Below, piece after piece: positions 1-64,000 of a DNA stretch of 64,000 bases. Positions within the stretch are counted from its first letter, which is position 1, and every line of letters starts with the position of its first letter. A program made the translations under genes and the position numbers. The stretch is taken from contig CAJIYH010000003.1 in assembly GCA_905181615.1 (NCBI GenBank), forward strand, positions 1 to 64,000, given 5' to 3'. Source of the stretch: an uncultured Flavobacteriaceae bacterium. GTDB lineage: Bacteria; Bacteroidota; Bacteroidia; Flavobacteriales; Flavobacteriaceae. The notes beneath the pieces are model-generated. The model saw only the letters and a list, made by a program, of their open reading frames with translations. It did not search any database and was not told the origin of the DNA.

Positions 1-590
1 AAGTGGTTAAAGCTGCGCACAAAAGCGGTGTTTTTGTTGAAGCCGAATTGGGCGTGTTAAGCGGAGTTGAAGACGATATTTCGATTGATGAAAAAGATTC
101 TAAATATACAAACCCCTACGAAGTAGCTGAGTTTGTCGCTCGAACCAAATGCGATAGTATTGCAGTAGCGGTTGGGACCAGTCATGGAGCCTATAAGTTT
201 TCGGGAGGACAAGGAATTCAATTTGACATCCTTAAAGAAATACAAGAACGCATCCCAAATTTCCCCATCGTACTTCATGGAGGCTCGTCGGTTAATGATG
301 TGGAAATAAAGAGAATTAATACGGCTGGTGGTCAACTCAATCAAAATGCAGCTGGTGTTTCACAGGAGGAGATCGTTAAAGCGATAAAATACGGTATTTG
401 TAAGATTAATATTGCAACAGATACGCGTTTACTTTGGACTCGAGTTCACAGAGAATTCTTTAGAGATTCGCCTGAACTTTTTGATCCCATAAATCCCGGC
501 AAAACCTACATCGAAGAATATGTAAAGTTTATGCAACAAAAATTTGATTTGTTAGGGGCAACTGGAAAAGCAATTGAATTCAATCAATAA
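1..590 (+). CDS. iolJ: Class II ketose-bisphosphate aldolase, IolJ-like (5' end missing)
   Basis: The reading frame is open from the window's left edge, so only the C-terminal ~195 residues are present. HGGSS followed by a conserved NIATDTR segment is typical of class II (metal-dependent) fructose-bisphosphate/tagatose-bisphosphate aldolases. Followed four bases later by iolB, it is best read as the inositol-pathway aldolase that splits 2-deoxy-5-keto-gluconate-6-phosphate into dihydroxyacetone phosphate and malonate semialdehyde. The family call is from motifs; the substrate is inferred from the operon. A general glycolytic FbaA is the alternative, but the divergence around HGGSS and the context favour IolJ. 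Confidence 0.82.
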   Translation, partial: VVKAAHKSGVFVEAELGVLSGVEDDISIDEKDSKYTNPYEVAEFVARTKCDSIAVAVGTSHGAYKFSGGQGIQFDILKEIQERIPNFPIVLHGGSSVNDVEIKRINTAGGQLNQNAAGVSQEEIVKAIKYGICKINIATDTRLLWTRVHREFFRDSPELFDPINPGKTYIEEYVKFMQQKFDLLGATGKAIEFNQ

Positions 591-593
591 AAA

Positions 594-1475
594 ATGAACA
601 ATAAAGATCAACTACTCATCCAACCTAAAAAAGGTTCAAGTATCTACCAAAGCGTGACGCCTGAAAGTGCAAATTGGAATTATTTAAGTTTTGAAGCGAG
701 GATGTTCAATCATGACGAAGTCTGGGAACACGACACCCTAGACAATGAAATGGTGATTGTTTTATTAAGTGGAAACTTTAAGGTGACAAGTGACAAAGGG
801 AGCTGGGAAACAGTCAATGGTAGAAAAGACGTATTTAGCGGCGTTGCTCACACACTTTATCTTCCCATCAACACTTCGTTTAAGCTAACGGCAACAAGCG
901 AAAAACTTGACATCGCCTACGGCTGGTGTAAATCCGAAGAATCTTTTCCTCCTAAATTTGTTACCCCGGAGGAGACTACCGTTGTGATTTTTGGAGGAGA
1001 CAATGCCACAAGACAATTCAATGATCTTGTCCCTCCCGGTTTTGGTTGTAGCAAAATTGTTTGTAGAGAGGTTTACACCCCTTCGGGAAACTGGAGCTCT
1101 TTTCCAGCGCATAAACACGATGAGAGAATTTTGGATGAAAAAGGAAATGTTTTAGAACCCATACAGGAGGAAACTTATTTTTACAAGTTCCAAAAACCTG
1201 AGGCCTATGCAATTCAGCAAGTTTATACAAAAGACAAATCCCTTGATGAAATCGTGAGACCTCATCACAATGAAGTGGTGATGATTCCAAAAGGATTTCA
1301 CCCTGTAGTGGCAGAACATGGTTTTCATTGTTACTATTTGAATTTTCTAGCTGGAACTGATCAATGTTTGGCCAATACAACTGACCCTGATCATGAATGG
1401 ATTTATGATTCTTGGAGTGCAAAAGACAATAGGCTGCCGCTAGTAACTGCAAAAATGAACAATAAAGAGGAATAA
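594..1475 (+). CDS. iolB: 5-deoxy-glucuronate isomerase
   Basis: A 293-aa cytosolic cupin-type protein. It matches IolB in length and in landmarks such as the FPAHKHDE metal-binding-like stretch near the middle and the C-terminal HPVVAEHG and DPDHEW segments. IolB converts 5-deoxy-glucuronate to 2-deoxy-5-keto-gluconate, the step between IolD and IolC. It starts four bases after the aldolase stop and ends directly against the iolC start codon, so co-translation is likely. No anomaly was seen. Confidence 0.93.
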   Translation: MNNKDQLLIQPKKGSSIYQSVTPESANWNYLSFEARMFNHDEVWEHDTLDNEMVIVLLSGNFKVTSDKGSWETVNGRKDVFSGVAHTLYLPINTSFKLTATSEKLDIAYGWCKSEESFPPKFVTPEETTVVIFGGDNATRQFNDLVPPGFGCSKIVCREVYTPSGNWSSFPAHKHDERILDEKGNVLEPIQEETYFYKFQKPEAYAIQQVYTKDKSLDEIVRPHHNEVVMIPKGFHPVVAEHGFHCYYLNFLAGTDQCLANTTDPDHEWIYDSWSAKDNRLPLVTAKMNNKEE

Positions 1476-2489
1476 ATGTGCAATAATAAACACGATATAA
1501 TCACTTTTGGAAGGTCTTCAATTGATCTTTATTCCCAAAATATTGGGGCACCATTTAATCTAATTAAAGGATTCGACGCTTTTGTAGGAGGCTCCCCTCT
1601 AAATATCGCAGTTGGCTGTTCTAGATTGGGACTCGACGCCAGTTTATTATCCGCAGTTGGAGAAGATAAGGTTGGGGAGTTTTTAATTAATTTTTTAACC
1701 GAAGAAGGAGTCAATATCACCAACGTACCAACTAAAAAAGGAACGAGAACAAGTGCTGTTATTCTTGGAATCGAACCCCCTGACAAGTTTCCGCTCGTTT
1801 ATTACAGAGACAACGCTTCTGACAGTCAGGTAGATATTGACGACGTAGATCGTGCCAATATTTCAGACTATAAAGTGCTGCTAATTAATGGTACCGCTAT
1901 GAACATCGAACCCACCCGAAGCGCAACTTTTCATGCAACTGAAATAGCCTTGAAAAACGATGTGGAAGTGGTTTTAGATTTAGATTTTAGAGCAGATCAA
2001 TGGCATGACTATCGAGCTTTTGGAGTTACGATGAGGGCTATTTTACCTCGGGTTAAAATTGCAATTGGGACGGAAGAGGAAATCCTAGCTGCTACGATGG
2101 AAAATGTCTCCCAAGTTGAAATAAAGGACCAACAAATATCAGCCCCTGAAATTAAGGGGGATATTGACTTGGCCATCAAAAAAATATTAGCGACTGGTGT
2201 AGAAACGCTAATCGTTAAAAGAGGTGAAAAAGGCGCGAGTATTCACAGTCATGATGGTACAATGACATCAGTGCCCGGATTTCCTGTTGAAATTCTCAAT
2301 GTTTTGGGGGCTGGAGATGCTTTTGCAAGTGGATTTCTCTATGGCATAATCAATGACTGGGATCTTTATAAATCATGCAGAATGGGTAACGCCAGTGGTG
2401 CGCATGTAGTGACACAAAAAGGATGTGCAAATTTCATGCCCACCCTAGAACAATCCCTTGAATTTATAAATAAAAATGGTGGGTTTTAA
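1476..2489 (+). CDS. iolC: 5-dehydro-2-deoxygluconokinase
   Basis: A 337-aa PfkB-family carbohydrate kinase. The N-terminus carries the family's GGSPLNIAVG substrate-binding segment. The C-terminal GAGDAFASG anion-hole motif places the catalytic base at about Asp281. IolC phosphorylates 2-deoxy-5-keto-gluconate to its 6-phosphate, the substrate of the aldolase encoded upstream. The start ATG directly follows the iolB stop codon (TAAATG). The specific PfkB substrate rests on its position between iolB and iolD. Confidence 0.93.
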   Translation: MCNNKHDIITFGRSSIDLYSQNIGAPFNLIKGFDAFVGGSPLNIAVGCSRLGLDASLLSAVGEDKVGEFLINFLTEEGVNITNVPTKKGTRTSAVILGIEPPDKFPLVYYRDNASDSQVDIDDVDRANISDYKVLLINGTAMNIEPTRSATFHATEIALKNDVEVVLDLDFRADQWHDYRAFGVTMRAILPRVKIAIGTEEEILAATMENVSQVEIKDQQISAPEIKGDIDLAIKKILATGVETLIVKRGEKGASIHSHDGTMTSVPGFPVEILNVLGAGDAFASGFLYGIINDWDLYKSCRMGNASGAHVVTQKGCANFMPTLEQSLEFINKNGGF

Positions 2490-2500
2490 TTCTATTAAAA

Positions 2501-4360
2501 ATGAAAACAAAAAAATTAACAGTCGGGCAAGCAACAATTGAGTTTTTAAAAAATCAGTATGTTGAAAGCGACGGTCATCAACAAAAATTTTTTGCAGGGT
2601 GCTTTGGAATTTTAGGACACGGTAATGTTGCGGGTATTGGTCAAGCCCTTCATCAAAATACTGATTTTCCATTTTATGTCGCCAGAAACGAGCAAGCGAT
2701 GGTGCACACCGCCGCTGCTTATGCCAAAGTTAAAAACCGCTTGCAGACTTTTGTTTGTACAACCTCGATCGGCCCTGGGGCTACAAACATGATAACGGGT
2801 GCAGCAGCGGCGACTATCAATAGGATTCCTGTACTTTTAATTCCCGGAGATATTTTTGCTACAAGACAAGTAGCTCCCGTACTGCAACAATTGGAATCTA
2901 ATTTAACCCAGGACATCTCTGTCAATGATTGTTTTAAACCCGTTTCAAAATATTGGGACAGAATAAATCGTCCAGAGCAACTTATTACTGCCTTGCCAGA
3001 AATAATGCGGGTACTAACCTCCCCTGCTGAAACAGGTGCGGTTACCCTGTGTATCCCTCAAGACGTTCAGGCGGAATCTTTTGATTTTCCTGTTGAATTG
3101 TTTAAAAAACGTGTCTGGAATATCAGCAGAAATATGCCCGATCAAAATATACTTTCCAAAGCAATTGCGATGATCAATGAAAGTAAAAAACCATTAATTG
3201 TTTCGGGTGGAGGGACGATCTATAGCGGGGCAACAAAAACACTGAAATCGTTTGTCAATAGAACCGGAATTCCTGTCGTAGAAACATTTGCTGGCAAAGG
3301 ATCTTTAAATTATAATGAGCCTCAAAACCTTGGTGCTGCTGGAGTCACGGGTACCCCTGGAGCCATCGAAATTGCAAATGATGCGGATTTGGTGATTGGT
3401 ATTGGAACAAGATATTCGGATTTTACGACCATTTCAAAATCTGCTTTCCAAAATCCAAGTGTAAAATTCATTAATATTAATGTTACAGAATTTGATTCCT
3501 TTAAGCACAGCGCGCTCCCTTTGGTAGGGGATGCGAAATCTATTTTAGAAGTGATAGATGCGCGTTTGTCTTCCTTTAAAGTTGATAAAAACTATTCAGA
3601 TAAAATCATCTCATTTAACAAGAGCTGGGATCAATTTGTGTCTGAAATTTATACCGAGAAAAATGAAACCCCCGCATTCCAAGGGGAAGTCATCGGGGCG
3701 GTTAATTCGTTTTCAAAGCCCGAAGATGTGGTGGTTTGCGCCGCAGGGAGTTTGCCTGGTGATTTACATAAATTATGGCGAACACAAAGCCCAAAAGGAT
3801 TTCATCTTGAGTATGGTTACTCTTGCATGGGGTATGAAATTGCTGGAGGTTTGGGAGCTAAAATGGCACTTCCAAAGAGTGAAATCTATGTTATGATTGG
3901 AGATGGAAGTTACCTGATGATGGCGCAAGAAATTGTGACTTCGATTCAGGAAAAACAAAAGATCACTATTGTTTTATTAAACAATAATGGTTATTCAAGT
4001 ATTGGAAGTCTATCAAATTCCGTGGGAAGCGATGGTTTTGGAACGCATTACAAATACAGAAATGAATCAACTGATCAACTTGACGGTGATTACTTACCTA
4101 CTGATTTTGTTTTAAATGCGCAAAGTATGGGAGCGCATGTTATTAAAACAAATAATATTTCGGAGTTTAACAAAGCACTTGTTGCTGCAAAATCAATTGA
4201 TCACACAACACTGATCTATATCGATGTGGATCGGAAAAAAGGAGTTCCCGGATTTACTTGGTGGGATGTTCCTATTGCCGAAGTCTCTGAGAAAGAAAAT
4301 GTTTCAGAATCCTATAAAAAATATATAGAAAATAAAAAGTCACAAAAGTATTATCTCTAA
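2501..4360 (+). CDS. iolD: 3D-(3,5/4)-trihydroxycyclohexane-1,2-dione hydrolase (ThDP enzyme)
   Basis: A 619-aa thiamine-diphosphate enzyme of the acetolactate-synthase superfamily. The N-terminal pyrimidine-binding domain has the expected glutamate (ARNEQAMVH, Glu64). The C-terminal domain has the GDGSY...NNNGY ThDP/metal-binding motif starting near residue 467. IolD hydrolytically opens the ring of diketo-inositol to give 5-deoxy-glucuronate, the IolB substrate. Length and operon position match IolD rather than acetolactate synthase. It lies 11 bases after iolC. Confidence 0.94.
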   Translation: MKTKKLTVGQATIEFLKNQYVESDGHQQKFFAGCFGILGHGNVAGIGQALHQNTDFPFYVARNEQAMVHTAAAYAKVKNRLQTFVCTTSIGPGATNMITGAAAATINRIPVLLIPGDIFATRQVAPVLQQLESNLTQDISVNDCFKPVSKYWDRINRPEQLITALPEIMRVLTSPAETGAVTLCIPQDVQAESFDFPVELFKKRVWNISRNMPDQNILSKAIAMINESKKPLIVSGGGTIYSGATKTLKSFVNRTGIPVVETFAGKGSLNYNEPQNLGAAGVTGTPGAIEIANDADLVIGIGTRYSDFTTISKSAFQNPSVKFININVTEFDSFKHSALPLVGDAKSILEVIDARLSSFKVDKNYSDKIISFNKSWDQFVSEIYTEKNETPAFQGEVIGAVNSFSKPEDVVVCAAGSLPGDLHKLWRTQSPKGFHLEYGYSCMGYEIAGGLGAKMALPKSEIYVMIGDGSYLMMAQEIVTSIQEKQKITIVLLNNNGYSSIGSLSNSVGSDGFGTHYKYRNESTDQLDGDYLPTDFVLNAQSMGAHVIKTNNISEFNKALVAAKSIDHTTLIYIDVDRKKGVPGFTWWDVPIAEVSEKENVSESYKKYIENKKSQKYYL

Positions 4361-4369
4361 TTTTTAATT

Positions 4370-5968
4370 ATGAATTCAGATCTTATTATTACGCTCGTTT
4401 CATTTATACTCTTCACAGGAGGTGTTGCTTTTTTCACCTGGTACAGTCTAAAGAAAACCAATCTAAATTCTTCTGATGGATATTTTTTGGGAGGAAGAAG
4501 TTTGTCTGGAATTGTAATTGCAGGATCGATGTTGTTGACCAATATTTCTTCTGAACATTTGATTGGAATGAATGGCAACTCCTATGTCAATGGGTTTATT
4601 GTTATCGCTTGGGAAGTAACTTCTTCATTGGCTTTGGCCATTGCGGCATTGTTTTTTATTCCCAAATACTTAAAAATGGGATTGACCACAATCCCTCAAT
4701 TTCTTGAGAAAAGATTTGATGGGGTGCTAAGGACTTTTGTGGCCATCGTTTTGATCACCTCATTTATTATCACCCTCCTACCCATCGTGCTCTATTCGGG
4801 TGCGCTGGGTATTGAAAGTCTTTTTGGCGTCTCCGAAGTATTGGGAGTTGAAAAGTCTCAGGGCTTGTGGATCACGATATTATTCATAGGAATCCTCGGA
4901 TCAATTTATGCCGTCTTTGGCGGCTTAAAGGCAGTTGCTTATTCAGACACAATTAACGGAATTGGATTGTTATTGGGGGGACTTTTAATTCCTGTTTTGG
5001 CGCTTTATGCCATAGGCGACAGCAACATCCTCGATGGATTAACTAAGGTTTATGAATATGCTCCCGAAAAATTTAATGTTATAGGAGCCAGTGACTCAGT
5101 ACTGCCCTTCGAAGTTTTGTTTACGGGTCTGATTATCAACCAACTTTATTTTTGGGGCATGAATCAAACAATTATCCAAAGGGCATTAGGGGCTAAGAAT
5201 TTAAAGGAAGCTCAAAAGGGACTTTTGATCACAGGTCTGTTTAAAATCTTAATCCCATTGGTGATTGTCTTACCTGGAGTGATTTGCTATTATTACTTTA
5301 GCGATACCTTTTATGATCAACAAGATTCGGTTTATCCAGAATTGGTCAAAAAAGTTTTGCCAGTTTGGTTAATCGGTTTTTTTGCAGCAGTCATTATGGG
5401 AGCTGTTTTAAGTACTTTTAATTCCGTATTAAATTCTGCAGCGACCTTGTTTAGTATTGATGTTTATAAAAAACACATTGTGAAAAATGTAAGCGATAAA
5501 AAACTGGTTTCTATCGGTAAGTTAACCTCTGCAATTTTAGCAGCTTTCGCCATTCTAGCTGCCCCCCTAATGGCCAATACTCCAGATGGCTTGTATCAAC
5601 TCCTACAAGAGCTTAACGGGGTCTTTTTCATCCCAATTGCTTCGGTATTGCTTGCTGGTTTTTTTATGAAAAAAATATCTGCTATTGCGGCAAAAACTGC
5701 TCTGATTTTTGGGCTTTCATTTTATATATTCATGACTTGGGGCTACACCAACCATGGCATTCATTTTGTTCATTTATGGGGAATCGAATTTGTTTTAAAT
5801 GTTGGGATAATGTATTTGGTCTCCTACTTCTACCCGAGAAAAAATCTATATGAAATATCCGATGTGGGAGCCGTTGATCTTACTTCATGGAAGTATGCAA
5901 AACCGATGGCGATAGGGCTCAGTTTGGTCACTGTTCTAATCTATATATTGTTGGGAAATAATGCTTAA
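4370..5968 (+). CDS. Sodium:solute symporter (SSS/SLC5), probable myo-inositol importer
   Basis: A 532-aa polytopic inner-membrane protein with about 13-14 hydrophobic helices. It has the SSS-family N-terminal signature DGYFLGGRSLSG followed by SMLLTNISSEHLIG. The family couples Na+ flux to uptake of sugars, inositol or organic solutes. It lies inside the inositol operon (9 bases after iolD, 18 before iolA), so myo-inositol or a related cyclitol is the likely substrate. The substrate is inferred from position only. No other transporter is present in this operon within the window. Confidence 0.88.
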   Translation: MNSDLIITLVSFILFTGGVAFFTWYSLKKTNLNSSDGYFLGGRSLSGIVIAGSMLLTNISSEHLIGMNGNSYVNGFIVIAWEVTSSLALAIAALFFIPKYLKMGLTTIPQFLEKRFDGVLRTFVAIVLITSFIITLLPIVLYSGALGIESLFGVSEVLGVEKSQGLWITILFIGILGSIYAVFGGLKAVAYSDTINGIGLLLGGLLIPVLALYAIGDSNILDGLTKVYEYAPEKFNVIGASDSVLPFEVLFTGLIINQLYFWGMNQTIIQRALGAKNLKEAQKGLLITGLFKILIPLVIVLPGVICYYYFSDTFYDQQDSVYPELVKKVLPVWLIGFFAAVIMGAVLSTFNSVLNSAATLFSIDVYKKHIVKNVSDKKLVSIGKLTSAILAAFAILAAPLMANTPDGLYQLLQELNGVFFIPIASVLLAGFFMKKISAIAAKTALIFGLSFYIFMTWGYTNHGIHFVHLWGIEFVLNVGIMYLVSYFYPRKNLYEISDVGAVDLTSWKYAKPMAIGLSLVTVLIYILLGNNA

Positions 5969-5986
5969 TTTAATCTTGAATAACAA

Positions 5987-7462
5987 ATGAATCGTTTAAA
6001 AAATTACATCAATGGCGCATGGGCAGAGAGCTCATCAAACGAAACAGTTGATGTACACAACCCTGCAACGCAGGAGGTTATAGCGACTGTTCCATATGGA
6101 ACCGCAACTCAAAAAGATCTTCAAGATGCGGCAACTAGCGCACAAGGAGCTTACCTAGAATGGAAGAAAGTTCCTGTAATGAAAAGGGTACAACAGCTTT
6201 ACAAGCTGAAAAATATCATGGAAAATAATTTGGAGGAGTTGGCCAAAATAATCACCGATGAATCTGGAAAAACAAAAGGAGAGTCGATCGGAGAAATACA
6301 GCGTGCCATCGAAAATATCGAGGTTGCCTGTGGAACACCCATGTTGATTAAAGGAGATGTGATTGAGGACATTGCTTTTGGAATTGACGAAATGATGATT
6401 CGTCAGCCCATTGGTGTTACTGCCTGCATCACGCCATTTAATTTTCCAAGTATGATCGTATTTTGGTTTTTACCTTATGCGATCGCAACTGGAAATGCCA
6501 TGATTGTGAAACCTTCTGAGAAGGTACCTTTAACGATGATGAAACTCTTTGAGTTTTTTGATGAATTGGATCTTCCAAAAGGACTCCTTAGCTTGGTTCA
6601 TGGAGGAAAAGAAACAGTAGATGCCATCTTGGAGCATCCTTCAATAAAAGCAATAAGTTTTGTAGGAAGTACGCCAATAGCTAGATATATTTATTCTAAA
6701 GGAACCGCCAATGGCAAAAGGGTTCAGGCACAAGGGGGAGCAAAAAACCCTGTGATTGTTTTACCCGATTGCGATGTGGAAATGTCTTCTAAAATCATAG
6801 CAGATTCTGTTTATGGATGTGCAGGACAACGCTGTCTTGCTGCTTCAACGATCATTACCGTTGATGATCAAAACAGAAACATCAAAGATGCGCTGTATGA
6901 AGTTGTTAAATCAAGAAAGACAGGATATGGCTGGGATAGCGACACCAACATGGGTCCTGTAATTACGCCCGAAAGTAAGAAAAGAGTCGAATTCTTAATC
7001 CAAAAAGGAGTTGATGAAGGCGCAAATGTACTTTTGGATGGTCGGGATACTGATGTGTCTGGCTATGAAAAAGGAAACTTTTTAAACCCAACAATCCTAG
7101 AAAATGTTCCTTTAGGAAAAGAACTCATCCAAACAGAGATTTTTGGTCCTGTCATGAGTCTGATTTCAATGAAAAACATTGAGGAAGCCCTCCAGTTTGT
7201 CAACAGTGGAAATTATGGCAATATGGCTTGTCTATTTACTCAAAATGGCGCAATGGCTAGAAAATTCAGAAATGAAGCTGACGCTGGAAACATTGGAATC
7301 AATATTGGTGTAGCTGCTCCAATGGCTCAATTTCCTTTTAGTGGTTGGAAGGATAGTTTTTTCGGAGACTTACACGGTCAAGGAAATCATGCCATTGAGT
7401 TTTTTACTCAAACGAAAGTTGTGATAGAAAGATGGCCAAATATATGGTCAAGAAAATTTTAA
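5987..7462 (+). CDS. iolA: CoA-acylating methylmalonate/malonate-semialdehyde dehydrogenase
   Basis: A 491-aa aldehyde dehydrogenase of the MmsA/IolA subfamily. Visible landmarks are the ITPFNFP segment, IVKPSEKVPL for NAD binding, FVGSTPIARYIY, and the CAGQRC active-site box with the catalytic cysteine at about residue 283. The enzyme converts malonate semialdehyde, made by the aldolase step, to acetyl-CoA with CoA and NAD+, finishing the pathway. Length is normal for the family. Activity on methylmalonate semialdehyde (valine catabolism) is also possible because the two functions share one fold. Confidence 0.93.
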   Translation: MNRLKNYINGAWAESSSNETVDVHNPATQEVIATVPYGTATQKDLQDAATSAQGAYLEWKKVPVMKRVQQLYKLKNIMENNLEELAKIITDESGKTKGESIGEIQRAIENIEVACGTPMLIKGDVIEDIAFGIDEMMIRQPIGVTACITPFNFPSMIVFWFLPYAIATGNAMIVKPSEKVPLTMMKLFEFFDELDLPKGLLSLVHGGKETVDAILEHPSIKAISFVGSTPIARYIYSKGTANGKRVQAQGGAKNPVIVLPDCDVEMSSKIIADSVYGCAGQRCLAASTIITVDDQNRNIKDALYEVVKSRKTGYGWDSDTNMGPVITPESKKRVEFLIQKGVDEGANVLLDGRDTDVSGYEKGNFLNPTILENVPLGKELIQTEIFGPVMSLISMKNIEEALQFVNSGNYGNMACLFTQNGAMARKFRNEADAGNIGINIGVAAPMAQFPFSGWKDSFFGDLHGQGNHAIEFFTQTKVVIERWPNIWSRKF

Positions 7463-7471
7463 ATTAGTGTT

Positions 7472-8377
7472 ATGATAAAAATCGCAAATGCACCTTGTTC
7501 TTGGGGAGTATTAGAGTTTGACTTAGCAGAAAAGTCAGAGGAAAAAGGCTTTCAAGAGGTCTTAGATGAAATAGAAGCGACTGGCTATGTCGGAACCGAA
7601 TTAGGCGATTGGGGTTTTATGCCCTCAGAACCAATCGGCCTTAGAAAGGAAATAGAAAAAAGAAAATTGGAATTGGTGGGTGCTTTTGTTCCTGTGGATT
7701 TGTCCGATAAAGACAAGCACGACGCGGGGGTTGTAAATGCATTAAAAACAGCTAAACTGATGTCCGATGCGAATTACAAGAAGTCTTTCATTGTTTTGGC
7801 CGATGACAATGGTTCGAATTCTGAAAGGACATTGAACGCTGGTAGGGTAGACAACAGCATGATGCTTTCTGAGGAGCAATGGAAAGTCTTTGCCCATGCA
7901 GCCGATAGAATTGCAAGAGCAGTAAAAGAAGAATATGGACTCAGAACCGTTTTTCATCATCATTGTGCTGGTTTTATAGAAACTCCTGAGGAGATTGACC
8001 AGTTGATGGAGCTAACAGATCCACACTTGCTGGGGTTGTGCTTGGATATGGGTCACTATGCTTTTGGTGGTGGTGATCCCTTGATGGCGATTGAAAAACA
8101 CAAGGAAAGAATCTGGCATGTCCATTTTAAGGACTATGATCCTTTGGCAGCGCAAGCCGCAAAAGAGGAAGGAGAAGATTATTTTGGTGCATTAAAAAGA
8201 GGTGTCTTTTGCGAATTAGGGGAAGGAATCGTTGATTTTCAATCCATTGTTTCTTTATTAAAAAAACTAAATTATAAAGATTGGATCGTCGTAGAACAAG
8301 ACGTTTTACCAGGCATGGGGAGTCCAAAAAATTGCGCACTTAAAAACAGAAATTACATTAAAACACTTGGTTTATAA
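7472..8377 (+). CDS. iolE: Inosose dehydratase (xylose-isomerase-like TIM barrel)
   Basis: A 301-aa protein of the sugar phosphate isomerase/epimerase fold. It begins with the IolE-type IANAPCSWGVLEF and contains metal-ligand regions VFHHHCAGFIETPEE, CLDMGHYAFGGGDP and HVHFKDYDP. IolE dehydrates 2-keto-myo-inositol (scyllo-inosose) to the diketone substrate of IolD. It lies 9 bases after iolA and 10 before iolG. The N-terminus and operon position make the assignment secure within this large fold family. Confidence 0.92.
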   Translation: MIKIANAPCSWGVLEFDLAEKSEEKGFQEVLDEIEATGYVGTELGDWGFMPSEPIGLRKEIEKRKLELVGAFVPVDLSDKDKHDAGVVNALKTAKLMSDANYKKSFIVLADDNGSNSERTLNAGRVDNSMMLSEEQWKVFAHAADRIARAVKEEYGLRTVFHHHCAGFIETPEEIDQLMELTDPHLLGLCLDMGHYAFGGGDPLMAIEKHKERIWHVHFKDYDPLAAQAAKEEGEDYFGALKRGVFCELGEGIVDFQSIVSLLKKLNYKDWIVVEQDVLPGMGSPKNCALKNRNYIKTLGL

Positions 8378-8387
8378 TAATTGAAGT

Positions 8388-9395
8388 ATGATTAAAATTA
8401 AATTTGGTATTGCAGGATTGGGAAGAATTGGTAAGATTCACCTAGATAATTTACTTCGGATGGATGAAGTAGAAGTAGTAGCCGTTGCGGATCCCATAGC
8501 AACAGAACTAGAAATGGCTCGTAAAAAAGGAATTGAGTTGGCTACAACTTCTTATGAGACAATGATAAATTCTAAAACCCTAGATGCCGTTGTTATCTGT
8601 ACACCAACCGATAGCCATGCAGACTATGTAGAAATTGCCGCCAAGGCTGGAATTCATGTTTTTTGTGAAAAACCGCTGGATCTTAACCTGAATCGTGTTG
8701 TTGAAGTGCTTAGTATTGTCAAGGCCAGTGGGGTGAAATTGATGTTGGGTTTCAATAGAAGGTTTGACAAAGAGTTCATTAAAATTCATGATTTGGTTGA
8801 AGAGGGAGAAGTTGGCGCTCCAAATTTGGTAAAAATCACAAGCAGAGACCCTGGAGCTCCGCCTATCAGTTATATCAAAAAATCAGGAGGTTTGTTTTTA
8901 GACATGACCATCCACGATTTTGATATGGCAAGATATATTGTCGGAAAAGAAGTAACGGAAGTCTATGCCAAAGGTGCAGTGCTGGTTGATGAAAAAATTG
9001 GTGAAGCTGGGGATATTGATACTGCCATCGTGATTCTGACCTATGAAGACCAAAGCATGGCCGTAATTGACAATAGCAGGGAAGCAAAATATGGGTATGA
9101 CCAAAGAATTGAAGTTTTTGGTTCTAAGGGAATGGTTCAGTCGAACAATAATTTTCGTGATTCTCATCGGCTCTACACAGCTACAGGGGTGGAAGCTTCC
9201 CCTCCCCTCCATTTTTTCTTAGAACGCTATGCAGATGCTTATAAAAAAGAATTACAAGACTTTTTGGGTTGTCTTATTAACGGGGATTCACTTCCGGTTA
9301 ATGGTCAAGATGGATTAATCTCTCTCAAAATAGGTCTTGCTGCCCTAAAATCTCTTAAAGAAGAAAGGCCTGTTAGGATTAACGAAATTCAATGA
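8388..9395 (+). CDS. iolG: Inositol 2-dehydrogenase
   Basis: A 335-aa Gfo/Idh/MocA-family oxidoreductase. It has an N-terminal Rossmann fold with GIAGLGRIGKIH (glycine motif near residues 7-15) and the family EKP motif in VFCEKPLDLN. A C-terminal beta-sheet domain includes GGLFLDMTIHDFDMARY, which holds the catalytic His/Asp pair. It oxidises myo-inositol to 2-keto-myo-inositol with NAD+, the first pathway step. It is the last gene of the operon, 10 bases after iolE; a 41-base gap follows. No operon regulator is visible in the window. Confidence 0.92.
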   Translation: MIKIKFGIAGLGRIGKIHLDNLLRMDEVEVVAVADPIATELEMARKKGIELATTSYETMINSKTLDAVVICTPTDSHADYVEIAAKAGIHVFCEKPLDLNLNRVVEVLSIVKASGVKLMLGFNRRFDKEFIKIHDLVEEGEVGAPNLVKITSRDPGAPPISYIKKSGGLFLDMTIHDFDMARYIVGKEVTEVYAKGAVLVDEKIGEAGDIDTAIVILTYEDQSMAVIDNSREAKYGYDQRIEVFGSKGMVQSNNNFRDSHRLYTATGVEASPPLHFFLERYADAYKKELQDFLGCLINGDSLPVNGQDGLISLKIGLAALKSLKEERPVRINEIQ

Positions 9396-9436
9396 TTACA
9401 AGTTTTTAATAGTGTAGGAGTGAATAAAAAACCAGG

Positions 9437-10954
9437 ATGCATACTAACAGAACTTCAATCGGAATTGTTTGGTTAAAACGAGATCTTCGTTTGCATGATC
9501 ATGCTCCATTGTATAATGCACTTAAAGAAAATAAACAGGTGCTACTTCTTTATGTGTTTGAAAACATTTTAGCCCAAGACCCACATTACAGTCAACGTCA
9601 CTTTAATTTCATAAAACAGTCCTTAGTTGATATGAATAAGGATTTAGATGCACTAAACACTCAAATTTTAATCACGCAAGGCGATTTAATTAAAGTCCTT
9701 TCAGAATTAAATAAAACTTATAAAATAGAGCACATATATTCTCATCAAGAAACAGGACTTCATGTAACTTTTGAACGAGATAAAGAAGTGAAAAAATGGA
9801 CTGATACGGAAAGACTAACCTGGAATGAATTTACCCAACAAGGAGTTTTTCGGGGCATTCAGAACAGAAAAAAATGGTTATCTCAATGGACTAAATCCAT
9901 GAATGAAGATCAACTTACATTTCCAAAAACTAGAGATAATTTTATACATAAGACGGAAATAGAAGAATTAAATAAAAAGTTTATAATACCGAAATTAAGC
10001 ACCCCGGCAAACAATCAGGTTCAGTTGGGTGGAACAGCACAAGGAAGAAGATATATGAACTCCTTTTTTAATGGAAGACATGAAAATTATCAAAAACACA
10101 TTTCTAAACCCGGTCTATCTCGTAAAAGCTGTAGTCGTCTATCTCCTTATATAGCTTATGGAAACTTATCCATGCGAGAAGTACTACAAAGAACTGAGTT
10201 AGAGAAAAAAAACGGAAATTCGAGTCGTGGGATGCGAGCGTTTGAGTCTAGATTACGTTGGCAAGCACACTTTATACAAAAGTTCGAAATGGAATGTAAA
10301 ATGGAATTTGTTTCTGTTAATAAAGGGTATCATCGACTATCTAAACCTATTGATCAAAATAAAATTCAAGCCTGGGAAGAAGGGAAAACTGGAATTCCAA
10401 TAGTAGACGCGTCTATGCGATGTTTAGTAGCTACGGGATATTTAAATTTTAGAATGCGTGCTTTGGTTGTATCCTTTTTTGTACATCAACTATGGCAACC
10501 TTGGCAAAAAGCCTCTGGCTTCTTAGCGCGACAGTTTTTGGATTTCGAACCTGGAATACACTTCCCACAACTACAAATGCAAGCAGGAGAAACAGGGATA
10601 AATACTTTAAGAATTTATAACCCAGTTAAAAATGGAGTCGAACACGATCCTACTGGTGAGTTTACAAAAAAATGGGTCCCAGAACTCATTGGGCTTCCAG
10701 ATAGTCTTGTGCATACACCATGGGCACTTACTGCTTTCGAAGAAGCAATGTATAGTTTTACAAAAGGAATTAACTATCCTAAGCCAATTGTATTACTCGG
10801 AGAAAGCAGAAAACATGCGAGTGATATTTTATGGAAGATGCAAAAAGAACCCTTAGTCTACAAAGAGAGTAAAAGAATATTAAAAAGGCATACGGTAGCT
10901 AATAGGCAGAGTAATCAATTAAAAAAACCGACTAAAAGCGACAAGCTAAAGTGA
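9437..10954 (+). CDS. Photolyase/cryptochrome family flavoprotein, divergent subgroup
   Basis: A 505-aa protein with an N-terminal photolyase alpha/beta domain ([13 protein letters not shown] at residues 11-23) and a C-terminal FAD-binding domain ([32 protein letters not shown]). By eye alignment to E. coli CPD photolyase, FAD-contact Asn378 is His375 here. The electron-transfer tryptophans Trp382 and Trp384 are Leu379 and Met381. The stretch FEPGIH...[10 protein letters not shown] replaces the usual Asn/Trp-rich loop. It therefore belongs to the fold family, but canonical CPD-repair activity cannot be assumed. It stands alone after the inositol operon. Confidence 0.85.
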
Positions 10955-11018
10955 GGGCATAAGCCTTTGCTTATGTTGTGAATTTAAATTATTTTAACTT
11001 TCATAAAGCAATATTATT

Positions 11019-12368
11019 ATGAACAAAAAAAAGTTTTTTCTATGTATTTGTTTGTTAGTATTATTAAACTCTTGCAACCAAGTTCAAAAAGAAAATAAAA
11101 AACGTTTAATAAATCAAACTACAGATAATATTAAAATCTCTAAAGAACTTTATTCTGATAAACTTTATGGTTTTTGGTTAGGAGAATGTATTGCAAATTG
11201 GACTGGTTTAGTAACAGAAATGGACAAAATTGGTAATATTGGCGAAATTAAAACTGGTGATTTTTATACAAGAAAAGATTGGGGTAAAAAAGATTCTCCA
11301 AGTATTTGGGGAAAAGGTGTTCCAAGCGATTTATCTCCAACAATAGATTTTGTTTTAAGAGACTTTTCTCAGGTTTGGGGATCGGATGATGATACAGATA
11401 TTGAATACATTTATCAGCATTTATTATTTGAAAATGATACAGCCATTTTAACTCCAGAAATGATACAAAAAGGTTGGTTAAAACATATTAAAGATAAAGA
11501 AGAGAATTTTCTATGGGTTTCTAATCAAAAAGCATTTGACTTAATGAAGGAAGGAATGTTTCCTCCAGAAACAAGTAACCAAAAAAATAACGAGCATTAT
11601 AATATGATTGATGCTCAACTTACAACTGAAATATTTGGGTTATTTGCTCCCACAAGACCAGATTTTGCCCTAAAAATGTCTTATTTACCAATAAGAACAA
11701 CAGCTCAAAAAGATGCAGCTTGGATATCTGAATTTTATGTGATTATGCATTCTTTGGCTTCTAGTTTAGATGAGACTCAAGATAAAAAAACACAAATAAA
11801 TTGGTTGGCTTCAGAAGCTAGAAAAAGACTTCCTACAAATTCTTATGCATCAAAAATGTATGATTATGTAAAAAGTAAATACGAATCAAATATTACTTGG
11901 GAACAAACAAGAGATTCTATTTATAACAGATATCAAGTTTTAGAAAAAGACGGATATAATATCACTTCTAAAAACCTATATTGCAATGGTTGTTTTGCTT
12001 CAGGCATTAATTATGCTGCAAGTTTGGTAAGCTTGTTTTATGGTGAAGGAAATTTTATTGAAACCATTAAAATAGGAACTTTATGTGGTTGGGATTCTGA
12101 TAATCCTACAGCAACTTGGGGTGGTTTACTTGGTTTTATTTATGGAAAAGAAAAAATAGAAGCCTTATTTCCAACCAAGCTTTCTAACAAGTTTAATATT
12201 CATAGAACAAGACAAAATTTTGAAAATGATGGGTTAGATACTTTCGAGAATATGTCCGCCAAAGGAATCTCTATTGTAGACAAAGTAATTATAAGTCACT
12301 TAGGAGGAAAGAGTGAAAATGGTACATGGATTATTCCTAAATCTAAAATTGAAATCAATCATGAATAA
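11019..12368 (+). CDS. ADP-ribosylglycohydrolase-fold lipoprotein
   Basis: A 449-aa protein with a lipoprotein signal (LVLLNSC, Cys about residue 19), so exported and membrane-anchored. The body has ADP-ribosylglycohydrolase landmarks: YGFWLGECIANWTG near the start, GSDDDTDIEYIYQH as the N-terminal metal-binding acidic cluster, and CGWDSDNPTATWGGLLG as the C-terminal Asp cluster. Family enzymes (DraG/ARH type) remove ADP-ribose or act on related glycosides. An exported version is less typical, and the true substrate is unknown. The next gene overlaps its stop by 8 bases, implying coupled translation. Confidence 0.82.
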   Translation: MNKKKFFLCICLLVLLNSCNQVQKENKKRLINQTTDNIKISKELYSDKLYGFWLGECIANWTGLVTEMDKIGNIGEIKTGDFYTRKDWGKKDSPSIWGKGVPSDLSPTIDFVLRDFSQVWGSDDDTDIEYIYQHLLFENDTAILTPEMIQKGWLKHIKDKEENFLWVSNQKAFDLMKEGMFPPETSNQKNNEHYNMIDAQLTTEIFGLFAPTRPDFALKMSYLPIRTTAQKDAAWISEFYVIMHSLASSLDETQDKKTQINWLASEARKRLPTNSYASKMYDYVKSKYESNITWEQTRDSIYNRYQVLEKDGYNITSKNLYCNGCFASGINYAASLVSLFYGEGNFIETIKIGTLCGWDSDNPTATWGGLLGFIYGKEKIEALFPTKLSNKFNIHRTRQNFENDGLDTFENMSAKGISIVDKVIISHLGGKSENGTWIIPKSKIEINHE

Positions 12369-13200
12369 GTCTATTTTATTTTTCTTTTTGGCGATTTTCA
12401 CTGTTCAATTCAATTCAATGAATGCTCAATCTTTTGGGATTATGACCTATAACATTCGGTTAGATGTTAAAAGTGATGGCGTTAATCAATGGGAAAACAG
12501 AAGGGAAGGAGTAGTTTCTCTAATTAAAAATCATAAGCCTGATATATTTGGAATTCAAGAGGGATTGCCACATCAAGTTGAATACCTATCAAATCACCTT
12601 AAAGATTACACTATGATTGGTGAAGGAAGAGATGGAGGAAAAAAAGGTGAATATTCTGCTATTTATTATCATCACAACAAAGTAAAATTTTTAAAAACTG
12701 AAACTTTCTGGTTATCTGAAACTCCAAAGAAACCATCAATTGGTTGGGATGCAGCATTAAATAGAATTGCAACTGTAGGTGTTTTTAAAATAATGAATTC
12801 TGCAAAAAAAATGGTGATTTACAATTCTCATTTTGATCATATGGGGGAATCCGCTAGAGAAAATTCCGCACAACTTATATTAAATCATATAATAGAAAAT
12901 GGTTATTCAAAAAATGCAGTTGTAGTAATGGGCGATTTTAATGCTGAACCTGATGATGCTCCTATCCTTTTATTGTCTAAAAACCTTGACGATACTTTTA
13001 GTTCTACTTTTTCTAATAACCCTACAGGAACTTTTAATGGATTTCAATTAGACAGTAACCTAGCAAAAAGAATTGATTACATATTTACAAAAAACATAGA
13101 AGTTGTTCAATTTAAACATATTCATAAAAAATTACCAAATGGACTTTGGCCTTCAGATCACTTCCCCGTTTTTGTTACTATAAAAGAATTTCAATATTAA
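12361..13200 (+). CDS. Exported endonuclease/exonuclease/phosphatase-fold hydrolase
   Basis: A 279-aa protein. The ATG at 12361 is chosen over an upstream in-frame ATG because it begins directly with a signal peptide (KSILFFFLAIFTVQFNSMNAQ) and overlaps the upstream stop by 8 bases. EEP-fold motifs are present: MTYNIRLD, DIFGIQEG with the metal-ligand Glu, NSHFDHMG, GDFNAEPDD and a C-terminal SDHFP. The family includes nucleases, sphingomyelinases and inositol-phosphate phosphatases, so the substrate is open. Coupling to the ADP-ribosylglycohydrolase suggests sequential attack on one extracellular substrate, which is inference. Confidence 0.85.
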   Translation: MNKSILFFFLAIFTVQFNSMNAQSFGIMTYNIRLDVKSDGVNQWENRREGVVSLIKNHKPDIFGIQEGLPHQVEYLSNHLKDYTMIGEGRDGGKKGEYSAIYYHHNKVKFLKTETFWLSETPKKPSIGWDAALNRIATVGVFKIMNSAKKMVIYNSHFDHMGESARENSAQLILNHIIENGYSKNAVVVMGDFNAEPDDAPILLLSKNLDDTFSSTFSNNPTGTFNGFQLDSNLAKRIDYIFTKNIEVVQFKHIHKKLPNGLWPSDHFPVFVTIKEFQY

Positions 13201-13318
13201 TTTCCATAATAATTCTGGATTACATCTTTTTACGAATACTCTCTTAAATATAATAGAATTCCTATATTCTTCATAAAAACAAATTAATAATCAAAAGACG
13301 TCAGATAATGAAAACAAT

Positions 13319-13346
13319 CTTTAAAAACAGTTTTGTATATTGTATT
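13319..13346 (+). repeat. 28-bp direct repeat, copy 1 (upstream of a lipoprotein gene)
   Basis: This stretch (CTTTAAAAACAGTTTTG followed by TATATTGTATT) matches 27 of 28 bases at 16520-16547. Both copies lie about 15-25 bases before a gene for a small exported protein. TATATTG resembles a relaxed Bacteroidetes -7 box, so the repeat may carry a promoter. Fifteen further bases just upstream (13303-13317) match 14731-14745. Confidence 0.6.
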
Positions 13347-13370
13347 AATCTTAACCTTAAATAAATTAAA

Positions 13371-13880
13371 ATGAAAAACTTCTTTCTTTCTACAATAATG
13401 CTTTTAGTCTTTTCAATAAGCTGTAATACAGCTCAAAATTCAGATATTTCCAAAGAGGAAAATCAAGTAGGGATAATTAAAGGGGACGACTTTAGGTCTA
13501 AAGCAATGATAAAATTTACAGATGCTTATGTTAATAATAACTTGAATAGCGTAGCTGATTTATTTACATCTGATGCAAAAATTATGGTAAATGATGCAGA
13601 CTTAACATTTTCAGAAATGACGGCTGGGTTTTCAAGCGGGCATAATTACTTTGAAAATATCCGACATGAAGATAGAGATGCTTTTACTATGCATTATAAA
13701 GAAGGTGATATTGCAGGAAATGTTTATACTCATTATTGGTACACCTGGAAAGCAACTAGTAAGAAAACAGGCGAGGAGATTTCAATTAGAGGCTATGCTT
13801 GGATGAAATGGAGGGGGGATAAAGTTGAAGCAACCTATAATGCTTTTGACCCCACATTATATAATGCTTCATTAAATTAG
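13371..13880 (+). CDS. NTF2-like (SnoaL-type) lipoprotein, copy 1
   Basis: A 169-aa protein with a lipoprotein signal (LLVFSISC, Cys about residue 18). It is followed by an NTF2-like domain: a helical start (AMIKFTDAYVNNNLNSVADLF), then beta strands ending in the GYAWMKWRGDKV segment. Such domains bind small molecules or act as ester cyclases; no catalytic role can be assigned. The same length and domain type recur at 15178-15687, although sequence similarity between the two is low. Both genes run into a convergent copy of the same hairpin element. Confidence 0.72.
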   Translation: MKNFFLSTIMLLVFSISCNTAQNSDISKEENQVGIIKGDDFRSKAMIKFTDAYVNNNLNSVADLFTSDAKIMVNDADLTFSEMTAGFSSGHNYFENIRHEDRDAFTMHYKEGDIAGNVYTHYWYTWKATSKKTGEEISIRGYAWMKWRGDKVEATYNAFDPTLYNASLN

Positions 13881-13971
13881 TTTTACAATTAAATAAACCT
13901 GCTTTTTTTAAGGCCTTTACAGAATTCTTGAAAAAGATGTTAATCTTTAATTTTAAAAAAACTCTTTGTTA

Positions 13972-14003
13972 AAAACGCCGCTAATTAACTTTAGTGGTGT
14001 TTT
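13972..14003. terminator. Bidirectional hairpin terminator inside repeat element copy A
   Basis: Arms AAAACGCCGCTAA (13972-13984) and TTAGTGGTGTTTT (13991-14003) pair along 13 positions with G-T wobbles around a 6-base loop. T-runs follow on both strands. It separates the plus-strand lipoprotein gene from the minus-strand MBL fragment and overlaps the 32-bp repeat at 13982-14013. Confidence 0.65.
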
Positions 14004-14013
14004 CTTTTAAACC
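13982..14013 (-). repeat. 32-bp recombinase-tail/hairpin repeat, copy A
   Basis: Read on the minus strand this is GGTTTAAAAGAAAAC-A-CCACTAAA-G-TTAATTA. The same 32 positions recur at 15731-15762 (minus) and 52664-52695 (plus), differing at only two positions. In all three copies it begins at the stop codon of a reading frame ending in a similar short peptide, here ELTKEYMTLV. The element therefore looks like the 3' end and terminator of one gene joined to different upstream sequences. Confidence 0.7.
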
Positions 14014-14285
14014 AAAGTCATATACTCTTTAGTAAGTTCAGATACTTCTATAGCATTTGGCCGAGTAAAGAAAGTATCTGTCATCCAAGCATTTTCTCCA
14101 TCATCAAACAAGAGATTGGTGTTGCCCAAAAAGGTGACCGTAAAGGGTAGAGCAGTATCCATTTTCTTTTCCAAACCATAGCGACTTAGTTCCGCTGGTC
14201 TGGGCCGGATATTCAATAATAACAAGACACTTAGGCTACTCAATAACAGAAAAGCACCAAGGCTATAAAGTATTTTTTTGATCAT
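14007..14285 (-). pseudogene. N-terminal fragment of an MBL-fold metallohydrolase fused to a foreign tail
   Basis: About 92 residues remain. There is a membrane-anchor/signal segment (ILYSLGAFLLLSSLSVLLLL), then TVTFLGNTNLLFDDGENAWMTD, which resembles the first strands of beta-lactamase-fold hydrolases. The HxHxDH zinc motif and the rest of the domain are absent. After FFTRPNA the sequence changes to IEVSELTKEYMTLV, whose end resembles the C-terminal peptide seen at 15756-15899. The start used (14285) is the ATG beginning MIKK. It looks like a truncated, non-functional gene joined to another gene's 3' end. Confidence 0.7.
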
Positions 14286-14375
14286 GCTATACAAATTCTT
14301 GTTTATGTTTAGTTGCGTGTATTTAATATCATTTCAAGGGTTGACAAGAAACAGTTTTTTTATTTTTTTTAACCA

Positions 14376-14675
14376 CTAATTCTTTACGAAGACCCCATTT
14401 ATGGTCTTACCTGTTCTATCTTTTATTTCATCCCAAGCTGCTTCCAAACACTCACTTGGTGTAAATCCACATTGTTGAGCCAGTATAATTAAAGTTACGA
14501 AAGAATCACCGATTCCATCTTTAAGTTCTACTCTATCGTCCTTTGCAAGCGCTCCTGCGGTTTCTCCAACTTCTTCCATCACCTTCAACATTTGTTTTGT
14601 TGAATTTTCTGGTTTTAGTATGTTCTTATCATCTGCCCATTGGGTAACATTTTCTATTAATTCGTCAAATTTCAT
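14376..14675 (-). CDS. MazG-like nucleoside triphosphate pyrophosphohydrolase
   Basis: A 99-aa helical cytosolic protein with the all-alpha NTP pyrophosphatase signature EEVGETAGALAKD followed by KDGIGDSFVTLI. This corresponds to the metal-binding EExxE...D pattern. Family members hydrolyse non-canonical or excess NTPs to NMP and pyrophosphate. The single-domain length matches phage- and island-type MazG-like proteins rather than the two-domain cellular MazG. It lies between an MBL fragment and a decayed stretch, so it may be accessory cargo. The motif supports the family; the substrate is unknown. Confidence 0.8.
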   Translation of the reverse strand: MKFDELIENVTQWADDKNILKPENSTKQMLKVMEEVGETAGALAKDDRVELKDGIGDSFVTLIILAQQCGFTPSECLEAAWDEIKDRTGKTINGVFVKN

Positions 14676-15177
14676 AATGGTTTTTTTTTAGATGTTTTTT
14701 TTATAATAAATTCATTTAGATTGAAATACAAGATAATGAAAACAAGCTTACTACAAATCAATAAGAAGACACAAAGGAAAATTGAGATGATTTACTAATA
14801 CCAAGAACGGAGAGATAGGAATATAAAATTTAGAAAGGAATTTAAGGAACGAATAGGTGTTGATTTGAATAATATTAATACTGGGAATAACGAAAATGGT
14901 GCAAGTCATCGATAACGTCAATATCCAATTACTTAAATATTGGGTTTTCAGCTAATAGTTTCTTTAGACTTAAATAAGTAGACAATAACCAGATAATTAA
15001 GATACTTCAAAAAGCCTTACAATTCACTTTGCCTAAGCTGAAACTGGAAGTAGATGAGGTTGAAGACTTGCCTTTGTTTTTGAATTAAACAGTGTTTTAT
15101 TAAACTTTTTATTTAGTATTAAAGCTTTTTATAATTAATTATATACTTTAGCTATATTAGTCACAAAACAATTTAAA
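14676..15177. other. 502-bp gene-poor decayed stretch
   Basis: No intact gene was found. At 14731-14745 fifteen bases (AGATAATGAAAACAA) repeat 13303-13317, followed by AGCTT as at 16518-16522. A 20-residue ORF (MKTSLLQINKKTQ...) follows, then stop-rich sequence. Around 15000-15089 a short open segment (KILQKALQFTLPKLKLEV...) ends in TAA. These look like gene remnants of unknown origin. The promoter of the 15178 gene presumably lies in the last 60 bases. Confidence 0.5.
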
Positions 15178-15687
15178 ATGAAAAAATTAATTCTATTAAC
15201 ATTTTTAACATTAATATTCGTGGGCTGTAATCAAGCCGCAAGTGAAAAGTGCGAGTCTTTAGAAATAGCTAATGCGCAAATTGAGAAAGACATTAATACT
15301 TATAAAACAGCTTGGGATATGTTTTTTGAGACCAGAGATAGTCGAGCCATAAATACTGACAGTTTTGATGAGCAAGTAACAGTAGTTACTGCATCTGGTA
15401 ATATAACAGGAATTGATGCATTTAGAGATTATTATAACAATTATTTGACTGGATTTTCCGATGCTGAATTTACTTTTGTTGATATTTTTGGCCAAGGAGA
15501 GAAAATTGTTAAACATTGGAGTTTTAAAGGAACACACGATGGAGAAATGTTTGGAATTCCTGCCACTAATAATAAAGTTGAAATAAACGGAACTACACTA
15601 GTTTTGATGAAAGATGGTAAAGTATTACAAGAACAAGATTTTTTTGATAATTATTCTTTCTTAATGCAACTAGGATTGTTGGAATAG
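15178..15687 (+). CDS. NTF2-like (SnoaL-type) lipoprotein, copy 2
   Basis: A 169-aa lipoprotein (LTLIFVGC, Cys about residue 17) with a SnoaL-like fold. It has an N-terminal helix (TYKTAWDMFFETRDSRAI), the conserved GIDAFRDYYNNYLTGFSD helix, the KHWSFKGTHDGEMFGIPATN strand-loop and a C-terminal strand ending VLQEQDFFDNYSF. These features are typical of ester-cyclase/SnoaL-like proteins; substrate and catalysis are unknown. It ends about 45 bases before the second copy of the 32-bp element, in the same convergent arrangement as the gene at 13371. Confidence 0.75.
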   Translation: MKKLILLTFLTLIFVGCNQAASEKCESLEIANAQIEKDINTYKTAWDMFFETRDSRAINTDSFDEQVTVVTASGNITGIDAFRDYYNNYLTGFSDAEFTFVDIFGQGEKIVKHWSFKGTHDGEMFGIPATNNKVEINGTTLVLMKDGKVLQEQDFFDNYSFLMQLGLLE

Positions 15688-15730
15688 TCAATACTTTAAA
15701 CACCTCTTTAAAGTATAATGTTAAAGCCTC

Positions 15731-15762
15731 TAATTAATTTTAGTGGCGTTTTCTTTTAAACC
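15731..15762 (-). repeat. 32-bp recombinase-tail/hairpin repeat, copy B
   Basis: Read on the minus strand this is GGTTTAAAAGAAAAC-G-CCACTAAA-A-TTAATTA, with the same alignment as copies A (13982-14013) and C (52664-52695). It begins in the last codons of a frame ending ELTKDDMPMPVV. Flanking bases can fold as a weaker version of the copy-A hairpin. Confidence 0.7.
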
Positions 15763-15899
15763 ACAGGCATAGGCATATCATCTTTAGTAAGTTCTGGGTT
15801 TTCTAGTTCTCTTAAATAAGTTAGACTAACATTTATAGATGCTTTTTGTAAGCAAAACCACATTCCAAGTATTTTATCAGTCGTATAGCTATAAACCAT
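15756..15899 (-). CDS. 47-aa ORF resembling a tyrosine-recombinase C-terminus
   Basis: The frame reads MVYSYTTDKILGMWF... and ends ELTKDDMPMPVV. The middle, SINVSLTYLRELENPEL, resembles the last helix of tyrosine recombinases, where the catalytic Tyr sits in a T-x-x-Y-L context. The rest of such a protein is absent. A 46-residue homologue is at 55581-55721, also 5-6 bases after a SCO1 stop. It is either a gene-end remnant or a small gene kept with SCO1. The recombinase link is by eye and tentative. Confidence 0.4.
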   Translation of the reverse strand: MVYSYTTDKILGMWFCLQKASINVSLTYLRELENPELTKDDMPMPVV

Positions 15900-15904
15900 A
15901 TATT

Positions 15905-16518
15905 TTACTGGGTATAGCGGGGGTGTAACTACCCTTTTAAAACTTTTATATCTTTTAATAACCTTGAAATTTCCTTGTCATCAGTTCCATCATAAATCCC
16001 ACGTATTTGTTTTTTAGTATCGATTAAAATAAAATTAGGGGTATGTATAAAATCTTGAAGACCACCATCACCTTGCTCAACTACAGCAAGATAATTTTTC
16101 TTGCTAACTCATAAATATGTTTTTTAGACCCTGTTGTAATATTCCATTTAAAATCATTTACTCTTTTTTCGATTGCATATTTTTTAAGAACTTCAACAGT
16201 ATCAATCTCAGGAGATACAGACATAGATAATAACATTATATCGTCATTATTAATGAATTCATCTTGTATTTTAATCATATTATTAGTCATAATAGGACAG
16301 ATACTAGGGCAGCTAGTAAAAAAAAAGTCAACTACATAAATTTTATTTTCATAATCCTTATTAGTTATATTGATACCATTTTGATTAGTTAAACTAAAAT
16401 CCGCTACAGTATGATTTTTACTTATATTTCTTACACTTTTATCTACCAATTTTGGTTTAAAATCAACAGGATTGTAAATCGGAAATTGTTTATTGTCTTG
16501 TTGGCTGCATGAGAACAA
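15905..16518 (-). pseudogene. Truncated, frameshifted SCO1/SenC family copy
   Basis: This is a second copy of the SCO1-like gene at 54916-55575. It lacks the first ~15 codons, hence most of the signal peptide, and starts at FSCSQQDNKQ. The TSCPSICP copper-binding motif is retained. A one-base deletion near 16093-16099 changes ELARKSYFAVVEQ to ELARKIILL-stop, removing the frame that carries the conserved C-terminal histidine. Other differences from the intact copy are few (for example L to F, T to S, S to F). It is non-functional as it stands. Confidence 0.88.
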
Positions 16519-16519
16519 G

Positions 16520-16547
16520 CTTTAAAAACAGTTTTGTACATTGTATT
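16520..16547 (+). repeat. 28-bp direct repeat, copy 2 (upstream of a secreted protein)
   Basis: It matches 13319-13346 at 27 of 28 positions. Its first base is exactly the edge of the inverted SCO1 duplication. It precedes the 16562 gene by 14 bases. A shared promoter or a recombination junction are both possible. Confidence 0.6.
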
Positions 16548-16561
16548 GATAATTAGATATT

Positions 16562-16954
16562 ATGAAAAAGATACTTCTTTCTTTACTTTTAGTTCCTATG
16601 GTTTCTTTTGGGCAGACTAAGGATTCAATTAATCAGTACAAGGCTCTTCGCCTTAAAAATGAACTAGGATTTCAAAAGTCTTATCGAATATTAAAAACTA
16701 CATTTAAAAGCTTAGAGGGGTTTCAAACTTTTTATCCTGGAACTAAAATAACACTTGAAAAAATACTACGATACCACTTTTACACGGCAATTCATATTAA
16801 TCAAAAAGAGAATAAATTGTTTTCGATGGATTTAACTGAATTCAAGTTAAAAAATAATACTTCTGAGGAAGAAATAACAAAAGAAACAGTTGCACTAATA
16901 GGAGATATGTTTTTCGGCTCAGATGAACTTAAAGTAATACCTATTAAAAATTAA
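16562..16954 (+). CDS. Small secreted protein of unknown function
   Basis: A 130-aa protein. A clear signal peptide (KKILLSLLLVPMVSFGQ) is followed by a charged, mixed alpha/beta mature part containing KSLEGFQTFYPGTK and FSMDLTEFKLKNN. No cysteine, catalytic motif or known domain was recognised. The gene sits immediately after the inverted SCO1 fragment, and its upstream region repeats that of the lipoprotein at 13371, so it appears to belong to the same mosaic region. It is a plausible real gene, as the frame and signal peptide are intact. Confidence 0.6.
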   Translation: MKKILLSLLLVPMVSFGQTKDSINQYKALRLKNELGFQKSYRILKTTFKSLEGFQTFYPGTKITLEKILRYHFYTAIHINQKENKLFSMDLTEFKLKNNTSEEEITKETVALIGDMFFGSDELKVIPIKN

Positions 16955-17206
16955 CCAAAAATACTTAATGTGAAGCTTTTGTTTGTTTGTAATACTTATA
17001 CCTCTTTTCTCGTTCTCTCAAAAAGTTAGAAATACATTGTGGAATAAAAGAAGTGACTCAGGTGATGGTTTTAAAGATGTTCCCATAGTATTTTAAAGTA
17101 GCAACAAACCTTATAGAGTTTAAATAAGATATTGATATTGATTTAAATAAATCAAACCCAAAAAATCGTTGTACTTTTAATTAATAATTTTTTCTTTAGT
17201 TTATAA
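16955..17206. other. Intergenic stretch with a possible signal-peptide remnant
   Basis: Around 16980-17094 a frame reads LFVILIPLFSFSQKVR and continues to KDVPIVF-stop. This resembles the signal peptide of a lost exported protein, with a stop directly after its only nearby ATG. The last ~60 bases are AT-rich and probably hold the promoter of the 17207 gene. Nothing else was seen. Confidence 0.35.
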
Positions 17207-17977
17207 ATGGCAAAATTACCGAAAAAACATCAATTTTTAGACTTATCTGATTACGGACGCTCATCTGGGCATTGGATTGCAAGTAAACTTCAGCACACTG
17301 CTTTCACACCTATTCATGTAACTACCCTGTTTATTATAACCGGATTTACAGCAATCGGATTCTTATTAAATGGATACCTGATAACGTCTGCTTTTTTTAT
17401 AATATTAAAATCCATTATAGATGCTGCAGACGGTGAATTGTCGCGTCTAAAAAAAAGCCCTTCATATGTTGGACGTTATTACGATTCAATAGCAGATTTA
17501 TTACTTAATTTTTGTTTTTTATTAACCTTTTGGTACATCACCGATATTTCCATAATTTTTATGCTAATAGCTTTTTTTGGAATCCAACTTCAAGGGACTC
17601 TTTACAACTACTATTATGTGATTTTACGAAATTCCGTACAAGGTGATTCAACCAGTCGAGTTTTTGAAAACAGCAAACCCAAAGCTTTAAAAGGCGAAAG
17701 TCAGTCGAGGGTAAATCTATTTTATAAAATTTACAATACTTTATATATTTGTTTTGACAAAAGCATCTATTATATGGATAAAAATGCAAGTCACAGCAAG
17801 CCTTTTCCAAAGTGGTTTATGACGCTAATTTCTTTATATGGACTCGGATTTCAATTACTACTTATGTCGCTTATGTTGGTGTTTAAACTTCAAAGCTTTG
17901 TAATTCCCTTTTTTATTGGATATTCAGTTTTAATAATAGTATTTGTTTGTATTAGGAAGCTAATTCTTAAACCTTAA
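17207..17977 (+). CDS. CDP-alcohol phosphatidyltransferase family membrane protein
   Basis: A 256-aa inner-membrane protein with about six hydrophobic segments. The family motif is D72-x2-D75-G76-x2-S79-R80-x8-G89-x3-D93-x3-D97, with Ser in place of the usual Ala before Arg. The four aspartates bind metal and the CDP-alcohol. Family members make phospholipids by transferring a phosphatidyl group to an alcohol; the acceptor cannot be told from sequence. A basic loop follows the third helix. Its stop codon overlaps, convergently, the end of the broken folE. Confidence 0.88.
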
Positions 17978-18568
17978 GACAAACTTGAGGTAATCAGCTT
18001 TAAGAATTCATTTCGAGTATCTGTTTCTTTAAAAGACCCCCTAAAACCTGATGTGGTGGTGGTCGAGTTCTGCTTTTGAACACCTCTCATCATCATGCAC
18101 ATGTGAGAAGCTTCAATTACAACCGCAACACTTAGGTTTAAGGGTATCGTTAATGCATTCTAAAATTTGTTCTGCATGCGTTCTTGAACTTGCAAACGTT
18201 TTGCAAAAACATCAACAACCCTAGGTATTTTACTCAATCCAACAATATGACCATTGGTAATATAGGCAATATGTGCTTTTCCAAAAAAAGGTAGGATATG
18301 ATGTTCACAAAGTGAATATAATTCAATGTCTTTAACGATTACCATTTCCTTATATTCTTCCTTAAACTTAACACTTTCCATAAATTTGCTTTGGATCCGT
18401 TTAATAGCCACTAGTTGAAAATTTCATTGCTTTAGAAGCGCGTTCGGAAGTTTTGACTAGACCTTCACGATCAATATTTTCACCTAAAAGACTGATAATA
18501 TTCGAAAAATTTATTTTTAATTCTTCAGTTAAGGAGGTGTTTTCAATTTTAAAGTTTTCGTTAATCAT
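17974..18568 (-). pseudogene. folE: Broken GTP cyclohydrolase I
   Basis: Translating in several frames recovers most of FolE. It starts MINENFKIEN at 18568. [14 protein letters not shown] is followed by a stop near 18400. A shifted frame (18160-18411) carries [28 protein letters not shown] and [13 protein letters not shown]. Another shift near 18140-18180 reaches [14 protein letters not shown] and the C-terminus. The zinc-ligand Cys and His residues survive, but at least three frame disruptions make the gene non-functional. FolE normally makes dihydroneopterin triphosphate for folate or queuosine synthesis, so another copy is expected elsewhere. Confidence 0.88.
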
Positions 18569-18724
18569 ATGTTTTAAAAGTTGTTATTAAATTTTCTATG
18601 TTCATGCAATGTGTTAAAAAGAACTCGAAAGGGGGTGCTTAAAAAATTATGGTGAGTTAAACATTTCTGAATTTAGACTAATACAAAACTAAAGATTCGG
18701 AAAACCTTTTATTGGTAATTCGCT

Positions 18725-19027
18725 CTAATCAAGCTTAAGGGGTTTCCTGTTATCTTGTGATATGTCTTTGAAAATATCCTCTATATAAGCTACAATGTTT
18801 AAACCTTTTGAATCTAGTATTGCATCACCTCCTGTTAGGTTAGCAAATTCCTGAGTTACAATTATATTCCTATTGAGTTGTCCCAGAAGTAACTCTCTTT
18901 TCACATCTTCTATTATTTCTTCTTTACTTTTGTTTGAGTTTAGTATATCAATCAAGTTATCGAAGTGTTCAGCTTCCTTATCAAGTTGGTTCCTAAGCAC
19001 GATTAATCTTTTAGTAGTTTTATTCAT
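18725..19027 (-). CDS. Small helical protein of unknown function
   Basis: A 100-aa, charged, predicted mostly helical cytosolic protein. The first ~55 residues (RLIVLRNQLDKEAEHFDNLIDIL...) could form a coiled coil. The C-terminal half contains LTGGDAILDSKGLNIVAYIEDIFKD. No known domain, signal peptide or catalytic motif was recognised. It is isolated between the broken folE and a lipoprotein gene, so neighbours give no functional hint. Confidence 0.5.
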   Translation of the reverse strand: MNKTTKRLIVLRNQLDKEAEHFDNLIDILNSNKSKEEIIEDVKRELLLGQLNRNIIVTQEFANLTGGDAILDSKGLNIVAYIEDIFKDISQDNRKPLKLD

Positions 19028-19086
19028 ATTTCAAATATAAAAATTACAACTAAATAGTTAAAAAAATATTTCCTCGAATCTTTTTC

Positions 19087-20145
19087 CTACTTAAAAGTCA
19101 ATTTAGAAATCTTCCCTTTTCCTGCGGCATAAGCAACGGAATCGTTTAGGAAACGAACGGTATAAAATCCTTCATCGCTCAGGTGTTTCCAGGTTGAACC
19201 GGTATCAGAAGAATAATCCACCCCATCAAAGCCAACGGCTAGCAATTGAACCCCTTTGCTATTTGGGAAATATTGAACACAACTCCGATAGCCCGGATTT
19301 TGATTGTTGGCAACTACATTCCAGGTTTTACCTCCATCGGATGTTCTGATTTTATTTAAACTGTCTATTTTAGGTTTGGTGTAATCTCCCCCAACAGCAT
19401 ATCCGTTTTTTTTATCATAAAAATCTATACTAAATATTCCTGTAGTTGGTTCTCCTTGTAAAATAGGAGTTTCTGTAACAACCCAACTAAGCCCCTTGTC
19501 ATTAGAAAAATAAACCCTGCTGTTCAATCCTCCTGTGGCTATCCAAGTTTCATTTTTGACAATAGAAATATTAGAATCACTGGCAGCAAAAAAGCCTTCG
19601 TTCTCTTTTATATCGCTAAAAACAGAACAATCGAGTTTATTCCATGAGTCTCCACCATCTCTAGTTATTAGGATGCTTATGCAATTGTCTGTATAATCTC
19701 CTACCGCAATTCCCTCTTCGTTATTCCAAAATTCCATGGAATCGTAAAATACCTTTTGATGAGATTCTATATAAACTACTTTTCCGTTTTTAAACAATAG
19801 AGCCGGATTTGAAATTGAGATTGCAAAAACATCTTCGTCTGTTAAGGCCAAAGCTCTAAAGTTTGGATTCAGAGAGTCCTTATCAGATAGATAATGCTCT
19901 TGTTTGATTTGTTCAGGAGCATTAGACTCAAATGAATAGATCAAGCCTGTTGCGCTAGCACTATAAATCTTATTATTTTTAATTTCAAGGGCTCTTATAT
20001 TTATGGTAGAATCTAATAAAATTGGACTGATTTTTAAACCACTAAAAGATCTAGTATTATTAAAATTTGAATCCCTACAGCTGCTTAAAAAACTAAAAAA
20101 AACGACTAAGAGTATTAACTTGAAAAGAGGTTTTCTGTAAAACAT
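19087..20145 (-). CDS. YCF48/BNR-repeat beta-propeller lipoprotein
   Basis: A 352-aa lipoprotein (LLVVFFSFLSSC, Cys about residue 23) with repeated BNR/YCF48-like blades: TRDGGDSWNKLDC, SNDKGLSWVVTETP, RTSDGGKTWNVVANN and SSDTGSTWKHLSDEG. These Asp-box motifs define a sialidase-like or HCF136-like propeller. In Bacteroidetes such proteins are often annotated as oxidoreductase or photosystem II stability-like, but their role is not known. It is monocistronic with a short AT-rich upstream region. The fold is well supported; the function is not. Confidence 0.83.
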   Translation of the reverse strand: MFYRKPLFKLILLVVFFSFLSSCRDSNFNNTRSFSGLKISPILLDSTINIRALEIKNNKIYSASATGLIYSFESNAPEQIKQEHYLSDKDSLNPNFRALALTDEDVFAISISNPALLFKNGKVVYIESHQKVFYDSMEFWNNEEGIAVGDYTDNCISILITRDGGDSWNKLDCSVFSDIKENEGFFAASDSNISIVKNETWIATGGLNSRVYFSNDKGLSWVVTETPILQGEPTTGIFSIDFYDKKNGYAVGGDYTKPKIDSLNKIRTSDGGKTWNVVANNQNPGYRSCVQYFPNSKGVQLLAVGFDGVDYSSDTGSTWKHLSDEGFYTVRFLNDSVAYAAGKGKISKLTFK

Positions 20146-20241
20146 AAATAGTCAAATTGAGTTTAAATTTAAAACAATTAAAGTTATGTTTAATTTGAAA
20201 ACAATGCAAGACATTAGTATCTTCCATTAAATTAAAAAGTT

Positions 20242-21858
20242 ATGGCTCAATCATTTGACTATATAATTATTGGAGCAGGTTCAGCAGGTTGTGTTATGGC
20301 TAACCGATTATCAGAAAATCCTGAGAACTCGGTTTTACTATTAGAAGCAGGAGGACCCGATACCAATATGAACATTCATATCCCTGGTGCTTATTTAAAA
20401 ATACACAAGAGTAAAGACGATTGGGGTTTTTGGACCGAAGAACAATCTAATGTATTGGAGCGAAAAATATATTTACCACGAGGTAAAACACTAGGAGGTA
20501 GCAGTTCAACTAATGCAATGGCTTATGTTCGGGGTAACGCTTCTGATTATGACAGCTGGGCTTCGTTAGGCAATTCTGGATGGGGCTTTAAGGATGTACT
20601 CCCCTATTTTAAACGTTCAGAAAATCATGCTCAAGCAGATTTGTTAGATAAAGGATATCACGGTGTTTCGGGAGAACTTGGGGTTACCTATCCCGCCAAA
20701 TTTAAATCGGCTTTTTTAGAGGGGTTTCTCACCGCATGTTCTGCAATAGGCATTCCCAGAACTACCGATTATAACGGTACAAAACAAGTGGGTGCTAGTG
20801 CTGTTCAAAGCACGATAAAAAATGGCAAAAGAATGAGTGGGGCTGTAGCTTTTCTAAAGCCTGTTTTAAAACGACCTAACCTAACGGCTATTACAAAAGC
20901 TCAAGTCGAAAAAATAATTTTAAAAGACAAAAAAGCTGTTGGTGTTCAATACACTAAAGGCTCAAAATCTATATATGTTGAAGCAAAAAAAGAAGTTATT
21001 TTATCCGCCGGATCTTTTCAATCGCCGCAGCTTTTAATGCTTTCTGGAATTGGGGATTCAACTGAGCTAAATAAGCACGGAATTGAATGTCTACACGAAC
21101 TAGAAGGTGTTGGTAAAAACCTTCAAGACCATTTGTTTTTCCCTATTTCTGGGCAATCAAATACGCAAGGCGGTGTTAACCACTTCATTCCACCTTTTCA
21201 GCAATTCAAAGCAGCTTGGAACTATTTTATAAATAAAAAAGGAGTTTTTTGCACCGGGCCTCTCGAAGGAATGGCTTTTTTTGATATTGATCAGAAAGGG
21301 GAACAAGTAAATTTTCAATTTCACTTTTCTCCGATGTGGTTGGGACATGAATATGGCTATGATGCTTATGACCTCAATGGATTTCCACGCAGCGATGGTT
21401 TTACTATTTTTCCGACACTATTACACCCCAAAAGTCGAGGTACAGTAACCCTATCATCTGCAGACCCTAAAGCTGAACCGATAATTCAACCTAATTTTTT
21501 AGAAGAAAAAGAAGACCTGGATCAGCTCGTAAAAGGAGGGGATTTAGTCTTTAAAATGATGGAACATGAAGCATTAAAAAAGCACACCAAAACAAAAGGG
21601 CTTCCACACGACCGAAACAATAAGGATGCGCTTATCGAACACATCAAGAAAACTGTGGAAACCGTATATCATCCAGTCGGAACCTGTAAAATGGGCAACG
21701 ATGATTTGGCAGTAGTTGATTCTTCCCTAAAAGTACATGGAATTACAAACCTCCGCGTGGTAGATGCCTCAATAATGCCTAAAATTGTTTCTGGAAACAC
21801 AAACGCTCCGGTATTTATGATCGCTGAAAAAGCTGCTGACATGATTCTAAACTCTTAA
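20242..21858 (+). CDS. GMC-family FAD-dependent oxidoreductase (choline dehydrogenase-like)
   Basis: A 538-aa cytosolic flavoprotein. The N-terminal FAD-binding motif is IIIGAGSAGCVMANRLSE (residues 8-25). GMC signature regions include GGSSSTNAMAYVRG and LSAGSFQSPQLLMLSG. The C-terminal active-site region is VYHPVGTCKMG, followed by NAPVFMIAEKAADMI. GMC enzymes oxidise primary or secondary alcohols. BetA-like proteins are often called choline dehydrogenase, but no betaine genes are nearby, so the substrate is unknown. The gene is intact with a simple ATG start. Confidence 0.9.
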   Translation: MAQSFDYIIIGAGSAGCVMANRLSENPENSVLLLEAGGPDTNMNIHIPGAYLKIHKSKDDWGFWTEEQSNVLERKIYLPRGKTLGGSSSTNAMAYVRGNASDYDSWASLGNSGWGFKDVLPYFKRSENHAQADLLDKGYHGVSGELGVTYPAKFKSAFLEGFLTACSAIGIPRTTDYNGTKQVGASAVQSTIKNGKRMSGAVAFLKPVLKRPNLTAITKAQVEKIILKDKKAVGVQYTKGSKSIYVEAKKEVILSAGSFQSPQLLMLSGIGDSTELNKHGIECLHELEGVGKNLQDHLFFPISGQSNTQGGVNHFIPPFQQFKAAWNYFINKKGVFCTGPLEGMAFFDIDQKGEQVNFQFHFSPMWLGHEYGYDAYDLNGFPRSDGFTIFPTLLHPKSRGTVTLSSADPKAEPIIQPNFLEEKEDLDQLVKGGDLVFKMMEHEALKKHTKTKGLPHDRNNKDALIEHIKKTVETVYHPVGTCKMGNDDLAVVDSSLKVHGITNLRVVDASIMPKIVSGNTNAPVFMIAEKAADMILNS

Positions 21859-22361
21859 AATAGGTGTAGAAAATCTGTGATCGCTAGACCAAAATAATTT
21901 TAGGTATTATTGCTTAACTATCGTCTCGGATTCTATCTTCTTCTTGAGTATCATTCCGATCGGTTTTATCCTTACCAAATTTAGACCCAAAGCTATACAA
22001 TAATCTAAGTTGGTCTATATATGTAAATACAAGATACCCTCATATAAATTCATTTCTAATAACCAATGGCCTTGAAATCTTCATAAAATGAAATAAGAGT
22101 TTCTTTTGACGGCTTGTTGGATTGAAAAAAGTATTAATTAATAGGTTTTTTAGTTGTTTGTACATAATTAAATATAGAATTACCAAAATACAATTGTAAT
22201 GCTTAAGAAGCAAACAACCTTTTACATCAATAAAATAGAGGGATAGATAAAAGAAAAAGGCTAGAACAAGCGGTTATCCAAATACAAAATATTTATGAAT
22301 GTTTTCTAAAATTTAAAAAAATAAAATCAATAACTTTAAAAAAATAATTTATTCAAAACAT
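21859..22361. other. 503-bp intergenic region with an outer-membrane-protein remnant
   Basis: On the minus strand, about 21908-22018 encodes DQLRLLYSFGSKFGKDKTD and a short acidic end. This resembles the extreme C-terminus of TonB-dependent/outer-membrane beta-barrel proteins of the PF14905 type. No upstream part of such a gene is present, so it is a remnant. The remaining sequence to 22361 is AT-rich, with no recognisable gene. The final ~40 bases presumably hold the promoter of the next gene. Confidence 0.5.
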
Positions 22362-22949
22362 ATGTTTACTTATAATACCGAATTAACTGAAAAATTCAAT
22401 AGTGCTTTCAAGGTTGATCAGATTTACTCCCATTCTGAATTAAGAGACTTTCTTGAAAACGACAGTTCTTTTTCAGTGAAAAATGTTGCTGCTTATTCTT
22501 ATAACAGGTGGAACAAAGGGATGAACGAGATTTTCCCACTGCTAGAATGGATGAATAGAGGATATTATAAGTATTTAGGAGAAAATAATGAGTACAACGG
22601 TATAATTATCCATCATCCCCAAGAAGGTATTCCTTATAGAATGGGAGAATTTAGAGAAGGTGAGCTAACTTTCGAAAACGGATTCAAGGATTTTAAAGAT
22701 TGGAAAGATTCTACCGACTATGGTATAAAAATTATAGACTTTAATTCTAAAGTTACATTTGAGTCATTAGACAAAAAAATCACTCAAAGGAAAATGATTA
22801 AAGAAATCAAAGAAGAGCGAATTAAATTTGATGATGGCTATTCGAATCTATATGCAAATTCGGTTCTAGGTAAACTTTTAAAGTATAAGATTGAAGGTGA
22901 TCAATTTGAATTTGGTCAAATAACTTATGTCATAAAAGACATTTGTTGA
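22362..22949 (+). CDS. Hypothetical cytosolic protein
   Basis: A 195-aa soluble protein without a signal peptide or membrane segment. It has aromatic-rich stretches, VAAYSYNRWNKGM and EWMNRGYYKYLGENNEYNGI, then IIHHPQEGIPYRMGEFREGE. A Lys/Glu-rich helix (TQRKMIKEIKEERIKFDDGY) leads to a C-terminal beta-like end. No family was recognised. It stands alone, converging with the bestrophin-like gene. Its unbroken frame suggests it is real. Accessory or island cargo is possible but not demonstrated. Confidence 0.5.
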   Translation: MFTYNTELTEKFNSAFKVDQIYSHSELRDFLENDSSFSVKNVAAYSYNRWNKGMNEIFPLLEWMNRGYYKYLGENNEYNGIIIHHPQEGIPYRMGEFREGELTFENGFKDFKDWKDSTDYGIKIIDFNSKVTFESLDKKITQRKMIKEIKEERIKFDDGYSNLYANSVLGKLLKYKIEGDQFEFGQITYVIKDIC

Positions 22950-22968
22950 TTTTTAGATATTTAAATGA

Positions 22969-23757
22969 TTAGTTGTCTTCACCTGCATACAAAGACTCCC
23001 AATCATTAACCTTCATCGCCTCTATGTTCAAGTCATCTAGACCTTTTTGGTCAAATGGATTTTCAATATAATCCTGTACATTATAGAGAGCCATTAAAAC
23101 AAAACTTACAACCAAAGAGAACATTAAAGAAACTATTGATTCTAATTGAAATCCGGTTCCTGAACTTGTTACAATTAATTGAGAGTTGTATAAAAATGGT
23201 GAAAAGTAAATAAAAATCAAACAGTATTTTCTTAATGAAATTGGGGTTCCATGTATTTTTATACCTCGTATTTGTTCCGCAGAGAGAAACAACTCATTTT
23301 TAACCCTAATAAGGCTGTCTTTTTCTCTTTCGTTGAATAGTTTTTTGTGAGAATCAATAATAAGCAACACTTCTTTTCTTTTCTCCCTTATTAAGCCAAA
23401 ATCATTATCCGAAGAGGTGTTAATTAAGTAATTATTTAAATCCGTCTGAACTCCAACCAACTTATTGAATAAGCTTACATAATCTTTTTTATTTACTTCA
23501 TCTACAGCATAAAAAATATTGGTTAAGTCAATTATTTTGTTTCTAAACTCAGAAAATAATGTAATGGCTTCTTGTCGTCTTTGATAAGCGCTTGTAATTG
23601 AAAAAACCAATGGAAAGACAATAGCAATACTAATTATTGTAAAATCAATTTTAATGTCGATTTTATACTTGTCATATAAAAAGTAGATGAGAATTGTTTC
23701 TATTAAGATGATTACAATCCTATAATTTAAGACTGATGCTAGTGCTTTTGAATTCAT
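22969..23757 (-). CDS. Membrane protein, bestrophin/DUF4239-like (tentative)
   Basis: A 262-aa protein with two N-terminal helices (IVIILIETILIYFLY and FTIISIAIVFPLVFSIT), a long charged cytoplasmic helical part, and two C-terminal helices (CLIFIYFSPFLYNSQLIV and LMFSLVVSFVLMALYNV). The end YIENPFDQKGLDDLNIE resembles the conserved exit segment of bestrophin-like channels. The similarity is by eye and moderate. It follows the 75-aa membrane gene by 35 bases on the same strand, so the two probably form an operon. Confidence 0.55.
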   Translation of the reverse strand: MNSKALASVLNYRIVIILIETILIYFLYDKYKIDIKIDFTIISIAIVFPLVFSITSAYQRRQEAITLFSEFRNKIIDLTNIFYAVDEVNKKDYVSLFNKLVGVQTDLNNYLINTSSDNDFGLIREKRKEVLLIIDSHKKLFNEREKDSLIRVKNELFLSAEQIRGIKIHGTPISLRKYCLIFIYFSPFLYNSQLIVTSSGTGFQLESIVSLMFSLVVSFVLMALYNVQDYIENPFDQKGLDDLNIEAMKVNDWESLYAGEDN

Positions 23758-23792
23758 TATAATTTATTTGTTTTTTAAAAAACAGTATGTTT

Positions 23793-24020
23793 TTACATAA
23801 AAGTCGACTTACTTAATAAAAACCCTATGGCTATTCCTAAAAAAAGAATGATAAAATTTTTCATTTTAAAAAGAAATCCATATTTCTCCCAAGTGTCTGG
23901 GATTTCGTTTTTATTCTCATCTAAAGCAAAGCCAGATTTAGTGGAATATTTTGCATACCAATAAAAAAATAAGGTGCAAATGGTAATACCTAAAATAATT
24001 AAAAATATAGTGTCAATCAT
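23793..24020 (-). CDS. 75-aa membrane protein of unknown function
   Basis: Two hydrophobic segments (FLIILGITICTLFFYWYA and FIILFLGIAIGFLLSKS) flank a polar loop containing KNEIPDTWEKYGFLFK. NEIPDTWE resembles short acidic segments found in other small Bacteroidetes membrane proteins, but no function is known. It is likely the first gene of a two-gene unit with the bestrophin-like protein downstream. Confidence 0.55.
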   Translation of the reverse strand: MIDTIFLIILGITICTLFFYWYAKYSTKSGFALDENKNEIPDTWEKYGFLFKMKNFIILFLGIAIGFLLSKSTFM

Positions 24021-24184
24021 AGTGATTTATTTTATATCATATCTCTATAACGTCTAAAGGATTAAAATTATTACAACCAACTATTTTAAACTTATAAAAC
24101 GTCAAAACTTTATTACTGCCAAAATTATAACTATTAATTATTATGGACTCATATGACGTTACTTCATTTATACTGCAACCAATC

Positions 24185-24364
24185 TTATTTTGTAAGTTTA
24201 TATAAGAATAAGATTGAAAACACTGTGCCTGAAAGTGCTGCTGGAATTATAAGTAACTCATGAAAAACACCTATAAGTGTTGAATGAATTTCAAGTTTAT
24301 ACAGTACATAAAAGAAACCCACTACACTCCAGCTTGATAAGGCAACTATCAAGGATTTTTTCAC
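24185..24364 (-). CDS. 59-aa two-helix membrane ORF with GTG start (possibly truncated)
   Basis: Reading from a GTG at 24364, the frame gives KKSLIVALSSWSVVGFFYVLY, then HELLIIPAALSGTVFSILFLY and a stop at 24185. Two transmembrane helices with a short HSTLIGVFHELL link are clear. No ATG exists upstream in frame before a stop (TAG), so either GTG is used or the 5' end is lost. It lies just after the M19 dipeptidase stop on the same strand. A gene or a remnant are both possible. Confidence 0.4.
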   Translation of the reverse strand: MKKSLIVALSSWSVVGFFYVLYKLEIHSTLIGVFHELLIIPAALSGTVFSILFLYKLTK

Positions 24365-24374
24365 AATCTATAGT

Positions 24375-25664
24375 TTATAATTCTTGTAATTCGGCAGCTA
24401 CTGCTTCGACGCGCTCCATTACTCTCAACAAGTTTCCACCCCATATTTTCGCGATTTCATCTTGAGTATATCCTCGTTTCACTAGTTCTTTGGTTACATT
24501 CAAGGATTCAGAAGCATTGTTCCATCCTTCAATTCCACCCCCACCATCGAAATCAGAGCTAATTCCAACATGATCAATTCCAATTTTATTTTTGATGTAG
24601 TCAATATGATCAACAAAATCAGAAACAGAAACAGGAGGAACTTGCTTTTTAAGTTCTTTTATTTCATCTTCAGCTAATTTCATAAGCTTTTTATTCTCCT
24701 GAAGATAAGCTTGACGATCATCAAAGCTTAAAGCTCTAACTTCATATTTATCTAGAACAGTAATGTTGTTGTTTGCTCCTACAACTTTTAGAAGAGAATC
24801 TTTAGCTTTTTTATAATCGTTGTGTTTCTGAGTATTTAAGTAGGAACTAAATGCTACTGTTTGGACTACACCCTGACTTTTTTTTACCCATTGGAGTTGT
24901 TCGTCGTCTAAATTTCTAGAATGATTGCATAAAGCACGAGCTGACGAGTGAGATGCCATGAGTGGTGTTTTAGAATGCAATGCCATTTGACGAATTGCTT
25001 CTTTTGAGGGATGAGAAATATCGACCATAATACCGTAATAGTTCATTTTTTCGATCACTTTTTTACCCAAGTCACTAAGTCCATTATGAAGATAAATACT
25101 GTCTCTTTCGCCAGTATTAGAATCTGATAATTGACTGTGCCCATTATGAGCTAAAGACATATAACGTGCTCCTCTGTTATAAAATACCTCAACATTATTA
25201 ATATCCTCTCCAATTGGAAAACCATTCTCGACACCAATCATCGCTATTTTTTTTCCACTTTTCCAAATACGTCTAACATCTGCAGCAGTTAAAGCCAATT
25301 CTATTCGATCTGATGCATAATCAGTTACTAATCTATGAATAGCATTGAACTTATCGTCTGCATTTGCGGCTGCCTTTGCATATCCCGCTTCATTTAGTTC
25401 ACCTTGACCAGTATAAACTATAAACCAAGCTACGTCTAATCCTCCTTCTTCCATTCCTGGAATGTGAACCTGAGATTTTGTTTCAATACTATAATTTAAA
25501 GAGTCCGTGAAATTTCCAATGTCAATATCATCGTGAGTATCTATAGTAATTACCGCCTGATGAATTTGTTCTGCTGTTGTCATCGATTTGTTTTTACCTT
25601 CTCCTGTACAGCTAAAAAAAAGAAGCGCACTAAAAAGGTTAGCTGTTTGATAAATGAGTCGCAT
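24375..25664 (-). CDS. Membrane dipeptidase family (M19) lipoprotein
   Basis: A 429-aa exported protein with a lipoprotein signal (LFSALLFFSC, Cys about residue 19). M19/renal-dipeptidase landmarks follow: TIDTHDDIDIGN with the first metal ligands, GVENGFPIGEDINN with the bridging Glu, DISHPSKEAIRQMA, ASHSSARALCNHSRNLDD and SSDFDGGGGIEGWN. Family enzymes hydrolyse dipeptides, including those with D-residues, using two zinc ions. Surface anchoring suggests peptide scavenging. It is monocistronic, with about 67 bases separating it from kynureninase upstream. Confidence 0.92.
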   Translation of the reverse strand: MRLIYQTANLFSALLFFSCTGEGKNKSMTTAEQIHQAVITIDTHDDIDIGNFTDSLNYSIETKSQVHIPGMEEGGLDVAWFIVYTGQGELNEAGYAKAAANADDKFNAIHRLVTDYASDRIELALTAADVRRIWKSGKKIAMIGVENGFPIGEDINNVEVFYNRGARYMSLAHNGHSQLSDSNTGERDSIYLHNGLSDLGKKVIEKMNYYGIMVDISHPSKEAIRQMALHSKTPLMASHSSARALCNHSRNLDDEQLQWVKKSQGVVQTVAFSSYLNTQKHNDYKKAKDSLLKVVGANNNITVLDKYEVRALSFDDRQAYLQENKKLMKLAEDEIKELKKQVPPVSVSDFVDHIDYIKNKIGIDHVGISSDFDGGGGIEGWNNASESLNVTKELVKRGYTQDEIAKIWGGNLLRVMERVEAVAAELQEL

Positions 25665-25731
25665 AATTATAATGATTTTTGACTAAGGTAAATAAACTTT
25701 TTAAAGTGCTCAAAAACAACCTACTATTTGA

Positions 25732-26997
25732 TTAGGTTACTTTTGGTCTTTCGTTGTCAATATTAAAATACTCTTGGGTAACCATAATCTCCTTTACTCG
25801 CTCTATGGCTCTTAATATATCAACAAAGGAAGTGTAAATTGGAGCAATTCCAAGACGCAGGTAATTAGGGGGTCTAAAGTCTGGAATGACTTTCACTCCC
25901 GAATTTTTCCCCTGAATTAAAGCTTTACAAACCCTCCAACACTCCTGATGTTTGAGGGTGACGTGTGAACCTCTTTCTTCTGGACTCAAAGGAGTTTCTA
26001 TTTCAAATCCAAGGGTAGTTAGCTTTGAATCAATTAAATCGATCATATATGCTGTTTGATCTTTACTTTTTTTACGAATATTAGTTATTCCTGCTTTTAG
26101 GCTGAGATCAATTCCAGCCTCCATTGCTACCAGTGAAAGTACCTGAGGTGTTCCAGCATCAAATCGACTTATTCCCTCGGCTGGTATATAGGGTAATGAA
26201 AAATCGAAAGGACTTTGATGTCCGAACCAACCTTGAATTGGAGAATGTAACTTCGCTATAAGGTCTTTTTGAATATAAATAAAAGCAGGGGCTCCCGGCC
26301 CTCCATTCAAGAATTTATAGGTACACCCCAAAGCTATTTTTGTTTTACTATGGTGAAGATCAATATCAACAACTCCTGCTGCATGACTTAAATCCCAGAC
26401 AATGATGCTGTTATTTTCTTCTGCAAATTCATTCAAACTTCTCATAGGATATAACCATGCACTTTTATAAGCGACTAAGCTGAGGCATATAATCCCGGGC
26501 TGTTTCTCGATTTTCTTTTTCAAAAGAGTTAAATCTGCCTTTAAGTCACTTGAATAGTTTACGATTATTAGCGGGTTACATTCAAATTGTTTTGTAAGAC
26601 CTTCCATTACATAAACATCAGTAGGGAAGTTTAAGGAGTCAGTTACCAAATTATTAGGGGTTATTTTGGAAGAAAGAAGTGCGTGAATTAATTTATATAA
26701 ATTAACCGATGTAGACTCTCCTATTTTTAATTCATCTGGATCAGCTCCCAAAAGTTGAGCTAATTTATTTTCCAGTCTTTTGGGAAGATCCAACCAATGA
26801 TCATTCCAACTGCGGATTAAATTTTGTCCCCATTGAGAATCGATCGCTTGCCTAATATCTGTTTTTACTTGAAGGGGTAATTTTCCTAAAGAGTTTCCAT
26901 CTAAATATATTTCATTGGGATTATGATGAAAATAAGTGCTAAAAAGTTTCAAAGGATCTTGATCGTCTAGATATTCAGCCCGTTTTAAATCGTTCAT
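25732..26997 (-). CDS. kynU: Kynureninase
   Basis: A 421-aa PLP enzyme. The ATG at 26997 (MNDLKRAEYL) is chosen over an upstream in-frame ATG at 27036, which lies inside the preceding gene. Landmarks are YLDGNSLGKLP near the N-terminus, VWDLSHAAGVVDIDLH with the PLP-binding Asp, CTYKFLNGGPGAP containing the Schiff-base lysine, and the C-terminal RLGIAPIYTSF. It cleaves kynurenine or 3-hydroxykynurenine to (hydroxy)anthranilate and alanine. The start lies two bases after the SGNH hydrolase stop. No other kynurenine-pathway gene is in the window. Confidence 0.94.
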   Translation of the reverse strand: MNDLKRAEYLDDQDPLKLFSTYFHHNPNEIYLDGNSLGKLPLQVKTDIRQAIDSQWGQNLIRSWNDHWLDLPKRLENKLAQLLGADPDELKIGESTSVNLYKLIHALLSSKITPNNLVTDSLNFPTDVYVMEGLTKQFECNPLIIVNYSSDLKADLTLLKKKIEKQPGIICLSLVAYKSAWLYPMRSLNEFAEENNSIIVWDLSHAAGVVDIDLHHSKTKIALGCTYKFLNGGPGAPAFIYIQKDLIAKLHSPIQGWFGHQSPFDFSLPYIPAEGISRFDAGTPQVLSLVAMEAGIDLSLKAGITNIRKKSKDQTAYMIDLIDSKLTTLGFEIETPLSPEERGSHVTLKHQECWRVCKALIQGKNSGVKVIPDFRPPNYLRLGIAPIYTSFVDILRAIERVKEIMVTQEYFNIDNERPKVT

Positions 26998-26999
26998 AA

Positions 27000-27656
27000 T
27001 TAATTTGTTAAAAAAGGTAAAACCTCTGCTACCCATAATGCATACATTGTACTGCTTGGATGCAAACCATCCGAGGCAACCAATTCCGGCTGAACCAAGG
27101 CTTGTCTTGATATTGGAGTTATATCAAAGTAAGCTACTCCTGCTTCTAAACAAGCATTTTGAATTATGGAATTAAAAAGATTAATCTCCTGCGCAATCTG
27201 GGTTTTATTTCTATTAAAAGCAAAAGGTGTTACACCCCAGTCTGGAATTGAAAGCACCATCACCCCTGCTTCTGCTTTTTTACTTAATGCTATTGATTTG
27301 TCTAATAAAACTAAAAACTCCTCTCGAAAGTTTTCTGGACTACGTCCTCGGTATTGATTATTAACTCCAATCATTAAAGAAACTAAATCATAATTAGGTA
27401 AAAGTTCTTCCTCTTCAATTGCTGCAAACAATTCGTCAGTAGTCCAACCAGTCCGTGCAATAATTTTAGCTTCTTCAAAAACAGTTCTAGTTGCATTTGC
27501 ATGAGAAACCAATTGGTTGGGCCAACTTTTATTGACTTCAACACTTTCACCAATAGTATAACTGTCCCCAAGTGCCAAAAAAGTTTTAAATTGATTTTGC
27601 TCTGGAGAGGAGCAATTTGTAACTAAAAACAAGGATAAATAAAGTAGTTTTGTCAT
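27000..27656 (-). CDS. SGNH/GDSL-family hydrolase lipoprotein
   Basis: A 218-aa protein. The start at 27656 (MTKLLYLSLFLVTNC) gives a clean lipoprotein signal; a longer frame upstream adds an unlikely extension. SGNH blocks are LALGDSYTIG (Ser nucleophile), the IARTGWTTDEL glycine, SLMIGVNNQYRG (Asn) and SDGLHPS (catalytic Asp-His). The family covers esterases, lipases and acyl/acetyl-hydrolases on lipids or glycans; the substrate is unknown. It is co-directional with, and nearly abuts, kynU, which is probably a transcriptional rather than functional link. Confidence 0.9.
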   Translation of the reverse strand: MTKLLYLSLFLVTNCSSPEQNQFKTFLALGDSYTIGESVEVNKSWPNQLVSHANATRTVFEEAKIIARTGWTTDELFAAIEEEELLPNYDLVSLMIGVNNQYRGRSPENFREEFLVLLDKSIALSKKAEAGVMVLSIPDWGVTPFAFNRNKTQIAQEINLFNSIIQNACLEAGVAYFDITPISRQALVQPELVASDGLHPSSTMYALWVAEVLPFLTN

Positions 27657-27765
27657 GATTATTATTAAAAGTTCTTTAAAAATAGTGATTTCTTTAGTTT
27701 TAAGATCAATCAAATTGAGAACTTAGGTTTAAAAAAAATGGTATTTTGCAGTAAAATATAAAACA

Positions 27766-29007
27766 ATGCAAAGTTCCAAATTCAGGAGAGCCATTTTAGA
27801 TAAATTAACTGAAAACAGTTTTAATTCCGAAACAGCAGAGCTAAGTACTCTTGTCATTTTACTGATATCGTACTTGATTATTACAATAATTCTTTTCTGG
27901 ATTTCAAAGAAAACTATTCTCAGCGTTTTCAAAAAACTAACAACAAAGACAAAAAGCACCTTTGATGATATTTTATTACTGCACAACATTCCAAAATTAC
28001 TTTCCTATTTCCCAGCCTTATTTTTATTACATAAATTGATTCCTGAACTATTTGAAAATCAAGATTGGATCGAAAATATTTTTGAGGCATTAACCATTGT
28101 TGTTGCTCTAGCGCTCATTCGCTCTTTATTAAAATCCCTTCGCGACTACCTAAAAACATTAAGTTCATTCAAAGACAAACCCATTGACAGTTATATTCAG
28201 GTGATTATGATTTTTCTCTGGTTTGTTGGAGGAATAATAATTTTATCTGTACTAACAGGAACTGAAATTGGGACTTTTTTAACCACATTAGGTGCTTTAT
28301 CTGCAGTATTACTGTTTGTGTTTAAGGATACTATCCTAGGTTTTGTAGCCAGCGTTCAAATAACCATCAACGATACGGTTCGAATAGGAGACTGGATTAG
28401 TATGACTAACAGCAATGCAGATGGTACGGTTTTAAAAATAAGTTTATCTACAGTTCAAATTCAAAATTTTGACAATACTATTACATCAATTCCTACTTAC
28501 AAACTAATTTCAGATTCTTTCATTAATTGGCGTGGGATGAGTGAATCCAGTGGGCGAAGGATTAAGAGATCTATTTTAATAAAAGTTGGAAGTATTCGAT
28601 TTCTTAAAGAAAATGAGATCCAACCCCTTAAAAAAATTAAATTAATGAATGGGGTTATACAAACTAAAGAAGACGAAATTAAGTCCCATAATGAAACTTC
28701 AAATGTTGATAAATCGCTTTTGATTAACGGTCGTAACATAACCAACATTGGTCTTTTCCGAAGTTACACAGAAGCTTTTCTGAAGCAGCACCCTATGATC
28801 AGCAAAGAAATGACTTTAATGTGTCGCCAATTGGCCCCTACATCTCAAGGTATTCCTATTGAAGTTTATGCTTTTAGTAAAGACAAAGATTGGGTTAAAT
28901 ATGAGGGAATTGTAGCGGATATTTTTGATCACTTGCTTGCTTCTACTGAGTATTTCCATCTAGAATGTTTTGAACTTTCACCAATAATACCTCCAATCAA
29001 TGTTTAA
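27766..29007 (+). CDS. MscS-family mechanosensitive ion channel
   Basis: A 413-aa inner-membrane protein. N-terminal helices are followed by the MscS pore region (GTFLTTLGALSAVLLFVFKDTILGFVASVQI), the beta domain (NDTVRIGDWISM...DGTVLKISLSTVQIQNFD) and a C-terminal cytoplasmic domain. It opens under membrane tension to release solutes during osmotic downshock. Length is between the minimal MscS and the larger YbdG types; YbdG-like features include the long C-terminal part. It is divergent from the SGNH gene and overlaps the next gene by 8 bases. Confidence 0.9.
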   Translation: MQSSKFRRAILDKLTENSFNSETAELSTLVILLISYLIITIILFWISKKTILSVFKKLTTKTKSTFDDILLLHNIPKLLSYFPALFLLHKLIPELFENQDWIENIFEALTIVVALALIRSLLKSLRDYLKTLSSFKDKPIDSYIQVIMIFLWFVGGIIILSVLTGTEIGTFLTTLGALSAVLLFVFKDTILGFVASVQITINDTVRIGDWISMTNSNADGTVLKISLSTVQIQNFDNTITSIPTYKLISDSFINWRGMSESSGRRIKRSILIKVGSIRFLKENEIQPLKKIKLMNGVIQTKEDEIKSHNETSNVDKSLLINGRNITNIGLFRSYTEAFLKQHPMISKEMTLMCRQLAPTSQGIPIEVYAFSKDKDWVKYEGIVADIFDHLLASTEYFHLECFELSPIIPPINV

Positions 29008-29719
29008 GAAAACTCTTTTCGTTTCCACCTTATTTTTTCATTTTTTTTGTTTTGGCCAAAATTGGACCGGTTCGGAGCTCATCAATAAGAGCATTGAATA
29101 CCATGACCCAAACAACAATTGGACTAAATTTTCTGGAGCATTAAACATTACAATGGAAACTCCAACTAGAGCCCCTAGAGTTAGTTCGATCTTAATAGAC
29201 TTACAAAAAGAATATTTCAAAAATGAATATGGAAGTGATTCCAATAGTATAATCCAAGAAATTCAAAATGGAACTTGTACCCTTTTGCTAAACGGCTCAT
29301 CTGATTTTACCCAAGAACAAGAAAAAAAATATCGCTTAAGTTGTGATCAAGCAAAAAGAACTCGCGATTACTATACTTACCTCTATGGCCTCCCTATGAA
29401 GTTAAAAGATCCGGGGACTATAATTGAGCCAAAAACAGAAAAAAGAACCTTTAAAGGAAATGAATATTGGGTTGTAAAAGTCAATTACGAAAAAGGAGTA
29501 GGCAAAGACATTTGGTACTTTTACTTGAACCCTAAAAGTTTTGCCATGGAAGTTTATCAATTTTTTCATGACGAAAGCAAAAATGACGGTGAGTATATTC
29601 TTTTGACTGAAGAACAGGTTGTTGATGGTATTATAATGCCCAAAAATAGAGCTTGGTATTACAATGAAAAAGACAAATACTTAGGAACCGATTTTCTTTT
29701 TAAAAACGAAATCAAATAA
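29000..29719 (+). CDS. Exported DUF6503-like protein
   Basis: A 239-aa protein with a signal peptide (TLFVSTLFFHFFCFGQ), followed by an open beta-sheet fold resembling lipoprotein-carrier proteins. GSELINKSIEYHDPNNNWTKF is the start typical of this Bacteroidetes family. Later come EPKTEKRTFKGNEYWVVKV and a C-terminal DGIIMPKNRAWYYNEKDKYLGTD. The role is unknown; periplasmic lipid or lipoprotein binding is a fold-based guess. It overlaps the MscS gene by 8 bases and is followed directly by the tocopherol-cyclase-like gene, so the three are probably co-transcribed. Confidence 0.75.
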   Translation: MFKKTLFVSTLFFHFFCFGQNWTGSELINKSIEYHDPNNNWTKFSGALNITMETPTRAPRVSSILIDLQKEYFKNEYGSDSNSIIQEIQNGTCTLLLNGSSDFTQEQEKKYRLSCDQAKRTRDYYTYLYGLPMKLKDPGTIIEPKTEKRTFKGNEYWVVKVNYEKGVGKDIWYFYLNPKSFAMEVYQFFHDESKNDGEYILLTEEQVVDGIIMPKNRAWYYNEKDKYLGTDFLFKNEIK

Positions 29720-29722
29720 TTG

Positions 29723-30694
29723 ATGTTCCTGGACAAAATCCATGCCATATGGAATCCAGAATGCTACCATGGGTGGAATAAATCTAAAAAGTTTTTTGAA
29801 GGCTGGTATTATAAAATAATCAGTAAGGATCAAAAACATGCTTTAGCAATTATTCCAGGAATTGCAATGGATGAAACAGGAAAAAAACAGGCTTTTATCC
29901 AAGTATTAGATGGGAAAGAATTAAACGCTTCATATCACAAATTTGATGCTTCTGATTTTGTTGCAAGTTCTAAAAAGCATGACCTTCAAATTCAAGGAAA
30001 TCGTTTTACTTCAGACAGTATTGAGCTCGATTTGCCTGATTTAAAAGGCAAATTACACTTTACAAATAGAAAGCCGTGGTCAACTAGTTTTCTTTCTCCT
30101 GGTATTATGGGTCCTTTTTCTTTTGTCCCTTTCATGGAATGTTATCATGGGATTTTAAGTATGAATCACGGGATCGAAGGTTCGTTGATTCATAAAAAAA
30201 AAACACATTCTTTTGACGAAGGAAGAGGTTATATGGAAAAAGACTGGGGCCACTCCTTCCCAGAAGGATACATCTGGATGCAGAGCAACCATTTCAGTCA
30301 GCCTGGTGTTTCTGTCAAAGCTTCGATTGCCAAAATCCCTTGGTTAGGTTCTTCTTTTATTGGTCATATTGCCGGAGTTTTGGTTGCAGATTCATTAATT
30401 GAATTTACTACCTATAACGGAACTAAACTTAAGCATTGTTCTGTTTCAGAAGAGCAGGTTTGTCTTGAAATGGAAAACAAAAATTATAGGCTTTCGATAA
30501 TAGCTGAACGAAAAAAAGCGACTGCTTTGGCTGCACCAATTTCAGGTTTTATGGACGCTAGAATAGAAGAAAGTATGCATGCACAAATTCACGTGAAGTT
30601 GTTTGATAAAAAAAATAACTCAACTTTATTAGATGACGTTGGATTATCTGCAGGTCTTGAGGTTGCAGGAAACCACAACGTTTTATTAAAATAG
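29723..30694 (+). CDS. Tocopherol cyclase-like protein
   Basis: A 323-aa protein beginning MFLDKIHAIWNPECYHG (ATG 29723; a TTG one codon upstream abuts the previous stop). It has family-typical FFEGWYYKIISKDQKHALAIIPGI, PWSTSFLSPGIMGPFSFVPFMECYHGIL and YMEKDWGHSFPEGYIWMQSNHF. The plant/cyanobacterial family cyclises tocopherol precursors. Heterotrophic Bacteroidetes members occur without a tocopherol pathway, so another prenyl-lipid or carotenoid-like substrate, or none, is possible. The fold call is strong; the reaction is uncertain. Confidence 0.82.
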   Translation: MFLDKIHAIWNPECYHGWNKSKKFFEGWYYKIISKDQKHALAIIPGIAMDETGKKQAFIQVLDGKELNASYHKFDASDFVASSKKHDLQIQGNRFTSDSIELDLPDLKGKLHFTNRKPWSTSFLSPGIMGPFSFVPFMECYHGILSMNHGIEGSLIHKKKTHSFDEGRGYMEKDWGHSFPEGYIWMQSNHFSQPGVSVKASIAKIPWLGSSFIGHIAGVLVADSLIEFTTYNGTKLKHCSVSEEQVCLEMENKNYRLSIIAERKKATALAAPISGFMDARIEESMHAQIHVKLFDKKNNSTLLDDVGLSAGLEVAGNHNVLLK

Positions 30695-30696
30695 AT

Positions 30697-30864
30697 TTAG
30701 GCTTTTTTTTTAAAATATCTTATGTAGAGGGCAAATGCGCATAACAAAGAACCCCCTGGTAATAAAAACAAGCCGCCGAGCAAGATGTAAAATTTACTGG
30801 GTTTTGTTTTTTTAACAAGGCCGGGAAGTTCCTTTAGACTCTGTTTAAAACCTTTTTCTTTCAT
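30697..30864 (-). CDS. Small membrane protein, ~55 aa
   Basis: A short frame with a basic, amphipathic start (MKEKGFKQSLKELPGLVKK) and one C-terminal hydrophobic segment (FYILLGGLFLLPGGSLLCAFALYI) ending in lysines. A longer start at 30909 would add 15 unremarkable residues. It converges with the tocopherol-cyclase-like gene, leaving only two bases between stop codons. No known family; the single-helix architecture and intact frame make it a plausible gene. Confidence 0.45.
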   Translation of the reverse strand: MKEKGFKQSLKELPGLVKKTKPSKFYILLGGLFLLPGGSLLCAFALYIRYFKKKA

Positions 30865-30981
30865 AAGATAAATACCGTTCAAAGTTACTTTTCTTTTTTC
30901 AGTATGCAAATCTTAAAATCTAAACCTTAATAATATCCCTATTCAGTTTTATATCTGCCATGCTCGTTGTATATTCATACC

Positions 30982-31614
30982 ATGATTGATAAATTAAAAA
31001 GCAATTATGGTGCTTTGTTTGAACCTGCTTTAATTTCAGAAATTGAATTCGCAGGGCAGTTAAAAAAAGTAGAATCCGGAACTCAGCTCATGCATATAGG
31101 GCAATACATTAAAAGCATGCCCCTTGTGCTTTCGGGGATCCTAAAAATCATGAGAGAAGACCAAGAAGGTGATTCCCTTTTGCTTTATTATTTAGAGCAA
31201 GGAGAAACTTGCGCAATGACCCTAAGTTGCTGCCTAGGAAGCCAGAAAAGTGAAATTATTGCTGTTACTGAATCCGATACCGAGCTCATCATGATTCCAA
31301 TAGAAAAAATGGAGACCTGGACTGCTCAATATAAGAGTTGGAGGGATTTTGTTTTTAACAGCTACAATCATAGAATTAAAGATTTGTTAGAAACGGTAGA
31401 CAGTATTGCTTTTCTAAAAATGGACGAACGTCTTATAAAATATTTAGAAGAAAAATCTAGAATATCGGATGATGGGATAATTCATAAAACGCATCAGGAA
31501 ATAGCCCACGAACTTCATACTTCTCGGGTTGTGATTTCAAGACTCTTAAAAACATTAGAACGAAAAGGAAAGGTTACAATAGAAAGAAACCGTGTTAAAC
31601 TGCTGAAAATTTAG
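30982..31614 (+). CDS. Crp/Fnr-family transcriptional regulator
   Basis: A 210-aa protein. An N-terminal cyclic-nucleotide-binding-like beta barrel (LMHIGQYIKSMPLVLSGILK) is followed by GETCAMTLSCCLGSQKSE, a long dimerisation helix and a C-terminal winged helix (THQEIAHELHTSRVVISRLLK). The ATG at 30982 is preferred to an upstream TTG. The Cys-rich CAMTLSCC segment could sense sulfur or redox species, which is inference. It is followed by the SulP and persulfide dioxygenase genes, both preceded by GTAAC-N4-GTTAC palindromes, its likely target. Confidence 0.9.
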   Translation: MIDKLKSNYGALFEPALISEIEFAGQLKKVESGTQLMHIGQYIKSMPLVLSGILKIMREDQEGDSLLLYYLEQGETCAMTLSCCLGSQKSEIIAVTESDTELIMIPIEKMETWTAQYKSWRDFVFNSYNHRIKDLLETVDSIAFLKMDERLIKYLEEKSRISDDGIIHKTHQEIAHELHTSRVVISRLLKTLERKGKVTIERNRVKLLKI

Positions 31615-31616
31615 GC

Positions 31617-31636
31617 TTGGTAACTTGTGTTACCAA
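31617..31636. promoter_or_regulatory. Perfect palindrome upstream of sulP, probable Crp/Fnr operator
   Basis: TTGGTAAC-TTGT-GTTACCAA has 8-bp perfect arms and a 4-bp spacer, a Crp-like geometry. Its centre is 30.5 bases upstream of the first base of a TACTTTTG box at 31657. It starts just after the Crp gene stop. The core GTAAC-N4-GTTAC recurs at 33399-33412 before the next gene. Confidence 0.7.
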
Positions 31637-31656
31637 ATCAATCCCACAAGATAATG

Positions 31657-31664
31657 TACTTTTG
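31657..31664 (+). promoter_or_regulatory. TAnnTTTG-type -7 promoter box for sulP
   Basis: TACTTTTG fits the Bacteroidetes sigma -7 consensus TAnnTTTG. No clear -33 TTG is seen at the expected distance; the palindrome lies near that position, consistent with an activated promoter. Confidence 0.5.
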
Positions 31665-31679
31665 TAAAAAAATATAACC

Positions 31680-33431
31680 TTGAAACGTCTTTTCCCAATC
31701 CTTGACTGGCTTCCAGACTACAAGAAAAGTATGCTTTGGAGTGATGCTGTTTCTGGTATTACGGCTGGAATACTTGCTATTGCGCAAGGAATGGCCTATG
31801 CCATGATTGCAGGCTTACCGCCTGTGCTTGGTCTCTACGCCGCATTGACTCCTCAAATCATATATGTATTGATGGGTACTTCTAGACAGCTTTCTATTGG
31901 TCCCGTAGCAATGGACTCTTTGATTGTTGCTGCTGGAATTGGAACCCTGCATATTGTTGGGGTTGATCAATATATTGCTGCAGCCGTATTTTTAGCCCTT
32001 TTTGTAGGGGTTATTCAAGTTCTTTTAGGAACCCTAAAGCTTGGGTTTTTGGTTAATTTCTTATCAAAACCAGTTCTCAACGGCTTTACATCAGCTGCAG
32101 CCATAATAATTGGATTTAGTCAATTGAAACATTTGTTTCGGATAGATATGATGCAAACCAACAAAATACACATCTTACTCCAAGAAGTCGTTTCAAATAT
32201 TTCCGAAACTCATTTTCTGAGTTTTGGACTTGGGGTTTTTGGAATTATTTTAATTAAGGTTTTTCAAAAAATTAATAAAAAAATTCCTGCTATCTTAATC
32301 ATTGTAAGTTTAGGAACCTTAGTCTTATACTTAACCCAATGGCATCTAATTGGAATTAAAATTGTAGGAGACATTCCAAATGGCCTTCCTGAATTTGGTG
32401 TTCCAAGTTTTGATAAAAATCAGCTTTTAGATCTCCTACCGGTTGCAATTACACTTGCTGTTGTAGGATTTACTGAAGCAATATCAATAGCCAAAGCGAT
32501 AGAAGAAAAACATACTGAATACGAGGTTGACCCTAACCAAGAGCTTATTGCGATAGGAAGTGGAAATATCATCGGATCTTTTGCGCAATCTTATCCTGCA
32601 ACAGCATCGTTTTCAAGGTCTGCGATTCAAGATCAAGGTGGTGCAAAATCTGGGATAGCTTCTTTATTTAGTGCAGGGCTTGTTTTGCTTACTTTACTTT
32701 TCCTAACTCCGCTCTTCTATTATTTGCCCATACCTATTTTAGCAGCCATAATCATGGTATCTATATTTGGTCTAATTGATTTTAAATACCCTATGAAACT
32801 TTGGAAAAAAAATAGAGATGAATCTCTTGCCTTTTTCATAACCTTCATTATTACAATGTCCGTTGGAATTCCTCAAGGAATACTTTTTGGAGTGCTTTTT
32901 TCACTTTTAACAATGATTTATAGAACCTCGAAACCACATATAGCAATTTTAGGTAAAGTTAAAAACACAGAATATTATAAAAACATTAGCCGCTTTGAAA
33001 AAGATGTTGTTATTGAAGAAAATATTTTGGTTTTTAGGTTTGATGCTCAGCTGTATTTTGGAAATCAAAATTTCTTTAAAAAAGAATTACTGAATCAAGT
33101 TGAACTAAAAGGAAATAAACTCGAACTCATAATAATCAATGCAGAAGCTATCAATTACATCGATTCTAGCGCGCTCACTATGCTTGAAAAACTATGTGTG
33201 GATATTAAAAATAGTGGTGTCAAAATTATGATTTCTGGTGCAATAGGACCAATTCGAGACATCATATTTAACCATAAATTAATTAAAATAATTGGGCCTG
33301 AAAATCTTGCTATAAAAACCTCTGAAGCTGTAAACCTCTATAATGACGGGGCATCTTCTTCTGATATTCAAAAGAAAATATCAAACCAAAACTTGACCGT
33401 AACAAATGTTACCAAAAGTGATCAAAAGTGA
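31680..33431 (+). CDS. SulP-family anion permease with STAS domain
   Basis: A 583-aa inner-membrane transporter. The SulP core has AIAQGMAYAMIAGLPPVLGLYAA near the N-terminus and about a dozen helices. A C-terminal STAS domain follows from about residue 440 (FRFDAQLYFGNQNFFK, YIDSSALTMLEKL). The start is TTG at 31680, giving the normal MKRLFPILDWLPDYKK opening; no nearby ATG fits. The substrate may be sulfate, another sulfur oxyanion or bicarbonate. Its position before a persulfide dioxygenase-rhodanese favours a sulfur anion, possibly export or import of sulfite/sulfate made by that enzyme (inference). Confidence 0.88.
   Translation: MKRLFPILDWLPDYKKSMLWSDAVSGITAGILAIAQGMAYAMIAGLPPVLGLYAALTPQIIYVLMGTSRQLSIGPVAMDSLIVAAGIGTLHIVGVDQYIAAAVFLALFVGVIQVLLGTLKLGFLVNFLSKPVLNGFTSAAAIIIGFSQLKHLFRIDMMQTNKIHILLQEVVSNISETHFLSFGLGVFGIILIKVFQKINKKIPAILIIVSLGTLVLYLTQWHLIGIKIVGDIPNGLPEFGVPSFDKNQLLDLLPVAITLAVVGFTEAISIAKAIEEKHTEYEVDPNQELIAIGSGNIIGSFAQSYPATASFSRSAIQDQGGAKSGIASLFSAGLVLLTLLFLTPLFYYLPIPILAAIIMVSIFGLIDFKYPMKLWKKNRDESLAFFITFIITMSVGIPQGILFGVLFSLLTMIYRTSKPHIAILGKVKNTEYYKNISRFEKDVVIEENILVFRFDAQLYFGNQNFFKKELLNQVELKGNKLELIIINAEAINYIDSSALTMLEKLCVDIKNSGVKIMISGAIGPIRDIIFNHKLIKIIGPENLAIKTSEAVNLYNDGASSSDIQKKISNQNLTVTNVTKSDQK
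33399..33412. promoter_or_regulatory. Second GTAAC-N4-GTTAC palindrome, inside the sulP 3' end
   Basis: GTAAC-AAAT-GTTAC lies inside the last codons of sulP, upstream of the persulfide dioxygenase gene. It is followed by two tandem copies of AAAAGTGATC (33414-33433) and by TAGTTTTG, a TAnnTTTG box at 33445-33452. The core matches the sulP-upstream palindrome in arms and spacing. Confidence 0.65.
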
Positions 33432-33485
33432 TCAAAATGAAACCTAGTTTTGTTGCCACAAAGAAAGTATACTAAAAAGACCTAA

Positions 33486-34892
33486 ATGAAAATTGAACAA
33501 ATTTATACCGGCTGTCTTGCGCAAGGCGCATATTATATAGAAAGTAAAGGAGAAGTTGCTATAATTGATCCACTTAGAGAAATAAATTCTTATCTAAAGA
33601 AGGCAAAACAAGATGATGCAAAAATTAAATATATTTTTGAAACTCATTTTCACGCTGATTTTGTTAGTGGTCACGTCACTTTATCTAAAAAAACTGATGC
33701 CCCTATTATTTATGGACCCACTGCAAAAACCGCTTTCGATTCCTTAATCGCTTACGACGGACAAAAATTTAAATTGGGTGATATTACCATAATTGCACTT
33801 CATACTCCCGGGCATACTCAAGAAAGCACTACCTACTTGCTTAAAGATAGTAATGGAAAAGACCACGCAATATTTAGTGGTGACACCTTGTTTTTAGGGG
33901 ATGTTGGGCGTCCCGATTTGGCTCAGAAAGCAGCAGATGTGACTCAAGATCAATTAGCCTCTATGCTTTTTAAAAGCTTACGCACCAAGATCATGCCATT
34001 AGCTGATGAAGTTATTGTTTATCCCGCACATGGAGCTGGCTCTGCTTGTGGTAAAAATTTAAGTAAAGAAACTATTGGAACTATTGGGGAGCAAAAAAGA
34101 ATAAACTATGCTCTTCGCGAGGACATGACCGAAGCCGAATTTATAAAAGAAGTAACCGATGGCTTGCTTCCACCCCCTCAATACTTCCCACTTAACGTTC
34201 AATTAAATAAAGAGGGTTACGAAGACTTTGATGACGTCCTTAAAAGAGGAGCGCAAGAGTTTGATGTTGAAGAATTCGAGCAGCAAGCTAAGCATTCAGA
34301 AGCTATTATATTAGATGTTCGTAACCAAACTAATTTTGCTATAGGTCATATTCCAGGGTCAATTTTCATTGGAATTGATGGTGGTTTTGCTCCTTGGGTT
34401 GGTGCATTAATTGGTGATATTAAGCAACCAATTTTGTTGGTAACGCCATCAGGAAGAGAACAGGAAACAATAACACGACTCTCCAGAGTTGGTTTTGATA
34501 ATACGGTTGGTATCCTTAAAGGCGGATTTGTGTCTTGGAAAGAGTCTGGAAAAGAAATTGATAACGTACATTCTATAAGTGCTAAAGAATTTAAAAATAA
34601 CCTAACCGATAGCTCTCCTGTCTTTGATGTAAGAAAACCTGGCGAATATAGTTCGGAACATATTCCGCATGCAAAAAACACTTCTTTAGATTTCATTAAT
34701 GAACATTTAAATGATTTCCCTGAAAATGGAAATTTTTATATTCATTGTGCAGGTGGATACAGAAGTATGATTGCTGCTTCAATATTAAAAAGAAGAGGAA
34801 TTCATAATCTAATCGACATAAAAGGTGGTTTTGGTGCCATAAAACAATCAGGGATTGTTATTTCTGATTATGTTTGCCCAAGCACTTTATAA
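33486..34892 (+). CDS. Persulfide dioxygenase-like MBL hydrolase fused to two rhodanese domains
   Basis: A 468-aa protein. An N-terminal metallo-beta-lactamase domain has THFHADFVSGH, HTPGHTQEST, SGDTLFLGDVGRPDL and YPAHGAGSACG, as in ETHE1/Blh-type persulfide dioxygenases. It is followed by two rhodanese domains. The first (ILDVRNQTNFAIGHIPG) has TPSGREQ in the active-site loop and lacks the cysteine. The second has HCAGGYRSM with catalytic Cys421. Such fusions oxidise glutathione- or low-molecular-weight persulfide to sulfite and transfer sulfur, detoxifying sulfide. Context with the Crp regulator and SulP supports a sulfide/persulfide response. Confidence 0.9.
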   Translation: MKIEQIYTGCLAQGAYYIESKGEVAIIDPLREINSYLKKAKQDDAKIKYIFETHFHADFVSGHVTLSKKTDAPIIYGPTAKTAFDSLIAYDGQKFKLGDITIIALHTPGHTQESTTYLLKDSNGKDHAIFSGDTLFLGDVGRPDLAQKAADVTQDQLASMLFKSLRTKIMPLADEVIVYPAHGAGSACGKNLSKETIGTIGEQKRINYALREDMTEAEFIKEVTDGLLPPPQYFPLNVQLNKEGYEDFDDVLKRGAQEFDVEEFEQQAKHSEAIILDVRNQTNFAIGHIPGSIFIGIDGGFAPWVGALIGDIKQPILLVTPSGREQETITRLSRVGFDNTVGILKGGFVSWKESGKEIDNVHSISAKEFKNNLTDSSPVFDVRKPGEYSSEHIPHAKNTSLDFINEHLNDFPENGNFYIHCAGGYRSMIAASILKRRGIHNLIDIKGGFGAIKQSGIVISDYVCPSTL

Positions 34893-35005
34893 TCGACAAA
34901 TTGGGTTTTGATTGTTTCAAACACGCTTAAATGTCGCTAAGTATATTGAGAAAATTTATCTAGATTTGCAATTCAATACCAAGTCATTAGGGAATAAAAG
35001 ATTAC

Positions 35006-35875
35006 ATGAGAAAATATTTATGGAGTGCGTTTTTACTACTTAGTGCCGCGCAAATTTTTGCTCAATCTCCTAACGAAAGAAATTCCCTGTCAAAAAACAA
35101 CCTATACATATATTGGGGATGGAATTGGAGCTCCTATAGCGATTCGGATATTAATTTCAAAGGAAGCGCTTATGACATCAGGTTAAGTGACGTTAGGGCG
35201 CAAGACAGACCCACTCCGTTCGATGTAAAAACCTATTTCCATCCTTTACACATAACCAACCCACAATACAATGTTCGCGTTGGGTATTTTTTTAAAGATC
35301 GCTGGGATATATCTTTCGGTGTTGATCATATGAAGTATGTAGTCAACCAAAATCAAACAGTAGTTGCTAATGGTTTTATTAGTGAAACTGGAACAGCTTA
35401 TGATGGAACATACGATAATGCACATGTTGTTATTGAGCCTGGTTTTCTTCAATTAGAACATACTGATGGTTTAAATTATGTGAATTTTGAAGTTCGAAAA
35501 CACACTCAATTGTTGAAGTATAAAAAAATAGAGCTAAATGGTCAACTTGGTGCTGGACTTGGAGGATATATGCCTAAGACAGATGCGTCTCTTTTAAATT
35601 TTGAACGAAATGATGATTGGCATTGGGCGGGCTTTGGAGCTCATGTTGTTACCGGCTTAAACCTTACTTTTTTTCAAAAATTCTTTCTTCAGAGTGAACT
35701 CAAAGGAGGTTATATTAATTTACCAGATATTAAAACTACTGCTTCAAATAAGGATGGAGCTAAACAAAAATTCTTGTTTTCTCAAATCAATATCGTGTTC
35801 GGTGGGATTATTAAACTTCATAAGGGCAACAAAGTAAAAAAGTCAGAAGAACAAAGTGAAGTTGCTGAAGAATAA
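35006..35875 (+). CDS. Outer-membrane beta-barrel-like protein
   Basis: A 289-aa exported protein (signal AFLLLSAAQIFAQ) rich in alternating hydrophobic/aromatic strands: NLYIYWGWNWSSYSDSDI, NVRVGYFFKDRWDISFGVD, LGAGLGGYMP and HVVTGLNLTFFQKFFLQSEL. The pattern suggests an 8-12-stranded barrel, and the C-terminus ends in a charged tail (KSEEQSEVAEE). No specific family was recognised. It follows the sulfur module after 113 bases and could be transcribed with it, but no palindrome of that type precedes it. Confidence 0.6.
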   Translation: MRKYLWSAFLLLSAAQIFAQSPNERNSLSKNNLYIYWGWNWSSYSDSDINFKGSAYDIRLSDVRAQDRPTPFDVKTYFHPLHITNPQYNVRVGYFFKDRWDISFGVDHMKYVVNQNQTVVANGFISETGTAYDGTYDNAHVVIEPGFLQLEHTDGLNYVNFEVRKHTQLLKYKKIELNGQLGAGLGGYMPKTDASLLNFERNDDWHWAGFGAHVVTGLNLTFFQKFFLQSELKGGYINLPDIKTTASNKDGAKQKFLFSQINIVFGGIIKLHKGNKVKKSEEQSEVAEE

Positions 35876-35927
35876 ATTGTTACCTCTGACTTTATTTGAA
35901 TTCAACAGAATTAAAATAGAGCAAGCC

Positions 35928-36596
35928 TTATCCTTTTAGTCTTTGTATTAATGCTAGAGTATCTTTTACGTTATTAGTTAGTTCAGCATATGATTGATTT
36001 GCCAAAATATCTTTAGAAATTAATTGTGACCCCATACCTACACAGGTAACACCTGCATCGAACCAGCCTTTTAGATTTGCTTCATCTGTAGAAACTCCTC
36101 CTGTTGGCATTATAGAAGTCCATGGTTGCGGTCCTTTAATAGCTTTAACAAAGCCAGGTCCGTAGGTACTTCCAGGGAAAAGTTTCACAACTTCACATCC
36201 CATTTCCTCGGCAGTAGCAATTTCTGTTAATGATCCACACCCTGGTGACCAAAGTACTTTTCTGCGGTTACATACAATTGCAATGTCTTCCCTAAATACA
36301 GGAGTAACTATAAAGTTTGCTCCCGAAAGCATGTATTGAGATGCTGCTGCTGCATCGGTAATTGACCCTACTCCCATGATCATTCCAGGAAGTTCCGCAA
36401 TAGAATATTTTATTAATTGGTTGAATATTTCGAAAGCAAAATCACCTCGACTTGTAAACTCCATTAAGCGAGCTCCGCCATCGTAACAAGCTTTTAATAC
36501 TGATTTAGCTACGTTTATATCCTGATGGTAAAACAAAGGAACCATCCCTGATTCTTTCATTTGCTGTACTACTTCTAGTCTTGTATATTGTGCCAT
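35928..36596 (-). CDS. eda: KDPG/KHG aldolase
   Basis: A 222-aa class I aldolase with family regions MEFTSRGDFAFEIFNQL, VGSITDAAAASQYMLSGANFIVTPVF, the Schiff-base lysine context VKLFPGSTYGPGFVKAIKGP, and IMPTGGV. It splits 2-keto-3-deoxy-6-phosphogluconate into pyruvate and glyceraldehyde-3-phosphate, the last step of the alginate-monomer route. It is the terminal gene of the MFS-SDR-kdgK-eda unit and starts 9 bases after kdgK. Confidence 0.94.
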   Translation of the reverse strand: MAQYTRLEVVQQMKESGMVPLFYHQDINVAKSVLKACYDGGARLMEFTSRGDFAFEIFNQLIKYSIAELPGMIMGVGSITDAAAASQYMLSGANFIVTPVFREDIAIVCNRRKVLWSPGCGSLTEIATAEEMGCEVVKLFPGSTYGPGFVKAIKGPQPWTSIMPTGGVSTDEANLKGWFDAGVTCVGMGSQLISKDILANQSYAELTNNVKDTLALIQRLKG

Positions 36597-36605
36597 AGTA
36601 ATCTA

Positions 36606-37646
36606 TTATCGAGCAACACGCCCTGAAGCGTCTCCTCCCATTAGTTTTTCGATTTCTGGAATAGTAACTAAGTTTGCGTCCCCTTTAATGGTGTGTTTTA
36701 AACAGGATGCTGCTACTGCATAATCCAGTGCTTTTTGATCGTCTTCTGGATAATGAATTAACCCATAGATTAAAGCTCCCATAAAAGAATCTCCTCCTCC
36801 TACACGATCTACAATATGTGTTATTTGATATTGTGCGCTTTCGTACATCTTTTTGCCGTCGTATAAAACTCCTGCCCATGTATTGTGAGAAGCAGAAATT
36901 GAGCCTCGCAGCGTTGTAATTACTTTTGTAGCCCGCGGAAATTTTGCTTGCATTTGTTGACATACGGATAAGAAAGATTCTGCTTTTACATCTTTTCCTT
37001 GTGTTGTAATGTCTAAACCTTCTGGCTTAATACCAAAATGCATTTCTGCATCTTCCTCGTTTCCTAATATAATATCGCAGTACGAAGTTAATTCGGTCAT
37101 GATGCTTTCGCGATCCCCATCGTAATTCCACAACTTAGCTCGGTAATTTAGATCGGTAGAAATAGTAATTCCCATGGAACTTGCAACTCGAACTGCTTCT
37201 AGACATGCGTCTGCTGCACTCTGAGAAATTGCCGGAGTTATTCCAGTCCAATGAAACCATTGTGCATCTTTAAAAACCTCGCTCCAATCGACCATTCCCG
37301 GTTCTATTTCTGACATTGCTGAATGTGCACGGTCATAAACTACTTTACTCCCTCGGCTTACAGCTCCCGTTTCTAAAAAATAGATGCCCAATCGATCTCC
37401 GCCTTCTACAATGTGTTTTGTACCAACATTGCGTTTTCTCATTTCCATGAGTGCACATTGACCAATATCGGTTTTTGGCAAACGGGTAATAAATTCTACT
37501 GGTACGTTATAATTAGCTAGTGAAACTGCTACATTAGATTCTCCTCCTCCGTAAACTACGTCAAAGCTATTGGCTTGTGAGAAGCGTAAAAAATTCTGAG
37601 GGGCTAATCGCAACATGATTTCCCCAAAAGTGACCACTTTTTTCAT
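36606..37646 (-). CDS. kdgK: 2-keto-3-deoxygluconate kinase
   Basis: A 346-aa PfkB-family kinase with GGGESNVAVSLANY near residues 33-46 and the C-terminal VDRVGGGDSFMGALIYG motif containing the catalytic Asp. It phosphorylates 2-keto-3-deoxygluconate, made by the upstream SDR, to KDPG for Eda. The PfkB fold is certain; the KDG substrate is inferred from the alginate operon. The frame and length are normal. Confidence 0.93.
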   Translation of the reverse strand: MKKVVTFGEIMLRLAPQNFLRFSQANSFDVVYGGGESNVAVSLANYNVPVEFITRLPKTDIGQCALMEMRKRNVGTKHIVEGGDRLGIYFLETGAVSRGSKVVYDRAHSAMSEIEPGMVDWSEVFKDAQWFHWTGITPAISQSAADACLEAVRVASSMGITISTDLNYRAKLWNYDGDRESIMTELTSYCDIILGNEEDAEMHFGIKPEGLDITTQGKDVKAESFLSVCQQMQAKFPRATKVITTLRGSISASHNTWAGVLYDGKKMYESAQYQITHIVDRVGGGDSFMGALIYGLIHYPEDDQKALDYAVAASCLKHTIKGDANLVTIPEIEKLMGGDASGRVAR

Positions 37647-37673
37647 TATTTAAATAAGATGTTTGATTTTTTA

Positions 37674-38438
37674 TTAAATACCTAATGCTTGCCCTCCACC
37701 AATCTGAATGGTTTCTGCGGTAATAAATGCAGCATCATTACCTGCTAAAAAGGATACAACTGAAGCAACCTCTTCTGGCTGTCCAAGTCTTCCTAACATG
37801 ATGTTGTTCTTCCACGAAGCAAAGACCTCTGGTTTAGTAGATTTAATTTGAGCATGGAAAGGAGTGTCAATGGTTCCCGGAGAAACTGCATTTACACGGA
37901 TTCCATATTCTGCTAAATCTTTTGCTAATGCTCGTGTTATTGCATGTACTCCTGCTTTAGATGTTCCGTAGATTCCAGCTCCTGGTCCACCTGCATTCCA
38001 TCCTGCGTTAGATGTATAATTAATAATAGAAGCATAATCACTTTTCTTTAAGAATGGTATTGCCGCTCTGGAACAAAAGAATGTAGAATCTAGATTTAAT
38101 GCCATTACAAATCTGTAAAAATCAGTGGTCATTTCTTCAAAACGAGATCTTCCACCTAATCCTCCAGCATTATTGACTAATACATCGATTTTACCGTATT
38201 TTTCTCCAATCTTTTGGATGTTTGCGGTTACTTGTTCTTCATTAGTAACATCAAAACCATAGTATTCGGATGTAATTCCTGCTGCTGCAAGTTCTTTAAC
38301 TCTTTCAGCTCCAGCATCATCTTCGATTCCATTTAAAATGACCGTATATCCGTCTTTACCTAATCGTTTTGCTACTTCAAAACCAATTCCACCAGTGGCT
38401 CCAGTAATTATAGCTATTTTTCCTTTTGAATTACTCAT
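37674..38438 (-). CDS. SDR-family DEH/uronate reductase
   Basis: A 254-aa classical short-chain dehydrogenase: ITGATGGIGFEVAKRLG at residues 10-26, LVNNAGGLGG, the YGTSKAG catalytic Tyr/Lys box and VNAVSPGTIDTPFH. In flavobacterial alginate operons this gene reduces 4-deoxy-L-erythro-5-hexoseulose uronate (DEH), the spontaneous or KdgF-derived form of the unsaturated monomer, to 2-keto-3-deoxygluconate. Sequence alone gives only the SDR family; the substrate follows from kdgK, eda and the lyases nearby. It lies 27 bases before kdgK. Confidence 0.9.
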   Translation of the reverse strand: MSNSKGKIAIITGATGGIGFEVAKRLGKDGYTVILNGIEDDAGAERVKELAAAGITSEYYGFDVTNEEQVTANIQKIGEKYGKIDVLVNNAGGLGGRSRFEEMTTDFYRFVMALNLDSTFFCSRAAIPFLKKSDYASIINYTSNAGWNAGGPGAGIYGTSKAGVHAITRALAKDLAEYGIRVNAVSPGTIDTPFHAQIKSTKPEVFASWKNNIMLGRLGQPEEVASVVSFLAGNDAAFITAETIQIGGGQALGI

Positions 38439-38475
38439 CTTTTATATTTAATCTTTATAGGTTAGTTTATATATT

Positions 38476-39768
38476 TTATTTTTTTGCTTTTAGAGGCTCT
38501 ATTTTTGGGCATAGTCCCCAGATGCTTAATAAAGCAATGATTGAAAATGCTGCTCCTATAACAAAGACAGGATAATAATTACCTCCAGTAGTTAACCAAG
38601 GAACAAGTGCAGTTAATCCTACCGCTCCTAATTTTGCAGCCATTCCTGAGAAACCAGATAAAGTGCCCACTGTTTTTTTACCAAATAAATCACTAGGTAA
38701 CGTTTGTACACTTCCAATAGCTGTTTGAAAACCAAACAGAATTACTCCCATAATAAGCACTGCATTCACAGGAGCTCCAGGATTTGACATTGCTAATAAT
38801 GCGGGTAACATGATTAGACATCCTAGAGTAATGACTAGTTTACGTGTTTTGTCAACTGTCCATCCAGATTTAATTCTATTTTGAGCTAAAAGTCCTCCAA
38901 ACCATGCTCCTAACATTGCACCGACATAAGGAACCCAGCCATAAAGACCTATACCTTTAACATCCATACCATACACTTCGTTTAAGTAAATAGGGATCCA
39001 TACTACAAACAACCACCAAATTGGATCTATAACAGCTGAGGCTATAATTACACCCCAACTTTCTTTATGCTTTAATAATTGTTTTGTTGTTGGATTGTAT
39101 TCTTCATCTGACACATGTTCCTCTGTAACTTTTTGACCGCTTAAAATGTATTGTCGTTCTTCTTCTGTTAACCAAGGGTGTGATTTAGGTGGTGCTTTTA
39201 CAATTAGCATCCAAGGGAGTAACCATAAAACCCCAATTAATCCCACAATGACAAATATCATTTGCCAACTGAAATGAATTGTAAGGTAGGCTATTAAAGG
39301 AATAGAAATAATCCCTCCGAATGCTGCGCCAGAATTAAATATTCCTTGAGCCAAAGCTCTTTGTCTGGCTGGAAACCATTCTGCATTTGCTTTAGCTGCA
39401 CCTGGCCAATTACCTGCTTCTGCAACCCCTAAAAGAGAGCGAAAAATTCCAAAGCTCAATACACCTCGAGCTAGTGCATGTAATGCAGTAGCGATGGACC
39501 AAAACCCAATGGATAAAGCAAACCCCAAACGGGTTCCGATCCAGTCGAAAATTTTTCCAAATATAAGTTGACCAAAGGCATAGGAAAATATGAAAATAGT
39601 AGAAATCCAACCAAAAATTTCTTTTCGTTGATCATTTGTCTTGTCGGGATAGAGTTCTTGTGCAATGTCTGGCCAAAGAACACCTAATGACTGCCTGTCT
39701 ATATAGTTTATAACTGTCGCTAATGCAATCAAGCCAATAACCCACCATCTCAATCCGTTAATTTTCAT
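38476..39768 (-). CDS. MFS transporter, hexuronate (ExuT-like) family
   Basis: A 430-aa, 12-helix major facilitator of the anion:cation symporter type. It opens LRWWVIGLIALATVINYIDRQSLGVLWP, as in hexuronate/glucarate transporters. The A-like motif region and the central loop (KAPPKSHPWLTEEERQYIL) are also typical. It probably imports the unsaturated uronate monomer or DEH from the periplasm. It heads the SDR-kdgK-eda unit and is preceded by the hairpin leader at 39821-39854. Substrate inferred from context. Confidence 0.9.
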   Translation of the reverse strand: MKINGLRWWVIGLIALATVINYIDRQSLGVLWPDIAQELYPDKTNDQRKEIFGWISTIFIFSYAFGQLIFGKIFDWIGTRLGFALSIGFWSIATALHALARGVLSFGIFRSLLGVAEAGNWPGAAKANAEWFPARQRALAQGIFNSGAAFGGIISIPLIAYLTIHFSWQMIFVIVGLIGVLWLLPWMLIVKAPPKSHPWLTEEERQYILSGQKVTEEHVSDEEYNPTTKQLLKHKESWGVIIASAVIDPIWWLFVVWIPIYLNEVYGMDVKGIGLYGWVPYVGAMLGAWFGGLLAQNRIKSGWTVDKTRKLVITLGCLIMLPALLAMSNPGAPVNAVLIMGVILFGFQTAIGSVQTLPSDLFGKKTVGTLSGFSGMAAKLGAVGLTALVPWLTTGGNYYPVFVIGAAFSIIALLSIWGLCPKIEPLKAKK

Positions 39769-39820
39769 ACATGTCTTTAGAATAAAGCTGTATAGATTTA
39801 AAATCTATATAACTTTGGTT

Positions 39821-39854
39821 CCCTCTTATTACTTCTATGGGTGGTACAACACCC
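39821..39854 (-). promoter_or_regulatory. Leader hairpin with TTGTAC loop upstream of the MFS operon
   Basis: On the minus strand, GGGTG-TTGTAC-CACCC (39839-39854) forms a hairpin, followed by ATAAGAGGGAA (39819-39829). The same hexaloop closed by G-C and the same 11-base ATAAGAGGGAA block occur together before the SusC operon (47219-47271). Role unknown: leader control or processing site. There is no good T-run on the minus strand, so it is not a plain terminator for the GntR gene. Confidence 0.5.
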
Positions 39855-39870
39855 GTACTGTTTTACTCTT

Positions 39871-40563
39871 TTACTTTATATTATAGCAATACTGATAAAG
39901 TGCCTTGAAGTGTTTTTTCATAGCATCTTTAGCTGCATCTGGATCATTATCTCGAATGGCATCAATAATGGCATTGTGTTCTTGAATTCCAATAAATGCA
40001 GTGTCTTTGTCACACACATGATGTTTTTCGAAATTATTGATAATTTCGGGTGTGATTTTAAGCATAAAAGTATTCAAGGTAGGATTTCCACTTGCGCGAG
40101 CTATAGCCAAATGGAAGAGTAAATCTTCTTGAACAGCATCTTCTCCAGCTTTAACTTTATCTGAATATGCTGTTAAAGCATTTTCCATACGAATCAAATC
40201 GTCGGTTGTTCTTCTAATTGCTGCTAATTTTACACCTTTAAGTTCTAAAAAAATTCTGGCTTCAACCAATTCTTTAAAAGAGGGTACTAGTAAACTCAAG
40301 ATATCGTCAATCATTCCGTTGAGAGCTGTAATGCCAATATCTGCAACGAACGTTCCACTTTGAGGAATAGACTTCACTAATCCATAATACTCTAGAGTTT
40401 GGAGTGCATCGCGAAGATTACCTCGAGACACATTGAATTTTTCGGATAACATACGTTCAGAGGGAAGCTTATCACCAGGTTCTAAGTTTTTAAAATTAAT
40501 TAAATCCTTTAGATCTGATATAATCTTTTTCTTTGTGCTCTGAATTTCTGTATCAACAATCAT
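39871..40563 (-). CDS. FadR-subfamily GntR transcriptional regulator
   Basis: A 230-aa protein. The N-terminal winged helix contains LEPGDKLPSERMLSEKFNVSRGNLRDALQTLEYYGLV. The C-terminal FCD-type helical ligand domain includes EARIFLELKGVKLAA and HLAIARASGNPTL. FadR-type regulators of uronate metabolism (ExuR/UxuR) bind TTGGTATACCAA-like palindromes. Similar TTGG-N4-CCAA sites precede the PL6 gene and the SusC operon here, making this the likely alginate-locus regulator, probably a repressor released by a uronate intermediate (inference). Confidence 0.92.
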   Translation of the reverse strand: MIVDTEIQSTKKKIISDLKDLINFKNLEPGDKLPSERMLSEKFNVSRGNLRDALQTLEYYGLVKSIPQSGTFVADIGITALNGMIDDILSLLVPSFKELVEARIFLELKGVKLAAIRRTTDDLIRMENALTAYSDKVKAGEDAVQEDLLFHLAIARASGNPTLNTFMLKITPEIINNFEKHHVCDKDTAFIGIQEHNAIIDAIRDNDPDAAKDAMKKHFKALYQYCYNIK

Positions 40564-40619
40564 ATTGACTCAATATTTAGACTTAGGTTATAAAATATAT
40601 TCAAAGTTAATCATTTAAT

Positions 40620-41573
40620 CTATTCATGAGAGACTGAAAGTTCATAGTACTTTACTCGAGCAAAAGACCCTTCATCTCTACTTTGAAAATAATTACCTGC
40701 TTTAAAATAATTCTCAAAAATTCCCCACTTTTGAATATGAACACTATCATAAATAATGGAATATAAGTCATTAAAAACAATTTCCATTGATCCATCAGCT
40801 ACAATAACTTCAAGAGTAAATTTTTCATTACCTACATCTACAGGAATGGTGTATCCTTCGTCATCTCCCCATGCACTTTCATGAAGTAATTCTTCATAGG
40901 TGGCATTTAGGTTTTTGACAATTTTTGTTTTGATTCGAACACGTCCATTATGCCAATAAATTTTTAGCATTGGGGGTGCATTATTATCATCCTCTCCGAT
41001 TAAATCTCGTTGCTCATTAGTTAACCTTCCATGAATTTGCATGATAATAACCCGGTGTGGTTTTCCATTTTCATCTAAAGATACTTCAGGAACCGAAAGT
41101 ACACCTCGCATCCTTCCTCCTTGAGAAAAAGTCCAGTTGGTATTATCACTTCCCGCAACCATTTGTTCGCGCAACTCCGTTCTTGAATAAGTAGAGTTGG
41201 CAGTAGTGTTTGCTGGGTAAGCATAAAAAACCAAAGAGCCGTCTATAGAATCGTTATAAAAAAACGGTTTTAGGGTTTCGTTATTAGCGTAATCTAATAT
41301 TTCGGGAGGTCGAACTGATGTTGGGTTTCCAATAGGAAGCGTTACTTTCCAGTTATTTAAATCAATATTAGGTAAAACTGTTGAAGTAGAACTGGTGCTT
41401 TCGGCTAACATTTCAGCCGAAGCACTGTTCTGACTATTTTCTAAATCTCTTTCAGCGATATATAGATCAAGTTCACTTAGACCATTATCCGTTTTTTTAC
41501 AGCCTGAATAGGCAAATAAAAAACTTAGGGATAACCAGAACAAAAAAATGTTATGCAGAGAATTTATCTTCAT
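40620..41573 (-). CDS. PL7-family alginate lyase lipoprotein
   Basis: A 317-aa lipoprotein (LFAYSGC, Cys about residue 25) with the PL7 jelly-roll motifs: SRTELREQ near residue 130, QIHG and YFKAGNYFQ near the C-terminus. These are the three conserved strands of the catalytic cleft. The QIH variant is usually linked to activity on guluronate-containing blocks, QVH to poly-mannuronate. Surface anchoring fits an initial endolytic cut of alginate next to SusC/D. It is the last gene of the SusC-SusD-PKD-PL7 unit, 14 bases after the PKD lipoprotein gene. Confidence 0.93.
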   Translation of the reverse strand: MKINSLHNIFLFWLSLSFLFAYSGCKKTDNGLSELDLYIAERDLENSQNSASAEMLAESTSSTSTVLPNIDLNNWKVTLPIGNPTSVRPPEILDYANNETLKPFFYNDSIDGSLVFYAYPANTTANSTYSRTELREQMVAGSDNTNWTFSQGGRMRGVLSVPEVSLDENGKPHRVIIMQIHGRLTNEQRDLIGEDDNNAPPMLKIYWHNGRVRIKTKIVKNLNATYEELLHESAWGDDEGYTIPVDVGNEKFTLEVIVADGSMEIVFNDLYSIIYDSVHIQKWGIFENYFKAGNYFQSRDEGSFARVKYYELSVSHE

Positions 41574-41587
41574 TTACTTATTTCAAA

Positions 41588-42523
41588 TTAATCTACTGGA
41601 TAAAGCTTAACGTTATCTATATAGGAATCAACAGATGTAATACCATACATCCAAATAGCTACTAATCCGCTTTCTGGTGCAGTAAAGGTTTGTTTTACAA
41701 GCGTAAAGTTTCCTTTTCCAAGAATAGCCGTACTTACAATCTGAGTTAATGGTGATGCTTGAGAACTAGCTAAAGCATCTGCACCATCGCTGAAATGTCC
41801 AGACAACATTTCAACAACTAGTCTGTCTCCAGTTGAATCAAGACCAGAACCACCTGTTTTAATTGCGTAACTAAACTCAATATAATATTCACGCCCTGGC
41901 GAAACTGTATGTGCTTGATATGCAAAACGAGTAGAACCGCTTAAGTTTGGTCCAGCAGAAGTTGAGCTAGTCCATTTAGCTCCGGGCGTTTTACTCCCGT
42001 TATCAGATCCATCATAGTTTAGGTTTTCGCCATCAGAACTTGAATTATATGGACTTGTAGTTCCTCCAGTAAACGTTGAAACTTTCCAGTTATCTTGACC
42101 ATTAGAAAAATCTCCATTAATTACATCGGGATTAATAGCAGGAGGAATTGGTGGCTCTACTATAACTAATTGAGCGGTATATGTATCGCTGACAAGAAGC
42201 TTATCTGTAGCCTCTAGAGAGACTGAATATGTTCCAACAGATGGGAATGAAAAAGTTGGCTCAACAGCAGTAGAAGATCCTCCTCCAGGAAAAGTCCAAA
42301 CATAATCTGTAGCACTTTTGGAAGTGTTAGAAAAATTGTATGTTAAAAAATCTTCTGTTCCTACAGCACTAAAACTTGCACTAGGCGGAGTAAGATCTGC
42401 TATAGAAGCTTCTTCCGGTAATTCTAATTTTTCGCAGGAAACAACTCCCAGCAAAAGAAAATTAACTAAAAGAACGAATGGTAGATTCATTCTCTTTAGT
42501 GTATTGTTATTAAATGTTTTCAT
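41588..42523 (-). CDS. PKD-domain surface lipoprotein of the alginate locus
   Basis: A 311-aa lipoprotein (LLLGVVSC) with a PKD domain of about 75 residues (PSASFSAVGTEDFLTYNFSN...VWTFPGGGSST...FPSVGTYSVSLEATD). A C-terminal beta-sandwich resembles a carbohydrate-binding module: VINGDFSNGQDNWKVSTF and LVAIWMYGITSVDSYIDNVKLYPVD. It probably acts as an extra surface glycan-binding protein beside SusD. No catalytic motif is seen. It sits between susD and the PL7 lyase. Confidence 0.83.
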   Translation of the reverse strand: MKTFNNNTLKRMNLPFVLLVNFLLLGVVSCEKLELPEEASIADLTPPSASFSAVGTEDFLTYNFSNTSKSATDYVWTFPGGGSSTAVEPTFSFPSVGTYSVSLEATDKLLVSDTYTAQLVIVEPPIPPAINPDVINGDFSNGQDNWKVSTFTGGTTSPYNSSSDGENLNYDGSDNGSKTPGAKWTSSTSAGPNLSGSTRFAYQAHTVSPGREYYIEFSYAIKTGGSGLDSTGDRLVVEMLSGHFSDGADALASSQASPLTQIVSTAILGKGNFTLVKQTFTAPESGLVAIWMYGITSVDSYIDNVKLYPVD

Positions 42524-42586
42524 AAGGTTGTTTTTTAAAATATGGGCTCGTAAAAATCAAGCCCATATTATGATTAACTATATAGA

Positions 42587-43993
42587 TTAATATCCAGGAT
42601 TTTGTGATAACGTTCCTAAACTCAAACCAATTTCTCTCTGAGGAATTGGCAATAATACATCTGTACTTGAAAATCCTAACCCATTTGTAGATGAAAAATT
42701 TGACAATACATCTTGAGCTACACCTAAGCGCATCAAGTCAAATAAACGATGATTTTCAAAAGCTAGTTCCACGCGACGTTCATTTAATAAAACATCTTTA
42801 GTAACTATTGTAACTGAATCCATTAAACCTGCACGGTTACGAACTGCTTGAAAAGAAGCCAATGCTGCTGGATCAATAGTTTCGTTAGCACCAGCCATAA
42901 TAGACTCAACGTGCAATAACAATACATCAGCAAGACGAATAACAATCCAGTCATTTCCAGCTTTAGTAGGATCTGCTAGATAAGGAGCATCCAATTCTCC
43001 GTTAGGAAAATATTTAGCAACTTGGTATTGCTCTGGCTGACTTGCGTCTTGTCTAAAAGAAACTGCAGTTCTATTTCCACCAAAATCTTCAAAAGCTGAA
43101 CGAACATCTGCCGTAACATAATTTACACCCGAAGTTCTACCAACAGCATTAAGCCATTCTGCAGAAAAGTTTTGGCTATCTAAACCTCCAGGAGCATACC
43201 CGATTGCGAAAATAGTTTCAGAATTTGCTTCGTTATAAAAAACATCGCTGAAATTAGATTCTAAAGAGAAACCTCCTGTAGTAACAACACTTTCAAGTAA
43301 AGTACGTGCAGCAGTATAGTTTCCTAATGTCAATTGAACTTTAGCTAATAATGCTTCAGCAGCCGAGCGAGAAGCACGAGTACGATAATCATTATTTAAT
43401 TGTGAAACAGCCGTTTCTAAATCACTAACAATTAACGCATAAACATCTGCGACTGGCACACGAGTATAAGCGATTTCGCTATTAAGTGGACTAATAGGTT
43501 CGGTAACTAATGGAATAGCTCCATATAAACGAACTAAATTAAAGTTAGCATAAGCGCGAACAAATTTAGCCTCTCCTTCAAATTGATTAGCTGAACCTCC
43601 TGCATTACTTAAATTAGCTAAAACTGTATTGGCACGAAAAATTACGTTATAAAAACTTCTGTAATAATCTTCCACAATTCCATTGGTAGCTTCTACGTTA
43701 TAACTCTCAAATTGAGCTGCTTCACCTTCACTACTTTTAGTTCTTGTGTTGTCTGAACGCATTTCTGTTAAATAAAACTCTACTTGAGTTGCGTGATTAT
43801 CGTTTCCAGAAGAAGAATTTACCCCCTGAAGACCGTCGTACATGTTAATTACAGCTGATTCTACTTGTTCTGGGGTAGAGTAATAGTTTGACCCATTGAT
43901 TGCTGAAGTTAATTTAGGCTCCAGGTAATCCTCTTCACAAGAAGAAACAAATGCTCCTAACAAAACCAGTGTTAAAATTTGTATGTGTTTCAT
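42587..43993 (-). CDS. SusD/RagB-family surface glycan-binding lipoprotein
   Basis: A 468-aa lipoprotein. The start at 43993 (MKHIQILTLVLLGAFVSSC) gives a proper lipoprotein signal; the longer frame from 44032 extends into the susC end. SusD features are DYLEPKLTSAINGSNYYSTPEQ near the start, the helical TPR-like core (AKFVRAYANFNLVRLYGAIPLV) and LLNERRVELAFENHRLFDLMRLG near the C-terminus. It delivers alginate oligosaccharides to the SusC channel. It follows susC by 25 bases. Confidence 0.95.
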   Translation of the reverse strand: MKHIQILTLVLLGAFVSSCEEDYLEPKLTSAINGSNYYSTPEQVESAVINMYDGLQGVNSSSGNDNHATQVEFYLTEMRSDNTRTKSSEGEAAQFESYNVEATNGIVEDYYRSFYNVIFRANTVLANLSNAGGSANQFEGEAKFVRAYANFNLVRLYGAIPLVTEPISPLNSEIAYTRVPVADVYALIVSDLETAVSQLNNDYRTRASRSAAEALLAKVQLTLGNYTAARTLLESVVTTGGFSLESNFSDVFYNEANSETIFAIGYAPGGLDSQNFSAEWLNAVGRTSGVNYVTADVRSAFEDFGGNRTAVSFRQDASQPEQYQVAKYFPNGELDAPYLADPTKAGNDWIVIRLADVLLLHVESIMAGANETIDPAALASFQAVRNRAGLMDSVTIVTKDVLLNERRVELAFENHRLFDLMRLGVAQDVLSNFSSTNGLGFSSTDVLLPIPQREIGLSLGTLSQNPGY

Positions 43994-44018
43994 AATATGT
44001 TTTTTTATTGTTTTTTGA

Positions 44019-47000
44019 TTAAAATTCAACATTCACACCTAATGAAATTGTGCTAAATATTGGCGATCCAGCTCTCTGATAACCATAAGTTGTTGGAGAA
44101 GTATCGTTTATAGATTCTGGATTAAAACCAGTATAATTCGCTGCCGTTTTGTAGAACAAGTTTTGACCTGAAGCATAAACTCTAGCAGAAGTTATATTCA
44201 TATCTTTTAAGAATTCATCAGAAACTTTATACCCAATGTTTATATTTCTCAAAGCAATGTAAGATGCATCTTGTACAATATCATTTGTAAAGATTTTTTG
44301 CTTGATAAATTGTTGGTCAGGTGTAGTTGCTGTGTTATAATCTTGTGAAGAATTAAAGTGGTTGAAAATATACTGATCCCCCATATTTCTTACCATCGCA
44401 CCTTCACTTGACTGAATCATTAAGCTTAAGTCAAATCTTCCTAATCTAAAGTCATTTGAAAAACTCCACACTAAATCAGCATAAGGATCTCCTAAAATGG
44501 TTTTGTCATCATCATCAATTAAACCATCGCCATTTAAATCTTTTACATAAACATCTTGTGCTTCTGCTCCAATTGGATGATAAGGGTTTTTAATGAACTC
44601 TAAAGGAATATCACGATCAACTACCCATCCGTAGAAAGAAGATATTGGGTTACCTACAGAATTTACCCATTCTGCAGCACGTTTTGCGTCGATATTTTGA
44701 ATCTGACCGTCAGATGCTCCAAAACTAACCAACTCATTATCATTGGCTGAAAGTAGAAGTGTTGAATTCCAAGAGAAGTTCTCAGAAGTAACATTCTTAG
44801 TTCGAATTTCAAATTCTAATCCACTATTTTTAACTTTCCCAAGATTAACTAGAGCACTGCTAAAACCTGTAGTTGAAGAAACAGGGTTGTCTATCAATAG
44901 TTTTTCACTTGTTCTTTCATAGTATTCTATAGACCCTGTAATTCTATTAGAGAAGAAGCCAAAGTCAATCCCTGGGTTTATCTCAACAGAGCTTTCCCAT
45001 TGTAAGTCCGTATTGGCAATATTGATAGGGTTGAAAGCTGCAGCTGAACCACCATCTACAATTGCAGTCTGTGAACCTAATAAAGATAGGAAAGGGAAAT
45101 TATCTACTAATACATTACCTGTATCAAAAAATGGATTTCCAGAAACCCCATAACTAAATCTTAATTTTAGGTTACTAATAACATTGTTTCCTGTTAAGAA
45201 ATCTTCTTTAGCAACGTTCCAACCTACAGATGCAGCTGGGAAATCTCCATACTTAGTATTTGGACCAAATGCAGAGTATCCATCACGACGGAAACTGAAA
45301 GAAGCTAAATACTTATCCTTATAAGCGTAGTTAACTCTTGAAACATAGGATATTAAGCGTTGCGCGTAGTCATAAGACTGTCCTTGAATGGTTGTTGGGT
45401 CACCGGCGCTAATCGTTTGTAATAAATCTGACTGATAACCAGCAGCAGCTAAACTTTCGTATTCAGTATCCCACTTTTCAGCAGAGAAACCTAATATAGC
45501 GCTGATTTCGTGTCCGTTTATTTCTTTATCAAAATTAAGGAAGTTATCCGTTACAAAGTGCATTCTGTTTTGAGTGTTAGTTGAATAGTTTGCTGCGGAA
45601 GCACCATTTCTATTAGACTGAACACCTTGCCAGCGATCTCGCTTTGTGTTTTGAAAATCTCCAGCGATAGTAGATTTTAAATTAATTCCTTTTGCAATTT
45701 TGTACTTCATATACATGCTTCCATATATCTTGAATTTGTAATCGTTTCGATCACGCTCCAATACTTTAGCTGCAGGGTTTGTGTTTGAAGTATTACTGAT
45801 ATCTTGTCCACTTGTTACAGCAACATTATTTGCCATATCCCAGTCATCAAACATACGTTGAATAGCGTAGTCTCCAATTTGAGCATTTGCATATTTTCCA
45901 CCATCTCTTACACGGTTAACGTGCTGGATTGAATTGTCGTCTAAATATAAAGGCAACCATACTGTTTGACGAAGAATATCATGTGCAGATCCATCAAAAC
46001 GTCTTCTATTTGCATAAGAAGGGCTTAGGTTAATTCCAACAGAAAATTCGTCGTTAAGCTTAGTGTCAATCTTTAACTTGATGTTATATTTTTTATAATC
46101 ATCCGTTAATAAGACACCTTGATCATGGATAAAATTTAGTGCAGTACTATATTTCGTTTTTTTGTTTCCTCCACGAACAGCAAATGAATGGCTTCTGATT
46201 TCACCACCGTCAAAAATAACATCTTGCCAGCTGCGATCAACACCTATATCTAGTTTACGTTGTGTTTGGTTAGACAAAGATCCGTTTGCGGCTAACTCTT
46301 CAGCAGCTTCATCAGCTAAAGAAAAAGAGTAAGCATCACTTTGACGTGCTTCTTTGAAACCTAAATATGTATTGTAACTAAACTTTGTTTTACCTTCTTC
46401 ACCTTCTTTTGTGGTGATTAAAATAACTCCGTTTGCTCCTCTAGAACCATAAATTGCTCCAGAAGCTGCATCTTTTAAAATTTCAAAAGAAGCAACATCA
46501 TTCATATCTAAAGAACCTAAATAGTCGTTATCTACTAATAAACCGTCTACTACGATTGCAGGATCAGATTTACCAGTAATAGAACCCGTTCCACGAATAC
46601 GAATGGTAGGAGCTGATCCAGCTTCACCTTCAGTAGCTGAGATATTAACCCCCGATACTTGACCAACTAAAGCTTCATCTACACGAGATACAGCGATTTG
46701 ATCGAGTTTTTCGTTGGTAATTTTAGAAATAGCTCCAGTTAAGTGAGATTTCTTTTGAGTTCCGTAACCTGTAACTACAATTTCATCTAATTCAGTAAGG
46801 TCTTCAGATAAGCTAACACTTAAATTATCTTGACCTGTAAATTGAATAATTGCAGATATGTACCCTAGATAAGAAATTACTAGGTTTTGATTTTGTTCGA
46901 CCGAAATAGTATAATTTCCATCGAAATCGGACGTTGTCCCATTGTTCGTGCCTTGCACAATTATAGTTGCTCCTGGTATTGGTTCCCCATTTGCATCTGT

Positions 47001-47088
47001 AACTGTACCACCAAGTTGTGTTTGTGCAAATCCAAAGGCTACGCCCATACAGAACAAACATTAGTGTTAAGTGAAATTTAATTTTCAT
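44019..47088 (-). CDS. SusC/RagA TonB-dependent receptor, one-base frameshift in the signal peptide
   Basis: About 1020 aa. It has a carboxypeptidase-like N-terminal domain (LGGTVTDANGEPIPGATI), a plug (ISATEGEAGSAPTIRIRG) and a beta barrel ending ISLGVNVEF. The natural start is ATG 47088 (MKIKFHLTLM), but this frame runs on as FVLYGRS. The signal end MGVAFGFAQ lies in another frame. Removing one base of the TTT run at 47056-47058 gives a perfect MKIKFHLTLMLFCMGVAFGFAQ. As written, only a TTG start at 47057 would give a short signal. Sequencing error, recent mutation or programmed variation are possible. Confidence 0.9.
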
Positions 47089-47127
47089 ACTTTGTTAATA
47101 GTTAGTTTACATTGTTTTGTTTAAAAA

Positions 47128-47148
47128 ATCGTTTTAAATGAAAACGAT
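47128..47148. terminator. Terminator-like hairpin in the susC leader
   Basis: ATCGTTTT-AAATG-AAAACGAT has 8-bp perfect arms. On the minus strand it is followed by TTTTT, about 35 bases before the susC start codon. A terminator this close to the gene it precedes suggests attenuation or a regulatory leader rather than a true end. Confidence 0.5.
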
Positions 47149-47192
47149 CGCACAAAACGAGTAATTGGATAAAAATATTTATCTTTACCAAT

Positions 47193-47208
47193 CACCGCCT
47201 TGGCGGTG
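47193..47208. promoter_or_regulatory. CACCGCC/GGCGGTG inverted repeat in the susC leader
   Basis: Seven-base GC-rich arms around a two-base centre, conspicuous in an AT-rich leader. It could be an operator or an RNA stem. No partner copy was found elsewhere in the window. Confidence 0.4.
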
Positions 47209-47218
47209 TCTTTATTAC

Positions 47219-47271
47219 TTCCCTCTTATAATTGAAGTAACTTAAAAAGGATAGGTACAACTATCCTTTTT
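47219..47271. terminator. Bidirectional terminator/leader hairpin with TTGTAC loop upstream of susC
   Basis: Arms at 47244-47254 and 47261-47271 (AAAAAGGATAG/CTATCCTTTTT) surround the loop GTACAA, which is TTGTAC on the minus strand. T-runs on both sides fit termination of the PL6-PL17-kdgF unit. The same loop plus a downstream ATAAGAGGGAA block (47219-47229) occurs before the MFS operon at 39819-39854. Confidence 0.6.
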
Positions 47272-47286
47272 TTTATTTGTTTTAAT

Positions 47287-47324
47287 TTGGAAAACCAGAT
47301 TGGTTTACCAAATTGGTTTTCCAA
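47287..47324. promoter_or_regulatory. Three phased TTGG-N4-CCA palindromes (putative GntR operators)
   Basis: TTGGAAAACCAG (47287-47298), TTGGTTTACCAA (47300-47311) and TTGGTTTTCCAA (47313-47324) repeat at an exact 13-base period. The motif resembles the ExuR/UxuR (FadR-type GntR) operator. The sites lie between kdgF and the susC leader. Confidence 0.65.
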
Positions 47325-47364
47325 ATATATTAAAAAAATTGAATTATCAATAATTTTGAGCGAT

Positions 47365-47712
47365 TTATTTCATGAAATCTTCACGAATTGGACTAAATAC
47401 ATCAATTAATTGTCCTGGCGCTTTACAAATAGCACCATGAAGCACATTGGTTGGAATATAAAAATTGTCTCCAGCTTTTAGTGTTTCTGTCTTTTCGCCA
47501 ATGGTTACCTCAAAAATACCCGAAATAACATGAGTTACTTGGGAGTGATGGTGCTGATGCACAGGCCCTATACTGTCCTTTTCAAAGTCTACATGAACCA
47601 GCATGATTTTGTCGTCATAGCCCATTATCTTTCTTTTTACTCCTTCTCCAACAGTTTCCCATTCGATTTCATTAGTCAATAAAAATTCTTTACTTGTTCC
47701 AAAACTTTTCAT
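47365..47712 (-). CDS. kdgF: KdgF-like cupin, unsaturated-uronate ring opening
   Basis: A 115-aa small cupin. The start at 47712 (MKSFGTSKEFLLTN) lies two bases after the PL17 stop; the longer frame overlaps PL17. Cupin motif 1 is GPVHQHHHSQVTHVISGIFE, with the metal-binding histidines. Motif 2 is LKAGDNFYIPTNVLHGAIC. KdgF speeds conversion of the unsaturated monouronate from exolytic lyases into the linear ketone form used by the reductase. The fold is certain; the role is inferred from the alginate operon. Confidence 0.9.
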   Translation of the reverse strand: MKSFGTSKEFLLTNEIEWETVGEGVKRKIMGYDDKIMLVHVDFEKDSIGPVHQHHHSQVTHVISGIFEVTIGEKTETLKAGDNFYIPTNVLHGAICKAPGQLIDVFSPIREDFMK

Positions 47713-47714
47713 AG

Positions 47715-49964
47715 TTATTCTTTTATAGTTTGTATTAAATAAGGACCTGTCCAACGTGTTGTTTTTCCATTTATTTCAACAGAATGATTTTGACTTTCGT
47801 TTGGGTTTTGATTTGACAAAATCACTTGAATTGGTGCTCCTCTTGTTAACTCTATAGACACGGCTGTATATTCCTTAGTGTCTAGAATTGTTTTAATGTT
47901 TTTTAATGAGGAAGTTGCATTGATTGCTATTTCACTAACAGGACTGTAGTTTCCATGAATTTCGACTGCATTGACAAAAAGTGTTGCTGCTGTATTCTTT
48001 CTTCTTATAATAAAAGAAGGGTCGGTTCTTAAATTAAACTCAGCGTCGTTAGCCCCTAGTTCAGTAAACAGAAATTCATCTTCAGGTGAATTTAACATCG
48101 TTAGGGTTCTAAATGTTCCGCTAGAGAACCAGCTCATCTGATTTATAGACTTGCCGTTCTTCCCTTTTGATCGCAACCACAAGTGTTGATATCCATTGTT
48201 TTCTCCTAATGGTAAAAGTGTTGATTGAGATTCAAGCGGAAAGCTGGTTGACATGATTTGTCCAAAATAATGATAAGGTAAATCATATTGATTTTTATTT
48301 TGAGAATCTACTTTGAATATATCCAGCACCAAAGGATTATCCAGCCTTTTGTCTTCAATCATCAACAAAGTTCGGTGCATTTTTACACCCGGGTAGGCAT
48401 TGTTTTCTTTAGCACTGATGAGTTGATTTCCATCATCAGAAAGAATACTAAAATATTTGTGTGAATGAAATTGACTTCCAGTTTCATACGTTCCATTGAA
48501 GTGAGAAATTTCGTTAACCACCAGTGTGTTATGTGCAATGGTTTGCTTCGCCCAGCTTGTATTCTCTTTTAAATAACCCCCTCCATTTTTTTGATCGATA
48601 TTTACAAATCGAGCAAGCCCATAATCTTGTAAAACCTCATCTCCTCTATAATAAAGTGAAAATGAAAGCTTATCATAATGTCCATGACTGTTTCCGTGAG
48701 CAGAATATTTCGCAACTAAATTAAGTTCTTCTTCTTGGGAGCCAGATCTAAGAATACTTATTCCTCCTTGCTTACCTAAAGGGCCATCTGTGAGTTCCAT
48801 TGATTGTTTTACAAAAGGTTTTGTTTCTCCATCTGCAATTGCTTTTGCTACTGCAAAACCGGCGTCGTCCAAAGTTAACTTTCCTTGTTTTTTTGCTATA
48901 GAAAGTAGCCCTGAATTTTGATCTCCGTAATGATAAGCAATATCAACAGCAGAAACCAATTCCCTTGAAAAATAAGACATCCCTTTTTGAGCATCGTTTA
49001 GCGGGTAAAATTCCCCGTCGGAATCCGTAAGGTTTAATAGTGTATTTACCGCTTTAAGCAAAACACCGTCTTTATATTCAAATATTTTTTCTCGCGGACG
49101 CATGTTGTTTAAGCCAACTGCAAATAGTAGATAAGGGTACATAGCATAACGTTGGTAATAAGGAGCTTCGGTATAATAACCTTCAGGAGAAAAAGGTGCT
49201 TCGATGTTCGCTAAGAAACCAGCTTTGCCTCCTTCATCTTTGATAAAACCTCCGTCGTTATCTTTTGCATTAGTTTCAATTCCGTCTTGCTTTAATCCAT
49301 AAAGAGCACGTTGAATAAGTTCTTCATCTTGCATAACCAAACCAATCATTCCTACGGCAGCATTACCCCAAGTACTGTGGTTGTGAATGCGGTTAAAATA
49401 TTGAGGATTTCCACTAGAAATATAATCTGCGTAAGGACGAAAAAGATCATTTTCTAGATGGCTAATTTCTTTCTTTGAAAGCGTATTATAAATACAATCA
49501 TACGCCTGACTAACATAAACCAACCAATTGGAATCATTTAAGCATTGCCAAAATATTTTTCCACGAGCATAAGATCTAGGTTGCGGGTGGATGGGTAACG
49601 TCTTATATATACGAGCATATTCCATTAAAACCTCTTTAACGTAATCAGCATAAATTTGATCTTCAAGAATCTGAAAGAGCACTCCTGCTTTTTGTAAAAT
49701 CAAAAAATTTTTTTTGTGACGCTCATGCGTATAACCTCCGGCCATATCTTTTGGGATAGGCACATGAATTCCTGTTTCAATTTCAGCATCTACCTCGGCT
49801 TTTATTTCTTTCAAGTAGGAGTCAAAAAAAGGAACCTTGCCAAGATTTTCTCGGATTTGCTCTACACCTTCTTGCGTCAAAATTAAGTTTGGATGTTCCT
49901 GAGCCTTAATAGAGTTGACTAAACAGAATAAGATACCTAGTAATATTTTAACTTTTCTGAACAT
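47715..49964 (-). CDS. PL17-family oligoalginate lyase
   Basis: A 749-aa exported protein (signal ILLGILFCLVNSIKAQ). An N-terminal alpha/alpha toroid contains FNRIHNHSTWGNAAVGM and APYYQRYAMYPYLLFAVG. A C-terminal heparinase II/III-like beta-sheet domain contains KYSAHGNSHGHYDKLSFSLYY and TIAHNTLVVNEISHFNG. The Asn-His pair, the Tyr and the His in those segments correspond to the catalytic set described for PL17. The enzyme releases unsaturated monomers exolytically from oligoalginates in the periplasm. It starts 3 bases after PL6 and ends 2 before kdgF. Confidence 0.94.
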   Translation of the reverse strand: MFRKVKILLGILFCLVNSIKAQEHPNLILTQEGVEQIRENLGKVPFFDSYLKEIKAEVDAEIETGIHVPIPKDMAGGYTHERHKKNFLILQKAGVLFQILEDQIYADYVKEVLMEYARIYKTLPIHPQPRSYARGKIFWQCLNDSNWLVYVSQAYDCIYNTLSKKEISHLENDLFRPYADYISSGNPQYFNRIHNHSTWGNAAVGMIGLVMQDEELIQRALYGLKQDGIETNAKDNDGGFIKDEGGKAGFLANIEAPFSPEGYYTEAPYYQRYAMYPYLLFAVGLNNMRPREKIFEYKDGVLLKAVNTLLNLTDSDGEFYPLNDAQKGMSYFSRELVSAVDIAYHYGDQNSGLLSIAKKQGKLTLDDAGFAVAKAIADGETKPFVKQSMELTDGPLGKQGGISILRSGSQEEELNLVAKYSAHGNSHGHYDKLSFSLYYRGDEVLQDYGLARFVNIDQKNGGGYLKENTSWAKQTIAHNTLVVNEISHFNGTYETGSQFHSHKYFSILSDDGNQLISAKENNAYPGVKMHRTLLMIEDKRLDNPLVLDIFKVDSQNKNQYDLPYHYFGQIMSTSFPLESQSTLLPLGENNGYQHLWLRSKGKNGKSINQMSWFSSGTFRTLTMLNSPEDEFLFTELGANDAEFNLRTDPSFIIRRKNTAATLFVNAVEIHGNYSPVSEIAINATSSLKNIKTILDTKEYTAVSIELTRGAPIQVILSNQNPNESQNHSVEINGKTTRWTGPYLIQTIKE

Positions 49965-49967
49965 AAT

Positions 49968-52265
49968 TTATTTGTTAATTCGAACACCTAGTGGAGCATT
50001 ATCGGTTCCTATTAAATCAGAAGGGTTGGTTTCTTTTGTAAAAACCTTGCCCAAGGTGTATTTTTGATCTCCGCTAACTTCAATTTGACCTGCTTGATCC
50101 ATTTGAATGTTAGATACATTTACGATAGGTTCACCTACTACCAGGTGCATCTTTATGTTTTTGGTATTTGTGAAAACAGAATTCTTAATTACAATATCTT
50201 GAACACCATATAAACTAAGAGCTGTTTGGTATTTATTTCGTGAACCAAAACCTACATTTTCGAGCGTGCAATGATCAAGATATAAAAAAGGTCCAAAGGT
50301 GCTTTCGTCTTTACCGCCTCGATGTAAACTCAATACGGTTCCTTGAATGTTTGTGAACTTATTGTTTATTAGTGTTACAAATTCTGCATTATATATTCCA
50401 ACATCATCAGTCTCACGATCCAAAGCCATTACATGACCTGTAATGTTATTGAAAGTTGAATTTTCGATATGAATTTCATCTGCAAAAGTGTTCTTGTATA
50501 TACTAATTACATCAAAAGAGTGATTTACATCTAAGTTGTTAAAAGCACAATCTTCAATCCTTAGGCTATAATTTTTATTCATAGAATACTTACTGGTTCT
50601 TATTACAGCATTTCCTGAACCATCAGGAGCGTTTTCTCCATCAAAAGACAAACCTTTTAATCTAAGTTCGCCTCCGTTTACAATATCAAAAGCGGCTTTC
50701 TTTTCCCACAATATCATTGGATTGGTTCCAGATGTAGCACGAATTGTAAGCGGATGTTTTATTAAAGGAAGTTTAGTTAGTTCATAGGGTAACGATTCGT
50801 TCAATTCTAATATATCGCCAGGTTTTGAATTTTTGATTGCATCAAAAAGTGTGTTGACTCCTGCGGAAACTGTATGTGTTTTTCCAGATTCAAAAGCAAT
50901 CCGCTTGTCTTCCTTGGAATAAAATGAAGTTCCTGTATTTTCTTTAGATGGAAGTACATCGGCTAAGTCTGGGCTAATTATTTTTCTGCCTATTTTAGGC
51001 ATAAGTAGCCCATGCCTATCTTTTACCAAACTCATTTTCTTAACCTTAAATCCTTCTGTCATGTTAGGATTAATAGGAAAGTTAGTTCGGTTATTATCAA
51101 ATTCAATTCCGCTTATATCATCATAAACTGTAACTAACTCTGATTCTTTATCTAAATAAAATGTATTGTTTTTGAAGGTTGAATTAAGTGGAGTTGCAGA
51201 GCGCTCATCGTCGCTTCCTGCACACAACTGTACGTGATCGGAATTAACAAATACATTGTTTTCTATAACAGCATCCTCTACCTGAAAGTATCTGTTTAGC
51301 GGCGAATTAGGCACACCATTCATCACAACCAAAGCACCTCTGAAGCGGTAGCCTGTCAAACCATAACCGTAGTTATTTTTTACAGTTTGTTGCCCATTTA
51401 TAACTCGGATGCCTCCTGTGTTACGTTTTCTATTTCCCAAAAACACATTCCCTTCAACCCATGTTTCATCGCCATGACGCATGGTTAGAGTTCCAATACT
51501 TTCAAAAAATACATTATTTTTGAAAGTAGTCTGATCGCACTTGTTTGAAATAATTTCATGCTCACCGTCACAACGATCAAAATAATTTCCTTGTACAATG
51601 GTTTTTGATTTTTCCATAGAAAAATGACTAGTTCCAACCCGCAATGTTTCTCCACCATTTGAACCTAGATTCTGGCGGGGGCCAAAATAATTGCCTTCTA
51701 TTGTATGGTTGTTCTCTATACTTTCTTTAGAATTAAGACGAACAATTAAGGTAACACCTCGATTTCCTTTTCCTTCGAAATGGTTATGGTCTACGCGGTT
51801 ATTTTTTCCATAAAGTGCAACCCAACTGTCTTGTTCATGTCTTTCTGGGTTTGAATAATTGTCAATGACACATTCTGATAAACGCGAGTGGTATGCAAGT
51901 GTTTTGTTGTTTTTTCGAAAAGAAATAACTTCGTTAGTTGGGGTATAACCATTTTTAAAAACCAACCCTTCGACATGAAGGTATGATCCCGCAATCTGAA
52001 GATACGATTGCCCCTCGAGTGTTACTTTTCCTTTTTCTTCTGCCGAAAGTTTAATGGGCTTCGATACACTTCCTTCCCCTTCAAATAACAATTCAGCATC
52101 TTGCCAAACTCCATTTGCTAATACGATATTTGTTCCTGGTTTTGCCTCAGAAACAGCCGTGTTAAATTCTTGAATTGAATGTACAAGAACAGTTTGTTGA
52201 GCATTAATTGCTACGCTAAAAAAGAAAACTAGTGCGTATACTTTTAGAAAAATTAATTTGTTCAT
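49968..52265 (-). CDS. PL6-family alginate lyase
   Basis: A 765-aa exported protein (signal VYALVFFFSVAINAQ) with two right-handed beta-helix domains, the larger PL6 architecture. The first helix has EHEIISNKCDQTTFKNNVFFE and GTLTMRHGDETWVEGNVFLGN, holding the catalytic Lys and Arg of the PL6/chondroitinase B family. The second domain (from about residue 470) repeats short parallel strands. It cuts alginate, often at guluronate-containing bonds. It is the first gene of the PL6-PL17-kdgF unit and is preceded directly by two operator-like palindromes. Confidence 0.93.
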   Translation of the reverse strand: MNKLIFLKVYALVFFFSVAINAQQTVLVHSIQEFNTAVSEAKPGTNIVLANGVWQDAELLFEGEGSVSKPIKLSAEEKGKVTLEGQSYLQIAGSYLHVEGLVFKNGYTPTNEVISFRKNNKTLAYHSRLSECVIDNYSNPERHEQDSWVALYGKNNRVDHNHFEGKGNRGVTLIVRLNSKESIENNHTIEGNYFGPRQNLGSNGGETLRVGTSHFSMEKSKTIVQGNYFDRCDGEHEIISNKCDQTTFKNNVFFESIGTLTMRHGDETWVEGNVFLGNRKRNTGGIRVINGQQTVKNNYGYGLTGYRFRGALVVMNGVPNSPLNRYFQVEDAVIENNVFVNSDHVQLCAGSDDERSATPLNSTFKNNTFYLDKESELVTVYDDISGIEFDNNRTNFPINPNMTEGFKVKKMSLVKDRHGLLMPKIGRKIISPDLADVLPSKENTGTSFYSKEDKRIAFESGKTHTVSAGVNTLFDAIKNSKPGDILELNESLPYELTKLPLIKHPLTIRATSGTNPMILWEKKAAFDIVNGGELRLKGLSFDGENAPDGSGNAVIRTSKYSMNKNYSLRIEDCAFNNLDVNHSFDVISIYKNTFADEIHIENSTFNNITGHVMALDRETDDVGIYNAEFVTLINNKFTNIQGTVLSLHRGGKDESTFGPFLYLDHCTLENVGFGSRNKYQTALSLYGVQDIVIKNSVFTNTKNIKMHLVVGEPIVNVSNIQMDQAGQIEVSGDQKYTLGKVFTKETNPSDLIGTDNAPLGVRINK

Positions 52266-52269
52266 AATA

Positions 52270-52294
52270 TTGGATTACCAAATTGGTTTACCAA
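52270..52294. promoter_or_regulatory. Two phased TTGG-N4-CCAA palindromes upstream of the PL6 gene
   Basis: TTGGATTACCAA (52270-52281) and TTGGTTTACCAA (52283-52294), again 13 bases apart, begin 5 bases before the PL6 start codon. They match the array at 47287-47324 and the ExuR/UxuR-type operator pattern. A bound protein here would block transcription or initiation. Confidence 0.68.
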
Positions 52295-52663
52295 TATACT
52301 GAATTTTTATTTGATTCTGGGTTTCAAGATAAATAAATCTAAAAAAGTCTCTAAAAAAAGCCATTAATGCTTCACTTTTATAACATTAGCTAGCTCTGAG
52401 GAAAGGGTTTACCCCCCAACTATATTTAGACCCCCAAACAAAAGGGGGAGATCACAACCCATAAAACCTCAGTAAAATCAAGGTTTAGCGCTGTGGCTTA
52501 CTAATAAAACCTTACTTAAGAGGATATGCCCTTGAATTAATCTAAAAAAACACGAAAAATGGCTAAAATCACTGAAATTGATCGAAAAACGCTCAAAATG
52601 AGTCAAAAATGACCAAAAAGTGAGTTTTTATTAAATTAGAATTACCGAAGAGAATATGCCTGT

Positions 52664-52695
52664 GGTTTAAAAGAAAACTCCACTAAATTTAATTA
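52664..52695 (+). repeat. 32-bp recombinase-tail/hairpin repeat, copy C
   Basis: GGTTTAAAAGAAAAC-T-CCACTAAA-T-TTAATTA has the same layout as copies A and B but lies on the plus strand. It is preceded by codons for ITEENMPVV-stop, like the ends before copies A and B (ELTKEYMTLV and ELTKDDMPMPVV). Upstream of this peptide the frame is closed, so only a short end survives. Confidence 0.7.
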
Positions 52696-52737
52696 CAAGG
52701 CTCTTCAGGTAATTATTGAGCTAACGATGGTACAAAA

Positions 52738-52761
52738 AATTCCCGCTATTAAACGAGAATT
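52738..52761. terminator. Bidirectional terminator hairpin
   Basis: Arms AATTCCCG (52738-52745) and CGAGAATT (52754-52761) pair with one G-T wobble. A-runs upstream and T-runs downstream (52765-52770) give U-tracts in both directions. It probably once terminated the minus-strand remnant to its right. Confidence 0.55.
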
Positions 52762-52784
52762 CTGTTTTTTGAACTTCAAAAAAT

Positions 52785-53110
52785 TTATCTTCTTGTCCAA
52801 TTATTAATTACTCCGGCTTCTGTAGTTGTGACAGCACTGTTATAATCTTCAGCGAAATCCCATACAAAAGTATTAATATTAACTACTCCTGTTTGTATGT
52901 TGGTTGTAGAATTATTATAGGTATAGCTTAATGAATTGAAATAAGGACCAGGTGATGTGTTTTTCCCATGAAAATTCTGTTGTAGTATTATTGGTTTGTG
53001 TAACCCCGTCTTGATTAAAATCACCAGTAAAAATAGATTCATTTTTGGCAGACCCGGAACCAACATATGTAAGTGTAGTTTCAAAATCTACGGGAATCGA
53101 CTCATTGAAA
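52785..53110 (-). pseudogene. C-terminal remnant of an unidentified protein, frameshifted
   Basis: Two frames join into one plausible product. IPVDFETTLTYVGSGSAKNE and IFTGDFNQDGVTQTNN are in one frame up to EFSWE near 52970. SPGPYFNSLSYTYNN to the terminal NNWTRR are in a second frame. The content, rich in Thr, Asn, Ser and Gly, suggests an extracellular or surface protein. The start is missing and there is a frameshift, so it is a remnant. The family was not recognised. Confidence 0.5.
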
Positions 53111-53222
53111 AAGAAATCAACTTATAATGATTGAAAAATATTTCTCTTTCAAACAAAATTGTTTATTTTCAATAATTAAAGTTTTTAAATATAAATGATA
53201 ACTCAATATAACTTTTAAAATC

Positions 53223-54923
53223 ATGGCTCATTACAGTAAACTTTTATTAGTATTAAGTATATTTTTATTCTTTTCATCTTGTGAAAACAAAAAATCAACT
53301 CCAATTCAATCTATTGCTGAGTTAGACTTAAATAGAGGGGATTTATTATTATGTGGAGATCCGAATTTTGGTAATGTAAGCTTTGCTTTATCTTGTAGAT
53401 ATGATTTACGTGAAACATTTAATCTAGGTTTATCTTTAATTCATTCCTTTGAATATGCTGAAGCAGAAAAAGCATTTGTAAGTATACTTGATGAAGATCC
53501 AGAATGTCTAATGGCCTATTGGGGAACAGCTATGAGTATTTTAAATCATCCTTTATCACTTAAGCAGAATCCAGAATCACTCAAAAGAGGTGAAGCATTA
53601 CTTAAAGTTGCACATACATTAACTCCAAATAACGATCGAGAGAAAGATTACATTGATGCTGTTAGTATTTACTTCAAAGGTTGGCAAACTTTAGATACAC
53701 AAACCAGAAAACTAAAGTATGAAAGTAAGATGGAAGAATTATACAATAAATATACTGGTGATGTTGAAACTGCTGTTTTTTACTCTCTAGCTATCCTAGC
53801 TACTGCAGATTTAAATGATAAAACTTATAGCAAACAAAAAAAATCAGGTGAAATATTAGAAAAATTATTCGAAAAAAATCCAAATCATCCAGGGATTGCA
53901 CATTATATAATCCATAATTACGACTCTCCAGAACTTGCTCATTTAGCTCTTAATACTGCCCGAAAGTATTCAGTGATTGCTCCTGCATCAGCACATGCAC
54001 AGCACATGCCTTCACATATTTTTACAAGATTAGGATTATGGGATGAGTCGATTAAATCTAATATAGACTCTGCAAATTCTGCGGTATGTTATGCTGAATC
54101 AGTAAACCCCAATGCAAGCTGGGTTAGTGAGATACATGCTTTAGATTATTTGGTATACGCTTATCTTCAACTGGGGGATAATACTAAAGCGCAATTAGAA
54201 ATGGATAAAATGAAAATGATAAAAGAAGTTTTTCCTTCTGATCATTTTGCAACTGCATATGCTCTAATTGCAGTTCCTTCAAGGTTAGCTGTGGAAAATA
54301 AAAATTGGGAATTAGCTACTAAACTTGAATTACCTAAGACAAATTTAGATTGGGATAAAGCAACATGGCCAAAAGCAATATTACATTTTTCAAGAGCATT
54401 AGGCTTTACAAATACAGGGGATTCCTCATCAGCACAAAAGGAATTAGAAATTTTGGTTTCTTTAAGAGACCGTTTAAATGACGCCGAAAATAGTTATGAA
54501 TCTGGTCAAGTTACAATTCAAATAGAAGCTATTAAAGGATGGATAGAATATTCAAAAGGAAATTCAGATAAAGCAATTGAATACATGAAGTTAGCATCTA
54601 ATTTAGAGAATAAAACATCTAAAGCAGCAGTGACTCCAGGTGAAATTATTCCTGCTGATGAATTATTAGCAGATCTCTATTTGGTATTAAATAGACCAGA
54701 AGAAGCTCTTAAGGCATACGAATTAAATCTAAAAGGACACCCATTTAGATTTAATGGTATTTACGGAGCTGCTAAAGCTGCACAGCAACTTAATGATACA
54801 AAATTAGCTATTTACTATTTTGAGAAATTAATTAAATTAAGTAAAGACGTTAATAGCTCACGTGCAGAACTTCTAGAAGCAAAAGATTATTTAGATAATA
54901 ATTCAAACTCCACGAATGTTTAA
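53223..54923 (+). CDS. TPR-repeat lipoprotein
   Basis: A 566-aa lipoprotein (SIFLFFSSC, Cys about residue 20) made of helix pairs: AEAEKAFVSILDEDPECLMAYWGTAMSI, HAQHMPSHIFTRLGLWDESIKSN and PEEALKAYELNLKGHPFRFNG. These are tetratricopeptide repeats for protein interaction. CLMAYWGTAM and MPSHIFTRLG are typical of a widespread uncharacterised exported TPR family. The stop overlaps the SCO1 start by 8 bases, so the two are translationally coupled and may act together, for example in metal or redox-protein maturation (inference). Confidence 0.83.
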   Translation: MAHYSKLLLVLSIFLFFSSCENKKSTPIQSIAELDLNRGDLLLCGDPNFGNVSFALSCRYDLRETFNLGLSLIHSFEYAEAEKAFVSILDEDPECLMAYWGTAMSILNHPLSLKQNPESLKRGEALLKVAHTLTPNNDREKDYIDAVSIYFKGWQTLDTQTRKLKYESKMEELYNKYTGDVETAVFYSLAILATADLNDKTYSKQKKSGEILEKLFEKNPNHPGIAHYIIHNYDSPELAHLALNTARKYSVIAPASAHAQHMPSHIFTRLGLWDESIKSNIDSANSAVCYAESVNPNASWVSEIHALDYLVYAYLQLGDNTKAQLEMDKMKMIKEVFPSDHFATAYALIAVPSRLAVENKNWELATKLELPKTNLDWDKATWPKAILHFSRALGFTNTGDSSSAQKELEILVSLRDRLNDAENSYESGQVTIQIEAIKGWIEYSKGNSDKAIEYMKLASNLENKTSKAAVTPGEIIPADELLADLYLVLNRPEEALKAYELNLKGHPFRFNGIYGAAKAAQQLNDTKLAIYYFEKLIKLSKDVNSSRAELLEAKDYLDNNSNSTNV

Positions 54924-55575
54924 AATTCGTCTCATATATATTTTGATTTTTACTATTGGCTTGTTCTCATGCAGCCAACAAGACAATAAACAACTTCCGA
55001 TTTACAATCCTGTTGATTTTAAACCAAAATTGGTAGATAAAAGTGTAAGAAATATAAGTAAAAATCATACTGTAGCGGATTTTAGTTTAACTAATCAAAA
55101 TGGTATCAATATAACTAATAAGGATTATGAAAATAAAATTTATGTAGTTGACTTTTTTTTTACTAGCTGCCCTAGTATCTGTCCTATTATGACTAATAAT
55201 ATGATTAAAATACAAGATGAATTCATTAATAATGATGATATAATGTTATTATCTATGTCTGTAACTCCTGAGATTGATACTGTTGAAGTTCTTAAAAAAT
55301 ATGCAATCGAAAAAAGAGTAAATGATTCTAAATGGAATATTACAACAGGGTCTAAAAAACATATTTATGAGTTAGCAAGAAAAAGTTATTTTGCTGTAGT
55401 TGAGCAAGGTGATGGTGGTCTTCAAGATTTTATACATACCCCTAATTTTATTTTAATCGATACTAAAAAACAAATACGTGGGATTTATGATGGAACTGAT
55501 GACAAGGAAATTTCAAGGTTATTAAAAGATATAAAAGTTTTAAAAGGGCAGTTACACCCCCGCTATACCCAGTAA
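54916..55575 (+). CDS. SCO1/SenC-family copper/thiol-redox lipoprotein
   Basis: A 219-aa lipoprotein (IFTIGLFSC, Cys19) with a thioredoxin-like fold. The CxxxC motif is in TSCPSICPIM (Cys85, Cys89), and the conserved histidine is His174 in DFIHTPNF. All three copper ligands are therefore present. SCO proteins deliver copper to, or reduce, the CuA site of cytochrome oxidase or related enzymes. It is coupled to the TPR lipoprotein by an 8-base overlap. A truncated, frameshifted inverted copy lies at 15905-16518. Confidence 0.92.
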   Translation: MFKIRLIYILIFTIGLFSCSQQDNKQLPIYNPVDFKPKLVDKSVRNISKNHTVADFSLTNQNGINITNKDYENKIYVVDFFFTSCPSICPIMTNNMIKIQDEFINNDDIMLLSMSVTPEIDTVEVLKKYAIEKRVNDSKWNITTGSKKHIYELARKSYFAVVEQGDGGLQDFIHTPNFILIDTKKQIRGIYDGTDDKEISRLLKDIKVLKGQLHPRYTQ

Positions 55576-55721
55576 AATAAATGGTTTATAGCTATACGAC
55601 TGATAAAATCCTTGGAATGTGGTTTTGCTTACAAAAAGCATCTATAAATGTTAGTCTAACTTATTTAAGAGAATTAGAAAACCCTCAACTTACTGAAGAT
55701 TGTATGGCTATAGTGTCTTAA
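54959..55721 (+). repeat. Inverted duplication of the SCO1 region (intact copy)
   Basis: Homologous to 15756-16520 on the opposite strand, starting at GCTTGTTCTCATGC and ending near the stop of the small ORF. The 32-bp element follows the other copy but is missing here, so the two copies differ just past the shared end. Confidence 0.85.
55581..55721 (+). CDS. 46-aa ORF after SCO1, tyrosine-recombinase-tail-like
   Basis: It starts with an ATG 6 bases after the SCO1 stop and reads MVYSYTTDKILGMWF..., with SINVSLTYLRELENPQL, and ends TEDCMAIVS. It is nearly identical to the 47-aa ORF at 15756-15899 except for the last ~9 residues. The end resembles the C-terminal helix of tyrosine recombinases. 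Retention of an open frame in both copies could mean a real small gene or simply recent duplication. Function unknown. Confidence 0.4.
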   Translation: MVYSYTTDKILGMWFCLQKASINVSLTYLRELENPQLTEDCMAIVS

Positions 55722-55944
55722 ATGTTGAGGTTTGAGGTTATATACTAGATACAAGAACTAGTGTCTAATCTGAAAACGATTCTAAAAACCCCACCCCATG
55801 TTTAGAAATCAAGAATGTTTGAAAACTTTTAGCTTTTTACATCACATGGTTAGTGAAAAAAGATGTGGTTTGTTGCCAATATGTTGCCAGACTTTAAATA
55901 AAGAATCCGCAACCAACTAATAAATAGTATGTTACGGATTCTAA
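55722..55944. other. Non-coding 3' flank of tRNA-Leu
   Basis: No gene was seen. Near 55872-55891 TTGCCAATATGTTGCCAG contains a TTGCCA repeat. GAATCCG (55906-55912) and CGGATTC (55935-55941) form an inverted repeat just past the tRNA's CCA end. This is where integrative elements often join tRNA genes, but no duplicate of the tRNA 3' end was found in the window. Confidence 0.4.
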
Positions 55945-56032
55945 TGGTACCTCGAGGCGGGAATCGAACCCGCACTCCCGCAAGGAACTGGATTTTGAAT
56001 CCAGCGCGTCTACCAATTCCGCCACTCGAGGC
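55945..56032 (-). tRNA. tRNA-Leu (anticodon CAA)
   Basis: Read on the minus strand it begins GCCTCGAGTGGCGGAATTGG and has the anticodon stem-loop CTGGA-TTCAAAA-TCCAG, giving anticodon CAA. It has a long class II variable arm and the T-loop GGTTCGATTCC. The acceptor stem GCCTCGA pairs with TCGAGGT, followed by A and an encoded CCA. The 88 bases include CCA and fit a leucine tRNA decoding UUG. Confidence 0.96.
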
Positions 56033-56134
56033 AATCGGGTGACAAAAGTAGAAAATTATTTTCGTATACCTAAAATAATCGCATTAAAGAGCGCTAGACC
56101 TAAAATTATTTTTAAATTTGCATTCCCTAAATAA

Positions 56135-57091
56135 ATGTCGAACAACAAATTAGGCCAAATGAAAACAGAAGCAAAAATTTTCAGTTGTACTCAGAGTGAA
56201 GTCCTTGCAGAGCAAATTGCAAAGATATTCGGTATTCCAATGGGTAAAGTTGCCTTTTCGCATTACAGCGATGGAGAATTCCAACCTTCATTCGAAGAAT
56301 CCGTTCGTGGATCTCGAGTATTCTTAGTAGGGTCTACACATCCTAGCTCAGAGAATTTAATGGAATTACTACTCATGATTGATGCTGCCAAAAGAGCTTC
56401 GGCAAGACACATTACTGCTGTTATGCCATACTTTGGTTGGGCAAGACAAGACAGAAAAGATAAGCCTAGAGTTCCAATTGGAGCTAAACTTATAGCAAAT
56501 TTACTTGAAGCTGCAGGAGCAACTCGAATCATCACCATGGATTTACATGCGGATCAGATTCAAGGATTCTTCGAAAAACCAGTGGATCACCTTTTTGCAT
56601 CTACGATTTTTGTGCCTTACGTTAAGTCACTCAATCTCGATAACCTAACCATAGCATCTCCAGATATGGGAGGTTCTAAAAGAGCTTATGCTTATTCTAA
56701 GTTTCTAAAGAGTGATGTGGTAATCTGTTACAAGCAAAGAGAAAAAGCAAACGTTATATCACACATGGAGTTAATTGGTGATGTAAAAGGCAAAAATGTT
56801 ATTCTTGTTGATGATATGGTTGACACTGCAGGTACTTTGACCAAAGCGGCAGAGGTTATGATCGAGCGGGGAGCCATATCGGTTCGTGCAATCTGTACTC
56901 ATGCACTTCTTTCTGGAAATGCTTACGAGCGTATCGAAAACTCTTTATTAGAAGAGCTTATTGTTACTGATTCTATTCCTGCCAAAAAACAAAGTCCCAA
57001 AATAAAAGTACTGAGTTGTGCTCATCTTTTCGCAAGTACCATGCGCGAGGTTCATGAAAACAAATCTATTAGTTCTAAATTTATAGTTTAA
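56135..57091 (+). CDS. prs: Ribose-phosphate pyrophosphokinase
   Basis: 318 aa from the ATG at 56135; an in-frame ATG at 56159 (MKTEAKIF) would give 310 aa, and either is close to the usual length. Motifs are the flexible loop AVMPYFGWARQDRKDKPR, MDLHADQIQGFF and the PRPP-binding VILVDDMVDTAGTLTKAAE. It makes PRPP from ribose-5-phosphate and ATP for nucleotide, histidine and tryptophan synthesis. It is followed 18 bases later by rplY, a common arrangement. Confidence 0.97.
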   Translation: MSNNKLGQMKTEAKIFSCTQSEVLAEQIAKIFGIPMGKVAFSHYSDGEFQPSFEESVRGSRVFLVGSTHPSSENLMELLLMIDAAKRASARHITAVMPYFGWARQDRKDKPRVPIGAKLIANLLEAAGATRIITMDLHADQIQGFFEKPVDHLFASTIFVPYVKSLNLDNLTIASPDMGGSKRAYAYSKFLKSDVVICYKQREKANVISHMELIGDVKGKNVILVDDMVDTAGTLTKAAEVMIERGAISVRAICTHALLSGNAYERIENSLLEELIVTDSIPAKKQSPKIKVLSCAHLFASTMREVHENKSISSKFIV

Positions 57092-57109
57092 TTCAATAAA
57101 TAAATACCA

Positions 57110-57739
57110 ATGAAATCAATTACAATTAACGGATCAAAAAGAGAAAGCGTAGGCAAGAAAGCAACAAAAGCCTTACGTAATGCTGGTATGGTTCCCTGCG
57201 TTTTATACGGTGAAAACAATCCCGTACACTTCACAGCGAAAGAACTAGATTTCAGCAAACTCGTTTACACTCCAAACGCACACACTGTAGTCCTTAAACT
57301 CGACGGCAAAACAACTGTCAATGCAATACTACAAGACATTCAATTTCACCCAGTAAGTGATCGAATTCTACATGTTGACTTTTATGAACTTAAAGATGAC
57401 AAAGAAATCTCAATGAACATCCCTGTAGAATTAACAGGAGCTGCTCCTGGGGTACTTATAAGTGGAGGTCGATTATTACTTAACAAGCGTAAGCTTCGTG
57501 TTAAAGCATTACCAAGTAACCTTCCGGATATTATTGTTGTAGATATTTCTGAACTTGAAATAGGAAACAAATTATATACATCCTCTATCAAATCTGAAAA
57601 ATTCAGCTTTGTTCACCCTGACAATACAGTAATTTGTCAAGTAAGGACTTCTAGAGCTGCTATCATAGAAGAAGAAGTAGAAGTTGCAACTGAAGATGGT
57701 GAAACTTCTAGTGAAGAAACAACTGAAGCGGCGGAATAA
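57110..57739 (+). CDS. rplY: 50S ribosomal protein L25 (CTC-type)
   Basis: A 209-aa protein with the N-terminal 5S-rRNA-binding L25 domain ([36 protein letters not shown]) and a C-terminal TL5/CTC beta domain ([20 protein letters not shown]). It has a glutamate-rich tail ([20 protein letters not shown]) usual in Bacteroidetes. It binds 5S rRNA in the large subunit. A strong terminator follows at 57761. Confidence 0.97.
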
Positions 57740-57760
57740 CCTCCTTCATTAATCTTTTAT

Positions 57761-57793
57761 AAAAGCATCTGTTGGTTTTCAACAGATGCTTTT
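57761..57793 (+). terminator. Rho-independent terminator after rplY
   Basis: AAAAGCATCTGTTG (57761-57774) pairs perfectly with CAACAGATGCTTTT (57780-57793) around a 5-base loop, followed by more T. It ends the prs-rplY unit and excludes the longer pth start at 57786. Confidence 0.85.
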
Positions 57794-57818
57794 TTTATAT
57801 TTATACTTTATTAAAAAG

Positions 57819-58439
57819 ATGAATTGCTTAAAAAGAATCTTTAAACGAAGTGATAAACCAAAAGAAGACCCTTTGAAAAAATTTTTAATTGTCGGATTAG
57901 GTAATATCGGTGCACCCTATTTCAACACCAGACATAACATTGGCTTTAAAGTTTTGAATAGCTTTGCAAAAGAACGCGAACTTTCATTTGAAGACAAGCG
58001 ATACGGTGCTATTTGTAAAACTAGGTTTAAAGGGAAGTCAATGCTTTTATTAAAACCTTCGACTCTTATGAATCTCAGCGGAAAAGCGGTTCGCTATTGG
58101 GCATTAAAAGAAAACATTCAGCTTCAGAATATCTTGATCGTCACCGATGACCTTAATTTACCTTTCGGAACTATTAGACTAAAACCCAAAGGGAGTGACG
58201 GGGGTCACAACGGCCTTAAAGACATTCAAGCGCAACTCAATACGCCAAACTATCCTAGAATTCGTTTTGGAATTGAAAGCCCTGAAAAAGGATATAATAC
58301 CGTGGACTTTGTTTTAGGAAAATGGACCGATAAAGAACTTGAAGCAATGCAGCTTAGTATTGATAAAACAAAAGAGCAAATTTTATCTTTTGTAACCCAA
58401 GGAATTCAAGAAGCAATGAATAAGCATAACGGAGTTTAA
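57819..58439 (+). CDS. pth: Peptidyl-tRNA hydrolase
   Basis: 206 aa from ATG 57819 (MNCLKRIFKRSDKPKED); an earlier in-frame ATG at 57786 lies in the rplY terminator. Pth motifs are FLIVGLGNIGAPYFNTRHNIGF with catalytic Asn/His, LLKPSTLMNLSGKAV, and VTDDLNLPFGTIRLKPKGSDGGHNGLKDI. It releases peptides from peptidyl-tRNA during translation. A short basic N-terminal extension of about 20 residues precedes the fold. It overlaps the convergent FN3 lipoprotein gene by 4 bases. Confidence 0.95.
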   Translation: MNCLKRIFKRSDKPKEDPLKKFLIVGLGNIGAPYFNTRHNIGFKVLNSFAKERELSFEDKRYGAICKTRFKGKSMLLLKPSTLMNLSGKAVRYWALKENIQLQNILIVTDDLNLPFGTIRLKPKGSDGGHNGLKDIQAQLNTPNYPRIRFGIESPEKGYNTVDFVLGKWTDKELEAMQLSIDKTKEQILSFVTQGIQEAMNKHNGV

Positions 58440-59119
58440 GAAGTAACAAAACTTAGTATACTTGACTCCGACCTGTTTCCAACTTGATCAACAGTTACTA
58501 TTTTCCAATAATAGGTTTGCCCGGCCGAAAGGGATGCCTGATAGCTAGAACTCGTATGGTTGTCCTGAACTAAACTCAATTGCGCTTGGTCTGTTCCAAT
58601 ATGAACCTGAAAATAAGCAATATCATTATCCAAATCTGAGCCTGTCCATTGCAGATTATATTGACCCGAAGTAAGGGTAACGGTTGCTCCCTCTTGAGGA
58701 CTAATTAATTGTGCCGAAAAAGGTAAAAACCCTTCCTGTTGAAGCGCTTCTAAATAAAAACTCCAAACTGCACTCTTGGTATCGACCGTACTGATTTCTG
58801 ATTTTGATAAAATCCACCAGGTATAGGGCACTCCACGAATCAAGGATAGTGTTGTACTGGTTAAGTCGACTGACTTTTTTTGCTCAGATCCGGTTACACT
58901 GTTTCGCACTACCAATTCATAAGAATCTGTGTTTAGGGATTCTGTCCAACCAAAACTTATAACCGCTTGTGTACTGTTTGAAAAGAGTGGAATACAAGTA
59001 TTGTTATTCTCAGGTGAGTTCAAAATTGCTGGGTTTGGTTCGGGTATTGCTGGTTTGGAGCAAGACCATAAAAGAAACAAAACAAAAATATATTTTATTT
59101 TACTTATCCCTATTTTCAT
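58436..59119 (-). CDS. Fibronectin type III-like lipoprotein
   Basis: A 227-aa lipoprotein (YIFVLFLLWSC, Cys about residue 20) with two FN3-like sandwiches. One spans about residues 45-125 (AVISFGWTESLNTDSYELVVR...YTWWILSKS). The other is the C-terminal part (YNLQWTGSDLDNDIAYFQVHI...YYWKIVTVDQVGNRSES). No catalytic motif was seen; a surface binding or structural role is likely. Its ATG overlaps the stop of the metalloprotease gene (ATGA), so it is probably translated with it and may anchor or assist that secreted enzyme (inference). Confidence 0.82.
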   Translation of the reverse strand: MKIGISKIKYIFVLFLLWSCSKPAIPEPNPAILNSPENNNTCIPLFSNSTQAVISFGWTESLNTDSYELVVRNSVTGSEQKKSVDLTSTTLSLIRGVPYTWWILSKSEISTVDTKSAVWSFYLEALQQEGFLPFSAQLISPQEGATVTLTSGQYNLQWTGSDLDNDIAYFQVHIGTDQAQLSLVQDNHTSSSYQASLSAGQTYYWKIVTVDQVGNRSESSILSFVTS

Positions 59120-62100
59120 TTTTTGATGAATTTTATAGTTTCTTCTTTCTGATCACTTAAAATTTTTAAAAAATAATTTCCATTTGCTAACGAACTCATA
59201 TTTATCGGAATTTTTCTGTCGTTGGCTTCTAGTTGAATTGAATCTTCAAAAAGTAAATTTGCTCGAATATCATAAATGATATATCGAATATTTGTTTCTG
59301 TTCCACCAACCAAAACATAAGCGTTTTCATTCACTGGGTTTGGATATAAAACCGAATCAGCAGCAATGTAAATTTCTTTTTTGAAAGAGCCTTGACAGCT
59401 CAGATCTGTAAAAACCTCAATCGTATTGAGACCTAATCTGAGTGGTAAGTCAACTTGTGACTTACTCTGAATTCGACTTTTCTTATTGTTCAAGGTAACC
59501 GTATAATTAGAAGCTCCTTGGAGGTTCAAAGATAAAATCAAATCGTTTTCATTAACAAGAGAGGTGACTTGTAAAGGGTCGGGTTGTGAGATTGAAGCAG
59601 TATAACAACGCTCATAACTTGGATCGTCACTAATGCCAATACAGACAAGATAAGTGCCGCTTTCGAGATTAGGGATGCTTAGGTCGTATGCAGAAAAAAT
59701 ATAATCATCATTAAAACCGTTTGGGCCTATAATTTGAACTGTATAATCAGCAATTGCAACAGCACTAATTTGGATAGCGCCATTGTTTCTAGAAACACAA
59801 GTTTCGTCTAATTTTGAGATTGTAAAATTATTAAACGTTTCTATGTCACATAGATCACCTTGACCGTTACCATCAGAATCTAATTGGTCTTGATTTGAAA
59901 CAAGTGGACAGTTGTCATTTTCGTTAGAAAGCAAGTCAAAATCATCGTTTTTCATAATAATTCCATTGACACAAAAATTGAGGTTAAATAAAACTATTCG
60001 ACCACTATCCAGAGGACCAATATCTTCTATCTTAAGTCTCCATTTTCCAAAAGATGATGTTCCAACAAAAACACTAAGATCTCCTTCTGGTCGAAATGAT
60101 CCTGTAAAAGGAGCAGAGCTATCTTCTGTTAAATTTGTAGCTTCTTGGTCAAAAATTGTATTTTCAAAATTAGAGCCAGATCCTCCTATATTACTTGCCA
60201 GGATTACTTCTGTTCCGTCGGGTGAAATTAAAGTAAGAACCATATCCGACAACCAAGTATGCTCTATGCTAAACTCCACATTAAGGTCCGATATCTTATA
60301 GTCGTTAGCCATATAAACTTCAGCGTATGTAATTCCAATTTGACTGGCAACAGCATCTTGTAATGATACCGGAAGACTGGCTGCACCGATAGGGCTGCAG
60401 TCAACTAAATCGGTTTTAAAGTTTTGAGTTTCTGAAAAACTACTCTCACCACAAACATTAAAACCTTTAACCCTCCAAAAATATGTAGTCTCCCCTTCAA
60501 GATTAAAAAACGGACTGAAATTATTCGTTGCAATCGTTGAAGAAATAACCAACGACTCGAAGGTGCTCGATGTTGAAAGTTGAAGAATGTATTGATCTGC
60601 ATTTTCATCTGCTTCCCAATTCATCAAAGGCTTAAGTGGTTGTAGAGCATCCGAAGAGTCTGGATGTAAACCTATTGGAGTTTCAAAATTACTTTGCTTA
60701 CTAATAAATCTAAAATCTTGACGTTCGACTAAATCCCCTGAGCTTGCAACTAAAGTAATTGAATAAGAACCTGGATCAAGGGTTGATAAATTTGATAAAC
60801 TTATGGTTCCTTGTTCTTGACTAGTAGAACTTGAATTAGGATTTATTAAGTGATTAATACCAGATGGAACACCTTGTAAACTATAGGTTACAGTGCCTGT
60901 AAAATCTTGATAATAATTAAGTGTAAAGTTATAACTCAGAGCGGTTGGATCGCATATTTTTTTTGAAACAATTTGAAAAGGGGTTGCAAAAGCACGTTCA
61001 GCTATAACAAATGACTGGCTATTAATTGCAAAATAGATTCCGTTATCCGGGACTATTTTAATTCGGGTATTGGTAGCCGAAAAGCTCACAGGAACAACAA
61101 AATCATATTGACCGTCATTTAAGGTGTTTGAGACTAAAAGTGTATCGAAATTCTCACCCCCATCTAAAGATAAATAAATGGATACTGTTTCTGTATTTAT
61201 TGGTGCTTGATCTGTGTTATTGACATTCCAAGAAATGAACTCATTTGCTCCAGTTTTCCAAACTACCGTATTGGTGTTTTGAGAGGTTATTTCAAAAGGG
61301 CCAGCGTCTTCTATAACTGATATTGTTCTAAAATCTTGAGCTGTTTGACCTGTGCTTACTGAGTTAGTTTCTGTTCTGTCTCGAACGGTAATCCCCCAAC
61401 TAAGGGAACGGTTAACTAAAGAAACAGTTTGCCAGTCTTCTGGGTTCTGTGGATTTGTTTGAGTCAATTTCCCCGCTAGAACCCTGGACATTGAAGGTAC
61501 AGTTCGAACAGGAGTATTGGTCGGCAAAAAAGATCTGTTATTTGAGCCAGACTCACTAGTAGGTCCAAAGTTAGCTTGTGTTGCAAGGCCACTGTTTAAT
61601 TGCTCCCAACAATATGTAAGCGCATCCTCATCTGGATCAGTCGCAACTGCTTCTAAAGTATAGGCTGTGCCTATTGGAATTACAACATCTAGTCCTGCAT
61701 CTACAGTAGGAGTTTGATTATCAATATCGGATGTAGACTGACAACTAAATCGTGCCAGGTAAGCTGCAACATTTACAATACTGTTGTAATGAAAATAAGG
61801 GTCACTGTGGTTCTGAAGATCATCTAATCCTGTTATTCCTGCGTACCCCATAATGGTAGAACCACTTCCAGGTTCACTGTTAACACCCGAGCCTTCTGTT
61901 TCATGAGAGAAGGTATGGTAAGCTCCAAATTGATGACCGATTTCATGAGCTACAAAATCAATATCAAAATAATCATTCAAAAACTGCCCTACTCCAGAAG
62001 TATCTACAAAAGGATGTGAAGTAAAGGCTGAACCTTTTCTTCCATTTGAACAAACATTTCCAACACTACCAGCATTTCCATTAGCATCACCGTAATCGAA

Positions 62101-62967
62101 CAAATGACCTATATCATAATTAGATTCTCCAAAGGAGTCCGTGAGAACTTCTTGAATTTCCTCGTTAAAATCATCCCCATAAGGATCCGTTTCTGGATCA
62201 TCATACAAAAGGTTTGCAGAAGACACGAGTTCTAATCTTACACCAAAATCAATCCCAAAAACTTCATTAATTCGATTAATTGTACTTACTACTTGCACGA
62301 AGGCATCTTCCTTGTTTGTTCCATTAGAATCGTCGTCGTCTCCAAAAAACTGAGTAAACTCACCAGTTGCTGAAACTGCAATTCTATAAGTCTTTAAGTT
62401 TTGAGTTGAGACTGCTTTAGAATTAGCACCTTTCAAAATTTTGATTTGCGCCTCTGATTGTTTGGAGAAAAGTTTTGAGTCAACCAAACAGTTCAGGCGC
62501 TCAAAATCATCATAAAGAGATCCACCTCTTTTATAAAAAAGATGCTCATTTTGATTGCCGTTTCTTTTAGGTTGTATAAAAAACCTTCCATTAGCTGATG
62601 TCAGCATAGCATTTATTCCCATGGGGGATGAACTCCATCGAGCATAAACATTGGCGCGTTCTAAACTCTGACCTACATAGGTTTTAATGTTGGGATAAGC
62701 TTTGGAAAGACTCAAAGAAAGAACTTCTATTTCTTCTACTGTAAATTGCTCCGTTTGCCCAAATTCATTTGGAAAAGAAATGGTTTCTTTTGATTTAGAA
62801 GAAGCCGTTGTAAATAATTTATTTTTGTTTAAAGTAACCGTTTGAATATATTCATCTGAATTGTGATCTAAATGCTGTGAATTTTTCTCAAAACTCCATA
62901 GATCTTGTGCCTGAGACGGAACAGATATAATAAAAAGAACCAGAAAATATTTTATAAAGATTTTCAA
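59116..62967 (-). CDS. Secreted reprolysin-like metalloprotease with P-domain and T9SS sorting domain
   Basis: 1283 aa. Order: signal peptide (FLVLFIISVPSQAQ), a propeptide, and a zinc protease domain of about residues 190-410 with HEIGHQFGAYHTF near residue 340 (HExxHxxGxxH metzincin motif). FN3-like segments follow (YILQLSTSSTFESLVI...TTYFWRVKGFN). A proprotein-convertase P-like domain comes next (LPVSLQDAV...GKWRLKIEDIGPLDSGRI). A thrombospondin type 3-like calcium motif (DNCPLVSNQDQLDSDGNG) and a C-terminal type A sorting domain (VLYPNPVNENAYV...GNYFLKIL) complete it. It is exported by type IX secretion to degrade proteins. Confidence 0.93.
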   Translation of the reverse strand: MKIFIKYFLVLFIISVPSQAQDLWSFEKNSQHLDHNSDEYIQTVTLNKNKLFTTASSKSKETISFPNEFGQTEQFTVEEIEVLSLSLSKAYPNIKTYVGQSLERANVYARWSSSPMGINAMLTSANGRFFIQPKRNGNQNEHLFYKRGGSLYDDFERLNCLVDSKLFSKQSEAQIKILKGANSKAVSTQNLKTYRIAVSATGEFTQFFGDDDDSNGTNKEDAFVQVVSTINRINEVFGIDFGVRLELVSSANLLYDDPETDPYGDDFNEEIQEVLTDSFGESNYDIGHLFDYGDANGNAGSVGNVCSNGRKGSAFTSHPFVDTSGVGQFLNDYFDIDFVAHEIGHQFGAYHTFSHETEGSGVNSEPGSGSTIMGYAGITGLDDLQNHSDPYFHYNSIVNVAAYLARFSCQSTSDIDNQTPTVDAGLDVVIPIGTAYTLEAVATDPDEDALTYCWEQLNSGLATQANFGPTSESGSNNRSFLPTNTPVRTVPSMSRVLAGKLTQTNPQNPEDWQTVSLVNRSLSWGITVRDRTETNSVSTGQTAQDFRTISVIEDAGPFEITSQNTNTVVWKTGANEFISWNVNNTDQAPINTETVSIYLSLDGGENFDTLLVSNTLNDGQYDFVVPVSFSATNTRIKIVPDNGIYFAINSQSFVIAERAFATPFQIVSKKICDPTALSYNFTLNYYQDFTGTVTYSLQGVPSGINHLINPNSSSTSQEQGTISLSNLSTLDPGSYSITLVASSGDLVERQDFRFISKQSNFETPIGLHPDSSDALQPLKPLMNWEADENADQYILQLSTSSTFESLVISSTIATNNFSPFFNLEGETTYFWRVKGFNVCGESSFSETQNFKTDLVDCSPIGAASLPVSLQDAVASQIGITYAEVYMANDYKISDLNVEFSIEHTWLSDMVLTLISPDGTEVILASNIGGSGSNFENTIFDQEATNLTEDSSAPFTGSFRPEGDLSVFVGTSSFGKWRLKIEDIGPLDSGRIVLFNLNFCVNGIIMKNDDFDLLSNENDNCPLVSNQDQLDSDGNGQGDLCDIETFNNFTISKLDETCVSRNNGAIQISAVAIADYTVQIIGPNGFNDDYIFSAYDLSIPNLESGTYLVCIGISDDPSYERCYTASISQPDPLQVTSLVNENDLILSLNLQGASNYTVTLNNKKSRIQSKSQVDLPLRLGLNTIEVFTDLSCQGSFKKEIYIAADSVLYPNPVNENAYVLVGGTETNIRYIIYDIRANLLFEDSIQLEANDRKIPINMSSLANGNYFLKILSDQKEETIKFIKK

Positions 62968-63037
62968 CAGATTAAATATATATTAATAATAGAATTAAAC
63001 ATACTGAAATTATACCCATTTTTAGACAGTAAAATCA

Positions 63038-63045
63038 TAGTTTTG
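63038..63045 (+). promoter_or_regulatory. TAnnTTTG-type -7 box for ribF
   Basis: TAGTTTTG fits the Bacteroidetes -7 consensus and lies 31 bases before the GTG start of ribF, in the 108-base divergent gap. Confidence 0.45.
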
Positions 63046-63075
63046 TAGCGTTAGAAATAAATATAATAGATTTTA

Positions 63076-64000
63076 GTGAAAATAGTAACGAAAATTGAAA
63101 ATTATCAGGAAGAAAAATCTTGCATACTGACAATAGGGACCTTCGACGGTGTTCATATTGGGCATCAAGAGATTATCCATAATTTAATAACCGAAGCCAG
63201 AAAAAAAAATATCTTAGCTGTAGTCTTAACGTTCTTTCCGCATCCACGAATGGTTTTGCAAAAAAATAGGGAAATTAAATTAATTGATAGTATAGGGGAT
63301 AAACAAAAAATACTTGCCTCTTTGGGTGTAGATGTTTTGGTAGTTCACCCTTTTTCTGAAGAATTTTCTAGATTAACACCGCTTGAATTCACTAGAGACA
63401 TTTTGGTAAACACCTTTAACATTTCAAAAGTAATCATTGGTTATGACCATCGATTTGGGAGAAATAGAGAAGCATCCATAACGGACTTACGCCAATTCTC
63501 TTCAGTTTATGGTTTTGAAGTAGAAGAAATACCCGCTCAAGAAATTGCTTCTGTAAATGTTAGCTCCACTAAAATAAGAGCCGCTCTAGAAGAAGGGGAC
63601 ATCGAAAAGGTGAACCAATTTTTGAACCGCCCTTTTTTACTTACAGGAAAAGTTACTCGAGGCGCTGGACTTGGAAGAACAATTAATTTCCCTACCGCAA
63701 ATATCGAAATAAAAGAAACCTATAAACTTTGCCCACCCAATGGGGTTTATCGTGTTCAGTCAATTATTGACGGAAAACAAGTTCTTGGAATGATGAATAT
63801 TGGAGTTAGACCAACTATGGGTGGAAATAATAAAACCATTGAAGTTCATTTTTTTGAATTTAATAACGATTTATATCAGCAAACCTTATCGATAGAAATC
63901 TTGAGTAAGATAAGAGAAGAACAAAAATTTGATTCGGTAGAGGAACTTCAAAATCAACTTAAAAAAGATAAAAAAAAAAGTACTGCGTTATTTGATTCCG
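63076..64000 (+). CDS. ribF: Bifunctional riboflavin kinase/FAD synthetase (3' end cut)
   Basis: The frame from GTG 63076 stays open to the window end, about 308 residues, near full length. The GTG start aligns with the family start (VKIVTKIENYQEE, then ILTIGTFDGVHIGHQEII). The N-terminal FMN adenylyltransferase domain has TIGTFDGVHIGHQ and IIGYDHRFGRNR. The C-terminal flavokinase domain has GRTINFPTANIEI, PPNGVYRV and MMNIGVRPT. It makes FMN and FAD from riboflavin. Only the last few residues appear to be missing. Confidence 0.95.
   Translation, partial: MKIVTKIENYQEEKSCILTIGTFDGVHIGHQEIIHNLITEARKKNILAVVLTFFPHPRMVLQKNREIKLIDSIGDKQKILASLGVDVLVVHPFSEEFSRLTPLEFTRDILVNTFNISKVIIGYDHRFGRNREASITDLRQFSSVYGFEVEEIPAQEIASVNVSSTKIRAALEEGDIEKVNQFLNRPFLLTGKVTRGAGLGRTINFPTANIEIKETYKLCPPNGVYRVQSIIDGKQVLGMMNIGVRPTMGGNNKTIEVHFFEFNNDLYQQTLSIEILSKIREEQKFDSVEELQNQLKKDKKKSTALFDS

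Follow-up and report, generated by a model that had tools for sequence, protein, structure and literature searches.

In S. aureus, the genes tauE, cstA, cstB, and sqr form the cst operon under one dedicated regulator, CstR (PMC5480029), a CsoR-family repressor that acts as a dithiol sensor. Sulfide-oxidation genes of other phyla are controlled by FisR and by SqrR/BigR (PMC9774590), which belong to the Fis/sigma-54 and ArsR families and which, as proteins and in their operators, are unrelated to the Crp protein described here. Closer in family is HcpR2, a Crp/Fnr-type nitrosative-stress regulator of hcp for which the consensus GTAACnnnnGTTAC was predicted in 2005 by Rodionov (PMC1274295). Flavobacteria and other Bacteroidota abound in places with a turnover of sulfide and organic sulfur. 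In the literature that we found, in which subscription journals are barely covered, neither a regulator of sulfide/persulfide oxidation genes in Bacteroidota nor a Crp/Fnr regulator for a sulfur module of this kind is described.

Here we analyze a 64,000-nucleotide stretch of DNA (the window) from an uncultured Flavobacteriaceae bacterium, in which a crp gene is followed by sulP and by a gene for a putative persulfide dioxygenase-rhodanese (Table 1). The first-pass annotation had reported two palindromes, a TAnnTTTG box after each, and an upstream crp gene with a CAMTLSCC segment, all of which are correct in their letters and coordinates. Its interpretation as a whole is partly supported: the regulatory reading of the palindromes is strongly supported by comparison of related genomes, and the proposed mode of sensing fares less well. 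What emerges appears to be a Crp/Fnr switch, uncharacterized so far, that is present in many marine Flavobacteria.

Table 1 Genes and predicted regulatory elements of the window locus
Feature	Positions	Strand	Basis
crp, 210-aa Crp/Fnr-family regulator	30982-31614	+	Pfam cNMP_binding and HTH_Crp_2
Site 1, TTGGTAAC-TTGT-GTTACCAA, predicted sulP operator	31617-31636	+	Conserved in sister genomes
Predicted sulP -7 box, TACTTTTG	31657-31664	+	Box position from PMC6847099
sulP, SulP/SLC26-family anion transporter with STAS domain	31680-33431	+	Domain and sequence matches
Site 2, GTAAC-AAAT-GTTAC, predicted persulfide dioxygenase operator	33399-33412	+	Kept in G010, G002, and G004
10-bp tandem duplication, AAAAGTGATC x2	33414-33433	+	Alignment; sister genomes lack the duplication
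Predicted dioxygenase -7 box, TAGTTTTG	33445-33452	+	TAnnTTTG match
Persulfide dioxygenase-rhodanese gene, metallo-beta-lactamase domain and two rhodanese domains	33486-34892	+	Pfam

The crp-sulP-dioxygenase locus

The Crp protein contains a cNMP_binding domain (PF00027) followed by a Crp-type helix-turn-helix (PF13545), both above the Pfam cut-off, and its recognition helix reads TSRVVISR. AlphaFold2 models it with an ordinary CRP fold in which the cysteine loop is of low confidence (below 50 at residues 81-83), so that the model gives no guidance on how the protein senses its signal. Among the nearest solved relatives is NtcA, the global nitrogen regulator of cyanobacteria, whose helix TRVTVTR resembles SRVVISR and whose consensus, GTA-N8-TAC, contains the Crp site. 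The sequence similarity to NtcA is distant, however, and NtcA differs in its nitrogen regulon and in its effector, 2-oxoglutarate.

The downstream gene encodes a metallo-beta-lactamase domain (PF00753) fused to two rhodanese stretches (PF00581), the architecture that defines the CstB/PRF type. Its nearest solved sequences are 3tp9 and 3r2u, the latter a 466-aa metallo-beta-lactamase protein of the same domain type, and we assign the product to the persulfide dioxygenase-rhodaneses of the CstB/PRF type, with the activity predicted. For SulP, the nearest solved sequence is Arabidopsis SULTR4;1 (E 3e-106), a plant organelle protein, whereas the cargo and direction of the bacterial SulP are predictions. 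The module shares with the cst operon a TauE-type exporter, a persulfide dioxygenase-sulfurtransferase, a rhodanese-type sulfurtransferase, and a sulfide-quinone reductase. It differs in that SulP can replace TauE and in its regulator, which belongs to the Crp/Fnr family and has its predicted site where an activator would bind.

A tocopherol-cyclase-like protein (PF14249), here in a Bacteroidota genome, is encoded at 29720-30694 and is kept with its upstream neighbors in sister genomes. The minus-strand genes at 35928-42523 (aldolase-like, kinase-like, dehydrogenase, MFS transporter, GntR-type regulator, and lyase-like) look like an alginate utilization locus. An enoyl-CoA-hydratase-like gene that in sister genomes (L046, L049) separates the dioxygenase gene from the next gene is missing from the window.

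Placement of the predicted operators and promoter geometry

Orthologous crp loci from 60 relatives were compared together with 80 loci from named genomes, and 121 loci were scored. When up to one mismatch is allowed, GTAAC-N4-GTTAC immediately follows crp in 82 of the 121, against 0.74 expected from dinucleotide shuffles, and the exact palindrome in 75 (expected 0.04); the other 39 loci have no palindrome right after crp, and because the loci and genomes are related, these counts are not independent. Conservation in orthologous clusters, the check that the first-pass annotation had proposed, is thus borne out. The long palindrome at site 1 is present as described, but its outer TTG/CAA falls outside the family consensus, which the site logo gives as T-GTAAC-N4-GTTAC.

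The significance of the palindrome is in its placement rather than in the core itself. Exact copies of the core number 6 in the 2.19-Mb genome to which the window belongs, against 10 for the reversed control, and the core alone was rejected as evidence. Site 1 (core 31620-31633) begins 3-6 bp past the crp stop codon, and inverted repeats can end transcripts, but to take this palindrome for a terminator, or for a repeat that arose by chance, is hardly tenable: the core is A+T-rich, has no T run behind it, and is unenriched by itself, and sites of the same form also precede genes far from crp and keep an exact spacing to a promoter box.

The classic position of a class II activator is -41.5. The palindrome centre lies exactly 29.5 bp upstream of the TAnnTTTG box in 107 of 115 site-box pairs and, because this box begins at -12 in Flavobacterium johnsoniae (PMC6847099), the operator is centred at -41.5. 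Such an operator near -41.5, at a fixed spacing, characterizes a class II Crp-dependent promoter; site 2 of the window, at -51.5, is the exception. No -33 element is visible between site and box in the site logo, as would be expected if an activator takes over its role.

The same geometry bears on whether the protein might act as a repressor. Because the known persulfide regulators CstR, SqrR, and BigR are all repressors (PMC9774590), one could imagine Crp blocking the promoter from -41.5 until persulfide releases it. We consider this improbable: a repressor would tolerate many positions, whereas class II activation requires just such a rigid spacing as the 29.5 bp seen here, and the lack of a -33 element in the logo argues in the same direction. 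That the neighboring Crp protein binds the two palindromes and activates both genes, as the first-pass annotation had it, is very probable, given the -41.5 position, the co-occurrence of regulator and site, and the sites elsewhere in the genome; it is in this sense that we infer DNA binding itself and activation rather than repression.

Both sites of the window depart from the common spacing. At site 1, the centre lies 30.5 bp from the -7 box (about -42.5), with a predicted sulP transcription start at ~31669. Site 2 lies within the sulP 3' end, 33 bp before the gene end, and its centre is 39.5 bp from the -7 box, with the dioxygenase-gene start predicted at ~33457. In the alignment, G010, G002, and G004 have the site before the dioxygenase gene in the same place at 29.5 bp, and it is the perfect 10-bp tandem duplication that puts the window's box one helical turn further away. 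The dioxygenase promoter of the window could be weak, or the gene could be read through from sulP, as would be the case in one sister clade that lacks the second site.

Regulator-site pairing and content of the predicted regulon

Regulator and site occur together. The 28 genomes with a close crp orthologue contain 42 matches to the composite pattern GTAACN4GTTAC-N22/23-TAnnTTTG and none to its reversed control; among 22 genomes without such an orthologue, 1 has the pattern (Fisher p 2e-8). When 296 genomes of the phylum are taken together, the pattern is present in 21 of the 29 that have a strong orthologue, compared with 9 of the 267 others (p 6e-19, a value that ignores relatedness and uses a strong-orthologue cut of E 1e-75 set after the table was seen). 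In the genome of the window itself, the search recovered only a single Crp of this family, and a pattern search placed three of the six exact palindromes in promoter position, preceding sulP, the dioxygenase gene, and yeeE. In the third of these (G000:C2:454124, locus L244), 22 bp separate the palindrome from a TAATTTCG box, behind which comes a YeeE/YedE-type gene pair. The remaining three have no box, and at least two (L246, L249) are inside long coding frames. A duplicated site in G005 (L117, L118), which is located in repeated DNA without a sulfur gene, was set aside.

The DNA motif itself is not new, being known from HcpR2 (PMC1274295). Since the published consensus, GTAACnnnnGTTAC, is identical and both proteins belong to the Crp/Fnr family, the window regulator might be of the HcpR2 type and answer to nitric oxide. 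In G286 and G294 (L217, L218, L257, L258), composite sites do stand ahead of hcp or of a small DUF2492 gene. However, hcp (Prismane) is absent from 22 of the 22 Crp-bearing genomes checked, with positive controls detected, and both hcp genomes lack a match to the window Crp family at E 1e-5. HcpR2 also has proline at CRP position 181, where the window Crp family has valine (SRVVISR). The R180-V181 pair of the Crp helix, with Arg180 kept and Glu181 lost, agrees with the published recognition code for a TGTAAC half-site, which lacks the G that E181 reads. An HcpR2-type nitrosative-stress regulator is therefore very unlikely, and we rejected membership on the absence of hcp and on residue 181. 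In G286 and G294, another regulator probably acts through this operator at the same spacing; the motif alone does not name its regulator, and one Crp/Fnr DNA motif would serve in sulfur control as well as in the response to nitrosative stress.

At 129 distinct composite sites, the first downstream gene, assigned with Pfam, is most often TauE/SafE (34), rhodanese (27), metallo-beta-lactamase dioxygenase (20), and SulP (16). Rarer are outer-membrane efflux (11), DUF983 (8), fatty-acid-hydroxylase-like (5), Crp itself (4), cytochrome bd (2), and YeeE sulfur transport (2), with single thioredoxin, DsbD, and DsrE genes; a cytochrome c is also among the regulon genes. The crp neighborhoods likewise hold SulP or TauE, the dioxygenase-rhodanese, the YeeE pair, rhodanese, and thioredoxin, and sequence inspection adds a flavoprotein resembling sulfide-quinone reductase. 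By its predicted content the regulon is one of sulfide/persulfide oxidation and export, the kind of regulon that marks a persulfide-responsive regulator. The "sulfur module" of the first-pass annotation holds in that its targets are sulfur genes, but its restriction to sulP and the dioxygenase gene was too narrow, the regulon being wider. No clear connection with sulfur is apparent for the TolC-type efflux, DUF983, and sterol-desaturase-like genes. TolC/HlyD/RND efflux operons with a composite site occur in several genera (L126, L127, L129, L130). In Maribacter-type genomes, a composite site accompanies a DUF983 gene that immediately precedes crp (L161, L163, L168, L170, L184), an arrangement that suggests a shared operon and hence autoregulation of crp.

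The exporter position offers a view of SulP, whose substrate is uncertain. Among the 121 loci, SulP lies directly before the dioxygenase in 33 and TauE in 49, and both are found on the dioxygenase strand in 3, where ~18 would be expected under independence. We read this near mutual exclusion as one exporter replacing another. SulP thus occupies the slot held in relatives by the putative sulfite exporter TauE, in agreement with the earlier proposal that it handles sulfite or sulfate; the replacement suggests that its cargo is one of these anions and, by analogy with TauE, that the direction is outward, and we infer both substrate and direction on this footing. Co-regulation and mutual replacement likewise predict functions for TauE and the YeeE pairs.

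The presence of cytochrome bd, cytochrome c, and TolC-type efflux genes in the regulon raises the question of what the protein responds to. It is quite possible, if short of probable, that Crp controls sulfur genes but senses something else (redox state, oxygen, a ligand such as a metal or haem, or a small molecule in its cNMP-like pocket), with sulfur detoxification as one output of a respiratory switch. Against a respiratory switch, the commonest targets are sulfur genes, and nitrogen-oxide or fermentation genes do not recur in the Crp-bearing genomes. Cytochrome bd also fits sulfide stress, as bd oxidases resist sulfide.

Our preferred reading, which is likely on the sequence comparisons, is that Crp activates sulP, the dioxygenase-rhodanese gene, and the yeeE pair from class II promoters when reactive sulfur rises and that SulP exports sulfite or sulfate. 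As a dimeric transcription activator, the protein would bind (T)GTAAC-N4-GTTAC and, at about -41.5, contact RNA polymerase at the TAnnTTTG promoters of Bacteroidota in place of a -33 element. A rise in sulfide-derived reactive sulfur, the presumed signal, would lead it to turn on sulP and the persulfide dioxygenase-rhodanese gene, together with the yeeE/yedE-type sulfur transporter pair elsewhere in the genome. Persulfide would then be oxidized to sulfite by the dioxygenase-rhodanese, and sulfite or sulfate would leave the cell through SulP or, in most relatives, through TauE. In this scheme, the comparisons support the predicted operator and the geometry of its promoters, the pairing of regulator with site, and the set of genes; they yield a candidate regulator, an exact predicted operator with its promoter geometry, and a list of genes for use in cultured species.

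Cysteine residues and candidate effectors

The first-pass annotation had proposed that the regulator senses persulfide or redox state through the cysteines of its CAMTLSCC segment. Cys77, Cys83, and Cys84 are the only cysteines in the whole 210-aa protein, and Cys77 is invariant among orthologues. In ten orthologues, however, Trp-Glu or Ala-Asp stands in place of Cys83 and Cys84; the site, its spacing, and its targets are retained with these proteins, and Cys77 is their sole cysteine. A disulfide or polysulfide bridge between Cys77 and Cys83/84 was therefore rejected as a general mechanism, since a two-thiol bridge within one chain cannot be general where the chain has one thiol. Cys77 also occurs in paralogues of ~34-36% identity that lie beside unrelated genes. 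The case for cysteine sensing as first proposed is accordingly weak, and the dispensability of Cys83/84 and the sharing of Cys77 with non-sulfur paralogues are both points in favor of a signal other than reactive sulfur.

Cys77 may act by itself as the sensing thiol, or sensing may be of a different nature. A more specific version, in which persulfidation of Cys77, in the region where cAMP is bound in CRP, mimics a ligand and triggers a class II sulfur regulon in Flavobacteria and beyond, seems unlikely. Two familiar types of sensor were also considered. The protein does not fit an FNR-type Fe-S oxygen sensor, as the N-terminal 4Fe-4S cysteine cluster is absent. cAMP is disfavored by the Leu-Leu at the positions of CRP Thr127/Ser128, a substitution that speaks against cAMP but not against a different ligand.

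Two of the Cys77 paralogues adjoin palindromes of their own, GTGAC-N4-GTCAC. In these loci (L133, L134), a paralogous Crp with the segment ETCFMS is flanked by the palindrome and has unrelated neighbors, which suggests a sister regulon whose half-site is changed by one base.
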